Assembly: GCA_902568235.1 (NCBI GenBank)
Contig: CACFPS010000003.1
Location: 62,001 to 126,000, forward strand
Direction of reading: 5' to 3'
From: an uncultured Pelagibacteraceae bacterium
Lineage (GTDB): Bacteria; Pseudomonadota; Alphaproteobacteria; Pelagibacterales; Pelagibacteraceae
Length of the DNA: 64,000 nucleotides
Shown: positions 1 through 64,000 of the stretch, piece by piece
How the letters are laid out: the number at the start of each line of letters is the position of its first letter
Position numbering within the stretch: the stretch's first letter is position 1
Position numbers and translations under genes: made by a program
The notes under the pieces: model-generated
The model's database searches: none
The model's input: the letters and a program-made list of their open reading frames with translations, nothing else
Told to the model about the DNA's origin: nothing

Positions 1-338
1 CTGAAAATGAATTATTTGGACCTGTTCTATCTGTGATGAAGTTTAATGATGAAAACGAAGTAATCAGTAAAATGAATGATAATCAGTATGGTTTATCATC
101 TGGAATTTATACTAAAGATATAAATAGAGGGTTAAGAGTATCAAATGCAATACGTGCAGGAATTACATTTGTAAATACTTATAGATTAATTTCTCCTTCT
201 GCTCCTTTTGGTGGAATGAAAGATAGTGGTTATGGAAAAGAAGCAGGAATTGAATCAATTAAAGACTATACAAGAATTAAAACAACTTGGTTTAATACAT
301 CTGACAAACCTATGGATGACCCATTCACAATGGGATAA
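1..338 (+). CDS. Aldehyde dehydrogenase family protein, C-terminal fragment (5' end outside window)
   Basis: In-frame translation from nt 3 reads ENELFGPVLSVMKF...GGMKDSGYGKEAGIESI, typical ALDH C-terminal motifs. The reading frame is open to the window edge. Confidence 0.9.
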   Translation, partial: ENELFGPVLSVMKFNDENEVISKMNDNQYGLSSGIYTKDINRGLRVSNAIRAGITFVNTYRLISPSAPFGGMKDSGYGKEAGIESIKDYTRIKTTWFNTSDKPMDDPFTMG

Positions 339-346
339 ATAAATAA

Positions 347-1204
347 TTGACTAAAAATCATACATTATTAATTTTATTTGTTATGTTTTTGCTTGGGAGT
401 GCTTATCCTACAGGAAAACTTGGTGTTAATGCATCAGTACCACCAATTTTGTTTGGTGCTTTAAGAATGGGAATTGTTTTTATTTGTTTAATTCCTTTTT
501 GCAAATTTATCATACCAAATAAAAAGTATATTTTGCCTTTAATCGCTTTTTCATTGTCGATGGGTGTAGGTGTAAACTTATTTTTATATTTAGGAATAAA
601 TGCTTCTAGTATAATGTCGCCACTAGTTATAGCTGCCCAACTATCAATTCCTATTGCAATTATTTTAAGTTCCATATTTATTGGTGAGTCAATAAATTAC
701 AAACAATGGATTTTAATAATTACAGCTTTTTTTGGAATTGTATTAATAGGATTTGATCCAAAAATTGCAGATGAAATAATAGGATTTCTACTGATATGTG
801 GTATGGCTTTTTTTTATGGATCTTCACAAGTTTTTTCAAGATATCTTAAAGATTTAGACATTAAATTTACAAATGCTGCAATGGGTTTTATTGCGTTTGT
901 TATTTTATTAATTGCTTCTATCTTTTTTGAAGGAAATACAATTTCTAATCTGAAAAATTTAAATCTTCAAGCATGGGTAATGGTATTCCATGCTGGAATT
1001 CTTTGTTCTTTATTTGGACATATGTTGATGTTTTATCTTTATAAATTTTATCCAGTAGGACAAGTTCTTCCCTTTTATGCTTTGTTTCCCGTATTTGGAA
1101 TGTCATTAAGTTTTTTCATATTTGGTGAAATTCCAACACTCATTATGGTAATTGGTGGAGTTATAGTGATAACTTCAGTCTATTTACTCCAAAAAACTAG
1201 GTAA
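347..1204 (+). CDS. EamA/DMT family transporter
   Basis: About ten hydrophobic segments, DMT-like duplicated architecture. Confidence 0.8.
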   Translation: MTKNHTLLILFVMFLLGSAYPTGKLGVNASVPPILFGALRMGIVFICLIPFCKFIIPNKKYILPLIAFSLSMGVGVNLFLYLGINASSIMSPLVIAAQLSIPIAIILSSIFIGESINYKQWILIITAFFGIVLIGFDPKIADEIIGFLLICGMAFFYGSSQVFSRYLKDLDIKFTNAAMGFIAFVILLIASIFFEGNTISNLKNLNLQAWVMVFHAGILCSLFGHMLMFYLYKFYPVGQVLPFYALFPVFGMSLSFFIFGEIPTLIMVIGGVIVITSVYLLQKTR

Positions 1205-1278
1205 TTTTCTCATTGAAAAAATATTCCAATAAGATTTAATTTTGTTTTTATAAATTGTTAACAATTAAAGGGAATAAT

Positions 1279-2460
1279 ATGAAAAAATTAGTTTTAGCTG
1301 CTTTTATATTTGTATCGACAATTTCAACAAATGTATTAGCAGATATTAAAATGGGAGTCATTTTAGGATTTACAGGTCCTATTGAATCTCTAACTCCTGC
1401 AATGGCTGCATCTGCGGAACTTGCTTTTAAAGAAGCTTCAGATTCAGGTTCGTTGTTAGGAGGACAAAAAATATCAGTGGAAAGAGCTGACTCAACTTGT
1501 GTGGACTCTGCTGCTGCAACTGCAGCTGCCGAAGGTTTAGTTTCGGGCGGTGTTGTAGCAATCATGGGTGCTGACTGTTCTGGTGTTACTGGTGCGATAG
1601 CAACTAACGTTGCTGTTCCAAATGGAGTAGTAATGATATCTCCATCTGCAACTTCTCCAGGATTAACAGATTTGAATGATAATGGTTACTTCTTCAGAAC
1701 CGCTCCATCAGATGCTAGAGGTGGTCAAATTTTAGCAGATATTACAAAAGACAGAAAAGTTAAATCACTTGCTGTGACTCATACAAACAATGACTACGGA
1801 AAAGGATTGGCTGATGTTTATGTTGCCGCTGTAAAAGCTCATGGTATTAATGTAACTGTAGTAACTGCTCACGAAGAAGGTAAAGGTGATTATGGTGCTG
1901 AAGTTGCAACTTTAGCTGCTGCTGGCGGAGATGCTTTGGCAGTTTTAGGTTACTTAGACCAAGCAGGTGGAAGTATAATCCAAGGATCATTGGACTCGGG
2001 TGCATTCGATGTGTTTGTTTTATCTGATGGTATGATTGGAGACTCTTTAACTGACAGATTTGGTAAAGACTTAAACAAATCATTTGGTTCTCTTCCAGGA
2101 TCAACTGGAAAAGGAGCTGGAAAATTTGCTGAAGTAGCAAAAGCTGCTGGCATTGACTCTTCTGGTCCTTACACAGGAGAATCTTATGACGCGGCTGCTT
2201 TAATTACTCTTGCAATGCAAGCTGGAGGAAAAGCAGACAGAGCAACTGTTCAAGCAAATGTAATGTCGGTAGCAAATGCACCTGGAACAAAAATTTACCC
2301 AGGTGAATTAAAAAAAGCACTTGATTTATTAGCTAAAGGAAAAGCTGTAGATTATGAAGGTGCTACTGCTGTTCAACTTACAGATGTTGGAGAAGCTGCT
2401 GGTGCATTTCTTGAAAAAGAAATCAAAGGCGGCAAGTTTAAAACAAAAAAACAAAGATAA
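1279..2460 (+). CDS. ABC transporter substrate-binding protein, LIV / type I periplasmic binding family
   Basis: Signal peptide MKKLVLAAFIFVSTISTNVLA followed by DIKMGVILGFTGPIESLTP. Start placed at 1279 (AAAGGG upstream) rather than the ORF-track 1255. Confidence 0.88.
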   Translation: MKKLVLAAFIFVSTISTNVLADIKMGVILGFTGPIESLTPAMAASAELAFKEASDSGSLLGGQKISVERADSTCVDSAAATAAAEGLVSGGVVAIMGADCSGVTGAIATNVAVPNGVVMISPSATSPGLTDLNDNGYFFRTAPSDARGGQILADITKDRKVKSLAVTHTNNDYGKGLADVYVAAVKAHGINVTVVTAHEEGKGDYGAEVATLAAAGGDALAVLGYLDQAGGSIIQGSLDSGAFDVFVLSDGMIGDSLTDRFGKDLNKSFGSLPGSTGKGAGKFAEVAKAAGIDSSGPYTGESYDAAALITLAMQAGGKADRATVQANVMSVANAPGTKIYPGELKKALDLLAKGKAVDYEGATAVQLTDVGEAAGAFLEKEIKGGKFKTKKQR

Positions 2461-2472
2461 AATATAATTTAA

Positions 2473-2506
2473 AACCCCGGCAATATTATTTGCCGGGGTT
2501 TTTTTT
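2473..2506 (+). terminator. Rho-independent terminator after the substrate-binding protein gene
   Basis: aaccccggca-atattatt-tgccggggtt hairpin followed by a T tract. Confidence 0.93.
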
Positions 2507-3007
2507 ATGAAAAAAATAAAACTTTATTCTGGGATATATTTAGTAAAAGAAAGATTTTTAAAAAATCAAATTTATTACTTTTTAGAAACTCCTAAAATTT
2601 CAGTAATAATTCCACAAATTAAAAATAAATTTTTGGTAATTTCTCAAAAAAGAATTCCAATTAAAAAAAAAACTTATGAATTTCCTGGTGGATTGATTGA
2701 TAAAGGAGATTCGGCTGTAAAGTCTGCAATAAAAGAGCTGTATGAGGAAACTGGATATATGAGCTTGTCGAAACCTAAAAAAATTTTGAGACTTTATCCT
2801 GATCCAGGAAGATTAAAAAGTGAATATATATGTTTTATAATAAAAAAAATTAAAAAAATTAAAATTCCTGAAAAAGGCATAGAGCTTCATTTGTTAACTA
2901 AAAATCAAATAATTAATTTAATTAAATTGCAAAAATTTTCACACGCATGCCATATTTCTGCTTTTTTATATTATATTAATCAAAATAAATACTTATCAGA
3001 CAAATAA
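2507..3007 (+). CDS. NUDIX hydrolase
   Basis: Nudix box-like GGLIDKGDSAVKSAIKELYEETGY. Confidence 0.85.
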   Translation: MKKIKLYSGIYLVKERFLKNQIYYFLETPKISVIIPQIKNKFLVISQKRIPIKKKTYEFPGGLIDKGDSAVKSAIKELYEETGYMSLSKPKKILRLYPDPGRLKSEYICFIIKKIKKIKIPEKGIELHLLTKNQIINLIKLQKFSHACHISAFLYYINQNKYLSDK

Positions 3008-3047
3008 AAAATTAAACCTAAAACAATTCCTAAGATTATATAATACA

Positions 3048-4418
3048 TTATTGTTTAATAATTTTTTCTGGAAGTATTCCTTGTGGTCTAAATCGCATTA
3101 TCACAAGAAGTCCAATTCCTACTAGTAAAAATCTAAAATATGGAGCACTTTCTATTAAATGAACTTTTAAGCCATTTGTTTCTGGGAGATGTGCTGTGAA
3201 AAGATTTATAATAAATAAAGCCATTGGAGCAGCTTGTACCCACAAAAACCATACTACGAACCCGCCTAATATAGCACCAAAATTATTTCCAGTTCCTCCA
3301 ACAATTACCATTACCCATATAACGAATGTATACCTCATTGGTCTATAACTTCCTGGAGTAAACAGACCATCGTTTGTTACCATCATTGCTCCAGCTATAC
3401 CGACTATCGCTGATCCCAATATAAATATAAATAAGTGTTGTTTAACAATATTTTTTCCCATGGCACTTGCGGCTTCTTCATTATCTCTTATTGCTCTCAT
3501 CATTCTTCCCCATGGTGAATAAAGAGCTTTTTGTGTAATAATTAATAAAATAATTACAACAACTAAAAACAATCCTGCAAAGCAAAGTTTTACATAAATT
3601 GAAGAAGCGTCAATAACTAGTTGATTTAGTAAATCTTGTTTTTCAGAAAGAGAATTTATCGTTGCTAATTTTGTTGAATGAAATTTTTCAACTAAATTAA
3701 TAAACCAAGGAGAAGTCTGTAAGTCTATTTCATATGGTGCCGGTCTTTTTAATCCGATAACATTTTTGACACCTCTAGCTAACCAATCCTCATGTTTAAT
3801 TATTGAAACAACAATTTCAGCAATTAATAGTGTGGCAATTGCTAAATAGTCTGCTCTTAATCCAAGCGCTACTTTTCCAACAATATAAGCTAATCCAGCA
3901 GCAAAAAATCCTCCTACTATCCAAGAAAATAATACTGGCAGTCCAAGGCCGCCTAAAAATCCAAATTTAGCAGGTTCAACAGCCTCTATATGCTCTATAG
4001 CAGGTCCTGATATTAATTTAATTAATATCAAACCAAAGAAAATGATTGCTGCAATTAAATAATTTCTTTTTTTTGATTTTTGAATTTTTTTTAAAATATA
4101 TTTAATTGAAATTACCATTCCAATTATTACCGCAAGAGAAATCATCATATTTAGTCCACCAACATGCCATGCCTCAGGAACTGGTGCTACCGAAACAAGT
4201 ACCACTGCTAAACCACCTAAGGCTGTATAACCCATAATTCCAAAATTAATTAGGCCTGCATAGCCCCACTGAATATTTGCTCCCATAGTCATCACAGCAG
4301 ATATCATGCAGTAATTAAAAATTGATAAGGCAATTGACCAGGATTGAAATATGCCTACTAAAATTATAAGCACTAGCATGATCGAATAAGCAGCAATGAC
4401 GTTTAAATATTGCTTCAT
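3048..4418 (-). CDS. Branched-chain amino acid ABC transporter permease (LivM type)
   Basis: LivM-type motifs (MMRAIRDNEEAASAMG, GGTGNNFGAILGG, FRPQGILPEK). Confidence 0.88.
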   Translation of the reverse strand: MKQYLNVIAAYSIMLVLIILVGIFQSWSIALSIFNYCMISAVMTMGANIQWGYAGLINFGIMGYTALGGLAVVLVSVAPVPEAWHVGGLNMMISLAVIIGMVISIKYILKKIQKSKKRNYLIAAIIFFGLILIKLISGPAIEHIEAVEPAKFGFLGGLGLPVLFSWIVGGFFAAGLAYIVGKVALGLRADYLAIATLLIAEIVVSIIKHEDWLARGVKNVIGLKRPAPYEIDLQTSPWFINLVEKFHSTKLATINSLSEKQDLLNQLVIDASSIYVKLCFAGLFLVVVIILLIITQKALYSPWGRMMRAIRDNEEAASAMGKNIVKQHLFIFILGSAIVGIAGAMMVTNDGLFTPGSYRPMRYTFVIWVMVIVGGTGNNFGAILGGFVVWFLWVQAAPMALFIINLFTAHLPETNGLKVHLIESAPYFRFLLVGIGLLVIMRFRPQGILPEKIIKQ

Positions 4419-5425
4419 ATTTTCTTTCCTTCAAAAATTCCTGACGGTCTAAACAATAATACGACTACTAGAATAGAAAATGAAATGGCGAATTTATAAT
4501 CAGTTGACAGTAATTGCATTAAAGAATTTGGTTCCAAAGATTCGGGCAGTAAATAAACAAAAAATCTTTTATAGGCATAGGTTAAAAATATTTCTGCAAA
4601 AGCAATTACATATCCTCCAAAAAAAGCTCCATAGGGATTTCCTATTCCGCCAACAATTGCTGCAGCAAATATTGGTAGCATGTTATTAAAATAAACAAAT
4701 GGCCTGTAGCTTTTATCTAGACCGTATAAAATTCCTCCAATAGTTGCAAGGATGCCTGCAATTATCCAGGTAATCATAACCACTCTCTTTGGATCTATTC
4801 CTGAAAGTAATGCTAAATCTTCATTGTCAGAATAAGCTCGCATACTTGTTCCGGTCTTTGTTTTATTCAAAAACCAAAACATTATTGAGACAACAACGAT
4901 AGTAACAACTAATGTTATAACTTGGGTAGATTTAATGGTTAGACCTTCATTAAGTCCTGTCATTTCCTTAAATTCTGAAGCTTTTAAAATAAATTTTTCT
5001 CCATCAAGAAATCTTCTATCAGTTGGACCAATTATTATTCTTATTATTGCTTGAGTAACAAACATTACACCCAAACTAACCATTGCAAGTTGAACAGGTG
5101 GGCTTTTTTTTATTCTATAATAACTAAAAACTGTTTTATCTATGAGAAGCATATAAAAAATCATCATTGCTACTGCAAATGGAACTGTTAATAAAGCAGT
5201 AGGCAGAAATCCAAAACTTATACCTTTAGATTGAAAGTAATAAGTTAAAAGAACAGCAAACATTGTTCCAAAAGACATCATGTCCCCAGTTGCAAAGTTT
5301 GCGAATCTTAAAATTCCATAAATTAATGTTACAAAAATTGCTCCTAGTGCTAATTGAGAACCATAAGTAAGTGCTGGTATTACTGTATAATTTAATAAAA
5401 CAATTAATGCATTAATAAAATCCAT
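4415..5425 (-). CDS. Branched-chain amino acid ABC transporter permease (LivH type)
   Basis: LivH-type membrane protein (LRFANFATGDMMSFG, AAIVGGIGNPYGAFFGG); overlaps LivM. Confidence 0.88.
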   Translation of the reverse strand: MDFINALIVLLNYTVIPALTYGSQLALGAIFVTLIYGILRFANFATGDMMSFGTMFAVLLTYYFQSKGISFGFLPTALLTVPFAVAMMIFYMLLIDKTVFSYYRIKKSPPVQLAMVSLGVMFVTQAIIRIIIGPTDRRFLDGEKFILKASEFKEMTGLNEGLTIKSTQVITLVVTIVVVSIMFWFLNKTKTGTSMRAYSDNEDLALLSGIDPKRVVMITWIIAGILATIGGILYGLDKSYRPFVYFNNMLPIFAAAIVGGIGNPYGAFFGGYVIAFAEIFLTYAYKRFFVYLLPESLEPNSLMQLLSTDYKFAISFSILVVVLLFRPSGIFEGKKI

Positions 5426-6133
5426 TTATGCTCCTAAAAATGATCTTCTGACTTCAGGATCATTTAATAATTCTTTACCAGATCCTTCAAATTTATTTTC
5501 TCCAGTTACCAAAACATATCCGCGATCAGAAATGCTGAGAGCTTGCTTAGCATTTTGCTCAACCATAATTATTGCAACATCAGTTTTTTTAACTTTCACT
5601 ATATGTTCAAAAAGCTCATCCATTACTATTGGTGATACTCCAGCTGTTGGCTCGTCTAACATCAAGACTGATGGTCTTATCATCAAAGCTCTTCCTAGCG
5701 CTACTTGCTGTCTTTGACCTCCAGATAATTGTCCAACTACTTGATTTTTTTTATCTCTTAAAATTGGAAATAAATCGTATATTTCTTCAATTACTCTTAT
5801 CACATCGTCTTCTCTTAAAAATGCTCCAACTTCTAAATTTTCTCTAACAGTTAATTCTGCAAATACATTTCTTGTTTGAGGAACAAATGATATACCTTTT
5901 TTCACTCTTTCTTGGGGGGATAACTTTGAAATATCTTTTCCTTCAATTAAAACATTTCCAGATTTAAGATTAAGCAATCCAAGCATGGCTTTCATTGCAG
6001 TTGATTTGCCCGCACCATTAGGTCCCAAGATTGCTACAATTTCACCTTTGTTAACATTAATAGTGCAAGAATTGATTATGTCAGGACCATCGCCATAACC
6101 TCCTGTCATTTTATATCCTTCAAAAAATGCCAT
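5426..6133 (-). CDS. ABC transporter ATP-binding protein (LivF type)
   Basis: Walker A GPNGAGKST, signature LSGGQRQQVALGRAL, Walker B VLMLDEPTAG. Confidence 0.92.
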   Translation of the reverse strand: MAFFEGYKMTGGYGDGPDIINSCTINVNKGEIVAILGPNGAGKSTAMKAMLGLLNLKSGNVLIEGKDISKLSPQERVKKGISFVPQTRNVFAELTVRENLEVGAFLREDDVIRVIEEIYDLFPILRDKKNQVVGQLSGGQRQQVALGRALMIRPSVLMLDEPTAGVSPIVMDELFEHIVKVKKTDVAIIMVEQNAKQALSISDRGYVLVTGENKFEGSGKELLNDPEVRRSFLGA

Positions 6134-6927
6134 TAATTTTCTCCTTCTTGAACCTTTCCTCTTCCCAAATAACTTTCTATAACTTTTTCATTTTTTTTTA
6201 CCTCATTTGATGTTCCTTCAAATAATACTGAACCTTCAGCCATAACAATTACTGGATCACACATCCTGCTAATAAAATCCATGTCATGTTCAATCATGCA
6301 AAAAGTATAATTTTTTTCTTTGTTTAGTCTTAAAATTGCTGTTCCTAATTCTTTCAATAATGTTCTATTGACACCTGCTCCAACTTCATCAAGTAATACA
6401 AGCTTGGCATCAACCATCATTGTTCTGCCAAGTTCTAATAATTTTTTCTGTCCTCCTGATAAATTTCCTGCTCTTTCGTTTGCCAAATGTTTCAAATTTA
6501 AAAATTCAATTACTTCATATGCTTTTGCTCTAATTTCTTCTTCTTCTTTTTTTATTAATTTTGGTTTTAATAAAGCATTTAATAAAATTTCCCCAGATTG
6601 ATTTCCTGGAACCATCATCAAATTTTCAAGAACTGTCAAATTAGAAAATTCATGGGCTATTTGAAAAGTTCTTAACAAGCCTTTTGAGAATAATTCGTAA
6701 GAAGGTACATCTGTAATATTTTCATTATTAAACAAAACTTGACCTTCAGAACATTTTAAGTTTCCTGCAATAAGGTTAAATAAAGTAGTTTTTCCAGATC
6801 CATTAGGTCCTATGATGCCAGTTATAGATCCTCTCTTAATTTTTAATGAACAATTGGAAACTGCGGCCAAGCCTCCAAAATATTTTGAAAGATTATCTAT
6901 TTGCAGAATATTAGGATCTGGCTGCAT
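6133..6927 (-). CDS. ABC transporter ATP-binding protein (LivG type)
   Basis: Walker A GPNGSGKTT, signature LSGGQKKLLELGRTM. Confidence 0.92.
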   Translation of the reverse strand: MQPDPNILQIDNLSKYFGGLAAVSNCSLKIKRGSITGIIGPNGSGKTTLFNLIAGNLKCSEGQVLFNNENITDVPSYELFSKGLLRTFQIAHEFSNLTVLENLMMVPGNQSGEILLNALLKPKLIKKEEEEIRAKAYEVIEFLNLKHLANERAGNLSGGQKKLLELGRTMMVDAKLVLLDEVGAGVNRTLLKELGTAILRLNKEKNYTFCMIEHDMDFISRMCDPVIVMAEGSVLFEGTSNEVKKNEKVIESYLGRGKVQEGEN

Positions 6928-6933
6928 AGAAAA

Positions 6934-7704
6934 TTATACTTTGTTTAATCTTTTAAGAATACTATTTAATGTTTTTTCAGTTGATCTATAGAATCCTACT
7001 TTTCTAAGCTCTTTAACCCCTTGTTCATTAAGTCCTTTTGGAGTTTGAGATTCTTTAACTAAATATTTTAAATTTTTTTTAGAATTTACTACCGCATCTT
7101 CAGACAAAGCAACAAAAAGTGAGGTAATATATTTTTGTGCTTTTTCTCTTTTCACTCCACGTTTAACTAGCCAATTTGACATTGTGTTTAACAATTCATA
7201 AAATGGCGCCATCATTCCAGATGTAGACCAAAAGTTTTTCGAAAGTTTTTCATTATTAATTTCAACTGTTGTTCCAAGTTTATCAAAAAAGTTTTTTACC
7301 TTTCTATTTGGTGGAAATATTGGAACTGGACCTTTTTTTAATGAAATAGGTGGCAATGGAATCGCTCTTACAATTTTTGCTTTGACTTTAATAGCTTTTT
7401 TAAGCTGTGGCAAAGTCATTGTAGATATAAAACTTATTATTGTATGCTTTGATTTAAATTTTAAATTTTTAATTATTTTTTGTCCTACAGTTGGAGTAAC
7501 CGCCAAAAAAATCCAATTACAAGAATTAAGAATATCTTGATTATTTTTTGCAATTAAAATTTTTCTAAAATTTTTTTTTAGTTTTTGAGAAACCGATTTA
7601 CTTCTTGGGGATAAAATTATCTTATTAAATGATAAACTTGATCTACAAATTCCTGTAACTACTGATGAAGTAATTTTTCCTGTTCCTATAAAACCGAGTT
7701 TCAT
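6934..7704 (-). CDS. Pyrroline-5-carboxylate reductase family protein
   Basis: N-terminal Rossmann MKLGFIGTGKITSSVVTG; RAIPLPPISLKKGPVPIFPP resembles ProC-like substrate region. Confidence 0.75.
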   Translation of the reverse strand: MKLGFIGTGKITSSVVTGICRSSLSFNKIILSPRSKSVSQKLKKNFRKILIAKNNQDILNSCNWIFLAVTPTVGQKIIKNLKFKSKHTIISFISTMTLPQLKKAIKVKAKIVRAIPLPPISLKKGPVPIFPPNRKVKNFFDKLGTTVEINNEKLSKNFWSTSGMMAPFYELLNTMSNWLVKRGVKREKAQKYITSLFVALSEDAVVNSKKNLKYLVKESQTPKGLNEQGVKELRKVGFYRSTEKTLNSILKRLNKV

Positions 7705-7721
7705 AATTGTATTTTCTACAC

Positions 7722-8645
7722 TTAATTATTGAAAAAGGAACCTCTAATTCTAAGTAATTCCCTGCTTAGATTTTTATTTTCCTTAAATGGCTTTCTTCCA
7801 TGTAGCCAGAAGTAATTATTTGCAACTATTGCACTGCCAACTGGCAAAGAGAAAATTATCTTGTTTTTACTATCTTCTAAAGAATCTGATAATTTTTGTA
7901 AAAATAATCCTTGTTTCATATTTTTGGGTTCTGGAAACTGATCTATATAAGAGATTTGTGGATTTCCATTTTGATCTTCTGAAAATATAGGATGCTCAAC
8001 TTTATAATCTATATTTTTACTCTTGGGAGAACCCCAAATAAAATTTTGTTTAGCAGTTTCATCGTTTAAAAGATCTTTTAAATGTTCCCAGTCATCTAAA
8101 TGAAGTAAATAAGTTTCTCCTCCTTGGACATTTTCTTCCTCTAGTTTTGACATTAGCAACCAATCAGTTTTTTCCTTAACATAGGTTCCGTCAGTATGAA
8201 GATCCATATTAATATAAGCTTTTCGTAAATATGAGTCGCTATTATCTTCGTGCTTAACGTGAAATCTTGCATAATATTTATTAGTCATTGCATCATGATT
8301 TGGATTTCCAATTAAATGAGTAATAGCAGTTGATAACTTAACTAAAAAATTCTGATTTATTTTAGAAGATAAATTTTTTGGACCTATAATAAAACAGCCT
8401 GTTTCTCTATTTCTCAAAATTGAACTAAAAATACCTTCTAGCTTACCTAAGGTAATATCATTTAAACTTTTGGCAATAGTAAACCTGGTAAAAGGTTTGT
8501 ATTCTAGTGTAGTAATATTAAATTTTTTAAATGGAAAAATTAGCCTATCAACTATTTGATCATCAATTTTTATATTTATTATTCTTTTTGATTTTTCGTG
8601 AAAGGATATTTCAAAGCCTTCAATATTCTTTAAGCTTTCTTGCAT
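7722..8645 (-). CDS. glaH: CsiD/GlaH-like 2-oxoglutarate-dependent glutarate hydroxylase
   Basis: Closely resembles recalled E. coli CsiD: ATAVAHLIG/AITHLIGNPNHDAM, YYARF.VK..DNSDSYLR, LHTDGTYVKE (HxD), NVQGGETYLLHLDDWEHL, YIDQF..PK, FWLHGR...RELLR.RG. Confidence 0.85.
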   Translation of the reverse strand: MQESLKNIEGFEISFHEKSKRIINIKIDDQIVDRLIFPFKKFNITTLEYKPFTRFTIAKSLNDITLGKLEGIFSSILRNRETGCFIIGPKNLSSKINQNFLVKLSTAITHLIGNPNHDAMTNKYYARFHVKHEDNSDSYLRKAYINMDLHTDGTYVKEKTDWLLMSKLEEENVQGGETYLLHLDDWEHLKDLLNDETAKQNFIWGSPKSKNIDYKVEHPIFSEDQNGNPQISYIDQFPEPKNMKQGLFLQKLSDSLEDSKNKIIFSLPVGSAIVANNYFWLHGRKPFKENKNLSRELLRIRGSFFNN

Positions 8646-8650
8646 TAATT

Positions 8651-9157
8651 TTATTTATTGCATACTCCTATCGAATCTGGGCCACAGGTTTCTCCATTTG
8701 TCCAAGTTGCTCCAATAAGGTTGGCCCCATCAAAATTTGCATTTGTCATATTTGAGGATGTGAAATTTGCTCCCATCAAATTTGAATTTTGGAAATTTGC
8801 TTCAATCAAGGTTGATCCCATAAAGTCAGCTCTTGTCAGGTTTGCTCCAGTAAAATTTGATTTCTCAAAGTTGGCTCCTACTAATACAGACTCATATAAA
8901 TTAGCTCTTATAAAAGTAGATTCTGGAAAAGTTCCAAAAGATAAATTTGAATTCATCATTATGCTTTTATCAAAATTAACTTGTATAAAGCTTGCAAACG
9001 ATAAGTTTGAATTTGGAAGATAGCTACCTTGTAAATCTTGCCCATCGGAAAATCTACAATTGGTATAATCTACACCATCTTTTAATGGATCTTCACATGC
9101 TGCACTAGCAATATTTGGCAAAATTAAAAAAAATAATACTAAAAATAGTTTTTTCAT
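8651..9157 (-). CDS. Secreted pentapeptide-repeat protein
   Basis: Signal peptide MKKLFLVLFFLILPNIASA then A(N/D)(L/F)xx repeats (GANLTRADFMGSTLIEANFQNSNLMGANF). Confidence 0.88.
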   Translation of the reverse strand: MKKLFLVLFFLILPNIASAACEDPLKDGVDYTNCRFSDGQDLQGSYLPNSNLSFASFIQVNFDKSIMMNSNLSFGTFPESTFIRANLYESVLVGANFEKSNFTGANLTRADFMGSTLIEANFQNSNLMGANFTSSNMTNANFDGANLIGATWTNGETCGPDSIGVCNK

Positions 9158-9480
9158 ACTAAATAGCTATTTATTAAAGCCAATATGATAGCAGAGAAAA
9201 TGGTGGGATAAACTAAGTTTTTTTTAGTTAAATAAAAAATTAATATTGAGCTGATTATGGCTATAAATCTAACAAAATAGTCTGCTTCGGATAAGGCTCC
9301 TGAAGGAAAAATAACTATTCTTGCAATCAAAGCTGCTAAAGTTGAATAAGCTAAACAATTAAACCATCTAAAAATTTTTGAATTTTCTTTTATTTTTTCA
9401 GAAGTAATAACACCAAAAAATCTTGATGAAAAAGTTGCTAAAGAAGTGACCAATATTGCAAGGACTACACTAGTTGTCAT
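9154..9480 (-). CDS. AzlD-family branched-chain amino acid export subunit
   Basis: Small AzlD-like membrane protein directly downstream of and overlapping an AzlC-like ORF. Confidence 0.8.
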   Translation of the reverse strand: MTTSVVLAILVTSLATFSSRFFGVITSEKIKENSKIFRWFNCLAYSTLAALIARIVIFPSGALSEADYFVRFIAIISSILIFYLTKKNLVYPTIFSAIILALINSYLV

Positions 9481-10174
9481 TTTTTTCTCCTAAAACAAAT
9501 GCTATTGTTCCTGCTATTAAACCTCCAAAAAGGATACACCATTCTGGAGAAATAAGATAAAATGCAGGTCCCAGAATTGCGCCAATTATAACTGAAAAAT
9601 TTATTTGAAGAGTTTTCATAGATCCTATCATCATACACATAAAATAAACTGGATTAACAATTGCTAATCCAATCATAATATCTTTGTTAAGATAGTCTGC
9701 AGAAATAAAACCAATGAACGTACCTATAATAGCAATTGACCATGTGGCAGTACCAATTCCAATCCAATAATCTATTCTATTTTCTTTTGAAATCGATTCA
9801 TAACTATTTTTCATTATAAGCCACGCTGAAACTGCAACAAAATGACAAGAAATATAATATTTCCATTTTGGTTGACTTTCATGCATCATCAAAGGCATTA
9901 AAGAAACTGTCATTGGATACAAACGAGAATTAACTAGCCAAACAGCAAAAAAAATATTTAGCAATGATCCACCAATAATCATTGTTTCAGCCATTACCAA
10001 AGAACCTGGTAATGCATAGGTTAGAAATGTTGAAAATACACTTTCTTGTAAATTAAATCCTATATTTTTAAAAAGTGCACCAATAGCTATCATGCAACAA
10101 CCAAGTGCAATTGCCGGACTATCAAAACTTTTTACACAACCCAAACCTTTAAAAAAATATTTTATATTTATCAT
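9470..10174 (-). CDS. AzlC-family permease
   Basis: AzlC-like: GCCMIAIGALFKNIGFNLQESVFSTFLTYALPGSLVMAE. Confidence 0.85.
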   Translation of the reverse strand: MINIKYFFKGLGCVKSFDSPAIALGCCMIAIGALFKNIGFNLQESVFSTFLTYALPGSLVMAETMIIGGSLLNIFFAVWLVNSRLYPMTVSLMPLMMHESQPKWKYYISCHFVAVSAWLIMKNSYESISKENRIDYWIGIGTATWSIAIIGTFIGFISADYLNKDIMIGLAIVNPVYFMCMMIGSMKTLQINFSVIIGAILGPAFYLISPEWCILFGGLIAGTIAFVLGEKNDN

Positions 10175-10959
10175 TAACCGCCGAGAAATAGACGACCAAC
10201 ATCTGGATTATTTAAAAGTTCATCTCCTTTTCCTGCAATTGCAGTTTGTCCAGATACCAAAACATAACCAATGTCTGCAAACTCTAATCCTTTTTTTGCA
10301 TTCTGTTCAACTAATATAATAGTTTTTTTTTCGTTTTTTTGTAAATCTCCTAAAATTTCAAATACCATTTCTATATATTTTGGTTCTAAACCAATTGAAG
10401 GTTCGTCTACTAATAAAATAGAAGGTTTCATAACCAAAGCTCTTGAAATTTCCAACAATCTTCTTTCGCCACCAGATAATACTTTAGCTGGTTGATTTCT
10501 TCTATTTTTTAATCTTTCATATTTTTGAAGTACCCTTTCTGCTTCTTCAAATGACTCCTCTGTTTTATCTTTAATATATCCACCCATTAATAAATTTTCT
10601 TCTACTGTCATATCTGGGAATACTGAATTATCCTGAAGAATATAAGCAATTCCTTCTGACTTTAATTTTTGTGCAGGTGATAGATTTGTAATTTCTTTTC
10701 CATCAATTTTAATTTCTCCTGAAAAAATATTTGTAAAACCATATATTGAATGAAGGATTGTGGATTTTCCTGCTCCATTTGGACCAATTAAACATAATGA
10801 TTGTGCTTTACTAACAAATAAATCAAGATTATGTAAAATTTCCATTTTTCCATAGCCAGCTGACAAATTTTTTATTGTCAAATGAATATTATTAGAAGAA
10901 AGTTTTTTTAAGTCTTCAGCTCCTGGTGCTTTTCCTAATACTTCATATTGATTAGTCAT
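10174..10959 (-). CDS. ABC transporter ATP-binding protein (LivF type)
   Basis: GPNGAGKST, LSGGERRLLEISRAL, ILLVDEPSIGL. Confidence 0.92.
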   Translation of the reverse strand: MTNQYEVLGKAPGAEDLKKLSSNNIHLTIKNLSAGYGKMEILHNLDLFVSKAQSLCLIGPNGAGKSTILHSIYGFTNIFSGEIKIDGKEITNLSPAQKLKSEGIAYILQDNSVFPDMTVEENLLMGGYIKDKTEESFEEAERVLQKYERLKNRRNQPAKVLSGGERRLLEISRALVMKPSILLVDEPSIGLEPKYIEMVFEILGDLQKNEKKTIILVEQNAKKGLEFADIGYVLVSGQTAIAGKGDELLNNPDVGRLFLGG

Positions 10960-11699
10960 TATTGTGCTCCAAGATAAGCGTTAATAACACGTTTATCATT
11001 TTTAATTTCATCTGGCTTACCTTCTGCTAACATTTGACCGTGAGCTAAACAAAAAATGCTCTCTGCTAATTGCATAATTACTCTCATATTATGCTCAATT
11101 ACGAGTAGCGTGATTCCAAAATCTTGATTAACTTTTATAAGCCTATCGATAATTCCATTAATTAATGTAGGATTTATGCCTGCTGTAGGCTCATCTAGCA
11201 ATAACATTTCTGGTTCATTCATTAATGCCATTGCAAGTTCTAATAATTTTTGTTGGCCAAAAGATAGGTCTCCTGCTCTTAATTTTCTTTTTTGATATAG
11301 ACCAACAAAGTTTAACAAGTTTTCTGCTTTTTCTGTTAAATTTTTAGGTATCTGTGAAAATATTTTAACTAAACTCTCATCACTTGCTTTATGACTGATA
11401 AGCATGTTTTCTACGCAATTTAATTTTCCATAGATTCTTGTTTGTTGAAATGTTCTTAACAAACCAAGTTTTGCTATTACTGGAACGGGTAATTCAGAAA
11501 CTTCTTTATCATTAAATTTAATTGAACCTTGGTCTATTGGGTAAGTTCCAACAATAGAATTAAACAATGTAGTTTTTCCTGATCCATTAGGCCCAATCAA
11601 ACCTACAATTTTTCCTTTATCAACAGACATTGAAATATCAACGTTGGCTTTAACGCCGCCAAATGATTTGCTAACGTTATTTACTTCTAAGATCTTCAT
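10959..11699 (-). CDS. ABC transporter ATP-binding protein (LivG type)
   Basis: GPNGSGKTTLFN, LSFGQQKLLELAMAL, MLLLDEPTAGINP. Confidence 0.92.
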   Translation of the reverse strand: MKILEVNNVSKSFGGVKANVDISMSVDKGKIVGLIGPNGSGKTTLFNSIVGTYPIDQGSIKFNDKEVSELPVPVIAKLGLLRTFQQTRIYGKLNCVENMLISHKASDESLVKIFSQIPKNLTEKAENLLNFVGLYQKRKLRAGDLSFGQQKLLELAMALMNEPEMLLLDEPTAGINPTLINGIIDRLIKVNQDFGITLLVIEHNMRVIMQLAESIFCLAHGQMLAEGKPDEIKNDKRVINAYLGAQ

Positions 11700-12748
11700 T
11701 TAAGTTCTACCTGTGCCTTTCGATCAGCCTCATCAACTACTTCACCGAATCTCTCAGGGTATTTTTCTCTGAGCCAACCCATTAATCCCTCAGGAAAATA
11801 AATTACGATTACAACAATTAATACTCCTAGCGCTACATACTGCCAACCTAAGAAAAAAGTCCAAAAAGTTTCTTTAAAAGCATGAAACAATGTTGCCCCA
11901 ATAATTGGTCCCCATAAAGTTCCTTTGCCACCTAATATTGCCATTAAAACCATGAATACTCCCATCTCTCTTCCATCAAATGCAACATCTGTTGAATCTA
12001 TGTATCCAACAAGACCTCCCATTATTCCACCTGCAAGACCACAGAAAAATGCTGAGATCATCCATCCAATAATTTTATACTTCATCGTTTGAATTCCCAT
12101 TGCTTCAGCTTTATCTTCATTATCTCTTATTGCGTTAAGAACTAATTTAAATCTCGTAGAATAAATAGATTTGACAGCAATAAATGTGAGCACAAGAGTG
12201 GCAAAACTACAAAAATAAAAAAATTCTCCTCTTGCTTCTAAACTTCCAATGTTTGGAAATGGCGGTGTAGTAAAACCTTGTCCTGCACCTATAATTTCTA
12301 TTCCACCTGAAATTTCACCAGCAGCAACACCTAAACCTAATGTGCAAATTGCAAAATAATGTCCTCTTAATCCTAAAATAGAATAACCTATTAATCCCGC
12401 AACTATCGTTGGTACAATTGCTGCTACAGCTAAACCGGCACCAAAACCTTGAAAAAATTGAGCAGGAGTGTGAACAAATGTTTTTTCTCCACCACTTTCA
12501 GTCCATTCAGCTAAAGGGAAAAACATTCCAACCTGGACAGATGCGCAAAGATACATGCCTAATCCATAAAATAAAATATTACCAAATGAATTATAGCCCA
12601 TTTCTCCACCTTGGATATTCCAAGTTATTGATAAAATTATTAAAACACAAAGTATTGATAGTTGAACTTTAAATGCTGGAAAAATAAATGGAGCAATCAA
12701 CCCGAAAATCAAAATTGATAAATAGATTATTAAATTTTTATTTATCAT
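11696..12748 (-). CDS. Branched-chain amino acid ABC transporter permease (LivM type)
   Basis: LNAIRDNEDKAEAMG, GGKGTLWGPIIGA, YFPEGLMGW. Confidence 0.9.
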   Translation of the reverse strand: MINKNLIIYLSILIFGLIAPFIFPAFKVQLSILCVLIILSITWNIQGGEMGYNSFGNILFYGLGMYLCASVQVGMFFPLAEWTESGGEKTFVHTPAQFFQGFGAGLAVAAIVPTIVAGLIGYSILGLRGHYFAICTLGLGVAAGEISGGIEIIGAGQGFTTPPFPNIGSLEARGEFFYFCSFATLVLTFIAVKSIYSTRFKLVLNAIRDNEDKAEAMGIQTMKYKIIGWMISAFFCGLAGGIMGGLVGYIDSTDVAFDGREMGVFMVLMAILGGKGTLWGPIIGATLFHAFKETFWTFFLGWQYVALGVLIVVIVIYFPEGLMGWLREKYPERFGEVVDEADRKAQVELK

Positions 12749-13638
12749 TTTAAATACTCTCTTTTCTTAGAAAGTTTAAATCTTCTATAAACTAGAATTA
12801 AAACTAATAATAAAAATACTGATCCAATTCTAAATTCAGTTCCAAGTATATAATCTGCAAATTCTTCAAAAACTCCAAGCCCCATTCCTGATAATGCCAC
12901 TCCAGGTAAATTTCCTAATCCTGCAACAATAACAATCATGAATGATCTAATTGTGTAAGGTAGACCCATGTATGGATGAATTGTAAATGTTATTGAAATA
13001 AGAGCTCCAGCAACACCACAAAGGGCAGCATTTATTCCAAAAGTTGCCGCATAAACCTTCTCTGTATCGACACCTAAAATCTTTGCTGCTCTTGCATTTT
13101 GAGCTGTTGCTCTAATTGCACGTCCAAGCTTTGATTTTTTCATATAAATTACTAAACCAATTGCAAACACAATGCTTATGACTGCAGCAAATATTTTTGA
13201 ATTAGGTAAAGTTACTGAGCTATCAAATAGCATAGTTGTTCCATAGCCAGAATTTGCAAGAACAACATCTGCTCCAAATGCAAAATTCATTAATTGCATA
13301 AAAAGAATACTAATCCCAAATGTAGCTAAAATTGATATAAATAAATCTCTATCAACAACTTTATTAATAACTAATTTATAAATTCCAATCCCAACAAAAT
13401 ACATTATTATTGGAGAAACAATTACTCCCCATGCAGGGTGGATTCCGTAAAGATACATAAAGTATGCAATGTAACCACCAAGAATAACAAGATCCCCTTG
13501 TGCAATATTAATTATGTTCATTACTCCCCATTGAAGTGCCATTCCATAGGCAATCAAAGCAAATAGAATCCCAAGAAGAATACCGTCCATTGATGCCTGG
13601 ACCATTAGAATCGGAGCTTGAAAAATTAGTAGATCCAT
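12745..13638 (-). CDS. Branched-chain amino acid ABC transporter permease (LivH type)
   Basis: MNIINIAQGDLVILGGY, GRAIRATAQNARAAKILGVD. Confidence 0.9.
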   Translation of the reverse strand: MDLLIFQAPILMVQASMDGILLGILFALIAYGMALQWGVMNIINIAQGDLVILGGYIAYFMYLYGIHPAWGVIVSPIIMYFVGIGIYKLVINKVVDRDLFISILATFGISILFMQLMNFAFGADVVLANSGYGTTMLFDSSVTLPNSKIFAAVISIVFAIGLVIYMKKSKLGRAIRATAQNARAAKILGVDTEKVYAATFGINAALCGVAGALISITFTIHPYMGLPYTIRSFMIVIVAGLGNLPGVALSGMGLGVFEEFADYILGTEFRIGSVFLLLVLILVYRRFKLSKKREYLK

Positions 13639-13645
13639 AGAATTT

Positions 13646-13682
13646 AATAAAAAAAAATGCCCCCTAAAATTCAGGGGGCATT
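13646..13682 (-). terminator. Intra-operon terminator/attenuator between substrate-binding protein and LivH genes
   Basis: atgccccct-aaaattc-agggggcat inverted repeat with a long T tract on the minus strand. Confidence 0.88.
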
Positions 13683-13695
13683 AAAGTGTAAGTTT

Positions 13696-14934
13696 TTATC
13701 TTTCAGACCACTTAGGTATTGGATGTATTAACTCAGCTGAAGCCCATTTAAGTGGAGCAACAACTTTGTTTTCACATTTACCAGAGCTATCACAAATAAC
13801 TTGGAATAATACCATTGGCTTATCAACGTTTTGACCACCAGGTGCAAATTTTATGTTTCCATAAAATGTTTGCATATTAGTATCAGCAAGAGCATCTCTC
13901 ACTTTCTTTTGGTCAAAAGAATTTGCTCTTTCAAAAGCATCTTTGAAAACCAACAAAGCGGCTGAGGACTCAGCGGCTTGGTATGGTGGTGCGTATCCAA
14001 ACATTTTTGTAAAATCCGCATCATATGTCATACCATCTTTAAAGAAGTCATCTTTATAAGTTAAAGTTTTATGCCATTGAGAAGCACATAAAGCATATTG
14101 AGAATTTCTACCGTGTTGTTTAGATAATTTTGCAGCATCACAATGCGTCATTGCAAGCATTGGAACGTCAACTTTCATTTCAGCAATTTGTCTGATTGCA
14201 GTCAAAGCTCCTTTAGTATGACCTGATACAACTAAAACATCTGGTTTCACAGCTTTTACTTTTGCAAGTGTAGCCGCCATATCATTCAGCTCTTTAGGTA
14301 ATTTATCATCAATTATTATTTCAGATCCGGTGTCTTTAGCGGCATCTAAAATACCCAATCTAACATCTTGAGAAAAAGCATCTTGCTCAAAAGCTTGTGC
14401 AATTCTTACGCCTTTGCCGCCATTTAATTCAACAGCAGTTCTAATAGCCACATCAAGATATAAGTTTGCTGGTGAAAGTACTGCAAAAAGATATTTATAT
14501 CCTTTAGTAAATAAAGATCTAGATGCGCCATTTGCTTCAACCATTGGAACTCCATACTTTTCAGTTACTGGAGCAATGGCTTTTGTTAATCCTGAACTGT
14601 AAGGTCCAAGCATAAACTCAACACCATCTTGTGAAATTAATCTTTCTGCAAGTTGGGCTGCTCTTTTTGGATTTGATTCATCATCATAATAAATGATATC
14701 AAATTTATAAGATTTTCCACCAACTTTAACACCACCCATACTGTTAATTCTATCAACGGCCATGTTGTAACCGTTTTGAGTATGAACTCCATTAGATGAA
14801 TATTTTCCTGTTAGCGAAATAGCAGCACCTAAAACAATCTTATCTCCAACTACTTTTGCAAGTGATACAACAGAAGTTGATAATAATAATGCTAATGCAG
14901 AAACAAATGTAATTATAATATTTTTTATTTTCAT
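13696..14934 (-). CDS. LIV-type ABC transporter substrate-binding protein
   Basis: Signal peptide, then KIVLGAAISLTGKYSSNGVHTQNGY; start of a minus-strand transporter operon. Confidence 0.9.
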   Translation of the reverse strand: MKIKNIIITFVSALALLLSTSVVSLAKVVGDKIVLGAAISLTGKYSSNGVHTQNGYNMAVDRINSMGGVKVGGKSYKFDIIYYDDESNPKRAAQLAERLISQDGVEFMLGPYSSGLTKAIAPVTEKYGVPMVEANGASRSLFTKGYKYLFAVLSPANLYLDVAIRTAVELNGGKGVRIAQAFEQDAFSQDVRLGILDAAKDTGSEIIIDDKLPKELNDMAATLAKVKAVKPDVLVVSGHTKGALTAIRQIAEMKVDVPMLAMTHCDAAKLSKQHGRNSQYALCASQWHKTLTYKDDFFKDGMTYDADFTKMFGYAPPYQAAESSAALLVFKDAFERANSFDQKKVRDALADTNMQTFYGNIKFAPGGQNVDKPMVLFQVICDSSGKCENKVVAPLKWASAELIHPIPKWSER

Positions 14935-15029
14935 TTATCTCCCCTTTAATTAATTAATTAATTTCTTATTAAACTATTAATTGATAAAAAAAACAATACG
15001 CAGATTTTGCTATTTACCTATACAAAATA

Positions 15030-15644
15030 TTAATATTTTTGTGTTAAAGCTATTATAATTGCAATTACAATTAATACACACGCTGAAATTGTGTTTATTA
15101 CTTTTGGATTTGCTTTTATCCAAATGATTAATCTATTTGCGAGTACTGCGTAACCAATTAGTGACAAAAAATCTAATACTACATAACTAGTTATTAGAAT
15201 TAAAAATTGAGCAACATAATTGGTACTAAAGTCAATAAATTGTGGAAAAATAAATGGAAAGAACATCCAAGCCTTAGGACTAGTGCCAGCAACTAAAAAT
15301 CCATCTTTATAAAAAGAAAAAAAACTTTTCTGTGAAATTTCTTTGGAATTTATATCTTTTGGTCTTGATTTATAAATATCATAAGCAAGATATGTTATAT
15401 AAATTATACCAATCCACTTAAATGCATTTAAAAACAAAGGATAATCAGAAAAAAAGGAGCCAATAACAAAAATTACCAAAGTTGCTTGAATAATGTTTGC
15501 AGAAACATCTCCTAATGCAACCCAAATACAATTTTTTACTCCGTAATTCATAGAGTAAGAAATAATTACTACCCTTGGTGTGCCAGGAGTAATGAACATA
15601 AAAATGATGATTTGTAAAAAAAGGATATATTCTAAGGGAAGCAT
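15030..15644 (-). CDS. LysE/RhtB family amino-acid exporter
   Basis: MLPLEYILFLQIIIFMFITPGTPRVVIISYSMNYG, LysE-type N-terminus; six TM-like segments. Confidence 0.82.
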   Translation of the reverse strand: MLPLEYILFLQIIIFMFITPGTPRVVIISYSMNYGVKNCIWVALGDVSANIIQATLVIFVIGSFFSDYPLFLNAFKWIGIIYITYLAYDIYKSRPKDINSKEISQKSFFSFYKDGFLVAGTSPKAWMFFPFIFPQFIDFSTNYVAQFLILITSYVVLDFLSLIGYAVLANRLIIWIKANPKVINTISACVLIVIAIIIALTQKY

Positions 15645-15696
15645 CTTTGGATAGTCCTAAAAAACCGGGAGCTAAAGATGGCTAGATAGGACTATC
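15642..15696 (-). promoter_or_regulatory. Candidate H-type pseudoknot in 5' leader of the LysE-type gene
   Basis: Minus strand GATAGTCCTA(15696-15687)/TAGGACTATC(15659-15650) 10-bp stem; loop CATCTTT (15680-15674) is the exact complement of AAAGATG (15648-15642), containing the start codon. Confidence 0.55.
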
Positions 15697-15779
15697 TATA
15701 AAGTATATTATCATATGCATTATAAATTGCATTAAAATTCTTAACTGGTAAATAAAAAAATAAAGCTTATATCTGAATT

Positions 15780-16034
15780 ATGAAAAACATAATCATGTAC
15801 TCTGGTCCAATGTGTACTTTTTGTGATGCAGCAAAAAGACTTCTTTTAAGAAACAACCTCAAATATGAAGAAATCGATGTTTCAACTAAGGAAGGACTAA
15901 GAGATGAAATGATTAAAAAGGCAAATGGTAAAAGAACTATTCCACAAATTTTTTTCGACAACGATCATATAGGAGGATATCAAGAGTTAAGAAATTTAGA
16001 AAAAAACGGCGAACTAATTAATTCTTTAAAATAA
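15780..16034 (+). CDS. grxC: Glutaredoxin 3
   Basis: CTFCDAAKRLL active site, KRTIPQIFFDNDHIGGYQEL. Confidence 0.92.
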   Translation: MKNIIMYSGPMCTFCDAAKRLLLRNNLKYEEIDVSTKEGLRDEMIKKANGKRTIPQIFFDNDHIGGYQELRNLEKNGELINSLK

Positions 16035-16056
16035 TTATTATTATATTTATTTCAAG

Positions 16057-16431
16057 CTAAGATTCAGGTCTAAATATTAAACAAATTCCATTATTACAAT
16101 ATCTTTTTCCTGTCGGTTTAGGTCCATCATCAAATATATGTCCGTGATGTGCTCCACAATTTTTACAATGATATTCTGTTCTAGCGTAACCGAGTAAGTA
16201 ATCCGTTTTTGTTTCAAATACAGCAGGCAATGCTGCAAAAAAAGACGGCCAACCAGAACCACTTTCATATTTTAAATTTGATTCGAAAAGTTTTGTATCG
16301 CAGTTTGCACAATGATAAAAACCTTCTCTTTTTTCCGAGTTTAATTTACTAGATCCTGGAGGCTCGGTTGCCTCTTCAAACATTACTTTTTTTTGATCAT
16401 TTGAAAGCTTTGTGTTTATTTCTTTTGGCAT
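16057..16431 (-). CDS. msrB: Peptide-methionine (R)-S-oxide reductase
   Basis: CANCDTKLFES, SGSGWPSF, CKNCGAHHGHIFDDGPKPTGKRYCNNG. Confidence 0.95.
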   Translation of the reverse strand: MPKEINTKLSNDQKKVMFEEATEPPGSSKLNSEKREGFYHCANCDTKLFESNLKYESGSGWPSFFAALPAVFETKTDYLLGYARTEYHCKNCGAHHGHIFDDGPKPTGKRYCNNGICLIFRPES

Positions 16432-16434
16432 AAT

Positions 16435-17385
16435 CTATTTTATAACACGAATAGGGATGCCGGACACACAACTTTCTAGATTTTCAAACATTTGATTATA
16501 AAAAATAGAATAGTTTTCTGCTGTAACATATCCTATGTGTGGCAATAGCAATGCATTAGGCAAAAATCTTAATTTATGACTTGATGGCAAAGGCTCAATT
16601 TCATAAACATCAATACCTGCTCCAGCAATAACATTTGTTGAAAGAGCAATAATTAGGTCATCTTCATTGACTATATGGCCTCTAGAAGTATTTATTAAGA
16701 AAGCTGTTTTTTTCATTTTATCAAAATCATCTAATTTAATACAATCTTTATATCTTTCTCCTCCTTGAACATGAATTGAAATAAAATCAGAGTTTTGTAT
16801 TAAATCTTCTTTACTGCTCGGTAGCACATTTAGTTCTTTGCATTTATCTAAATTTAAATTTTCACTCCATGCCATAACTTGCATTCCAAAAACTTTTGCT
16901 ATCTTTGCAACCTGAGATCCTACTCTTCCAAGTCCTATTATTCCTAAAATTTTCCCTTTTAACTCAAGACCAATCGTTGTTTGCCAATAACCTTGAAACA
17001 TATTGTCAATTTCTGGTTTAATATTTTTTGCCAAACCTAAGATAAGTGCCCATGTCAACTCACATGTTGGATTAATATTTATTTCAGTCCCAGTTACAAC
17101 GATTTTTCTTTTATTTGTAGCTTCAAGATCAATTGCTTTATTTCGCATACCACTTGTTGCTATGTATTTTAATTTTTTTAAACTATTAATTAGATTTGAA
17201 GTAATTTTTGTTCTCTCTCTCATAACTAACAAAGCTTCAAATTCTTTTAATTTATCAATTGCATCATCTTCATTTTCAAAAGGTTCTTTAAATACTTTTA
17301 TCTCATATCTTCCTGACAATTTTTTTAAATCTACAAACTCTTGTGCTACGTTCTGATAATCATCTAATATTGCAACTTTAAGCAT
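16435..17385 (-). CDS. D-2-hydroxyacid dehydrogenase family protein
   Basis: GIIGLGRVGSQVAKIAK NAD-binding, INTSRGHIVNEDDL, LPHIGYVT. Confidence 0.88.
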   Translation of the reverse strand: MLKVAILDDYQNVAQEFVDLKKLSGRYEIKVFKEPFENEDDAIDKLKEFEALLVMRERTKITSNLINSLKKLKYIATSGMRNKAIDLEATNKRKIVVTGTEININPTCELTWALILGLAKNIKPEIDNMFQGYWQTTIGLELKGKILGIIGLGRVGSQVAKIAKVFGMQVMAWSENLNLDKCKELNVLPSSKEDLIQNSDFISIHVQGGERYKDCIKLDDFDKMKKTAFLINTSRGHIVNEDDLIIALSTNVIAGAGIDVYEIEPLPSSHKLRFLPNALLLPHIGYVTAENYSIFYNQMFENLESCVSGIPIRVIK

Positions 17386-18292
17386 TTAATTTTTTTTTGT
17401 TAGATAGCACTATTCCTGAAATGATAAAAATAGCTCCCAGAAAATGATAAAACATAATTTTTTCTTTAAAAATTATCATTGCCATAACTGCTCCTAATAT
17501 AGGCATTAAATGTAAATATACACCTGCGCGATTTGCTCCAATTAATCCAACTCCTTTTATCCAAAAAAAGAAAGAAATGATGCCAGGGAAAAAAATAACA
17601 TAAATCAAAATTAGGAAGAATGGAATATCAAGCTTGATTTGATTTCCAAAATTTAAATCAATAAAATAAAATGGAATTAAAATAATAACTCCAAAACCTA
17701 TAACAACTTGTAATAGAGTTATTTGAGACAATTCATATTTTTTTTTTTTTAACAATGCAGAATAAATGGACCAGGAGAACATTGCGATTAACATTGTTAA
17801 ATCTCCTCTATTAAAATCCAAATTTTTTAATATTTCAATATCTGCTTTTGTTATAATGAGCAAAACACCAGCTAAAGAAAGCGCAACACCAAAAATTTGA
17901 AAAATATTAGTTTTTTCTATTTTTAATAGAGTTGAAAAAAATATAATCATAACTGGAACAACAGATATCATTAAAACGCCAGTAATAACTTGTGTAAATT
18001 TTAAAGAGTAAAAAAGAGCTGAATTAAAAATACTTACTGCAGTTATTCCTAAAATTATAAAAATTCCAAAATTTTTTAAAATATATTCTTTTTTTTGAAT
18101 TAGCTCTTTATAAGTAAATGGCAGCAATAAAAACCAAGCAATAAGCCATCTATAAAAGTTTAATGATATAGGTGGTATTTCATTGATGCTTGCAGTTTTT
18201 CCAACAATAAAATTACCTGCCCAAAAAAGAGTTGCACAAAATAAGTAAATAGAAGCTATATAAATTGTTCTATTTTGAATCATTAAATGCAT
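17378..18292 (-). CDS. EamA/DMT family transporter
   Basis: Ten hydrophobic segments, EamA-like (FWAGNFIVGK..., GANRAGVYLHLMPILGAVMA). Confidence 0.85.
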   Translation of the reverse strand: MHLMIQNRTIYIASIYLFCATLFWAGNFIVGKTASINEIPPISLNFYRWLIAWFLLLPFTYKELIQKKEYILKNFGIFIILGITAVSIFNSALFYSLKFTQVITGVLMISVVPVMIIFFSTLLKIEKTNIFQIFGVALSLAGVLLIITKADIEILKNLDFNRGDLTMLIAMFSWSIYSALLKKKKYELSQITLLQVVIGFGVIILIPFYFIDLNFGNQIKLDIPFFLILIYVIFFPGIISFFFWIKGVGLIGANRAGVYLHLMPILGAVMAMIIFKEKIMFYHFLGAIFIISGIVLSNKKKLNA

Positions 18293-21200
18293 TCATTAAA
18301 TTATTTCTATATTTTTCTGCAATTTTTATATTTTTTTCTTTTACATGTCCAAAACCTCTAATCTGATCTGGAAAAGAAGCTATATCCACAGCAATATTGT
18401 AATTTCTTACAGTTAATTTATTTCCAATTTCTAAAACAGTGTTTTTATAATCTTTAACTAATTTCCTTTCATTTTTTCTTTCTGAAAAATATCCAAATGG
18501 ATCAAATAAAGTGCCTCTTAAGAATTTAAGTTGATTTAAAATTTTAAATATAATTAAAAGCCATTGGCCAAACTTAATTTTTAATGGGTTTCCGGTAACT
18601 TTGTCTTTTTTATAAAATATTGGAGGCGCTAAATAAAAATTTATTTTATAATTTCCATCAAATTTTTTCTTAATTTTATTAATAAATTCATCACTAGAAT
18701 ATAATCTTGATACTTCATATTCATCTTTATACGCCATTAACTTAAAATAATTATTTAAAACCGCTGTTGAAAATTTATTTCCATTACCAATTTTTTCATC
18801 GGAAGTTTTCGCAAATTCAACTAGATCTCTAAATTGCTTGGCGTATTTTTCATTTTGATATTTAATTAAATAATTATATCTATCATCATATTTTTCTTCA
18901 AAATTACTTAAAATTTTATCTTTTTCAGAAACTGTATCTATTATTTCTTTTTTTAAATTTAATGAATGCCTTCCTAATCTGAAAGCATTAATATTTTCTT
19001 CTGCTCTAGCTCCATTCAATTTAATTGCATGCTCGATTGATTTTGCATTAATAGGTATTAAGCCTGACTGATATGCATATCCTACTAAATACATATTAGA
19101 TAAAATCGTATCTCCTAGAATTTTTGCAGTAATATTATTTGAAGGAATAAAAGTAACATTTTCTTTACCAATTAAACTAATTAAATTTTCTCTCATTTCA
19201 TCAAATGGTAAATGAAAATTCTTGTCTCTTGTAAATTCTCCAGTCATTACTTCATCAGAATTTACTATTGATTTTGTTATGTCTTTATCTATTGTTTTTA
19301 AAACTTCGTTATCGTTTGAAACTAATAGATCAAAACCCAGTAACAAATTTGTATCACCATATGAAAGTCTTATTGTACTAACTTCATTAGGATGTTTAAA
19401 AATTCTTAAAAAACTTTTCACAGAACCACCTTTTTGTGCAAGGCCAGTCATATCTAGCACTCCTGAGCCTTTGCCATCTATTTGAGCAGCAGTTGCCAAT
19501 ATTGCTCCAATTGTTACAACTCCGGTTCCACCTATTCCTGCAATCATTATTCCATATGAGTTTTTAATTTCAGGAATTATTGGATCTGAAATACTAGAAT
19601 TTATTTTTGTTAGTAATTCATTATTTTGGTTTTTTTTTAAACTTACATCTCCTTCAATAGATACAAAACTTGGACAAAATCCATCTACACATGTGTAATC
19701 TTTATTGCAATTAGACTGATCAATTTGTCTTTTTCTACCATACTCTGTCTCTACTGGTGTTATTGAAATACAATTTGATTGAATTCCACAATCTCCACAC
19801 CCTTCGCATACATTTTCGTTAATAAATATTTTTTTCTTTGGTTCGGGTAAAATTCCTTTTTTTCTTCGTCTTCTTTTTTCCGCAGCACATGTTTGGTCAT
19901 AAATTATAGCTGTAGTATCATTAATTTTACTTAATTCAATTTGCACATTAATTATATCTTTTCGGTCGTAAACTTTAGAATTTTTAGAAAAATTTTCGTT
20001 TAGATTATATTTGTGAGGTTCGTCAGTTATAATTGCTATTTCTTTAACTCCTTCTGCTTCAAGTTGTCTAGACATTTGAGCAACGGTTGGTAATCCATCC
20101 AAAGCTTGTCCTCCAGTTAAAGCAACAGCATCGTTATATAAAATTTTAAAAGTCATTTTAGTTTTCGCTGCTATCGCATGTCTGATGGATAGTATTCCTG
20201 AATGAATATAAGTACCATCTCCCATATTTTGAAAAACATGATCCGTATTGCTAAAAACTGACTCCCCAACCCATGTTGCTCCTTCGGAACCCATTTGAGA
20301 AAAGCCTTCATTATTCCTTCCCATGTGTGTAACTAAATATGCGCAGCTAATTCCTGTAATAGCTCTAGTATTTTCAGGTAGTCTTGTTGATGTGTTATGC
20401 GGACATCCTGAACAGAACCAAGCAATGCGTTTGAAATTAACCAAATCTCTTCCTTTATTGATTAAATTTCCTATAATATTTTTTTTTTCGCTAATAATGC
20501 TAGGTAAGGAATATTTTTTTAAATGTTCATATAATTTAATTGAAATTTCTCCTGGATCTAAAGCTCCAGATGAAACAAACAGATCTTTTCTTTCCTCATC
20601 TAACTTTCCTATAACTTTTATATTTTTATTTTTATTAAATAATATTTCCTTAATTTGAGTTTCAATAATAGATCTTTTTTCTTCTACAACTATAATTTTT
20701 TCTAATCCTTCTGCAAATTTTTCAATAATGCTCTCTTCTAATGGCCAAGGCATTGCAATTTTCAAAAACTTTATCCCAATATCTTTTGCATGATTTTGGT
20801 CTATTCCAATTTTTTCTAAAGCTAATTTTGTGTCTAAAAATGACTTACCAGTACTTACAATTCCTACTTTAGAATTTGGAGAGTCATAAATCATTTGATT
20901 TAATTCGTTAATTTTACAAAACTCCTTAACAAATTTTATTTTATGATAATGAAGACGATGTTCTTTTGTCTGGGCTGTATCTTGTAACCTGATATTCAAA
21001 CCTTCGTCTGGATAAAAATCTTTTGAAACTTCTTTTATTATAATTCTATCTTCATTCAAATCTACTGTGGCCCCTGAACTTACATTATCATGTACGCACT
21101 TAATTCCTATCCAACAACCACTTTGTCTAGATAGTTGAATACCATATAAACCATAATCTAAAATTTCTTGAACACCACTCGGGTTAAAAAATGGTATCAT

Positions 21201-21689
21201 TGCATCCATCATTGCAAATTCGCTTTGGTGTGAAGTGGTAGAAGACTCACAAATATGATCATCTCCCATTAATGCAAGGACACCTCCATATTTTGAAGTT
21301 CCTGCAAGATTTACGTGTTTCAATGCATCGCCGGCTCTATCAACTCCTGGACCTTTCCCATACCAAATTCCAAATACACCATCAAATTTTCCTTCACCTC
21401 TTAAATTAGATTGTTGAGTTCCCCATAATGATGTGGCAGCAAGTTCTTCATTTATGCCTGGTTGAAAATACACATTATGATCTTTTAAATAATCTATATT
21501 TTTTAAAATTTGCTGATCATATGCTCCCAAAGGAGATCCTCTATAGCCGGTAATGTAACATGCGGTATTTAATTTATTTTTTTTATCTTTTCTATTTTGA
21601 ACAATGGGTATTCTTACTAAAGCCTGAGAGCCAGTTAAGAAACGAACACCTGTTTGTAGTGTGTATTTATCTTCAAGTTTTATTTCCAC
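18270..21689 (-). CDS. Indolepyruvate ferredoxin oxidoreductase, fused subunits
   Basis: 1139 aa; TGYRGSPLGAYD, CSGCPHNTSTRLPE, CEGCGDCGIQSNC cluster, IAGIGGTGVVTIGAIL gamma-domain motif. Confidence 0.92.
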   Translation of the reverse strand: MEIKLEDKYTLQTGVRFLTGSQALVRIPIVQNRKDKKNKLNTACYITGYRGSPLGAYDQQILKNIDYLKDHNVYFQPGINEELAATSLWGTQQSNLRGEGKFDGVFGIWYGKGPGVDRAGDALKHVNLAGTSKYGGVLALMGDDHICESSTTSHQSEFAMMDAMIPFFNPSGVQEILDYGLYGIQLSRQSGCWIGIKCVHDNVSSGATVDLNEDRIIIKEVSKDFYPDEGLNIRLQDTAQTKEHRLHYHKIKFVKEFCKINELNQMIYDSPNSKVGIVSTGKSFLDTKLALEKIGIDQNHAKDIGIKFLKIAMPWPLEESIIEKFAEGLEKIIVVEEKRSIIETQIKEILFNKNKNIKVIGKLDEERKDLFVSSGALDPGEISIKLYEHLKKYSLPSIISEKKNIIGNLINKGRDLVNFKRIAWFCSGCPHNTSTRLPENTRAITGISCAYLVTHMGRNNEGFSQMGSEGATWVGESVFSNTDHVFQNMGDGTYIHSGILSIRHAIAAKTKMTFKILYNDAVALTGGQALDGLPTVAQMSRQLEAEGVKEIAIITDEPHKYNLNENFSKNSKVYDRKDIINVQIELSKINDTTAIIYDQTCAAEKRRRRKKGILPEPKKKIFINENVCEGCGDCGIQSNCISITPVETEYGRKRQIDQSNCNKDYTCVDGFCPSFVSIEGDVSLKKNQNNELLTKINSSISDPIIPEIKNSYGIMIAGIGGTGVVTIGAILATAAQIDGKGSGVLDMTGLAQKGGSVKSFLRIFKHPNEVSTIRLSYGDTNLLLGFDLLVSNDNEVLKTIDKDITKSIVNSDEVMTGEFTRDKNFHLPFDEMRENLISLIGKENVTFIPSNNITAKILGDTILSNMYLVGYAYQSGLIPINAKSIEHAIKLNGARAEENINAFRLGRHSLNLKKEIIDTVSEKDKILSNFEEKYDDRYNYLIKYQNEKYAKQFRDLVEFAKTSDEKIGNGNKFSTAVLNNYFKLMAYKDEYEVSRLYSSDEFINKIKKKFDGNYKINFYLAPPIFYKKDKVTGNPLKIKFGQWLLIIFKILNQLKFLRGTLFDPFGYFSERKNERKLVKDYKNTVLEIGNKLTVRNYNIAVDIASFPDQIRGFGHVKEKNIKIAEKYRNNLMNAFNDSK

Positions 21690-21734
21690 AAATACAAATA
21701 TAGACCAATTAAATTTATTTTAATAATTAAATTT

Positions 21735-22433
21735 TTATTTTCTAAGATATTTTTTCATAGAAATGTTGGCCAATAATAAATTTGGATCAATAAAAACTTT
21801 TGATTTTTTTATTTTTTTAAAAGATTTATATGCAAAAATTGCTATGGGTAATTCGGTACAACCAAGTATTATTTTTTTACATTTCATTTTAACTAACTCA
21901 TTTACTGCAGGCCTAATTGTTTTTTCCGCTAATTTAATTTTTCCCATTTTCACAAATTTAATTGCTTTATTTACACTTAGCTTCTGTAGAGATTTTGATG
22001 GACTAATTAATTTGTAACTTTTGTTGAAATATTTACTGTACACTCCTGTTTTTAAAGTTGCCTCTGTACATAATATTCCAATTTTAGAATTTTTTTTGCA
22101 CTTTTTTTTGGTGAATAAATAAACTTCTTTTGGCATGCTTAATATTGGAATTTTAATTTTTTTCTGCAAGTCTTCATGCCAGTAATGAGCTGTGTTACAC
22201 GGAATAACTATGAACTTACAATTATTTTTTTGAAGTAGTAGGCTGCCTTTAGTCAAACTTTTAAGTACATTGTAATACTTTTTGATGTTCTCAGGTCTTT
22301 TTGGAATATTTGATTTGTTATATAAAATAAAAAGAGGATATTGCTGATCTGTTTTTCCTCTATTTAATAATGCAAGTTTATTGCAAAAATCGAGACCTGC
22401 CTGTGTTCCCATTCCTCCTAGTATTCCAATCAT
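21735..22433 (-). CDS. Aspartate/glutamate racemase family protein
   Basis: MIGILGGMGTQAGLDF, VIPCNTAHYW, IILGCTELP. Confidence 0.9.
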   Translation of the reverse strand: MIGILGGMGTQAGLDFCNKLALLNRGKTDQQYPLFILYNKSNIPKRPENIKKYYNVLKSLTKGSLLLQKNNCKFIVIPCNTAHYWHEDLQKKIKIPILSMPKEVYLFTKKKCKKNSKIGILCTEATLKTGVYSKYFNKSYKLISPSKSLQKLSVNKAIKFVKMGKIKLAEKTIRPAVNELVKMKCKKIILGCTELPIAIFAYKSFKKIKKSKVFIDPNLLLANISMKKYLRK

Positions 22434-22477
22434 GTTTTTGTTTTAAATGTAATTTTATTTTTTTCCAGTTAATTAAA

Positions 22478-23740
22478 TCAAGAAAATCTTAAAGAGCTAT
22501 AAGCTTTTAGGTCTAAATTAGTATTTTCATTTGAAATCATTTTAGAAACTATTTTTCCAGATATGGCACCTAAAGTCCATCCTAAATGATGATGGCCAAA
22601 AGAATAAAATACATTTTTGTAATTCTTAGAATGACCTATAACAGGAAGATAGTCTGGCAATGTAGGTCTAAAACCTAGCCATTCATCGTCATGTTTATCT
22701 GGAAGGCCATCTAATAGATATTTTGCATTATTAATCAAATTTTTGACTCTTGATTTTGAAAGAGGATTTTTTAAACCTCCAAATTCAACTGTCCCTACTA
22801 CCCTCAGGCCCTGTTCCATTGGAGTCATTCCAAAACCTCTATTTTGAAATACAACTGGACGTGAAATTAAATGATCAAAGCCCTTGAAGTGAATATGATA
22901 ACCTCTTTCAGTATCTAATGGGATATTTTCATGCAATTTATCTGTTAATTTTTTTGAAAAAGCTCCACAAGAAATAACCAATTTATCAAATACAAATCTT
23001 TGTGCCTCAGACCTTATTACTGGATTATTTTCATCAAAATTTAATTCCTGGATATTTAATTTCAAAAATTTTCCACCTTTTTTTAAAAAATTTTCAAATA
23101 ATTTAACCCAAATTTTTCCTGGATTTTTTGCATGTCTTGCTTTTTTATAGAAAACTCCAGCATGGTAAATATTTTTTATGTTTGGTTCTAGGTCATGAAT
23201 TTCTTTTTTATTTAGTAATTGTTGTTCAGCGCCTATTTCTTTTCTTATGTTTATTTCAAGCTCTCTGCTTTTAAGATTTTGATCATTCCAAATATATATA
23301 ATTCCTTTATTTTCAACTAATCCGGATAAATTAATGTCCTCAAATAATTCATCATATGCTGGCAAAGCTAAATCTAATATCTGATGCATATATTTAGCTG
23401 TATGCATCATATTTTTTTTACTACAATTTTTCAAAAATTTAAAAAACCAAGGAATCATTTTGGGTACGTAGTTCCATTTCAAGGCTAAGGGACCTGCGGT
23501 ACTTAAAAGCATAGCTGGAATATCTGTAATTATATCAGGTCTATTCATGGGCACAGAGGCGTAAGGAGAAAAATGTCCAGCATTTCCATAAGAAGCGGCC
23601 TGATGTCCGGGTTCTGATCTATCGAATAAGGTTACTTGATGACCTTTTTTTTGAAGAAACAACGCATTACATACGCCTTGGATGCCCGCTCCTATAATGC
23701 CAACTTTAAAAATTTTTTCTCCCACATCTGGAATATACAA
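22478..23740 (-). CDS. FAD-dependent D-amino-acid dehydrogenase family oxidoreductase (DadA-like)
   Basis: GIIGAGIQGVCNALFLQKKGHQVTLFDR dinucleotide-binding motif; FRPTLPDYLPVIG, HHLGWTLG. Confidence 0.85.
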   Translation of the reverse strand: MYIPDVGEKIFKVGIIGAGIQGVCNALFLQKKGHQVTLFDRSEPGHQAASYGNAGHFSPYASVPMNRPDIITDIPAMLLSTAGPLALKWNYVPKMIPWFFKFLKNCSKKNMMHTAKYMHQILDLALPAYDELFEDINLSGLVENKGIIYIWNDQNLKSRELEINIRKEIGAEQQLLNKKEIHDLEPNIKNIYHAGVFYKKARHAKNPGKIWVKLFENFLKKGGKFLKLNIQELNFDENNPVIRSEAQRFVFDKLVISCGAFSKKLTDKLHENIPLDTERGYHIHFKGFDHLISRPVVFQNRGFGMTPMEQGLRVVGTVEFGGLKNPLSKSRVKNLINNAKYLLDGLPDKHDDEWLGFRPTLPDYLPVIGHSKNYKNVFYSFGHHHLGWTLGAISGKIVSKMISNENTNLDLKAYSSLRFS

Positions 23741-23800
23741 TGATATTATAATTACAATATATGTTATTTGATCGCGGCTTAAACTTCAAAGTAAATTAAT

Positions 23801-24925
23801 TTAAGCAATTTGTTCTTGATTATATATTTTGCAACTCATTGCTATACTTAAACCCAACATAATTGATAGCATGGAAGAGCCTCCATAAGACATGATTGGC
23901 AAAGGAGATCCAACAATTGGAAGTAATCCTAGCACCATTGCTACATTTACAAACACATATAAAAATAATGCAGATGCAAAACCAAAACAATAAAGCCTAG
24001 AAAAAAAACTTCTATTTAAAAAACCTATTCTTATAATTCTATATATTAGCAGGGCATACAAAAGTAATAAAACTATTGATCCAACAAAACCAAATTCCTC
24101 TGAAAATAAAGTAAAGATGAAGTCTGTATGTTTCTCAGGTAAAAACTCTAGATAACTTTGTGTTCCTTTTAAAAAACCTTTGCCTAAAAGCCCTCCGGAT
24201 CCAATAGCAATTTTTGATTGTATAATCTGATAACCGGCTCCAAGTGGGTCTCTATCAGGATTAAAAAACGTTAGTATTCTTGATTTTTGATATGGCTCTA
24301 ACATTGAAATTACAAATGGAAGAGATACTATTAACATTAGGCTAGAGTATACAAAATATTTTATATTTATTCCTGCTAACCAAATAATTGCTGCTCCACT
24401 ACCAGCTATTAATATGGCTGTTCCCAAATCAGGTTGACTAATAACAAGATAACAAGGAATTATAATTAATATAATAGGTTGTAGTAAAAACTTATAACTT
24501 TGAATATCTATGTTTTGCATACGGTGATAATATCTAGAAAAGCAAACAATGATTGCTATCTTCATGAGTTCGGATGGTTGCAAATTTAAAAAATATAAAT
24601 CTAACCATCTTTTTGATCCAGAGGCTGTTATTCCAAAAAATAGGACAATTAGAAGTAAAACAATTCCAAACAAATAGAATAAATACGCATTACGATACCA
24701 TGTAGAAATTTTTACAAATGACAAGACTAAAAATAGAACAAAGAAAAGAGAAAGTCTTATAAGATGATTTTTTGTATAATATGAAAATTTACCTCCCTCG
24801 GTAGAGTAAATTGCAAATACACTTATAGCTCCAATTAAAATAACTAGTAAAATTAAAAAATAATCTATTGATTTTAATTTTTCAAAAAAACTATAACCTG
24901 TTACCTGAAATCTTTCTGTTAGCAT
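23801..24925 (-). CDS. rodA: Rod shape-determining protein RodA
   Basis: SEDS family; KRWLDLYFLNLQPSELMKIA, LPEKHTDFIFTLFSEEFGFVGS. Confidence 0.93.
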   Translation of the reverse strand: MLTERFQVTGYSFFEKLKSIDYFLILLVILIGAISVFAIYSTEGGKFSYYTKNHLIRLSLFFVLFLVLSFVKISTWYRNAYLFYLFGIVLLLIVLFFGITASGSKRWLDLYFLNLQPSELMKIAIIVCFSRYYHRMQNIDIQSYKFLLQPIILIIIPCYLVISQPDLGTAILIAGSGAAIIWLAGINIKYFVYSSLMLIVSLPFVISMLEPYQKSRILTFFNPDRDPLGAGYQIIQSKIAIGSGGLLGKGFLKGTQSYLEFLPEKHTDFIFTLFSEEFGFVGSIVLLLLYALLIYRIIRIGFLNRSFFSRLYCFGFASALFLYVFVNVAMVLGLLPIVGSPLPIMSYGGSSMLSIMLGLSIAMSCKIYNQEQIA

Positions 24926-26877
24926 TAGGCCGAATTTGTATTTATATTTCTCATTTGATTCCTTATTTCATGTCTATCAATGATTTTTTTAATTAATTTT
25001 TTTGCTATAGGTGCGGCAGTTTTACTTCCTGATCCACCATGTTCAATTATGACACTTATGGAATATCTGGGATTTTTATAAGGTGCAAAGGCTATATATA
25101 AAGCGTGATCTCTATTTTTATAATCAATTTGTGAAATATCTAGATCTAACTCTCTTTCCTTTTCCGTGATTCTTCTAACTTGCGATGTTCCAGTTTTTCC
25201 AGCAAATTGATATTTTAAATCATTATATCTTGAATTAAATGATGTTCCATAGAGCTCATTTGTTGATCCAAACATAGCATCTAACACAAACTTAATATTT
25301 GCATTGTTTTTATACATTCTGTCAAATGGTTGTATTTCAATTTCTTTTAAAAATTTATTTCCATTTGATAAATTTTGAATTTTAAGATCTTTCTGAATTT
25401 TTTCTTGAATTTCATTAAATTTAATACTTTGATCATTTATAATGTGTGGCTTTATTTTGTATCCCCCATTTGCAATTTGTGCATTCATTAAACACATTTG
25501 CAAAGGTGTTACTTGAATGTACCCCTGGCCAATGCCATTAATTACTGTTTCACCCAAATACCAACTTTGTTCTAAAGCATTTTTTTTCCATATTGTACTC
25601 GGAACTAAACCTTTCTTTTCTTCTATATAAATATCATTAAGAACTTTTGATCCCAGTCCATATCTTTTTGCAATGACTGATAGTCTATCTACGCCTAATA
25701 ACCTTGCCATTTCATAAAAATATATATCACAGGATTGTTTGATGGCATTTCTTAATCTCATATATCCATGGCCATTTTTTTTCCAACAATGATATTTGGC
25801 ACCATATAGTTCATAAGGGTGCTTGTGCCCCCTACAAAGTATTGGTTTTTCAGGGTTTATTGTACCAAATTCTAAAGCTGCTAGGGCAACTAAAGGTTTA
25901 AATGTTGAGCCTGGTGAATAAAGTCCTGCGATGGATTTGTTTATAAGAGGTTTGAGAGGATTGTTTTTAATCTTCTTCCAATCTTTTTTATTAATGCCAT
26001 GAGTAAACTTATTTGGATCATATGTCGGAGAAGATGCCATTGCAATTATTTCTCCTGTATAAATATCCATTACACATATTGATCCAGCTTTATCATTTAA
26101 TAATTTTTGAGCAAACTTTTGGGCTTCTATATCTACAGTAAGTTTTATTTGTTTACCTTGAGTTTCTTTAATATAATTAACTTGACTAATTCTTTTTCCC
26201 GATGCATTTACTTCATATCTTTTTATTCCATATTTTCCAATTAGCAAATTTTCTTGGGAGCTTTCTATTCCTGATTTTCCAACTTTTAATCCAGGAACTA
26301 AATTTTCTTTAATTTCTTTTTTTTCTATATCAGCTAGACTAGCATCTCCAACATAACCTATAATGTGCACCATATCATTAGAGTATGGATAATATCTGGA
26401 GGTTGATAAAACTGGTTTTGCTCCTTCAATCTCATGCAAATAAAGGTTAAGTTTAGAAAATTTTTCCCAAGAAAGATTATCTGATACAACTAGTGTATCC
26501 CAGGATTTAAGTTTTTCTTTTTTTTTATAAATTGTTCTTAAATCAAAGTCATTTAAATCAATAATATTTTTAATTTTGAAAATTGTTTTATTAAAATCTT
26601 TAACTTCATCTAATGCTAAATGTAACTGAAAAATTCTATCGTTTTTTGCTAAAGCTTTGTTAAAGTAATCAACTATTATTCCTCTTTGAGGAGGAGTTTT
26701 CCATTCCCTCAATCTATTTTTATCAGATAATATTTCGTATTTTTCTCTGTCAGATATTTGTAAATTATAGAGTCTTGAGGTAATGCCTGCGAAAATACAT
26801 AGCTTTGCAGCAGCCAAAATAAAAAGTCTTCGCGTAATTACTCTACTCTTTTCAATATTGCTTCCTCTATTCAACAT
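24925..26877 (-). CDS. mrdA: Penicillin-binding protein 2
   Basis: SPGSTFKPL active site, SCDIYFYEMA (SxN-like), KTGTSQV. Confidence 0.94.
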   Translation of the reverse strand: MLNRGSNIEKSRVITRRLFILAAAKLCIFAGITSRLYNLQISDREKYEILSDKNRLREWKTPPQRGIIVDYFNKALAKNDRIFQLHLALDEVKDFNKTIFKIKNIIDLNDFDLRTIYKKKEKLKSWDTLVVSDNLSWEKFSKLNLYLHEIEGAKPVLSTSRYYPYSNDMVHIIGYVGDASLADIEKKEIKENLVPGLKVGKSGIESSQENLLIGKYGIKRYEVNASGKRISQVNYIKETQGKQIKLTVDIEAQKFAQKLLNDKAGSICVMDIYTGEIIAMASSPTYDPNKFTHGINKKDWKKIKNNPLKPLINKSIAGLYSPGSTFKPLVALAALEFGTINPEKPILCRGHKHPYELYGAKYHCWKKNGHGYMRLRNAIKQSCDIYFYEMARLLGVDRLSVIAKRYGLGSKVLNDIYIEEKKGLVPSTIWKKNALEQSWYLGETVINGIGQGYIQVTPLQMCLMNAQIANGGYKIKPHIINDQSIKFNEIQEKIQKDLKIQNLSNGNKFLKEIEIQPFDRMYKNNANIKFVLDAMFGSTNELYGTSFNSRYNDLKYQFAGKTGTSQVRRITEKERELDLDISQIDYKNRDHALYIAFAPYKNPRYSISVIIEHGGSGSKTAAPIAKKLIKKIIDRHEIRNQMRNINTNSA

Positions 26878-27388
26878 TTTGTTGCCTTAAGCTTAAAAGA
26901 TAAATTCCATTAAATACTTTTGCAAGCACTGGGTAAATTAAGAAAGTAATAAAAGAACTAGACATTAACGTTGAGTATTTAATTTCACTATTAAACAATA
27001 ATGTTAAAATAGAATAATTTAATGAATCAATTATTAATATAGCTATCAGAAATAAGATCCAATCATAAATTAGACTTGGCAATAATGTTCTTGTTCTAAT
27101 GAAAGATGCGATAACGCATAATAATAGAAAGTTTATTGATGAAATACCTATTGGAAAATTTTGGACCACGTCATTTATAATGCCTGCAAAAAAAATAAGT
27201 CCAAATCCTAGAGTTTCTGGTTTTTTTAAAACCCAATAAAAAATAACTAAATAAATAAAATTAAAATAATAATTTTTCTCTAAGAAAAAAAAAGATAGAT
27301 CGAATCCGGTAAAGGCTAAAAAAAATAAAATTAATATTGGAAAACTATTAACAAAAGTATTCAATATTTTTTTATTAAAATTAGACAT
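26867..27388 (-). CDS. mreD: Rod shape-determining protein MreD-like
   Basis: Five TM-like segments, position between mreC and mrdA, GLIFFAGIINDVVQNFPIG. Confidence 0.8.
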   Translation of the reverse strand: MSNFNKKILNTFVNSFPILILFFLAFTGFDLSFFFLEKNYYFNFIYLVIFYWVLKKPETLGFGLIFFAGIINDVVQNFPIGISSINFLLLCVIASFIRTRTLLPSLIYDWILFLIAILIIDSLNYSILTLLFNSEIKYSTLMSSSFITFLIYPVLAKVFNGIYLLSLRQQNVE

Positions 27389-28225
27389 CTACTTATTTAC
27401 CTTGACATATTTTAATTGATTAAAATTTGTAAAGAATTTAACAAATTTACTTCCATCCATCTCAATGATTTTTCCTATAGGAATTGCTGGGGGAATAGTG
27501 GCATCTGTACCTGATGTAAATACCAAATCTCCAGATTTAATATAATTATCCTTGGGTAAATATTCTAAATCTGCATATTCATTATTTCCTTTACCTGATA
27601 GTATTGCATTTATTCTACCTGGTTCGATTATTATTGGAATTTTACTATTTAAATCGCTAGCTAATAAAACTCTGGATGTTAAATAATTTACTCCTACAAT
27701 TTTCCCAACAAAATAAAATTTATGTTTAACCGCTACACCTATTTTTATTCCATGATTAAAACCTTTGTTTATAATTATTGATTTTAGATAAGGGCTTTGA
27801 TTATCTATTAAAACCTTTGAAATTAAAAAATCTTTTGAAAAATTATTCCTATCGTCAATAATTGTTTTTAAATAGATATTTTCTGATTTGAGAAATTTAT
27901 TTTCTTTTTCTAGACTTTCTAATTTAACTTTTTTGTTTTTAGATTCTGAATATTTATCATACATTCTCATATGATCTTGAAATAAATAATATTTATCTTC
28001 AAAAAAAATAAATGGTGAAGAGATATAATAAGATCCTTTGAATATAATATCTTTTGTAAAAGATCTAAATTTATCTACAGGTCCTGACTTAAAATACTCT
28101 AAAGACAAAACAATAAATGAAATAACTAAAAGTGTAAATATTGAAAATTTTTGTCTTGTTCCTTTTTTTAAAAATGCTGAACGAATAGATATAATAAAGT
28201 CATCTCTACCCGTTTCTGTTGACAT
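27389..28225 (-). CDS. mreC: Rod shape-determining protein MreC
   Basis: TM plus coiled coil plus MreC beta domain; VFTSGTDATIPPAIPIGKI. Confidence 0.9.
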   Translation of the reverse strand: MSTETGRDDFIISIRSAFLKKGTRQKFSIFTLLVISFIVLSLEYFKSGPVDKFRSFTKDIIFKGSYYISSPFIFFEDKYYLFQDHMRMYDKYSESKNKKVKLESLEKENKFLKSENIYLKTIIDDRNNFSKDFLISKVLIDNQSPYLKSIIINKGFNHGIKIGVAVKHKFYFVGKIVGVNYLTSRVLLASDLNSKIPIIIEPGRINAILSGKGNNEYADLEYLPKDNYIKSGDLVFTSGTDATIPPAIPIGKIIEMDGSKFVKFFTNFNQLKYVKVNK

Positions 28226-28230
28226 ATTTT

Positions 28231-29262
<1,032 letters not shown>

Positions 29263-29266
29263 TTAT

Positions 29267-30841
29267 TTATATTCCTTTCATTTTTTTTAATTCATAATCT
29301 TGTTCCGGGGCTTTTCTATCCCTTTTTATAATCATTTTATTTAATGCATTAATATAAGCATTGGCTGAAGCTACTAGGGTATCGGTGTCTGCGGCTTGTC
29401 CAACTGTTGTTTTGCCATTCTCTTCAATTTTAACACTTACAGTCGCTTGAGCATCAGTTCCTTCTGTAACTGCGTGTACCTGGTAAAGCTGTAAATTTAC
29501 ATTATGTGGATAAAGAGTTTTTATACACTTAAATATGGCATCGACGGGACCATCTCCTGTCTCAGATGCTTGTTTAATCTCACCAAACACATCTAGAGTC
29601 ATTTCTGCTTTTTGAGGTTCTCCTGTTCCAGCAAAAACTTTTAGCGATTTTAAATTTATTGCATTAACCTTATTGTCAATAATTAAACTATCGTCTATTA
29701 ACGCAACTATATCTTCATCATAAACATGTTTTTTTTTATCAGCCAAAACTTTAAATTTTGCAAATGCATTCCCAACTATATCATCTGTTAAATTTGGATA
29801 TCCCAAGCTAGTTAATTTATCTTTAAATGCATGTCTTCCAGAATGCTTACCCATTACTAAAGAAGTTTGTTTTACTCCAACACTTTCTGGTGTCATAATT
29901 TCATATGTTTGTCTATTTTTTAACATTCCATCTTGATGGATGCCTGCTTCATGAGCAAATGCATTTTTACCAACAATAGCTTTATTATATTGAACAGGGA
30001 AACCTGTTGCGTTAGACACAATTTTTGAAGCCTTGCTTAAAAGTGTCGTATTAATACCAGTTTCATATGGCATAAGATCTGGTCTAGTTTTAATTGCCAT
30101 AACAACTTCCTCTAGAGCTGCATTACCTGCTCTTTCACCTAAGCCATTTATAGTACATTCAATTTGTCTAGCTCCAGCTTGCACACCTGCCAAAGAGTTT
30201 GCTACTGCTAAACCTAGATCGTTATGACAATGTGTTGATAAAATTGCTTTATCTATATTTGGAACTTTGTTTAACAATGTTTCTATAATTTTTGTAAATT
30301 CAGAAGGAATGGTATAGCCAACTGTATCTGGTATATTTATAGTTTTTGCACCACATTTAATTGCAAGCTCTACTGTCTTACACATATAATCAATATCTGT
30401 TCTTGTTCCATCTTCGCAGGACCATTCGACATCGTCTGTATAATTTCTTGCATAAGTAACATGTTCTTTTATTGATTCGTAAACCTCGTCTGGAGATTTA
30501 TTAAGCTTATGCTTCATGTGAAGAGGGCTTGTCGAAATGAAAGTATGAATCCTAAACCTCGGAGCATGCTTTAGTGCTTCATAACAACTATCAATATCTT
30601 TCTTAAAATGTCTAGACAATCCAGCGGGAATAGAGTTTTTTAATATCTTGCTTACTTCAGTTACTGCCTCAAAGTCACCAGGAGAAGCTATTGGAAAACC
30701 AGCTTCGATAATATCAATACCAAGATCATCAAATACTCTAGCTATTTGAATTTTTTCTTCTAAACTCATCGATGCTCCTGGTGATTGCTCACCATCTCTC
30801 ATAGTGGTATCAAAAATATAGACTCTATTATTATCTGACAT
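29267..30841 (-). CDS. leuA: 2-isopropylmalate synthase
   Basis: [37 protein letters not shown]. Confidence 0.96.
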
Positions 30842-30927
30842 AAAATAATTTTAGCGCCATATCATACATGCTCACGCCCAGATTGCAAAATAAATTGGGT
30901 ATTATGCCCAAAATAATCAGTAAAGAT

Positions 30928-32515
<1,588 letters not shown>

Positions 32516-32516
<1 letters not shown>

Positions 32517-34282
32517 TAGACTAATGTTTTTCCTTTGCCGGTAATTTTTTTTTCTTTTTGATCTTTGGGACCCAATAACATCTGATTATGCGGCTTTCCC
32601 GAAGGTATCATTGGAAAACAATTTTCCTGTTTGTCTACCCTGCAATCAAAAATTACGGGTCGATCAGTATTCAACATTTCAATGATTTTATCATCTAATT
32701 CTTCCGGTGTTTTTGCTCTTAGTCCTACACAACCATAAGCTTCTGCTAATTTTACAAAATCTGGAAGCGCTGCGGTATAACTTTCAGAATAATTTTTATC
32801 ATGAAGCAATTCTTGCCATTGTCTAACCATACCCATGTATTCATTATTTAAAATAAATATTTTAATAGGCAAGCTATATTGGACTGCAGTTGACATTTCC
32901 TGCATTGTCATAAGAACAGATGCTTCACCTGCAATATCAATTACTAATTTATTTGGATGAGCTACCTGAACTCCAACCGCAGCAGGCAATCCATATCCCA
33001 TTGTTCCTAAACCTCCTGAGGTCATCCATCGATTAGGTTTATTAAATTTATAATGTTGCGCTGCCCACATTTGATGCTGTCCAACTTCCGTTGTAATATA
33101 AGTATCTTTATCTTTGGTAAGCTCATACAATCTTTCAATTGCATATTGTGGTTTAATTGTTTCTTCACTAACAATATAATCTAAAGATTTTTTCGCTCTC
33201 CATTTTTGAATTTTTTGCCACCAACTTGATATCTTTTGCTTGTTTGATTTTATCAATTTAGGTTTTGTTTTCTTTAATGTTTTTAGAATAGAAGAGATTG
33301 CTGCCTTAACATCACCAACGATTGCCAAATCTACTTTTACATTTTTATTAATTGATGATGGGTCAATATCAATATGCACTTTTTTAGATCTTGGTGAAAA
33401 TTCATCAATTTTACCTGTAATTCGATCATCAAATCTTGCACCAATATTTATCATTAAATCACAATCGTACATTGCATTATTTGCTTCATAAGTTCCATGC
33501 ATACCAAGCATCCCCAAAAATTGATTATCATCTGCTGGAAAAGATCCTAAACCTTGCAAGGTAGTTGTAATTGGAAAACCTGTGGTGCGAACCAACTCAC
33601 TTAATAATTCGCTTGCCTTAGGACCAGAATTAATCACTCCTCCTCCAGTATAAAAAATAGGTTTCTTTGCTTTAGTCATTAACTTAATTAGTTCATCAAT
33701 ATTATTTTGAGAAAAATGATTGTGTGATCTGCCGTTTAATTTATTTGGTTTTTTATATTTTTTGTAAACAGTTTTTTGAAACTGAATATCTTTAGGAATA
33801 TCAATTAACACAGGGCCAGGTCTTCCATTGGTAGCAACCTCGAAAGCATTGTGAACAATTTTTGCAAGGTCTTTAACATCTTTTACTAGCCAGTTATGTT
33901 TTGTGCACGGTCGAGTAATGCCTGTTGTATCGCATTCTTGAAATGCATCTGTTCCGATTAAATGAGTGGGTACTTGTCCCGATATACAAACTATAGGAAC
34001 AGAGTCCATGTAAGCATCTGTTAGTGCTGTTACAACATTGGTTGCTCCGGGACCTGAGGTTACCAATACTACACCTGGCTTACCAGATGATCTTGCATAA
34101 CCTTCTGCGGCATGGCCTGCTCCTTGTTCATGTCTAACTAGAATATGTTTAATAGATTTAAAATTTTGTAATTCATCATATATTGGCAGAACTGCTCCAC
34201 CAGGATAACCAAAAATATAATCTGTGCCTTGATCTACAAGACACTTAAATAAAATTTCTGCTCCTGAATATAATTTTGACAT
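32516..34282 (-). CDS. ilvB: Acetolactate synthase large subunit
   Basis: ThDP enzyme; GYPGGAVLPIYDEL, VLVTSGPGATN, NEYMGMVRQWQELL. Confidence 0.96.
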
Positions 34283-34333
34283 TTGTCCAATCTAGCTGAA
34301 GTTGTGCTCATTGGTCAAGTTAAAGAGACTAAA

Positions 34334-35242
34334 TTATATTTTTTTTAAAAATTTTTTTAGATCTTTTGGTTTTAATTTTTGCCAATTAATCATTTGACCC
34401 CTTGCCCAGGTACTTTGTCTTTTGGCATATTGTCTAGTTTTTATTGAAATTTTTTCAATAATATCTTTTTTTTGAGTTTTTTTTCTTAAATATTCATCTA
34501 TTTCAGATATTCCTATCACTTTAATTGAACTATTATCTTTCTTCACTTTTAATTTTAAGAACCTTCTTGCTTCATTAACAGCTCCTTTTTCAAACATTTG
34601 AGAGGTCCTTTTTGAAATTCTTTTAATTAAATCTTCTCTAGGAAAATCTATATAAATTTTTAAAAAATCATCTTCTAAAAATTTAGATTTAGTATTTTTA
34701 AACCAATCAATTAAAGATTGTTTTGTATAAGATTTTACTTCATATGCTCTTAGTGATCTTTGAATATCTGTTTCTGAAATTCTATTTTTGATAGAGGGGT
34801 CAATCTTAATAAGTTTTCTATAAAATTTTTTTTGACCAATTTTTTTTTGTATCTGTCTTAATTTATATCTAAATTTAAAAGGTATTTTTGGAATTTCAGC
34901 AAATCCTTCGGTCAGTGCTTTAAAATATAAACCTGTGCCACCTACTAAAATTGGAGTTTTATTTTTTTTTTTAATTACCTCAATTTTTTTATAAACAAGC
35001 TTTAACCATTCTCCTGTTGAAAACTTATCTTTGACACTTTTAAATCCAAATAAATGGTGTTGAATTTTTTTTTTATCTTTTGCTGTTGGTCTCGAAGTTA
35101 AAATTTTAAGCTCTTTGTAAACTTGCATACTATCGGCATTAATAATTTCTCCTTTTATTTTTTTTGCAAGTTGGACTGAAAATTTTGTTTTACCTGATGC
35201 CGTTGGTCCTGCAATTAGAATTATTTTGGACTTAAGGTCCAT
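34334..35242 (-). CDS. miaA: tRNA dimethylallyltransferase
   Basis: IAGPTASGKTKFSVQLAK, INADSMQVYKEL, RQYAKRQSTW. Confidence 0.96.
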   Translation of the reverse strand: MDLKSKIILIAGPTASGKTKFSVQLAKKIKGEIINADSMQVYKELKILTSRPTAKDKKKIQHHLFGFKSVKDKFSTGEWLKLVYKKIEVIKKKNKTPILVGGTGLYFKALTEGFAEIPKIPFKFRYKLRQIQKKIGQKKFYRKLIKIDPSIKNRISETDIQRSLRAYEVKSYTKQSLIDWFKNTKSKFLEDDFLKIYIDFPREDLIKRISKRTSQMFEKGAVNEARRFLKLKVKKDNSSIKVIGISEIDEYLRKKTQKKDIIEKISIKTRQYAKRQSTWARGQMINWQKLKPKDLKKFLKKI

Positions 35243-36660
35243 TAATTTAATTTGACACCTATATATGTTCTTTGATTTTGATTGTTGTAGATAACAATTA
35301 ATAAAGTTTTTTCTTCGCTTCTTAGAGCGCGCTTAACAATATTATTTAGATCTTCTACTACATTAATTTTTCTCTTTTGAGCTTCGACAATAATATCATT
35401 AACTTGCAAGTTATTTATCGGACTATCTTTTTTAATATTTGTTATTACAACTCCTGTTGTTCCTTTGGGAAGATTTCGCTCTGCCACATCTTCTTTATCA
35501 AGTAATCTAACTGTAATTTTTAAGCCTTCTATAAAACTTTCCTTAGGCTTTTGTGTAACTGTTCCTTGTGTTTTGAAATCATCTGAAGTTTCTAATCGTC
35601 CAAGAATAATTTCTTTAACTGTATCTCTTTTATTTCTCCATATTTTTAATTTAACTTTTTTTCCCACTTCGGTCTCTGCAACTATTTTGGGCAATTCGCT
35701 CATTGTATTAATTAATTTTCCATCAAATTCTAAAATTATATCTCCTGCTTTTATTCCACCTTTCTCTGATGGGCTATTCTTAGCGACGCTTACTACTAAG
35801 GCTCCTCTTGGACTATCTAATTTTTCAACTTCAGCAATTTCTTTGCTCACAGTTTGAATTCTAACTCCTAACCAACCTCTTTTAGTTTCTCCAAATTCAA
35901 TAAGTTGTTTAATGACTTTTTTTGCACTATTTGATGGAATAGCAAAACCAATTCCAATTGATCCTGATTGACCAAGTATTGCCGTATTAATTCCCACTAC
36001 ATCGCCATCCATATTAAATAGTGGTCCTCCAGAGTTACCTTGATTTATTGAAGCATCTGTTTGAATGTAATCTTCGTATCTTGATAAACCAATGGTTCTA
36101 TTTCGTGCTGAAATAATTCCAGAAGTTACAGTTCCTCCTAGTCCAAATGGATTTCCAATAGCTATAACCCAGTCACCTATTCTAGCTTTATCTGAGTCTC
36201 CAAATTGAACTGGTACAAAATTTTCTTCTGATTGTATTTGTAATACTGCCAAGTCCATACCTGGATCTGATCCAAGTATTTTAGTCTCATATTCTTTGCC
36301 GCCATTCACTCTAACATAAACATCTTCGGCTCCTTGAATTACGTGATTGTTAGTTATTACTAATCCTTTTTCGTCAATAATAAATCCTGAACCTAAGGCG
36401 CTAGTTTTTCTCTCTTGGGGTTCACCTTTAAACATATCTTCAAAGGGTGAGCCTGGAGGAAATTGAAATGGGAAAGGATTAGTTTGCGTGGTGGTAATTG
36501 TTGTTGTTGTTGAAATATTTACAACTGAAGGCATTAATCTTTGAGCAAGGTCAGCGAAAGACGAAGGAATATCTTTTGTATTTGCTTTTGAATAAAAATT
36601 TAAAAAGACAATAAAAATTATTAAAAATTTAAAATGCTTTTTCATCCTTTTAAGTACCAA
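35242..36660 (-). CDS. DegP/Do-like periplasmic serine protease with two PDZ domains
   Basis: Catalytic TNNHVI, DLAVL, QGNSGGPLF. Confidence 0.94.
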   Translation of the reverse strand: MVLKRMKKHFKFLIIFIVFLNFYSKANTKDIPSSFADLAQRLMPSVVNISTTTTITTTQTNPFPFQFPPGSPFEDMFKGEPQERKTSALGSGFIIDEKGLVITNNHVIQGAEDVYVRVNGGKEYETKILGSDPGMDLAVLQIQSEENFVPVQFGDSDKARIGDWVIAIGNPFGLGGTVTSGIISARNRTIGLSRYEDYIQTDASINQGNSGGPLFNMDGDVVGINTAILGQSGSIGIGFAIPSNSAKKVIKQLIEFGETKRGWLGVRIQTVSKEIAEVEKLDSPRGALVVSVAKNSPSEKGGIKAGDIILEFDGKLINTMSELPKIVAETEVGKKVKLKIWRNKRDTVKEIILGRLETSDDFKTQGTVTQKPKESFIEGLKITVRLLDKEDVAERNLPKGTTGVVITNIKKDSPINNLQVNDIIVEAQKRKINVVEDLNNIVKRALRSEEKTLLIVIYNNQNQRTYIGVKLN

Positions 36661-36827
36661 ATAATAATAAATCCTATTATTGCAAATATCAGTCCACCTG
36701 TTCTTAGCTGACCATTATTTACTTCATTTAATTTTAGCAACATACTTTTCATTTTTGATGGAAATAAGGCGTATAAAATCCCTTCGATAAATAAGAAGAG
36801 ACCAAAAGCTATGATCAATTCCTTCAT
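36642..36827 (-). CDS. DUF2065-like small membrane protein
   Basis: 61 aa, FIEGILYALFPSKMKSML; between hflC and degP-like gene. Confidence 0.75.
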   Translation of the reverse strand: MKELIIAFGLFLFIEGILYALFPSKMKSMLLKLNEVNNGQLRTGGLIFAIIGFIIIWYLKG

Positions 36828-36839
36828 AATAATAAAAGA

Positions 36840-37709
36840 TTATTCTGACTTAGGTTTTATATTTCCAAAAAATTTAAAAAATTCACTATCAGGAGAAAGT
36901 ATTAAAGATGTTTCGCCACCTATTAACGCTTTTTCATAAGCTTGCATCGCCCGATAAAATGCAAAAAACTCTGGATCTTGACCGAAAGCATCTGCAAATA
37001 TTTTATTTCTTTGCCCATCGCCCTGACCTTTCATTATTTGTGATTGTTTCTCGGCATCTGCTAAAATAACTGTCACTTCTTTATCGGCGGTTGATGTGAT
37101 TGTTATTGCCATTTCTGCACCTTTCGCCCTAAATTCTTTAGCTTCTCTTTCTCTCTCGGTTTGCATTCTTCTATAAATTGCCTCACTATTTGCAGGAGGC
37201 AGGTCTGCTCGTTTAATTCTTACATCTACTATTTTGATACCAAATTTCTCAGCTTCATTATTTACTCCATCTTGAATTAAAGACATTTGCTTAGTTCTAT
37301 CTTCAGATAATAAAGTTTGTAATCTTTGAGTACCTAAAACACTTCTAATTCTTGAATTTATAATAGTGGATAATCTAGATCTTGCGACTCTTTCATTTCC
37401 TACTGAAATATAAAATTTTAAAGGATCAACTATTTGAAATCTTGCAAATGCGTCAACTATTAATCTTTTTTGATCTGATGCAATCACTTCTTCTGGGGGA
37501 GCATCTAAATTTAATATTCTCTTATCTAAAAATACAACATTTTGTATAAATGGAATTTTAAAATTTAAACCAGGTTTTAAAATAATTCTTTTTGGGTCAC
37601 CAAACTGAAGAACGATTGCTTGATTGATTTCTTTAACTATAAATATAGAGAAAAAAGCCGTTGCAGCAAAAATAATAATTAATGGTAAAATAATTTTTCC
37701 AGCTTTCAT
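36840..37709 (-). CDS. hflC: HflC band-7 protease modulator
   Basis: SPFH protein; VLQFGDPKRIILKPGLNFKIPFIQNV. Confidence 0.92.
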   Translation of the reverse strand: MKAGKIILPLIIIFAATAFFSIFIVKEINQAIVLQFGDPKRIILKPGLNFKIPFIQNVVFLDKRILNLDAPPEEVIASDQKRLIVDAFARFQIVDPLKFYISVGNERVARSRLSTIINSRIRSVLGTQRLQTLLSEDRTKQMSLIQDGVNNEAEKFGIKIVDVRIKRADLPPANSEAIYRRMQTEREREAKEFRAKGAEMAITITSTADKEVTVILADAEKQSQIMKGQGDGQRNKIFADAFGQDPEFFAFYRAMQAYEKALIGGETSLILSPDSEFFKFFGNIKPKSE

Positions 37710-38798
37710 TTAATTAACCTTTTTCTTTAATTCGGGCAATGGTAAATAAGGAACTACTCCTGATCCCGCATTCTTTTCTATTATCACCTTGTCTATATCT
37801 GCTAAAACTTTTTCCATCGTTTCTAAATACATTCTTTCTTGTGTTACCTCTTTAGCATTTTTGTATTCATTATAAATTGAAAGAAATCTGCTTGCTTCTC
37901 CCTCAGCTTTCGCAACAACTTCTTTTTTATAAGCTTCTGCTGCTTGTAAAATTTTTGCCGCTTCACCTCTTGCTCTCGGTATTACATCATTAGAATAGGC
38001 CTCTGCTTCATTCTTAGATCTTTCCATATCAGCTCTTGCAGCCTGTACATCTCTAAATGCATCAATAACTTGATCTGGAGGATCGGCTTTTTGAGTTTGA
38101 ACTTGAGTAATTTGTATACCTGAATTGTATTCATCTAAAATGTTTTGAATAATTTCTTGGGTATCTATCTCTATTTTTGATCTTCCTTCAGTTAAAATTG
38201 GTTGAATATCACTTCTTGCAATTACCTCTCTCATTGCAGTTTCTGCAGCAGCTTTAACAGTTCCTTCTGGATCTTGAATTTTAAATAAAAAATTACCCGC
38301 ATCTTTAATTACCCAGAAAACTGAAAAATCTATATTTACAATATTTTCATCACCCGTTAACATTAGGCTTTCTTCTGGAACATCGGCAACTCCTCCCCCC
38401 TGTGAAAATCCTGTATCTCTAGCTGATCTAAATCCAATATCCATTCTATTAACTTTTGTTACCTTTGGAGTTAATACGCTCTCAATTGGATATGGAAAAT
38501 GATAATTAAGTCCTGGTTGAGTTGTATTTACAAACTTGCCAAATCTTAAAACTACACCCTGTTCGTCAGGTAACACTCTATATAGGCCACTAAGCGACCA
38601 AATAACTAAAAGAATAATTAAACCAAATATTGCTGGCTTTGATCGACCTTTTCCTCCACCTGTAAATTTATTGATAAAATTTTGTATTTTTTTAACTACT
38701 TCATCTATATCCGGCGGAGTTGGGCCTCTTCTGAAGCCTCCATTTCCTCCTCCACCTGGAGGGCTACCCCACGGACTTTGATTTTTAAAATCACTCAT
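37710..38798 (-). CDS. hflK: HflK band-7 protease modulator
   Basis: Gly-rich N-terminus SPWGSPPGGGGNGGF, GVVLRFGKFVNTTQPGLNYHFPYP. Confidence 0.93.
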   Translation of the reverse strand: MSDFKNQSPWGSPPGGGGNGGFRRGPTPPDIDEVVKKIQNFINKFTGGGKGRSKPAIFGLIILLVIWSLSGLYRVLPDEQGVVLRFGKFVNTTQPGLNYHFPYPIESVLTPKVTKVNRMDIGFRSARDTGFSQGGGVADVPEESLMLTGDENIVNIDFSVFWVIKDAGNFLFKIQDPEGTVKAAAETAMREVIARSDIQPILTEGRSKIEIDTQEIIQNILDEYNSGIQITQVQTQKADPPDQVIDAFRDVQAARADMERSKNEAEAYSNDVIPRARGEAAKILQAAEAYKKEVVAKAEGEASRFLSIYNEYKNAKEVTQERMYLETMEKVLADIDKVIIEKNAGSGVVPYLPLPELKKKVN

Positions 38799-38850
38799 TA
38801 TGACATTGTATATAGTGTCTTTATAGCTAAAAACAAGCTAATGGTAATTT

Positions 38851-39675
38851 ATGGATGATAAAAAAATAGGTCTAAGTGACACAATGAAAGCAAAAACTGA
38901 GCCTAAACGCTTTAAAAAAAACCCTATTATAGGAACTAAGTTTACAATTGCTATTTCAAGTGCAAAAGGAGGCGTCGGTAAATCTACATTTGCAACAAAT
39001 CTTGCTTTGGCCTTAAAAAAGATTGGATGTAAAGTGGGCTTGCTTGATGCAGATATATATGGACCATCTTTACCAAAATTATTTTCAATTAATGAAAAGC
39101 CTGAAAGCGATGGACAGACTTTAAAACCAATTACAAAATATGATATTCAATGCATGTCTATTGGTTTCTTAACAGAAGAACAAACCCCAATGATTTGGCG
39201 AGGACCAATGGTAACTAGTGCTATTAAAACCTTTACTCAAAAAGTTAAATGGCAAGATTTAGATTTTATAATTGTTGATATGCCTCCAGGAACTGGAGAT
39301 ACGCAACTAACATTTGCTCAAGAAATTAATTTGGATGGAGTGATAATCATTTCAACTCCTCAAGAAATTGCTCTTCAAGATGTAAAACGTGGAATTAGAA
39401 TGTTTGATAAATTAAAAGTAAAAATAATCGGTCTTATAGATAACATGAGTTATTTTATTGGAGATGATGGAAAAAAATATTCTATTTTTGGAGAAGGGGG
39501 AGTTAAAAAAACTGCAGAAGAATTCCATAAAGAATTTTTAGGAGAAATTCCAATTAATCCTGAAATTGGAAAACTTGGTGATCTTGGTACTCCAATTGTA
39601 GAAAAAAAACCCGAACATGAAATTTCTAAAATTTATCTAGAATTTGCAGAAAAAATTAAATCAATTTATCTTTAA
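38851..39675 (+). CDS. Mrp/NBP35-type P-loop Fe-S carrier ATPase
   Basis: [42 protein letters not shown]. Confidence 0.93.
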
Positions 39676-40603
39676 GATTAAAAGCTTCCATTAACTCGTT
39701 CCATTCTCTTTTAGAAAGTCCAGAATCTTCCATCAAAACTTCTTCTCCTTTTATTAACTTTTTAATTATTAATTTACCCTTCGCAGATACTTCTGTGCCT
39801 CCAACTCGATAATCCATAAAAGCTTCATAAGTAATTGGAACCCATTTTTTTAATGTGTCTAACATTGCATCGGCATATGCTCTAATTTCATATTGAGCAT
39901 GATGATCTGCTCTAAGTCTTAAAAAATTCATTAAATTTAGTAAATCTGTTTTCCAATACCACTGGGTATAAGTGTTTAAAGTTAAGTTCATTCTTGCAAG
40001 TTCTCTTGCTAAACCAATTTCGTTTTTATCAATTATTGAACCATCAAATCTCTCATTCAGCATTTCTTCATAATTGCTATAAGTTCTTTCTGCATCAGTT
40101 TTGAGCAATTTCAAAACTTTTTTTGCCTGTTCGCCTTCAAGAACATCTCCCCTTCCTTGTCTGTTACTTTGTGATTGTGCAGCTAAATTTTCCTGAGCTG
40201 GTAAATAAAATTCTTTATCTAAAATTGAATATCTGGCAGAATACTCATTAACATTTGCCGTTCTATGTCTAATCCATTGTCTAGCAATAAATATTGGAAG
40301 TTTAACATGGTATTTAATTTCACACATTTCAAAAGGAGTGCTGTGCCAATGTCTCATTAAATACTTTATTAAGCCCGCATCAGTATTTACCTTTTTTGTG
40401 CCTTTTCCATAAGAAACTCTTGCCGCTTGAACAATAGACGTATCATTTCCCATGTAATCAACCACTCTTATGAATCCGTGATCTAAAATTGGTAAAGCTT
40501 CATACAATATTTTTTCAAGCTCAGGAGCGGTAACTCTTTTGGTGATATTTTCTTGAGATTGTTGATCTTTTATTTCTTGTGCTTGCTCTTTTGTTAATTT
40601 CAT
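39656..40603 (-). CDS. thyX: Flavin-dependent thymidylate synthase
   Basis: ThyX motif [14 protein letters not shown]. Confidence 0.95.
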
Positions 40604-40673
40604 TAATTAATTTTGTTAATTTTCGTTGAATCTTTGAATTATGGTTTTATATTAAACTAGTTGGTTTTCCAAC

Positions 40674-40918
40674 TATGACGATAAACGAATTTCGTAATAA
40701 CCATTACGGACGTGGGGGCAGTACCCACCACCTCCACCAATTTCAACTTATGGGGGTGAATTAGGATCGACGGGTGTCTAAAAGTTGTTCTTTCGTCCGG
40801 TATTGTTCCGCCGTGATGGGCTAATTTATAAATGCTAACGAAAGTTACGCACTTGCAGCTTAATTAATTTATTAATTAAGTTACGGGGTTCGGGGCACCT
40901 GGCAACAGAACGCCCCTT
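40674..40918 (+). ncRNA. ssrA: Permuted two-piece tmRNA: acceptor piece ends ...CACCTCCACCA at 40739; coding piece starts GGGGGTG at 40752
   Basis: 7-bp acceptor stem GGGGGTG/CACCTCC plus CCA, T-arm-like GTGGGggcagtaCCCAC, AGGATCGACGGG tmRNA 5' motif, tag ORF GCTAACGAAAGTTACGCACTTGCAGCTTAA = ANESYALAA*. The 5' boundary of the acceptor piece is approximate. Confidence 0.9.
40892..40918 (+). repeat. tmRNA-tail repeat copy 1 (in tmRNA): ggggcacctggcaacagaacgcccctt
   Basis: Identical to 41757-41783. Confidence 0.95.
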
Positions 40919-40938
40919 AAAAAAAAAGTAAAATAATT

Positions 40939-41145
40939 ATGTCAAATATAATTCCTATTATTTTAGTTGTAGTAATGATTATTATTGCTGCATTTTTTAG
41001 AGGTTTGCTATGGGAGTATGGAAGAAGATTTGGTGATAAATATTATAGTTTTATTAAAAACGATGCCTGGAGAGAATGGTTTGGCGTTGCAACTTTGGTT
41101 GCAATAATTTGGGGTGGTGGTGCTATTTTGTTTCAACTAATTTAG
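40939..41145 (+). CDS. Small membrane protein of unknown function
   Basis: 68 aa ORF with TM segments at both ends. Confidence 0.6.
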   Translation: MSNIIPIILVVVMIIIAAFFRGLLWEYGRRFGDKYYSFIKNDAWREWFGVATLVAIIWGGGAILFQLI

Positions 41146-41160
41146 GATGTAGTTGAAACA
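41129..41160. terminator. Perfect 11-bp inverted repeat between convergent small ORFs
   Basis: TGTTTCAACTA-atttaggatg-TAGTTGAAACA; no long T tract. Confidence 0.45.
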
Positions 41161-41177
41161 GGAAACCTCCTTACTGA

Positions 41178-41405
41178 TTAATAATGTTTTTTTTTTCGTT
41201 CTTTTCTCCAAAGTATAAAAAATAACAGAATTAGTGCTGGTTGCAAAAAAACAAAAATAATAATGTTTATCGCCTCATATGATATTCCTATTAAATTTGC
41301 CAAATCAACCAGAACTATTACACAAACTTTAAAAACAAAGTCTATTAATTCAAACCCTGAATTTCCCATACTATTGTAAGCATCTATATATTTGCTCATA
41401 TTCAA
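41178..41405 (-). CDS. Small membrane protein of unknown function
   Basis: 75 aa, hydrophobic, no overlap with better ORFs. Confidence 0.55.
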   Translation of the reverse strand: MNMSKYIDAYNSMGNSGFELIDFVFKVCVIVLVDLANLIGISYEAINIIIFVFLQPALILLFFILWRKERKKKHY

Positions 41406-41493
41406 AATATAATATTTTTTTCTAAAAAGTATTGTCCAAATTTACAATTTTTCTTGGACAAGAACTTATTTAAATAAACCTTATATTAAAATC

Positions 41494-41733
41494 ATGATTA
41501 AAAATAAAATAAACAAATGGATCTTGTTTTTATATTTTTTAACTTTAGGTAACTATGCACATGCAAGAGTTATAAATGTCAACTCTTGCCCAGTTCCTTT
41601 TGACTTTACAGTCGCAGACTTTTGTGTGTTAAGTACAATTGGAATGTGGATTGCGGTTCCATTAATAATCTTTGCAGTTTATGTTGGTTTCGCCTTGTTT
41701 ACAGGAATAATAAGAAGTATATTTTCAAGATAA
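41494..41733 (+). CDS. Small membrane/secreted protein of unknown function
   Basis: 79 aa with N-terminal signal-like and C-terminal TM segments. Confidence 0.55.
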   Translation: MIKNKINKWILFLYFLTLGNYAHARVINVNSCPVPFDFTVADFCVLSTIGMWIAVPLIIFAVYVGFALFTGIIRSIFSR

Positions 41734-41756
41734 TTTAGTTAGGTGCCCTTAATAAT

Positions 41757-41783
41757 GGGGCACCTGGCAACAGAACGCCCCTT
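41757..41783 (+). repeat. tmRNA-tail repeat copy 2
   Basis: 27/27 identity with 40892-40918. Confidence 0.95.
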
Positions 41784-41828
41784 CTCATTAAATAAGTAAA
41801 GTGAATCAATATTAATTTGGTTTAGCGC

Positions 41829-41849
41829 AGCATACACTTTAGCATACAC
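41829..41849 (+). repeat. Paired direct repeat agcatacac, 12-bp period
   Basis: AGCATACACtttAGCATACAC. Confidence 0.8.
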
Positions 41850-41878
41850 CTTACAAAAAAAATTGGTTAATATAATTT

Positions 41879-42319
41879 ATGAAAGAATTAAAAATTATTA
41901 CATTAATTTTAAGTATTTTTTTTTTCACAAGTGATTTAAAAGCAAGTGCAAATCAATCTAAACCATTGTGGAAACAAGTTTCTGAATTAACTTGTAAAGG
42001 TGAATTTAGAATGGATTGCGCCAATGGAGATTGTACTAAAGGTGATTCAACGGCACTTTGGAAAATTGATTTTTTAAATAATTCTGTAATTTATATGAAT
42101 CACGATTTTAAAGAAAAGATTCATAGTAAGATTCATAAATTTTACGACATTATAAATAAATCATCAAATACTATTCATTTTGGTACGAGAATGATGTCAT
42201 TTGAAATAGATTTTTTGAAAAATTTGAAAGATGGTATTCCAAGTGTTGTTCTTGGAGTAACCATGTACGAAGAATATATGGATATCAATTCAACTTATTT
42301 TAAATGTTTCCCATCATAA
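41879..42319 (+). CDS. Secreted protein of unknown function
   Basis: 146 aa with signal peptide MKELKIITLILSIFFFTSDLKASA. Confidence 0.6.
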   Translation: MKELKIITLILSIFFFTSDLKASANQSKPLWKQVSELTCKGEFRMDCANGDCTKGDSTALWKIDFLNNSVIYMNHDFKEKIHSKIHKFYDIINKSSNTIHFGTRMMSFEIDFLKNLKDGIPSVVLGVTMYEEYMDINSTYFKCFPS

Positions 42320-42384
42320 AAATTTCAAGCAAACAGAACATACACTTTAGTTGGTAGCAAAAATTGAATTCTTAGATAGTTTTT

Positions 42385-42720
42385 CTATTTATCTTTTTTC
42401 CCTGGCATAAAAAAAAGATAAAGTTCAAATAAAATATTTACTATTGGAACAAAAAGAAGAAGAAATGCAAAACGATTTACTTCTAAATCATTTAATCTTC
42501 TGCAAATATTTGGGATAAGAAGAAATACGCCAAAAAAGAAAATTATCTGGAATAAAGATGGAAATCCACCCCAAAGAAAATCAAAAGTTAAAGTGTATAT
42601 AAAATAACCTACTGCTACAAAAATTATTATACCTATAGTAGTAAAAATAAAATCTAATCTTCCTGCTTTTTCAGAAAAAGAAAATATATTTATAAATCTA
42701 TGTTTAATACATTTAATCAT
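42385..42720 (-). CDS. DUF805-like membrane protein
   Basis: AGRLDFIFT...NICRRLNDLEVN resembles the DUF805 pattern GR.(E/D)F ... RRLhDl. Confidence 0.65.
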   Translation of the reverse strand: MIKCIKHRFINIFSFSEKAGRLDFIFTTIGIIIFVAVGYFIYTLTFDFLWGGFPSLFQIIFFFGVFLLIPNICRRLNDLEVNRFAFLLLFVPIVNILFELYLFFMPGKKDK

Positions 42721-42758
42721 TTTAAGTTTATTTCCTTATAGCAGAATTTTACAAAAAG

Positions 42759-42780
42759 AGCATACACCTAGAGCATACAC
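42759..42780 (+). repeat. Paired direct repeat agcatacac, 13-bp period
   Basis: AGCATACACctagAGCATACAC; same 9-mer as 41829-41849. Confidence 0.8.
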
Positions 42781-42823
42781 TTTTCACTTATTTGTTATTA
42801 AATATAGTAAGTAAATAAAGGAA

Positions 42824-42844
42824 CCCGGATACAGAACGCCCCTT
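42824..42844 (+). repeat. tmRNA-tail repeat copy 3 (degenerate): cccggatacagaacgcccctt
   Basis: ACAGAACGCCCCTT shared with copies 1 and 2. Confidence 0.8.
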
Positions 42845-42845
42845 T

Positions 42846-43181
42846 CTAATCGTAAGTTGTTGTGCTGCTAAAACCATCGTCACATTCTGATTTTATTTTT
42901 TTAATTTTTTTATCATATATACCAAATGTAGATGCATCTAAACCGTATCTTTCTACTGTACTTGTACAAGTTATCTTTTTTTCACCATAAGAATATGAGG
43001 TTGTATGCGTTTCTGTATCGGTATTTAAAAATTCATCAGCAGAAATCATACTATTATGAAGTTTTTTTAGAAAATTTTTACTCGCTTCTTCTTTCGAAAA
43101 TTTATTTGTCCCTGAGTTGTATCCTTTCATGTTACAAGCAACCAATAAAAACAAACTTAATATAACAAATAGTTTTTTCAT
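42846..43181 (-). CDS. Putative lipoprotein of unknown function
   Basis: Lipobox MKKLFVILSLFLLVAC. Confidence 0.65.
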   Translation of the reverse strand: MKKLFVILSLFLLVACNMKGYNSGTNKFSKEEASKNFLKKLHNSMISADEFLNTDTETHTTSYSYGEKKITCTSTVERYGLDASTFGIYDKKIKKIKSECDDGFSSTTTYD

Positions 43182-43182
43182 A

Positions 43183-43632
43183 TTAAAATGGTGCTTCGGA
43201 TTTAACTGAAAATCTTTTTATAACTGCTTCAATTACATTTTTCCAAATGCCGCCTAATAAACTTTCTTTATCATCTGCTTCCAGTGTCGCAATAAACCAA
43301 TCCTTATTTTTAAGTTTAAATCCAAGGTTTATTTTAAGATCTTTTCTCGTTTTATTTCCAGTAACCATTGCACCAATAATTGCACCCACACCACCAGTCA
43401 ACAATCCACCTACAACTGCTCCGCCAGTTTTTTTTAAAACACTTGTCTCTTTTATTGGTTTTGAGTTTTCGTCTAAGACTTTAAATTCTTTTACATCATT
43501 GCAAGAGATTTCAAATTTTTTCCCCATGCCTAGGACTTTATTTCCAATAATTATTTGATCTTTTTTAAGATGAAACAAGAAATCTCTTCCTATGTAATCT
43601 TTTTGATTTGATTGTGTAATTGTTATACTCAT
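43183..43632 (-). CDS. Protein of unknown function with glycine-zipper-like segment
   Basis: GGAVVGGLLTGGVGAIIGAMVTG. Confidence 0.6.
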   Translation of the reverse strand: MSITITQSNQKDYIGRDFLFHLKKDQIIIGNKVLGMGKKFEISCNDVKEFKVLDENSKPIKETSVLKKTGGAVVGGLLTGGVGAIIGAMVTGNKTRKDLKINLGFKLKNKDWFIATLEADDKESLLGGIWKNVIEAVIKRFSVKSEAPF

Positions 43633-43634
43633 CT

Positions 43635-43859
43635 CTAATTAGTTGCATTGCAACTATCTAACTTCCAACTTAGACTTTTGTCTTTATAAACACCTTGTCC
43701 AAGTGTTTTAACACAGTTTTTAACGTCTTGAGTTTGTTTTTCCAATCTAACCTCTGCTGGAGACTTTTCTTTTGGTTTTTCAGTTTTATCGTTATCAGAG
43801 CAAGAAGTTAAAAAACCAATCATCAAACCCAGAACCACAATGCCTAAAAGTTTTTTCAT
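43635..43859 (-). CDS. Small putative lipoprotein
   Basis: Lipobox MKKLLGIVVLGLMIGFLTSC. Confidence 0.6.
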   Translation of the reverse strand: MKKLLGIVVLGLMIGFLTSCSDNDKTEKPKEKSPAEVRLEKQTQDVKNCVKTLGQGVYKDKSLSWKLDSCNATN

Positions 43860-43881
43860 AAAGTAAGTTTAACCAAATTTA

Positions 43882-43955
43882 CAATGAAGTAATAGATCAA
43901 AAAAACCAACTAAAAACAAAATAAGTCTTTCTGACAATGAAGTTTGCAATGAAGT
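43882..43955 (+). repeat. Three direct copies of caatgaagt
   Basis: caatgaagt at 43882, 43935 and 43947; last two at 12-bp period. Confidence 0.75.
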
Positions 43956-43996
43956 GTTTTAATAAAGTGAATAAATATGCTATTTTCTAATCTAAT

Positions 43997-44018
43997 GCCG
44001 GGCAACAGAACGCCCCTT
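43997..44018 (+). repeat. tmRNA-tail repeat copy 4: gccgggcaacagaacgcccctt
   Basis: GGCAACAGAACGCCCCTT shared with copies 1 and 2. Confidence 0.88.
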
Positions 44019-44073
44019 ATAATGTATAACTAATTCTTTTTGACATTTAACCAATTTAATTTTAAAGTTTCAT

Positions 44074-44433
44074 ATGGACTTTGGAAAATCTATCTCATTC
44101 TGCTTCAGTAACTATTTTAATTTCAACGGAAGGGGTCAGCGATCTGAATTTTGGTGGTTTTATCTTTTTACTTGGATGTTGGCGATAGGAGGTAGTATTT
44201 TAGATTTCACAACAACTGGGTATGGTTACGGAATGTTTTATTATATTGCCAGTATTGCAGTATTTTTTCCTGCAATTGCCGCAGGATCTAGAAGATTGCA
44301 TGATTTAAACAAATCTGGATGGTGGCAGTTGATAATGATTACTATAGTTGGATTAATTCCTTTGGTAATTTGGTGGGCAACCGAAGGTGAGAAGAAGAAA
44401 AATAGATTTGGAGCACCTATCAAATTAAAGTAA
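44074..44433 (+). CDS. DUF805 family membrane protein
   Basis: FNFNGRGQRSEFWWFYLF ... GSRRLHDLNKSGWWQL is classic DUF805. Confidence 0.9.
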   Translation: MDFGKSISFCFSNYFNFNGRGQRSEFWWFYLFTWMLAIGGSILDFTTTGYGYGMFYYIASIAVFFPAIAAGSRRLHDLNKSGWWQLIMITIVGLIPLVIWWATEGEKKKNRFGAPIKLK

Positions 44434-44445
44434 AAAATTTAATTT

Positions 44446-44467
44446 GCCGGGCAACAGAACGTTCCTT
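44446..44467 (+). repeat. tmRNA-tail repeat copy 5: gccgggcaacagaacgttcctt
   Basis: Differs from copy 4 only at gcccc -> gttcc. Confidence 0.85.
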
Positions 44468-44493
44468 AATAATCAATCCACATTAAAACTTCG

Positions 44494-45087
44494 CTAAATA
44501 GGGTTATTAAACCAATCAGAGATTTCCTTTGTGCTCATTATAACTTGAAGACTATCTTTCCATCCATTTTTGATTTTTAAACTTTTTTTATACTTTGTGC
44601 AATTAATCTCAAAATAATCTCCCGACTTGAAAAAAAAACCAACGTTATGTGTAACGCTTTCACCTGTTGGATCCCAATCAAATTCAAATGAACCTTTATG
44701 TTTTTCAGCATTATCAAACATTGAAGAAAAATCATTTTCAATTTTCTTTTGTTTTGCAAAACATTCTTCTAATTTATCGTCATATGGATTCGATCCTTTA
44801 ATCATATAAATTTTGTAATGCTTATCTTTTGGTTTTACCATAAATGATAAATGACTATAATTTTCAAAGTTGCCAAACCAGTATACTTCTCCAAAATCAT
44901 CATTTAAATAATTGTATGAAGGTTTGTTCGTTTCTATTTCATTTATTATTTCTTCTTTGGAAAGATGATCTAACAAACTATCTCCAATACTTATGCCTTC
45001 CATCTCAAATTCAGATATGTCGTTAGAAAAAGAGAATGATGAAAAACTGAAGAAAATTAAAAACAGGTAAGTAGATAATTTTTTCAT
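44494..45087 (-). CDS. Secreted protein of unknown function
   Basis: 197 aa with signal peptide MKKLSTYLFLIFFSFSSFSFS. Confidence 0.65.
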   Translation of the reverse strand: MKKLSTYLFLIFFSFSSFSFSNDISEFEMEGISIGDSLLDHLSKEEIINEIETNKPSYNYLNDDFGEVYWFGNFENYSHLSFMVKPKDKHYKIYMIKGSNPYDDKLEECFAKQKKIENDFSSMFDNAEKHKGSFEFDWDPTGESVTHNVGFFFKSGDYFEINCTKYKKSLKIKNGWKDSLQVIMSTKEISDWFNNPI

Positions 45088-45202
45088 TTTTTAAAGTATA
45101 GCAATTTTAAGTTTGATTGGCAGTATTAATTTCGGATACTTTGATAATATATGAATAAATACAAATTATTTTCAATACACCGATTTACAAAACAACATTT
45201 CT

Positions 45203-46072
45203 CTAATTTAATAAATCTATATTATTAATATTGTTTAATGATTTATTATATTCATCCATGTTCTCTCTTCTAGCAAGGTAAAATGAAAATAAATTTAATA
45301 ATATCACCATGTACAATGGAATTAATGTAATAATAGAAATATTTGTATAAATTAAAAATAAGTAAATAATTACAAAAAATATTGATCTTATTAAAACATT
45401 ACTTCGAAAAACACTTATGATTGATAAAGAGTGTTTTAGTAAATTTAAAAAACTCATTTTTGAGGGACCAAAGTATCTTTTTCCTCTTATGGATTGACTG
45501 CTAATTTTATTTTTTTCAACTTTCTGTAAAGAGCCAGAAAAACTACTCCAAGTAGCCTTTTCATTAATCATTTTTTCAACTGTTAATTTTGGAAGACAGG
45601 TATAATTTCCAAATTTAATTGACTGTCCTGCAAATGTTAAAGTAATAACTTTATGAAAAAAATAACAAATTTTAAAAATTATATTTTCTGATCTTTTCAT
45701 TCTATCTCCAACAATTGGTCTAAAAGAGTTATAATTTAAATGCTGTAAAAAATTTTTTATTTCTTCGGGCCTATCTTCTCCATCGCCATCCATTGGAATT
45801 ACATAATCAAATTCTTCATTTTCAAAAATATACTTTAATCCTGCAGCATTACATCTTGCATGTCCTCTGTTTTCTTTCATATTGATTATTTTAATAGAAT
45901 TTAAATTATCTAAATCAGCAGATAATTCAGGTTTAATTTCAGTAGATGCATCATTCACAATAATGACTGAAAACTCATGACCTAAGTTTAAAACTTCATT
46001 ATTTATATTTTCTAAAAGTTTAAAAACTGATTGCCAATCATTAAATATAGAAATTAAAATTTTTATTTTCAT
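45203..46072 (-). CDS. Glycosyltransferase family 2
   Basis: SVIIVNDAST, PMDGDGEDRPEEI (GT-A DxD), C-terminal TM segments. Confidence 0.88.
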   Translation of the reverse strand: MKIKILISIFNDWQSVFKLLENINNEVLNLGHEFSVIIVNDASTEIKPELSADLDNLNSIKIINMKENRGHARCNAAGLKYIFENEEFDYVIPMDGDGEDRPEEIKNFLQHLNYNSFRPIVGDRMKRSENIIFKICYFFHKVITLTFAGQSIKFGNYTCLPKLTVEKMINEKATWSSFSGSLQKVEKNKISSQSIRGKRYFGPSKMSFLNLLKHSLSIISVFRSNVLIRSIFFVIIYLFLIYTNISIITLIPLYMVILLNLFSFYLARRENMDEYNKSLNNINNIDLLN

Positions 46073-46191
46073 TAGCTTGCAGAGCTTAACAATCTAAACA
46101 AAGATGCGAGTATTCCAAAACCTGAAAATTCAATTACTGCAACAATTACTATAATAAATAGTACTTTTTTCCACTTATCACTTATATTCAT
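46072..46191 (-). CDS. 39-aa single-TM peptide (not in ORF track), translationally coupled to the GT2 gene
   Basis: MNISDKWKKVLFIIVIVAVIEFSGFGILASLFRLLSSAS*; TAATG overlap with start of 45203..46072. Confidence 0.5.
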   Translation of the reverse strand: MNISDKWKKVLFIIVIVAVIEFSGFGILASLFRLLSSAS

Positions 46192-46214
46192 AATTTATCT
46201 TCTACCATTGTATT

Positions 46215-47612
46215 TTATTTTTTCCATGTATTGCTTAAATAAATTCCGGGAGAGCTCTTATTTTGCTGAATTATTTCAATTAAGGAAATTCCAGAAAAAT
46301 ACATGTAATCAATTCCTTCAATTTTTTCTCCACATTTAGGTGAGCAGGGAGTTTTTATTTGACCTAACCAAACTGGTCTTGATTTTAAATGATAAGATAA
46401 ATTTCCTGCATACCATTCGTTTCCTATTACATAAGCAATTTTACTATCATGTGTGTTATTCCATATTTCTTGTACTTCATTTGCAATTTTTTTTCCTTGG
46501 TAGTCTGTTCTTTTGTCTATTTGAGTAATCGAAACATAAGCATATGCAAAAGGAGAAAAAATAAATAAAATTAAGAAGACAGCAGTAAAGCCTTTTAGTT
46601 TATTTAAATTTATTTGAGATTGAAAAATATAAATTAACAGAACTCCAAAAAATAAATAAAAAGGTGTCATCCACATTGTTCTAATTTTAACACCCATAAT
46701 CATAGAAGTTAAAAAGATTAAAACTATTGGAGCAATATTTATTGCTAATAAAAATAATAACTTATTATCTTTAAAGTTAAATTTGCTTTTAAATTTATTG
46801 TTTAAGAATAAAAACATTAAAAAGAAAGGTATTAATATTCCAATTTGTTTCCCCAAAAATATTGGTGGATGAATTATGTGATCTAAGAAATTTTGATCAC
46901 CCGTTCCTGTTCTATCAAGGCCATAAGTAATCGTTATAAAATTATTTTCAGTTAGCCAAATTAAATGGGGCAATAAAACTATTAAAAAAGAAATAATTGA
47001 GATAAGACATTTAAAATCAATTTTCTTTTTATAGATCATGTAAATTAAAAAAATATCAATTCCTAAGCCTAAATAGATAAATAAATATTTGGATAAAAAT
47101 CCAAATCCTGCAAACAAACCAACTAACAACCAGTCAATAATTTTATTATTTTTAAAGCCTTTCCATAAATATAGAACTGTTAATGACCAGAAAGGCATTA
47201 AACAAACGTTCACATTAAATTCAGGAGTTGTAAAATTATAAAAGTAAATTCCTTCTAATAATAAAACTGATAACAAACAAAAAACTTTATTTTCAAAAAA
47301 CTGTTCTGCAATTTTAAAAACAACAAAAAAAGAAATAATTACACAAATTTGACTTAATAAATAAAAGGCCCAGTCTTGCGAACCAAAAATTTGGTAAAAT
47401 ATCTCAACTAAAAATGCACTCATTGGAGGATGTTTATTAAATCCCCAATCTAAATTACTTCCCCAGGCCAATGCTTCAATTGTATCTAATGGCAAATTGT
47501 TATTTGTGAATGTTGGGGTTAGCGTCCAAACAATTAAATGAACTGTCAAAAAAACGTAAAATAAATTTATTATATTTTTTTTATTAATGGCCATTTTACT
47601 TAATTTATACAA
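46215..47612 (-). CDS. GT39/PMT-like integral membrane glycosyltransferase
   Basis: DTIEALAWGSNLDWGFNKHPPMSAFLVEIFYQIFG pattern and about ten TM segments. Confidence 0.85.
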   Translation of the reverse strand: MYKLSKMAINKKNIINLFYVFLTVHLIVWTLTPTFTNNNLPLDTIEALAWGSNLDWGFNKHPPMSAFLVEIFYQIFGSQDWAFYLLSQICVIISFFVVFKIAEQFFENKVFCLLSVLLLEGIYFYNFTTPEFNVNVCLMPFWSLTVLYLWKGFKNNKIIDWLLVGLFAGFGFLSKYLFIYLGLGIDIFLIYMIYKKKIDFKCLISIISFLIVLLPHLIWLTENNFITITYGLDRTGTGDQNFLDHIIHPPIFLGKQIGILIPFFLMFLFLNNKFKSKFNFKDNKLLFLLAINIAPIVLIFLTSMIMGVKIRTMWMTPFYLFFGVLLIYIFQSQINLNKLKGFTAVFLILFIFSPFAYAYVSITQIDKRTDYQGKKIANEVQEIWNNTHDSKIAYVIGNEWYAGNLSYHLKSRPVWLGQIKTPCSPKCGEKIEGIDYMYFSGISLIEIIQQNKSSPGIYLSNTWKK

Positions 47613-47672
47613 TTAATGGTTCCTTGACACCTATTTATTCATGAATATATTCAGCTCGTTTAAAATTTAACT

Positions 47673-48089
47673 ATGGTTAAAATTTCCAAAACCTACATTC
47701 CAAAGGAAACAGAAAAATATATGTGTGCCAAGCACCTTGTTTTTTTTAAACAAAAATTAATGGAATGGAAAAAAGATCTTAAAAAATCTAATAATGATGC
47801 AATTTTACAAGCATCAATGGATGATAACAGCGCTTCAGCAGACATAGTAGATCAAGCTAGTTCTTATACAGAAAAAAATGTAGAGATGAGAGCTATTAAT
47901 AGGCAAATTAAATTAATAGCAAAAATTGATGGTGCATTGAAAAAAATTCAAGATGGCACATATGGTTATTGTGCAGAAACAGGTGAACCAATTGGTATAA
48001 AAAGACTAATTGCAAGACCTGTTGCAACTCTTTGTATTGCTGCTCAAGAAAAACACGAAAAAAACGAAAAAGTATACGCCGACGACTAA
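47673..48089 (+). CDS. dksA: DksA/TraR-family transcription factor
   Basis: IDGALKKIQDGTYGYCAETGEPIGIKRLIARPVATLCIAAQE. Confidence 0.93.
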   Translation: MVKISKTYIPKETEKYMCAKHLVFFKQKLMEWKKDLKKSNNDAILQASMDDNSASADIVDQASSYTEKNVEMRAINRQIKLIAKIDGALKKIQDGTYGYCAETGEPIGIKRLIARPVATLCIAAQEKHEKNEKVYADD

Positions 48090-48718
48090 GGATAGTCTAT
48101 CTCAGCTCTCTTGTTCATAAATCTGAAGCCTTTTATTACCGCTGAACGTTTAGATATTTCTATATACCATCTGCTCAGGTGATCAAAATTTGCCAACCCA
48201 ATATCATGAATCTTATGCCTTGCTATCCAAGGCCAAGTAGCAATATCTGCAATTGTATAATTTTCTCCTGCTAAAAATTTTGATTGACCAAGTCTTTCAT
48301 CTAAGTCCTCATAAATTCTTCTTGTTATATCAAAATATCTTTTTTCTCCGAATTCACTTTTGCCTTGATGATAATGATGAAATTGATGGTGTTGCCCTAT
48401 CATTGGTCCCACATAACCCATTTGACCCATTAACCACTGATTAATTTTTAGCCTATTTTTTTCATGGTAAAATTTATTACTTTTTTCACCTAAATATATG
48501 AGAATTGCACCAGATTCAAAAACAGCTTCTTTATTATTATTATGATCAACTATCACTGGAATTTTGCTAAATGGACTGATCTTTCTAAATTCTCGAGTAA
48601 ATTGTTCCTTTTTATTATGAAGATCAACACTAGTTACTTTGTAATCAAAGCCTATTTCTTCGAGCATAATGCTTATCTTTTTACCATTTGGAGTATCTGC
48701 TGAAAATAGCTCAATCAC
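48086..48718 (-). CDS. Glutathione S-transferase family protein
   Basis: TPNGKKISIMLEEIGFDYKV, FSKIPVIVD, ESGAILIYLGEK. Confidence 0.92.
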   Translation of the reverse strand: MIELFSADTPNGKKISIMLEEIGFDYKVTSVDLHNKKEQFTREFRKISPFSKIPVIVDHNNNKEAVFESGAILIYLGEKSNKFYHEKNRLKINQWLMGQMGYVGPMIGQHHQFHHYHQGKSEFGEKRYFDITRRIYEDLDERLGQSKFLAGENYTIADIATWPWIARHKIHDIGLANFDHLSRWYIEISKRSAVIKGFRFMNKRAEIDYP

Positions 48719-49731
48719 TCTTTAACGCCTATTCTACCTTTTACTGTCTTTGACGTAGTTGTAAATTCAAACCTATATTTTTCATTTGGTCTGGCGTATT
48801 TAAAACAGCCTCTTGCTGCGAGAGCCCCTTCATGAAATCCGGATAGAATTAGTTTGAGTTTTCCAGGATATGTGCAGATATCACCAATTGCAAAAATGCC
48901 TTTATGATTTGTTTCAAAATTTTCAGTATTTACTGGGATTGTTTTTTTATCAATATTTAGTCCCCACTCTAAAATTGGTCCAAGCTGCATAATTAAACCA
49001 AAAAATCCCAAAACATAATCAGCATTGATTGTTTTAATTTGACCTTCTTCGTGTTTTATTTCAACAATTTCAATTTTTTCACTACCTTTTACATCATTGA
49101 TTGAATATTTAGTTAAAACATCTATTTTTTTTTCTTTTTCTAATTCTTTTATTTTTTTTACACTAGAAGGAGCTCCTCTGAACTCATCTCTTCTATGAAT
49201 TAATGTAACTTTTGAATTTTTTGAGAGTTCTATTGCCCAATCTAAAGCACTATCTCCACCTCCAAAAATAACAACCTTCTTGCCTTTAAAGATGCTCTTA
49301 TCTTTGATTGAATATAAAACAGTTTTTTCTTCAAATTTTTCACAATTTTTTGTTGGAAATTTTCTTGGTTCAAAAGAACCAACTCCTCCTGCAATTACTA
49401 TATTTGGTGTTATAAATTCTTTTCCCTTAAATGTATTTACAATCCATTTATTGTTTTGATTTTTTATTTTTTGGACTCTATCTTTTAAATGAAAATTGAA
49501 ATTAAATGGTTTTATTTGTTCTATTAAATTTTTTGTGAGTTCTTCTCCAGTGCACTCTGGGATAGCAGGAATATCATAGATTGGTTTATCGGGATAAAGT
49601 TCTATGCATTGTCCTCCAATTTTATCTAGATTGTCAACTATCTCACATTTAAGTCCAATTATTCCTAGCTGATGTGCGCAAAATAAACCTGTGGGTCCTG
49701 CTCCAATAACTAAAACATCTGTATTAATCAT
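48715..49731 (-). CDS. Ferredoxin-NADP reductase, thioredoxin-reductase-like
   Basis: VIGAGPTGLFCAHQLG, VVIFGGGDSALDWAIEL, FAIGDICTYPGKLKLILSGFHEGALAA. Confidence 0.92.
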   Translation of the reverse strand: MINTDVLVIGAGPTGLFCAHQLGIIGLKCEIVDNLDKIGGQCIELYPDKPIYDIPAIPECTGEELTKNLIEQIKPFNFNFHLKDRVQKIKNQNNKWIVNTFKGKEFITPNIVIAGGVGSFEPRKFPTKNCEKFEEKTVLYSIKDKSIFKGKKVVIFGGGDSALDWAIELSKNSKVTLIHRRDEFRGAPSSVKKIKELEKEKKIDVLTKYSINDVKGSEKIEIVEIKHEEGQIKTINADYVLGFFGLIMQLGPILEWGLNIDKKTIPVNTENFETNHKGIFAIGDICTYPGKLKLILSGFHEGALAARGCFKYARPNEKYRFEFTTTSKTVKGRIGVKE

Positions 49732-50051
49732 TAAATTTGTTTTTCTGGTAAATGAACAACCAGTCCTTCTAATTTTTCAGATACAATAATCTGACAACTC
49801 AGCCTACTATTTTTTTTTGGTTCGTAAGCTTGGTCTAACATATCATCTTCTCCAATTTCTTTTTCTGGTAATTTTGAAAACCAGTCATCATTTATATAAA
49901 CATGGCAAGTCGCACATGCCATACTGCCTCCGCAATCAGCATCTATTCCTGGTATACCATTTTGAACAGCGCCCTCCATAACAGTAAGACCGTTTACAAC
50001 ATCTGCTTCATATTCTTTACCGCTGTGTTCTATATATTTTATTTTTGTCAT
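49731..50051 (-). CDS. 2Fe-2S ferredoxin
   Basis: [23 protein letters not shown]. Confidence 0.93.
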
Positions 50052-50070
50052 TTCTTTAAGATAAGTTTAA

Positions 50071-51072
50071 TTAATTACTTTGCAATTGTGGTAAATTTTT
50101 TTTTATAAAAAAACTTGGATCTTTTTTTTGTTTCATTATTGCAGGAATAATCTCTTTAAAAGCATCAATCAATCCTTTATTTGGTTCGGGAATTTGATCT
50201 TTAATATAATTATGAAGTTTATCAAGATTATATGAGGGAACTGTGGGGAACAAGTGATGAGTTAAATGATATTCCATTTTCCAATACAAAAAGCTTAAAA
50301 TTGGATTTAAATACATTTCTCTTGAAGTGGCTCTATGATCCTTGATATCTCTCGCTAAACCCGCATGTTGCGTAAACGCAACTAATTTATGTAAAGTTTT
50401 TCCATAAAATTGTGGCAATAACAAAAATAAAACTGGCAACCAAGAAGAAGCTAGTACAGACCAAATAATTATTAAAATCCAAAAAATAACGAAAATTCTT
50501 GAAATTAAAACGCATTTTGGTCTCATAGTTTCTGGAATACTATCCAGCATAACTTGTGTATTTATACCAAATGCGTGTTTAAAAATCTCAAATGAAATAT
50601 TATTTTTAAAAAAAAATAATTCACCAAATGGAATAATATTTATAATTAGTTTGTTGGGAGTTTCTTTAAAATTATTACCATACTCTATTTCATGATCATA
50701 AGGATCTTTGGTTGAATAAGTGTTTCCATGATGAATAAAATGCGTGTATCTCCATCTTATAGGTTCAAAATAGGACATGAAACAAGCAATATAATAAAAT
50801 AATTCATTTAGAAATTTTGATTTGAATGCAGTTTTGTGTCCTGTCTCATGCCAAATTGGATTTGAAAAGCAGAAAATATTTCCATATATCAAAAACCAGA
50901 AAAGTGACCACCATGTTCCCCAAGTCTTATATGCAAAAAAACCTAATACAAACAATAAACCAAAATAAAAAGCAACATGTTGTAAACCTTTAATGTCTGA
51001 TTTTTTTGATAGTTCTTTTAGTACTTCTTTATCGACTATACATTTGTGCCATTTTTTTAGATTTACATCCAT
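50071..51072 (-). CDS. Membrane fatty-acid-desaturase/hydroxylase superfamily diiron protein
   Basis: Histidine boxes HETGH, HFIHH, HLTHH; TM segments. Confidence 0.9.
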   Translation of the reverse strand: MDVNLKKWHKCIVDKEVLKELSKKSDIKGLQHVAFYFGLLFVLGFFAYKTWGTWWSLFWFLIYGNIFCFSNPIWHETGHKTAFKSKFLNELFYYIACFMSYFEPIRWRYTHFIHHGNTYSTKDPYDHEIEYGNNFKETPNKLIINIIPFGELFFFKNNISFEIFKHAFGINTQVMLDSIPETMRPKCVLISRIFVIFWILIIIWSVLASSWLPVLFLLLPQFYGKTLHKLVAFTQHAGLARDIKDHRATSREMYLNPILSFLYWKMEYHLTHHLFPTVPSYNLDKLHNYIKDQIPEPNKGLIDAFKEIIPAIMKQKKDPSFFIKKNLPQLQSN

Positions 51073-51122
51073 AGATAAAAATAAGTATAGATAATATATA
51101 ATTATTTGGGATATTCAAAAAA

Positions 51123-51148
51123 AAAGGCGGGTATAAATACCCGCCTTT
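51123..51148 (-). terminator. Terminator downstream of proteorhodopsin gene
   Basis: aaaggcgggtataaatacccgccttt hairpin with a T-rich minus-strand tail. Confidence 0.92.
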
Positions 51149-51169
51149 TCTAAAAAAAGTTTATGTTAA

Positions 51170-51943
51170 TTATCTAGATCTTCCACTGGTACTTTGAACT
51201 GCAGCAGCCCAAATTACAAGACCAAAAGCTATCTTGTTGATAAAATCAGCTAAGTTATAAATAACATTTAAAGAGTTCGGGTCTACTCCACCTACTAGGT
51301 AACCAAACACATACCCTAATGGATAAATCGCCCAACCTATTGTAACGATCATTCTCATAGCGCCCCAAGCTGTTGCTAATGGTTTGCTGCCACTTTTTGC
51401 AGCAATTTTACCAGCTTCACCTGAGAATATTTCATATAAGATATAGATCCATCCAGCCATACCAATAACGAAACCAAGCATAGCAGGAATATAATTTGCT
51501 TCACCTAAATATCCACCTATTAGCATTACCAAAGAACCTATTAACAATCTCCAGAATATTGCGCCTGGTATCTTTTTAACGGCTGCTAAAATTAAATAAA
51601 ATTCAATCATCTGTAAAGGAACAGTGATTAACCAATCAATATATCTATACACAGTTGGTGAGTCTCCAGTTTGAACCCAAACACCTCTCATATAAATATA
51701 GTGAATGAATGCTACACCTGTTACCAATCCTGCTACTGTTACCGATGTTCTCCAACCTGCTGCAACACTTCCTCTTTCCATGAAAAAGAAAACTGTAGCT
51801 GCTAACATACCCATTGAAATTACCCAAAAAGAAATTCCAACAAAGTCGTTAGATGCAAGTGGGATAGTTTCTGCATTTGCTACACCTGAAAAGCCTAATA
51901 TAGCTACAGCTGTTAGAACAAAAAATTTAAGTTTTTTCATCAA
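51170..51943 (-). CDS. Proteorhodopsin, predicted blue-absorbing proton pump
   Basis: RYIDWLITVPLQMIEFYLIL (D97, Q105, E108 in GPR numbering), NKIAFGLVIW retinal lysine, signal peptide, seven TM segments. Confidence 0.97.
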   Translation of the reverse strand: MMKKLKFFVLTAVAILGFSGVANAETIPLASNDFVGISFWVISMGMLAATVFFFMERGSVAAGWRTSVTVAGLVTGVAFIHYIYMRGVWVQTGDSPTVYRYIDWLITVPLQMIEFYLILAAVKKIPGAIFWRLLIGSLVMLIGGYLGEANYIPAMLGFVIGMAGWIYILYEIFSGEAGKIAAKSGSKPLATAWGAMRMIVTIGWAIYPLGYVFGYLVGGVDPNSLNVIYNLADFINKIAFGLVIWAAAVQSTSGRSR

Positions 51944-52152
51944 AAACTCCCTCTTAGTTAGTTTTTTTTATAATTTAAACCAAGGAGTGACTTGCGACTC
52001 ATTCCCAAGTTAATGGTGGCTTAATAGCAAATAAAATTAGTTTATTGAAGACTTTTTGCTAACTTAAAAGTATTGATTTTACTTACTTTTTGAAATTAAA
52101 TACAACCTGTTGCATAAAATCTATAAAAAATGTCAAATCAAAGCAAAGCAAA

Positions 52153-54048
52153 ATGAAGAAGGAATATAGTGAAATTTATAATCACTCTATAAAAAATCCA
52201 GAAGAATTTTGGAAGAATGTTGCTGATGATATCTTTTGGTACAAGAAACCAACAAAAATTTTAAATAAATCTAACGCTCCTTTCTACAAATGGTTCGAAG
52301 ATGGAGTCACAAACACATGTTACAATGCTCTTGATCACCATATAGAACAAGGCAAGGGTGAAAAAATTGCATTAATTTACGACAGTCCCATTACTGGCAA
52401 AAAAGCAAAGTTCACATTTAATCAATTAAAAGAAAGGGTATCAAAGTTTGCGGGTGCTCTACACAACCAGGGAGTAAAAAAAGGAGATAGGATTATAATA
52501 TATATGCCTATGATCCCAGAAGCAGTGATTGCTATGCTTGCTTGCGGAAGAATTGGCGCTATTCATTCGGTAGTTTTTGGTGGATTTGCATCAAGTGAAC
52601 TTGCAAGCAGAATAGATGACAGCAAAGCCAAAGTGCTTATCACCGCTTCATGTGGTTATGAGCCAGGAAAAACAGTTGAATATAAACCTCTAGTCGATGA
52701 AGCTTTAAAACTAGCAAAACATAAAGTGCAAAAAGTTATTTTGTTTCAGAGAACAGGTAATGAAGTTAAACTTAATAAACCTTTAGAACTTAACTGGGAT
52801 GAGGCCTTATCAAATGCAAGTAATAAAGACTGTGTGGAAATGAATTCAAATGAATATGCATATATTTTATATACTTCTGGAACTACTGGGATACCAAAAG
52901 GTATAGTGAGAGATATTGGTGGACACATAGTTGCTTTAAAATGGACAATGAAAAATATTTATAACATAAATGAAAATGATGTTTGGTGGTCTGCAAGTGA
53001 TATAGGGTGGATAGTAGGTCACTCATATATTGTATATGCTCCCCTTTTTAAAGGATGTACCACTTTATTATTCGAAGGCAAGCCCGTAGGAACGCCTGAT
53101 GCCGGAGTATTTTGGAGAATAATTTCAGAATATAAAATTAAATCTTTATTTACCGCCCCTACAGCATTCCGAGCTATTAAAAAAGAAGATCCAGATGGTA
53201 AGTTTTTCTCAAAGTATGATTTAGGTTCATTTGAATCTCTTTTCTTAGCAGGAGAAAGAGCTGATCCAGATACAATTAAGTGGGCTGAAAATCTTTTAAA
53301 GGTTCCAGTGATTGACCATTGGTGGCAAACTGAAACTAGTTGGGCGATAAGCTCAAACTGTACTGGTATTGAAATGCAAAAAACAAAATATGGTTCAGCA
53401 TGCAAGGCTGTTCCGGGATATGATGTAAAAATAATTAAACCTGATCAAAATTTAGCAATACCAAATGAGATGGGTGATATAGTTGTAAAACTTCCTCTCC
53501 CTCCAGGAACTTTTCCAACTTTATGGAAAGCAGATAAAAGATATGAAGAAAACTATATGTCGAAGTACAAAGGCTATTATCAAACATATGATGCAGGCCA
53601 TATAGATGAAGATGGTTATATTTGGATAATGTCCAGAACAGATGATATAATAAATGTTGCTGGACATAGATTATCTACCGGTGCTATTGAAGAGGTTTTG
53701 TCCGAACATCAGTCCGTTGCTGAATGTGCTGTAATAGGAATTAAAGATCAGTTAAAAGGACAATTGCCTATTGGCTTAATAGCTTTAAAAGCTGGAGTAA
53801 AAAAGGATAACGATACTATCTCAAAAGAATGTGTGCAAATGGTAAGAGATAAAGTTGGACCTGTAGCAGCATTCAAAATAACTATAGTTGTTAAGAGACT
53901 TCCAAAAACAAGATCGGGCAAAGTATTAAGAGGCACAATCAGAAAAATTGCTGATAAGGAAGAATATAAAACTCCAGCAACAATTGATGATCCAACAATT
54001 TTAGACGAAATAAAACAAAATCTAATAGAGAATAAAATACTTACCTAA
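52153..54048 (+). CDS. AMP-binding acyl-CoA synthetase, propionyl-CoA synthetase (PrpE)-like
   Basis: ILYTSGTTGIPKGI, YQTYDAGHIDEDGYIWIMSRTDDIINVAGHRL, KTRSGKVLRGTIR. Start placed at ATG 52153 (MKKEYSEIYNHSIKNPEEFW). Confidence 0.9.
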   Translation: MKKEYSEIYNHSIKNPEEFWKNVADDIFWYKKPTKILNKSNAPFYKWFEDGVTNTCYNALDHHIEQGKGEKIALIYDSPITGKKAKFTFNQLKERVSKFAGALHNQGVKKGDRIIIYMPMIPEAVIAMLACGRIGAIHSVVFGGFASSELASRIDDSKAKVLITASCGYEPGKTVEYKPLVDEALKLAKHKVQKVILFQRTGNEVKLNKPLELNWDEALSNASNKDCVEMNSNEYAYILYTSGTTGIPKGIVRDIGGHIVALKWTMKNIYNINENDVWWSASDIGWIVGHSYIVYAPLFKGCTTLLFEGKPVGTPDAGVFWRIISEYKIKSLFTAPTAFRAIKKEDPDGKFFSKYDLGSFESLFLAGERADPDTIKWAENLLKVPVIDHWWQTETSWAISSNCTGIEMQKTKYGSACKAVPGYDVKIIKPDQNLAIPNEMGDIVVKLPLPPGTFPTLWKADKRYEENYMSKYKGYYQTYDAGHIDEDGYIWIMSRTDDIINVAGHRLSTGAIEEVLSEHQSVAECAVIGIKDQLKGQLPIGLIALKAGVKKDNDTISKECVQMVRDKVGPVAAFKITIVVKRLPKTRSGKVLRGTIRKIADKEEYKTPATIDDPTILDEIKQNLIENKILT

Positions 54049-54380
54049 TGATAAAAACTTATTTTTTTTTAATTGGAGCTGTATTCTTTGAAGTAGCTGG
54101 TACATTGCTATTGCCTATTACAAAAAATTTTACAAAACTTTTGCCAACATTTGCATTAGCAATTTTTTATTTAACTGCATTTTATCTTTTAACCTTTGTT
54201 GTAAACAAACTTCCTATCTCTATTGTTTATGCAACTTGGAGTGGACTTGGAATATTTACTATAGCAATACTTGGTTATATTTTTTATAAACAAACATTGG
54301 GTTGGCAAGCAATACTTGGAATGTTTCTAATTGTTATTGGTGTAATCTTGGTAAATATTTATACTGGAAAAAGCTTTTAA
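54048..54380 (+). CDS. Small multidrug resistance (SMR/EmrE-like) transporter
   Basis: Four TM segments, FFEVAGTLLLPITKNF, IVYATWSGLG. Confidence 0.88.
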   Translation: MIKTYFFLIGAVFFEVAGTLLLPITKNFTKLLPTFALAIFYLTAFYLLTFVVNKLPISIVYATWSGLGIFTIAILGYIFYKQTLGWQAILGMFLIVIGVILVNIYTGKSF

Positions 54381-54518
54381 TATTAATTAATTTTTTTTTT
54401 AAACTTTAATATAAACAAATTTTTTAAAGTTCTAAAAATTTCAATTCTGGGGATTTTAGAATTACCTTTTGTTCTATCTTTAAAAATAATAGGTATTTCT
54501 TTATTTACTTTTTTCTAT

Positions 54519-54860
54519 TTGTTGAAATACGTTTTAGTTACAAAAACAAATAAATTTTTAATTTTAATATTGCTTATTTATGGTGTAGCAAACTTTTATT
54601 TTTCAAATCCAAATTACTTATTTAATGAAAGTTATTATGCTAAAAGTAAAAAATATCATTATCTGGTAACAGCCGACATAGAAAATTGTCTCGATAAAAA
54701 ATTTGATATATTTAAACCAAATAATTTTACAATTTTATCAAAAGGCATAAGGCTTTACTGTCCTGATTTTAGAACAGTTGAAAAATTAAAAAGATTTGAA
54801 GTTTTCGATGAATATTTTAGAAATAGAGCAAAGCCATATTTATTGGGAAAATTTAAATAA
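54519..54860 (+). CDS. Hypothetical protein, start uncertain
   Basis: Frame open from 54387 with no ATG/GTG/TTG before the TTG at 54519. Confidence 0.4.
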   Translation: MLKYVLVTKTNKFLILILLIYGVANFYFSNPNYLFNESYYAKSKKYHYLVTADIENCLDKKFDIFKPNNFTILSKGIRLYCPDFRTVEKLKRFEVFDEYFRNRAKPYLLGKFK

Positions 54861-56160
54861 ATCTAATTGGTTTTCCAGAAGGTTCTCCGATAATTTCTCC
54901 ATTTTTCATTTTAATTTTACCATTAATTATAGTTGCAACAGGCTTACCTTTAAATTTAAATCCATTAAAAGGAGACCAGCCACATTTGCTCTCAATATTT
55001 TCATTTTTGATTTCAATTGTTTTGTCCATATCTACAACTGTAAAATCAGCATCAAATCCTTCTTTAATAAATCCTTTGTTCTTTATTCCAAAAATTTTAA
55101 CTGGATTTTCACATACCAGATTTATTAATTGACTTAGCGATAGTTTGCCATCATTTACATGATTTAGCATAACCGGCATAAGCGTTTGGACTCCTGGCAT
55201 GCCAGATGGTGAATTTGGATATTCTTTATCTTTATTTATTTTTAAATGTGGCGCATGATCTGATCCAATTGTATCATTTAGATTATTTTTTACTCCATAC
55301 CACAGTCTATCATAATGAGATTTATCTCTTAATGGCGGATTCATTTGCGCATAAGTGCCTAGCTTGTCATAGCAATCGGGGGCATAAATAGTTAAATGTT
55401 GAGGTGTAATTTCAAAAGTAATATTACCTTTATGTTGTGATAAAAAATCAACCTCTTGCTTTGTTGTAATATGAAGAATATGGGCTTTTTTATTATATCT
55501 CTCAGCTATTTTAACAATTCTTCTAGTTGATGAAATTGCACATTCTTCGCTTCTCCAAATAGCATGTGAGTGAACATCTCCACTTTTTATCAATTTTTTA
55601 TTTTTATTCAAAATTTGTTCATCTTCTGAGTGAACTGCAACAACTTTTGAACTACTTTGAAAGACTTTTTCAATGTCCTTCTCTTCTGCAACTAAAAGGT
55701 TGCCGGTTGAGGATCCCGCAAAAAGTTTAATTCCACAACAACCCTCTAAATTTTCTAAATCTACTAACTCATTTGCGTTATCTGCTGTTGCTCCAAAATA
55801 AAAAGCATAATTGCAATACATTCTATTTTTAGCAAGATCTAATTTTTTCTGAAACTCTAGTTTGGTTGATGTTGGTGGATTTGTATTGGGCATTTCAAAT
55901 ACACCTGTTATACCTCCGGCTATTGCGGCTCTACTTCCAGAATGAAGATCCTCAGTATCTGTTGAACCAGGTTCTCTAAAATGAGTTTGTGTATCAATAC
56001 ATCCTGGCAAAACTGTTTGACCTTCAGCATTTAGTATTTCCTTTGCTTCATCAGAAATTTCGCCTATACTTTGAATTAAGCCATCTTTAATTCCAATATC
56101 TTGATTTTTTAATTGTCCATCAATGTAGCATTTTCCGTTTTTAATTATAAGATCTAACAT
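54853..56160 (-). CDS. Dihydroorotase / amidohydrolase family
   Basis: VLPGCIDTQTHFREPGSTDTEDLHSGSRAAIAGGIT, GSDHAPH. Confidence 0.88.
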   Translation of the reverse strand: MLDLIIKNGKCYIDGQLKNQDIGIKDGLIQSIGEISDEAKEILNAEGQTVLPGCIDTQTHFREPGSTDTEDLHSGSRAAIAGGITGVFEMPNTNPPTSTKLEFQKKLDLAKNRMYCNYAFYFGATADNANELVDLENLEGCCGIKLFAGSSTGNLLVAEEKDIEKVFQSSSKVVAVHSEDEQILNKNKKLIKSGDVHSHAIWRSEECAISSTRRIVKIAERYNKKAHILHITTKQEVDFLSQHKGNITFEITPQHLTIYAPDCYDKLGTYAQMNPPLRDKSHYDRLWYGVKNNLNDTIGSDHAPHLKINKDKEYPNSPSGMPGVQTLMPVMLNHVNDGKLSLSQLINLVCENPVKIFGIKNKGFIKEGFDADFTVVDMDKTIEIKNENIESKCGWSPFNGFKFKGKPVATIINGKIKMKNGEIIGEPSGKPIRFI

Positions 56161-56203
56161 TTTTAAAAAAAGTAATTATATTATTAATTAGTATCAATCA
56201 ATT

Positions 56204-57085
56204 ATGAAATTTGACGAAGTACATATACTTGATGACAGAGGTCTCCTTTACATAAATGGAGAGGATGCAAAGCCTTTTTTGCAAAATATAATTACTAATG
56301 ATATTAATAAAGTCACAGAGAATAATAGTTGTTTCAGTGCGCTACTTACTCCTCAAGGAAAATATTTATTTGATTTTATAATTTCAAAACACAAAACTGG
56401 ATTTTTTTTAGATTGTGAAAAAGAAAATATTAATAATTTATATAAACAGTTAACTTTATATAAAATTAGATCAAAGGTAGAAATTCTAGACTTAAGCAAC
56501 GAATTTGTTATTGCTATTTTAAGTAAAGAAAAATTTCTATCATTAGAAAATACTAAAGATGTTGAAGGATTTACTACTAAATTTATGGAAGATGTTATTT
56601 TACTAGATCCAAGAAATACTGAGCTTGGAGCAAGACTAATAATAAATTTGGAAAAATTATATCTCTCTATCAAAAAACTTGAATTAAAAATTTCTGAAAT
56701 TAAAAATTACTATAAGCTAAGTCATAAATTGGGAATTCCTCAGAGAAATACAAAAAATCTTCAGAATAAAGTATTTGGAATTGAGTGTAATTTCGAAGAA
56801 TTAAATGGAATAGATTTTAAAAAAGGTTGCTACATAGGTCAAGAAAATACGGCCAGAATGAAACTTAGAGAAAAACTTCATAAAAGACTTTTTGCAATTG
56901 AAGTTATTGAAGGTTCAATAAAAGATGATTTGATATTTTCAGAAAATAAAGAAATAGGAAAAATATTAATTAAAGATATTAATTTTTTTGGTGTTTTTAG
57001 ATTTAAAGATGAAAAATTTAACTTTGGCAAGATTTATAAATGTGGAAATGCTAAAATCAAAGTCAATAAACCTAATTGGTTTTAA
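56204..57085 (+). CDS. ygfZ: YgfZ/GcvT-like folate-binding protein
   Basis: KKGCYIGQENTARM signature. Confidence 0.9.
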   Translation: MKFDEVHILDDRGLLYINGEDAKPFLQNIITNDINKVTENNSCFSALLTPQGKYLFDFIISKHKTGFFLDCEKENINNLYKQLTLYKIRSKVEILDLSNEFVIAILSKEKFLSLENTKDVEGFTTKFMEDVILLDPRNTELGARLIINLEKLYLSIKKLELKISEIKNYYKLSHKLGIPQRNTKNLQNKVFGIECNFEELNGIDFKKGCYIGQENTARMKLREKLHKRLFAIEVIEGSIKDDLIFSENKEIGKILIKDINFFGVFRFKDEKFNFGKIYKCGNAKIKVNKPNWF

Positions 57086-57457
57086 TTACTTAATAAATTT
57101 TGATAAATTGGGTTTAAAATAGTTTGGTCCTTTCATAACCTTGCCTGACTCATTATAAATAGGTTTGCCATCAGATCCAAGTTTGCTCATATTTGAATTT
57201 TGCACTTCATTAAAGCAGGAATCCAAATCTATTCCAAACGCATGACCTGCCCCATAAGTTACATACAAAATATCAGTAAGAGCATCTGCAACTTCTAAAA
57301 TATCCTGCGATTCTATTGCCTGCTTAAGTTCGGCTAACTCTTCTTTAATTAAATCATATCTAAGATCGTTTATTTTTTGAGAGGCAAATGAAGGCTTAGT
57401 TTTGACCTCTTGACCAAATGTTTCCATGAAAGTTTTTACTTTTTGAAAGTTTGTCAT
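57086..57457 (-). CDS. MazG/HisE-like nucleoside phosphate pyrophosphohydrolase
   Basis: LIKEELAELKQAIESQDILEVADALTDILYVTYGAGHAFGID. Confidence 0.88.
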   Translation of the reverse strand: MTNFQKVKTFMETFGQEVKTKPSFASQKINDLRYDLIKEELAELKQAIESQDILEVADALTDILYVTYGAGHAFGIDLDSCFNEVQNSNMSKLGSDGKPIYNESGKVMKGPNYFKPNLSKFIK

Positions 57458-57518
57458 TTTACTCCTGTAAGATTTTTTAAAACTAGTATATAAATAATTT
57501 CATTAATTATTCAAACTA

Positions 57519-58907
57519 ATGAAAACAAGAAAAGAATTTGATAGTATAGGCTTTATAAACGTTCCTGTGGATAAATATTGGGGAGCCTCGACGCAAAGAT
57601 CAAATAGGTATTTTAACATAGGCAAAATACTAGTGAGTCCATCTATTATAAAATCTATTGCAATAATAAAAAGATCTGCTGCAGTTGTGCATTTAAAAGA
57701 CAGATTGATATCTAAAAAAATATCAAATGCTATTGTAAAGAGCTCTAATGAGGTAATCTCTGGTAAACTTGAAGATAGTTTCCCTTTAAAAGTCTGGCAA
57801 ACGGGATCGGGCACACAGACAAATATGAATGTGAATGAGGTGATTGCAAATAGAGCAATTGAAATTCTTGGCGGAAAAAAAGGAACAAAAAAACCCGTAC
57901 ACCCTAATGATCATGTAAATAAATCCCAATCAACAAATGATGTATTCCCAACTGCTATGCATATATCTGTTGCAACAGAAGCCATTAAGAAACTTCTACC
58001 AAGTTTAAATTTATTAGAAAAATCTTTAAAAAAAAAATCAAAAGAATTTAAAAAGATTGTAAAAATTGGAAGAACTCATTTACAAGATGCCACACCATTA
58101 ACACTAGGACAAGAATTTTCAGGATATTATGAACAAGTTAAAAAAAGTAGAGAAAGAATAAAAATAGCTTTAAAAGATATTTTTTTTTTAGCACAGGGTG
58201 GAACAGCAGTTGGAACAGGAATTAATACTAAGAAAAATTTTGATAAAAAAATTGTAAAAGAGATTAGCAAATTTTGTAAAATAAAATTCAAACCTGCGAC
58301 AAATAAATTTTCTGAAATAGCTTCTCACGATGCAATCGTTAATTTTTCTGGATCACTCAATACAAGCGCTGTTAGTTTAATGAAGATCTCAAATGATATA
58401 AGATTTTTAGGTTCTGGACCAAGAGCAGGATTAGGGGAATTGATACTACCAGAAAATGAACCTGGGTCTTCTATAATGCCAGGAAAAGTAAATCCGACAC
58501 AATGTGAAGCTGTGACAATGGTCTGTGCAAAAGTAATTGGAAATCACACAGGAATTACAGTAGCTGGTTCACATGGCCATTTTGAATTAAACGTTTTTAA
58601 GCCTTTGATCGCATATAACGTTTTACAATCAATAGATATATTATCAGATAGTGTTAAGAATTTTACTCTTTATTGTGTAAATGGAATTAAACCGAACAAA
58701 AAAAAAATTAAAGAGCATTTAGAAAATTCATTAATGTTAGTAACTGCTTTGGCTCCAAAAATAGGCTATGATAATGCATCTAAAATTGCAAAAAAAGCTC
58801 TGAAAAATAATACAACTTTAAAAACTGAAGCATTGAAATCAGGATTGATAAACGAAAAAGATTATAAAAAAATTGTAGATCCAATGAAAATGATAGGCCC
58901 AAGTTAA
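57519..58907 (+). CDS. fumC: Fumarate hydratase class II
   Basis: GSGTQTNMNVNEVIANRA, GSSIMPGKVNPTQCE. Confidence 0.96.
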   Translation: MKTRKEFDSIGFINVPVDKYWGASTQRSNRYFNIGKILVSPSIIKSIAIIKRSAAVVHLKDRLISKKISNAIVKSSNEVISGKLEDSFPLKVWQTGSGTQTNMNVNEVIANRAIEILGGKKGTKKPVHPNDHVNKSQSTNDVFPTAMHISVATEAIKKLLPSLNLLEKSLKKKSKEFKKIVKIGRTHLQDATPLTLGQEFSGYYEQVKKSRERIKIALKDIFFLAQGGTAVGTGINTKKNFDKKIVKEISKFCKIKFKPATNKFSEIASHDAIVNFSGSLNTSAVSLMKISNDIRFLGSGPRAGLGELILPENEPGSSIMPGKVNPTQCEAVTMVCAKVIGNHTGITVAGSHGHFELNVFKPLIAYNVLQSIDILSDSVKNFTLYCVNGIKPNKKKIKEHLENSLMLVTALAPKIGYDNASKIAKKALKNNTTLKTEALKSGLINEKDYKKIVDPMKMIGPS

Positions 58908-60274
58908 TTTAGAACATCTCGAGCAAACACTTTTAGTTCTTGAATATTTTTAACTACAAAAGATAAGTTGTCATCAACTTTAATTTGATTATCATTTAAA
59001 ACGATATTTGATATTAAAAAATCTTTTTCATTCAATTTTTTTTCAATATTAAATTTAATCTTTTTGATTTTTTTGATTTTTTTTGAGTTTATTTGAAAAA
59101 TTTTTGCAAAATTTATGTGGTTATTTATTGATAATAAATTTTCAGAAAAAAACACTAATTCTTTATTTTTTTCCTCATATTTTATTTTTGAATTTATTTT
59201 TCCAATTTCTGGAATTTCAAAAGTAGCTCCTAAAAATTTGATTCTTTCTTCTTCAAATTTAAAATTAATTTTTCCACTCTTGATAAATTTATTTTTCAAA
59301 TTGCTAAAACTAAAGTAAAGATTTCCATTTATATTTGCTAAAAATTCCTTATCATATCTAAAAAAATAATGAAAAAAATCATCAACTAAAAAATTGAGTT
59401 CTTTATTGTTTATTTTTACTTCAGAATTAAAATAAAAAGGAACAAATTGAATATCAGAAAAAATTTTAATTTTTTGATTATTGGTGACATCTGGAGAAAA
59501 AACTTTTAAATTATTATTTAAAAGTTCATAATTAATTACAATATCTTCATCCATTAAACTGATAAAGCTAGATCCTTTATATTGTTGTTTATTTTCAAAT
59601 ATAAATTTATTTTTAATTTTTATATTTGGATTTTTTACCTTAATAGTGTGAATGGTTTCTTTAGGTTTATTATAATATCTTTTCCACTCTGAGTTAAAAT
59701 CAATATTGAATAAATTTCCTAAAATATGAAATTTTTTATATTTATTTTCTTCATCTATTCTATAATTTATTTTTTTTATTGGTGATATAAGTATCACATC
59801 ATCATTTTTGTCTAATATGAATACAGTGCTATTAGTAATTTTTATTGGTTTATTAATTGAATATATAAGGTGTTTTCTTATATTTTTAATATCATCAAAC
59901 TTTAATTCTATATTTGAATCTTTTATTTCTATTAAAGATATATTTTTTATTGATTTTGAGTAAATTTCTTCAATCGGAATATAAATTTTTAATTTTTTTA
60001 TTTTAATTAAATTTAATTCTGACTTATTGCTTTTTAGATTTATTGTCGATTTTTCAACGAGAAAATGTGGTCTTGGAAATGGTTTGTAAAAAAGATTTGA
60101 GCCTATATCAATATCTAATTTGAACTCTGAAGAAATTAGTTTTTCAATACTTTTCTTAGCACTTTTATAATCAAATAAAACTGGTAAAGATAATAATGTG
60201 ATTGAAGAAAAAATAATTACAATTAATAATAAAACTATTTTAAAATTTGAGTTGTAATTTTTGATTTTTTTCAT
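58904..60274 (-). CDS. AsmA-like envelope protein
   Basis: N-terminal TM followed by KSAKKSIEKLISSEFKLDIDIGSNLFYKPFPRPHFLVEKSTINLKS. Confidence 0.65.
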   Translation of the reverse strand: MKKIKNYNSNFKIVLLLIVIIFSSITLLSLPVLFDYKSAKKSIEKLISSEFKLDIDIGSNLFYKPFPRPHFLVEKSTINLKSNKSELNLIKIKKLKIYIPIEEIYSKSIKNISLIEIKDSNIELKFDDIKNIRKHLIYSINKPIKITNSTVFILDKNDDVILISPIKKINYRIDEENKYKKFHILGNLFNIDFNSEWKRYYNKPKETIHTIKVKNPNIKIKNKFIFENKQQYKGSSFISLMDEDIVINYELLNNNLKVFSPDVTNNQKIKIFSDIQFVPFYFNSEVKINNKELNFLVDDFFHYFFRYDKEFLANINGNLYFSFSNLKNKFIKSGKINFKFEEERIKFLGATFEIPEIGKINSKIKYEEKNKELVFFSENLLSINNHINFAKIFQINSKKIKKIKKIKFNIEKKLNEKDFLISNIVLNDNQIKVDDNLSFVVKNIQELKVFARDVLN

Positions 60275-60309
60275 GAAAAACTTAATAGGCTTATACTATA
60301 TATAAAAAA

Positions 60310-62340
60310 ATGTTGAATTCAGATTATTTAAAAAATTTAAATGAGAATCAAAAAGAGGCTGTTTTATATCTAGAAGGTCCATTATTAATAGTTGCGGGAG
60401 CAGGTTCAGGAAAAACCAGAGTTTTAACTTCAAGAATTGCTCATATTATTAAGCAACATAAGGCTTTCCCAAATCAGATTTTGGCTGTTACATTTACTAA
60501 TAAGGCGGCCAAGGAGATGCAGACTAGAGTGTCAAATTTGCTTAAAAAAGAAGCAACCGGTCTACCTTGGCTTGGAACTTTTCATTCAATAAGTGCCAAA
60601 TTACTCAGAAAACATGCTGATGCTGTTGGCTTAAAAAGTAATTTCACAATTATTGATCAAGACGACCAAATAAGATTGATTAAAAATATTTGTAAAGCTG
60701 AAAATGTAGATATAAAGAAAATATCACCAAAATATATTTTAGCTGTAATTGATAAGTGGAAAAACAAAGGACACTATCCTCAAAATGTAAATTTAAAGAG
60801 AAAGGATCCACTAGAAAAAAATTTCTTAAAAATATATAAAATTTATCAAAAAAAATTAATTGATTTAAATGCAGCAGATTTTAGTGATCTAATATTGCAT
60901 ACAGTTAAGATTTTTGAAAAATATAAAGATATCGCTGAATTATATTCAAAAAGATTTAAGTATATATTAGTAGATGAATACCAAGATACAAATTTTATAC
61001 AAAGCCAGTGGTTAAAATATCTTGCTAATCAAAACCAAAATATATGCTGTGTGGGAGATGATGATCAGTCAATTTATAGCTGGAGAGGGGCAGAAATTAA
61101 AAATTTTTTAGAGTTTGATAAAGTTTACCAAAATACAAAAGTCTTAAGACTTGAAAAAAACTATCGTTCCACTCAAAATATTTTAAATGTTGCTTCAAAA
61201 TTAATTGAAAAAAATCAAAATAGAGTCGGTAAAAAATTATTTACAAATCATGATGATGGAGAATTAATTGCTTTGGACTGTTATAGAAATGTCAAGGATG
61301 AAGCTATAGAAGTCGGATCTAAAATAGAAAAATTAAAAAAAAAATATTCTTTAAATGAAATTGCAATATTGGTCAGAGCTATTTTTCAAACTAGAGAATT
61401 CGAAGAAAGATTTTTAAAAATTGGACTACCATATAGAATTGTAGGGGGAATAAAATTTTATGAAAGAGCTGAAATTAAAGATTGCATAGCTTACTTAAGA
61501 TCAGTTTATCAACCTCTAGATGACTTATCTTTTGAAAGGATTATTAATGTTCCAAAAAGATCAATAGGAAATACAACAATAAAAAATATTAATGAGTATG
61601 CAAAAAAAAATAATTGTTCATTGGAATTAGCATCAAGAAAATTGATTGATGAAAATAAAATAAAACCTAAAACAAAAGTTGGTTTAAACTCATTAATTAA
61701 TCTTCTTCAAAAATGGAGAAAGGATCTAAAAAATAAAATAAATCATAATAAACTACTTCAATTAATTCTAGATGAATCTGGATATAGTGAAATGCTAAAA
61801 AATAAAAAAGATTTAGAAAATGAAAATAGGCTTGAAAATATTAAAGAACTTTTAAATGCTATGAAAGAATTTGATAATCTTGAAAGTTTCCTTGAACATG
61901 TTGCACTTGCCACATCTTTAGATCAAGATTGGCAAAGTGAAAAAGTAAATTTAATGACAATGCATGCATCAAAAGGTTTAGAATTTGATGTTGTTTTTCT
62001 ACCTGGCTGGGAGGAAGGTTTATTTCCACATCAAAAAAGCATTGAGGAAAAAGGTGATAATGGACTAGAAGAAGAGAGAAGATTAGCATATGTGGGTATT
62101 ACTCGAGCCAAAAATATTGCTAATATATCATTTGCTATGAATAGATTTTATCAAGGTGATTGGATAGATAGTATGGCGTCAAGATTTGTTGACGAATTAC
62201 CTGATGAATTTATAAAAAAAAATAATAATTTTATTGATGAAAATTTAGATGATTTTGAATTCAACCAAGATATTAATTTTGATGAGCCTACTAGAAGCCC
62301 AGGATGGATTAGATATCAAAAAAAATTAAATGATAAATAA
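60310..62340 (+). CDS. UvrD/PcrA-like superfamily 1 DNA helicase
   Basis: AGAGSGKTRVLTSRIAH, VDEYQDTN, GDDDQSIYSWRGAE, MTMHASKGLEFDVVF. Confidence 0.97.
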   Translation: MLNSDYLKNLNENQKEAVLYLEGPLLIVAGAGSGKTRVLTSRIAHIIKQHKAFPNQILAVTFTNKAAKEMQTRVSNLLKKEATGLPWLGTFHSISAKLLRKHADAVGLKSNFTIIDQDDQIRLIKNICKAENVDIKKISPKYILAVIDKWKNKGHYPQNVNLKRKDPLEKNFLKIYKIYQKKLIDLNAADFSDLILHTVKIFEKYKDIAELYSKRFKYILVDEYQDTNFIQSQWLKYLANQNQNICCVGDDDQSIYSWRGAEIKNFLEFDKVYQNTKVLRLEKNYRSTQNILNVASKLIEKNQNRVGKKLFTNHDDGELIALDCYRNVKDEAIEVGSKIEKLKKKYSLNEIAILVRAIFQTREFEERFLKIGLPYRIVGGIKFYERAEIKDCIAYLRSVYQPLDDLSFERIINVPKRSIGNTTIKNINEYAKKNNCSLELASRKLIDENKIKPKTKVGLNSLINLLQKWRKDLKNKINHNKLLQLILDESGYSEMLKNKKDLENENRLENIKELLNAMKEFDNLESFLEHVALATSLDQDWQSEKVNLMTMHASKGLEFDVVFLPGWEEGLFPHQKSIEEKGDNGLEEERRLAYVGITRAKNIANISFAMNRFYQGDWIDSMASRFVDELPDEFIKKNNNFIDENLDDFEFNQDINFDEPTRSPGWIRYQKKLNDK

Positions 62341-64000
62341 GATTAAAAATATTATAAGAGACAACATAATCGATGGATACGTTGTTCCAAAAAATGATGA
62401 ATATTTCACTGAATATTCAAAAGAAAGTAAACTAAAAAATTTAGCAAATTTTACTGGATCGGCAGGTTTTGCATTAATATTTAAAAAAAAAAATTATTTA
62501 TTTGTAGATGGTAGATATACAATTCAAGCAAAAAAACAATCTGGAAAGAAATTTATTATATTTGAGATACCATACACATGGCCCAAAAATCTTTTTGATA
62601 AATTAAACCAAAATTTAAAAATAGGATTTAATCCCAAACTTTTTACCTCTAATATATTGCTTAAATATTTTGGAAATGCTTGCAATTTAATACCAATTCA
62701 TACAGATATTTCTAAGAGAGGAAAAAATAAAATTGTTAAAGAAAATTATTTTTTTACACTCGATAAAAAAATTACTGGTAGAAGCGCTAATTCAAAAATT
62801 CATGATGTAATTAAATTATTGAAAAAACAAAGAATAGATCATTTATTTATTAGTTCGGGAGAAAATGTATGTTGGCTTTTAAATATAAGAGGAAAAGATC
62901 TTCCAAATTCGCCTATAGCAAATTGCCAATTAATTTTATCAAGTAGTGGGATGATTCATTTTTTTTCTAACATGAAAAAAGTAAAAAAAATAAAAAAAAA
63001 GATAAAAAAAAATAAAATAATTTTTCATGAAGAAGGAAAGCTTTTTGATGTATTAAGTTTAATTAAAAAAGGAACATTTTGTATAGATAGTCAGACTTGC
63101 TCTGTATTTAATGAAAATCTAATTAGCTCTAAATTTAAAATAATAAAAAAAGAAGATCCCATTTATAATCTTAAATCAATAAAAAATAATATTGAAATAA
63201 ATAATATGATAAAAGCACATATTGAAGATGGAGTTGCTTTAACTAAGTTCATTTATTGGATAAAAAATATCAAAAATTTTAATATAGATGAATTTGTTGT
63301 TGAAAAAAAATTAGAAAAATTAAGAAAAAGAAATAAAAATTATTTGTATCCAAGTTTTAGCACTATAGCCGGATCAGGCCCAAATGGAGCTATTATTCAT
63401 TACAAATCTAACAAACAAACTAACAGAAAAATAAACAAAAAAGATTTATTGTTAATTGACTCTGGCGGTCAATATAAATGGGGCACTACAGATGTAACCA
63501 GAACAATAACTTTTGATAAGCAGAAGAATAAAATTAAAAAATTGTATACTAGAGTTTTGAAGGGTCATATTGCTGTAGCGCTTTCAGATGTAAAATATGA
63601 AATTAATGGACATAATATTGATAAAAAAGCTAGAAAAAGTTTAAATTCAGCTGGCTTAGATTATGGTCACGGAACTGGACATGGTGTTGGTTTTTTTTTA
63701 AATGTTCATGAAGGACCACAAAGTATTTCAAAAAATAATTTTCTTAAATTAAAAGAGGGAATGATAGTTAGTAATGAACCTGGATACTATCTTGAAAACA
63801 ACTTTGGCATAAGGATAGAAAATTTAGTCTTCATTAAAAAAAATAAAAATAAACTATATTTTAAAAACTTGACTCTTGCACCTTTAGAAAAAGATTTAAT
63901 TGATCATAAGATGCTGACAAAAAAAGAGAAGGATTATTTGTTTAAATACCACTTGGAAACATATTCAAAGCTATCTCCATTTTTAAAGAAAAATGAGAAA
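62330..64000 (+). CDS. M24 family Xaa-Pro aminopeptidase, 3' end outside window (not in ORF track)
   Basis: Start ATG overlaps end of helicase gene; FTGSAGFALIF, FVDGRYTIQA, LLIDSGGQYKWGTTDVTRTI, GHGTGHGVGFFLNVHEGP. Open to the window edge. Confidence 0.92.
   Translation, partial: MINKIKNIIRDNIIDGYVVPKNDEYFTEYSKESKLKNLANFTGSAGFALIFKKKNYLFVDGRYTIQAKKQSGKKFIIFEIPYTWPKNLFDKLNQNLKIGFNPKLFTSNILLKYFGNACNLIPIHTDISKRGKNKIVKENYFFTLDKKITGRSANSKIHDVIKLLKKQRIDHLFISSGENVCWLLNIRGKDLPNSPIANCQLILSSSGMIHFFSNMKKVKKIKKKIKKNKIIFHEEGKLFDVLSLIKKGTFCIDSQTCSVFNENLISSKFKIIKKEDPIYNLKSIKNNIEINNMIKAHIEDGVALTKFIYWIKNIKNFNIDEFVVEKKLEKLRKRNKNYLYPSFSTIAGSGPNGAIIHYKSNKQTNRKINKKDLLLIDSGGQYKWGTTDVTRTITFDKQKNKIKKLYTRVLKGHIAVALSDVKYEINGHNIDKKARKSLNSAGLDYGHGTGHGVGFFLNVHEGPQSISKNNFLKLKEGMIVSNEPGYYLENNFGIRIENLVFIKKNKNKLYFKNLTLAPLEKDLIDHKMLTKKEKDYLFKYHLETYSKLSPFLKKNEK

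Follow-up and report, generated by a model that had tools for sequence, protein, structure and literature searches.

Direct repeats of the tmRNA 3' end bound small, mostly integrase-less gene cassettes in SAR11 genomes

Introduction

Integron arrays, including the integrase-less CALINs, are made up of small cassettes, many with a single gene, that encode no recombinase, share an end site, lie in one orientation and start from a fixed anchor. Flexible genomic islands of the additive type, in which a tRNA 3' end is repeated, have been described in Ca. Methylopumilus (fGI-2; PMC10872708) and in Ca. Actinomarinales (PMC7771536). In the account given of Methylopumilus fGI-2 the last 20 nt of tRNA-Lys are repeated, and the islands range from 330 bp to 42 kb and encode mostly unknown proteins (PMC10872708). 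The portions of these two reports that deal with small island cassettes give no recombinase mechanism. Tycheposons, as summarized in one of them, measure 4-200 kb and carry a tyrosine recombinase (PMC10872708). No attC sites were reported from the hypervariable regions of SAR11 (Wilhelm 2007, PMC2217521).

Tandem islands at tRNA tails are thus already known elsewhere, and the SAR11 tmRNA arrays investigated here are a variant of them. As in the additive islands, as far as these are described in the cited accounts, variable insertions are bounded by directly repeated copies of an RNA gene's end, and cassettes extend the island from that gene. However, the SAR11 anchor is a permuted tmRNA, and the SAR11 system adds arm-like matched end families, rare integrase elements, protein-gene anchors and a family-wide spread. 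With integrons and CALINs the arrays share small, recombinase-free cassettes that each end in a shared site, in one orientation and from a fixed anchor; they differ in the absence of IntI and attI, in the host RNA gene used as anchor, in the arm-like repeats, and in that most ORFs point toward the anchor. Tycheposons and satellite-like elements are matched in having a tyrosine recombinase, an RNA-gene target and cargo by SAR11 element L125, which encodes a DUF5906 primase/helicase-like protein alongside its integrase, whereas most SAR11 units are below 1 kb and lack a recombinase, which among those sampled is present only in elements L124 and L125. We propose, with a probability of roughly three in four, that the tmRNA 3' end is a chromosomal site for the insertion of mostly integrase-less cassettes, which rare elements with an integrase would mobilize in trans.

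Results

The window, the 64-kb stretch of DNA analysed here, comes from a genome of 1.12 Mb that is 79.7% complete. Its array begins at a permuted tmRNA gene (Table 1); because the Rfam alpha_tmRNA match covers 40622-40919, core copy 1 forms the gene's 3' terminus. The first-pass annotation had located five copies of the tail on the plus strand, and all of them were verified in the sequence at the positions it gave. With up to three mismatches allowed, the window contains five occurrences of CAACAGAACGCCCCTT, where 0.23 would be expected, and none of 100 shuffles gave five. The genome-wide search that the annotation had called for found the core nowhere in the source genome outside these five copies, all on one strand. 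A decayed sixth copy probably lies at the boundary between cassettes 1a and 1b: in a gapped core scan it scores slightly higher than the best reverse-strand match (6 vs 5), and it falls at the start of a 0.6 kb cassette that stands alone in genomes G294 and G113 (loci L068 and L175).

Table 1. Features of the tmRNA-anchored array; positions are those of the window.
Feature	Position	Strand	Evidence or content
Permuted two-piece tmRNA (ssrA)	40622..40919	+	Rfam alpha_tmRNA 228.8 bits; ARAGORN
Core copy 1, tmRNA tail, 27 nt, GGGGCACCTGGCAACAGAACGCCCCTT	40892..40918	+	anchor attachment site (proposed)
Cassette 1a	40919..41172	+	one 68-aa membrane ORF (40939-41145)
Probable degenerate sixth core, GTTGAAACAGGAAACCTCCTT	41153..41172	+	gapped core scan, weak score; cassette 1a/1b boundary
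Cassette 1b	41173..41783	+	75-aa ORF (-) and 79-aa ORF (+); core copy 2 at end
Core copy 2	41757..41783	+	perfect over 27 nt
Cassette 2	41784..42844	+	146-aa exported ORF (+) and DUF805 ORF (-); core copy 3 at end
Left arm-type repeat pair, AGCATACACTTTAGCATACACC	41829..41850	+	cassette 2
Right arm-type repeat pair, AGCATACACCTAGAGCATACAC	42759..42780	+	cassette 2
Core copy 3	42824..42844	+	left half element-specific
Cassette 3	42845..44018	+	ORFs of 111, 149 and 74 aa, all minus strand; core copy 4 at end
AAYGAAGT repeats at 43883, 43936, 43948	43883..43955	+	right-end family, cassette 3
Core copy 4	43997..44018	+	
Cassette 4	44019..44467	+	DUF805 membrane protein 44074-44433 (+), Pfam DUF805 86.2 bits; core copy 5 at end
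Core copy 5	44446..44467	+	2 mismatches
Probable older cassette remnant	44468..45087	-	197-aa exported ORF

Comparison with other SAR11 genomes, mostly incomplete single-cell or metagenome assemblies, shows arrays with one orientation, the tmRNA in first place and exact boundaries. The 181 cores with at most one mismatch (86 loci) all lie on the same strand within their locus, none on the opposite one, and the tmRNA leads in 35/35 arrays that contain it. Direct repeats of the tmRNA 3' end bound each insertion, and insertions at the same site vary between relatives. At the empty tmRNA site (loci L037 and L073) the core is followed by tRNA-Leu(gag); at the filled site (L067 and L095) core, cassette and core are followed by the same flank. 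A second anchor, rnhA/prx, has a solo core in L148 and is filled in L092, L056, L077 and L140. For both anchors cassette presence and absence switches at the core, the outcome for which the first-pass annotation had proposed to look. Its reading of the tmRNA tail as a site at which elements attach and insert in tandem is supported by these empty and filled pairs and by the shuffling of cassettes between genomes. It had also traced copies 4 and 5 to hosts with other tmRNA alleles, which we reject: the left halves are of only three kinds among 69 tmRNA tails (77 among 168 other cores), and none of the three is GCCGGGCA, which instead forms the right end in a cassette family that is widespread.

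The anchors seen, which we looked at in relation to Xer/dif-exploiting elements, are the tmRNA and gene 3' ends, including those of rnhA and pnp, and the system is found in 13/14 genera of the family. These further anchors and this spread, like the matched end repeats described below, go beyond what the first-pass annotation had noted. The full cores behind rnhA and other genes are unexplained by simple integration.

The cassettes are typically smaller than 1 kb and often hold a single ORF. The cargo includes anti-virus defence genes, among them restriction-modification genes. In 83 cassettes 45 ORFs lie on the plus and 100 on the minus strand, most of them facing the anchor. Cassettes of the window recur elsewhere with 85-95% DNA identity, at other positions or at another anchor; in the same genomes, where comparable, thyX is ~81% and the tmRNA 86-88% identical. 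Cassette 1 is 94% identical in an array of G210, there after a non-tmRNA core, and cassette 1b has copies or part-copies (85-95%) in G294, G113, G079 and G058. The right end of cassette 2 is 94% identical in G228, a genome with a mixed cassette, which at its tmRNA also carries the 149-aa gene of cassette 3 (89% identity); protein homologues of cassette 2 are absent from 120 sampled loci, and those of the cassette 4 protein occur at 5/120. In cassette 3 no more than 5 bp separate the first stop codon from the left core. The 197-aa ORF of the remnant, which has no recognisable distal core, belongs to a family also present in other arrays. The comparison shows that cassettes have been shuffled and horizontally transferred between genomes. 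Downstream of the window array lies a conserved glycosyltransferase gene, which dilutes DNA searches made with the array.

Short direct repeats in pairs are present in many cassettes, the left end matching the right. In the window, GCATACAC has four copies in 64 kb against 0.57 expected, all at the two ends of cassette 2. Among cassettes above 330 bp, which leaves out those too short for separate ends, the mean left/right match within a cassette is 10.01 vs 7.23 +/- 0.16 under permutation (2000 permutations, maximum 7.87; n=83). The ends are clearly matched in only 28/83 cassettes, and some families have repeats at one end only. By analogy, these repeats are presumably arm sites like those of lambda-type integrases. 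Element L124 and an integrase-less cassette (L069) have an identical repeat: GGCGTCATGGTGGCGTCA is the left one of the former and the right one of the latter. For the two repeat families of the window, GCATACAC and AAYGAAGT, we found no integrase. Neither an excised circle nor an attP nor a recombination event was seen.

The window cassettes contain no tyrosine recombinase, and only one of the sampled cassettes contains an integrase. Lambda/P2-like integrases were found in only 2/399 genomes, both at the tmRNA core (L124 and L125), and none other lies beside an array. The L125 element spans 6.17 kb from tmRNA core to core and has five small ORFs in addition to its integrase and DUF5906 protein. 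The two integrases are 52% identical to each other and at most 34% to other relatives; they match Pfam Phage_integrase, and the catalytic R, HxxR, H and Y are conserved in an alignment of 14 sequences. The structure predicted from these 14 sequences (pLDDT 88.8) has an N-terminal domain of three strands and a helix and aligns full-length to lambda Int, with no Pfam arm-domain match. Its best PDB fold matches are the Tn1549 and lambda integrases; the best PDB sequence match is the phage integrase 5c6k, named as P2 by the fold search. In sequence, fold and catalytic residues the pair resembles lambda, P2 and Tn1549 integrases, differing by ordinary divergence only, and is known from sequence and predicted fold. 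Viral relatives are only 23% identical, and IMG/VR and the phage collection yielded no integrase element with a tmRNA-tail core. The first-pass annotation had suggested searching phage genomes for the core, but this gave no support: the exact IMG/VR matches (L120-L123) fall within coding sequence of no relation and were taken as chance hits, and the phage collection gave no match. A viral origin of the core was rejected.

The cassettes might instead be moved by a resident tyrosine recombinase of ~317 aa, present once in most genomes and acting as a housekeeping enzyme, as IntI does for chromosomal integrons. Such an enzyme would account for common arrays alongside rare integrase-bearing elements; Phage_integrase matches occur in 216/300 genomes and, among the most complete, in 38/44. 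Nearly all are of this type, which is XerD/IntI-like, though well under every family cut-off. However, every copy inspected borders a variable surface-polysaccharide region and not an array, a location for which we rejected it as the array partner. Moreover, the integrase at the tmRNA core is of a different type, and the many different end-repeat families are hard to explain by one enzyme. We consider this explanation unlikely.

Still less probable is that the insertions are ancient and that turnover since then was only by homologous recombination between cores and conserved ends. Cassettes with different cargo have right ends in common over as much as 170 bp (the ~170 bp of cassette 3 to more than 10 others) and could serve as exchange substrates within arrays, as the G228 mixed cassette illustrates. 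Nevertheless, single insertions in empty sites share little with the target beyond the core, the orientation is uniform throughout, and the end repeats are matched.

It is very improbable that the repeats act in RNA, as terminators of transcription or as some other element belonging to each gene, and are not recombination sites: a GGGGC...GCCCC stem is followed by TT, many anchor copies come after stop codons, and distal cores of 89 cassettes fold better than a control of fixed right arm plus random local sequence (mean -6.7 vs -1.5 kcal/mol), but the excess over composition-matched shuffles is modest (mean z -1.0), the repeat keeps one orientation while genes occupy either strand, insertions start and stop at the core, and window copies 3 and 5 have little or no stem (0.0 and -1.6 kcal/mol). 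The first-pass annotation had held that hairpin potential is not conserved, which is true of those two copies and not in general, since it is common across cassettes, with variable stem spacing. The exact empty and filled pairs disfavor a terminator as the sole role; an additional terminator role may exist.

Discussion

We favor insertion of cassettes at the tmRNA 3' end with mobilization in trans. Lambda/P2-type tyrosine integrases probably catalyse site-specific insertion at this end. With the right core half, ACAGAACGCCCCTT, supplied by the incoming cassette, insertion would restore a complete tmRNA on one side, while the other side would keep the cassette's own left half and core; repeated insertion would produce a head-to-tail array. 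The integrase of a rare element that has its core and arm repeats in common with the cassettes would excise and integrate them in trans. Mobilization in trans is likely because most cassettes lack an integrase yet many carry arm-like paired end repeats. The annotation had supposed a recombinase acting in trans or lost; nearly all sampled cassettes indeed lack the enzyme, and from sequence comparison we infer both the action of L124/L125-type integrases on integrase-less cassettes and the route of DNA between cells. A wider picture, to which we give even odds, is a dispersed, integron-like cassette economy of SAR11, in which minimal cassettes, in several families with one core and differing arm-type repeats, would depend for mobilization in trans on visiting integrases, a different one for each family, and would spread defence and envelope genes between genomes and seed new anchors at other gene ends.

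SAR11 bacteria are among the most abundant bacterial groups and have streamlined genomes whose gene gain and loss are poorly understood. The arrays at the tmRNA tail offer a specific, testable route into single-gene acquisition, restriction-modification genes included, and AACAGAACGCCCCT provides a simple marker with which mobile genes can be mapped in single-cell and metagenome data. The SAR11 arrays also represent a natural case of recombinase-free cassettes beyond integrons.

The tmRNA Tail as a Probable Insertion Site

The five copies of the tmRNA 3' tail (the core) described in the first-pass annotation are borne out, with five matches in the window against 0.23 expected, and the first of them forms the 3' terminus of the permuted tmRNA. 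The genome-wide search which that annotation had proposed finds only these five in the source genome, which is 79.7% complete. The intervals between them hold small ORFs, as it had also reported, coding for two DUF805 proteins and for exported, membrane or unknown proteins of small size, and no recombinase gene.

Coordinates of the core array and of other features in the window and the genomes compared
Feature	Record	Positions	Remark
Core copies 1-5	window	40892-44467	+ strand
Probable sixth core copy, decayed	window	41153-41172	would divide cassette 1 into 1a and 1b
rhtB sRNA family match	window	15639-15714	Rfam, 75.7 bits
257-aa ORF	window	51170-51943	putative proteorhodopsin
~317-aa tyrosine recombinase	source genome, G000:C8	1693-2232	
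Surface-sugar gene cluster	locus L220	3967-17620	13.6 kb, between two cores

All conclusions rest on the comparison of genomes, most of them incomplete. Within the genus, 109 of 121 genomes carry the 14-nt core with at most two mismatches. A 14-mer offset by one base, allowed at most one mismatch, is present in 165 of 197 genomes, representing 13 of the 14 genera of the family; the reversed-pattern control gave just a handful of occurrences. The named core-bearing records are Pelagibacteraceae single cells and MAGs; among the matches listed, two are labelled Rhodobiaceae. Near-perfect cores keep to one strand within each locus (181 versus 0 on the other, 86 loci). At least two cores are present in 56 of 104 loci (a few loci overlap); 35 of these 56 include the tmRNA, which comes first in every case, and 34 additional tmRNA loci carry a single core.

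The presence or absence of cassettes switches at the core, as the earlier reading had anticipated, at two anchors (fixed host gene ends ahead of an array). A tRNA-Leu(gag) flank directly follows the tmRNA core in loci L037 and L073; L067 and L095 have 1.6 and 2.0 kb, respectively, between this core and a second one, after which the same flank begins. The convergent rnhA/prx junction holds a solitary full 27-nt core in L148 and L076, at least one core-terminated cassette before the same prx flank as L148 in L092, L056, L077, L140 and L039, and no core in other relatives (L152, L159). More anchors lie just past the stop codons of pnp, a homocysteine-methyltransferase-like gene and others, named by sequence recognition.

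Distal cores are conserved from ACAGAAC to the tmRNA end and variable in their left half, of which 168 distal cores show 77 kinds and 69 tmRNA tails show 3. If integration rebuilds the RNA gene, the right half has to restore the tmRNA and the left half remains with the element; a fixed right and variable left half is the pattern that such integration predicts. Copies 4 and 5 had been ascribed to a foreign tmRNA allele, which is not needed if the left half remains with the element. The core's potential to form a stem could come from inverted integrase sites, from a terminator or from the structure of the tmRNA. In the lineage of L070 and L071 the tmRNA tail is GGGGCACCGGGTA, and cassette right ends share this variant across some 30 nt, as though the two were co-evolving locally.

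Cassettes and Their Probable Transfer

Cassette 1 of the window takes fourth place in an array in genome G210 (94% identity), where the core ahead of it is not that of a tmRNA. The second half of this cassette recurs at the tmRNA in two genomes, as the second unit in G294 (92%) and the first in G113 (85%), and the rnhA anchor of G079 holds part of that half (95%); the cassette-3 gene is in first position at the tmRNA in G228. In G294 and G058 window-type cassettes are 91-92% identical versus 81-82% for thyX, and the cassette proteins are found in 0-5 of 120 sampled loci versus 60 of 120 for thyX. This shifted position, higher identity and sparse distribution point to horizontal transfer of the window cassettes rather than shared descent.

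The 83 cassettes compared, each longer than 330 bp, measure 0.34-6.2 kb; 47 hold a single ORF, and 100 of their 145 ORFs are oriented towards the anchor. Different cassettes have end sequences in common despite differing cargo, and many ends carry paired direct repeats, family-specific in sequence and matched left to right within one cassette. A cassette's own pairs have a mean match of 10.01, compared with 7.23 +/- 0.16 after permutation; 28 of the 83 lie above the 95th percentile of mismatched pairs (about 4 expected). Cassette 2 shows this clearly: the 64-kb window contains four copies of GCATACAC, a pair at either end of the cassette, against 0.57 expected. The cassette 3 family has AAYGAAGT at its right end and a gene whose stop codon nearly abuts the left core. 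Cassettes outside the window carry, among other cargo, a type I restriction-modification system, type II methyltransferases, an MrcB-like protein and a GIY-YIG homing-type endonuclease.

Integrases

Two elements at the tmRNA core bear an integrase. That in L125 is complete from core to core (6.17 kb), with the integrase just inside the first core and a DUF5906 primase/helicase-like protein; in L124 the integrase lies less than 100 bp from the tmRNA core, and the contig ends shortly afterwards. These are the only close integrases among 399 genomes; remoter relatives (at most 34% identity) are found in other genomes, at sites other than the tmRNA core wherever their surroundings were read. The integrase type of L125 and L124 has the tyrosine-recombinase catalytic set, sequence matches to the P2, HP1 and lambda integrases, and, in a good structural model, a predicted N-terminal domain of three strands plus a helix resembling arm-binding domains. 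The repeat GGCGTCATGGTGGCGTCA of L124 recurs, letter for letter, at the end of a cassette without an integrase in a different genome. Integrases for the window's own end-repeat families were not found among the SAR11 genomes searched. No recombination product turned up in the genomes compared. We infer that integrases would act in trans on integrase-less cassettes.

Elsewhere in SAR11 genomes there are further integrated satellite-like elements (L126, L129, L130, L131), which combine an arm-type integrase with a large primase-like protein. A related integrase adjoins an apt-like gene in L127, L128, L132, L213 and L217, with type I restriction-modification-like genes next in some genomes. Most genomes also have one ~317-aa tyrosine recombinase (L108, L096-L116), flanked by an MGMT-like gene and, on its other side, by the gene that opens a variable sugar/glycosyltransferase region; nearly every genome has a different gene just beyond the recombinase's stop codon, and the 3' end of the recombinase gene is therefore a hypervariable-region boundary.

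Relation to Known Islands

In an early SAR11 study the hypervariable regions yielded no attC sites, and an integrase gene was noted in HVR2 (PMC2217521); the tmRNA goes unmentioned in a later ecogenomic study (PMC7318151). Islands with repeated tRNA ends are already known in Ca. Methylopumilus (PMC10872708) and Ca. Actinomarinales (PMC7771536). The SAR11 arrays resemble these islands. Within the literature covered, what appears new relative to them is the tmRNA anchor, the scarcity of integrases, the matched end repeats and the rare integrase-bearing elements. As the surface-sugar cluster of L220 is flanked by cores, large islands may be further users of the core site.
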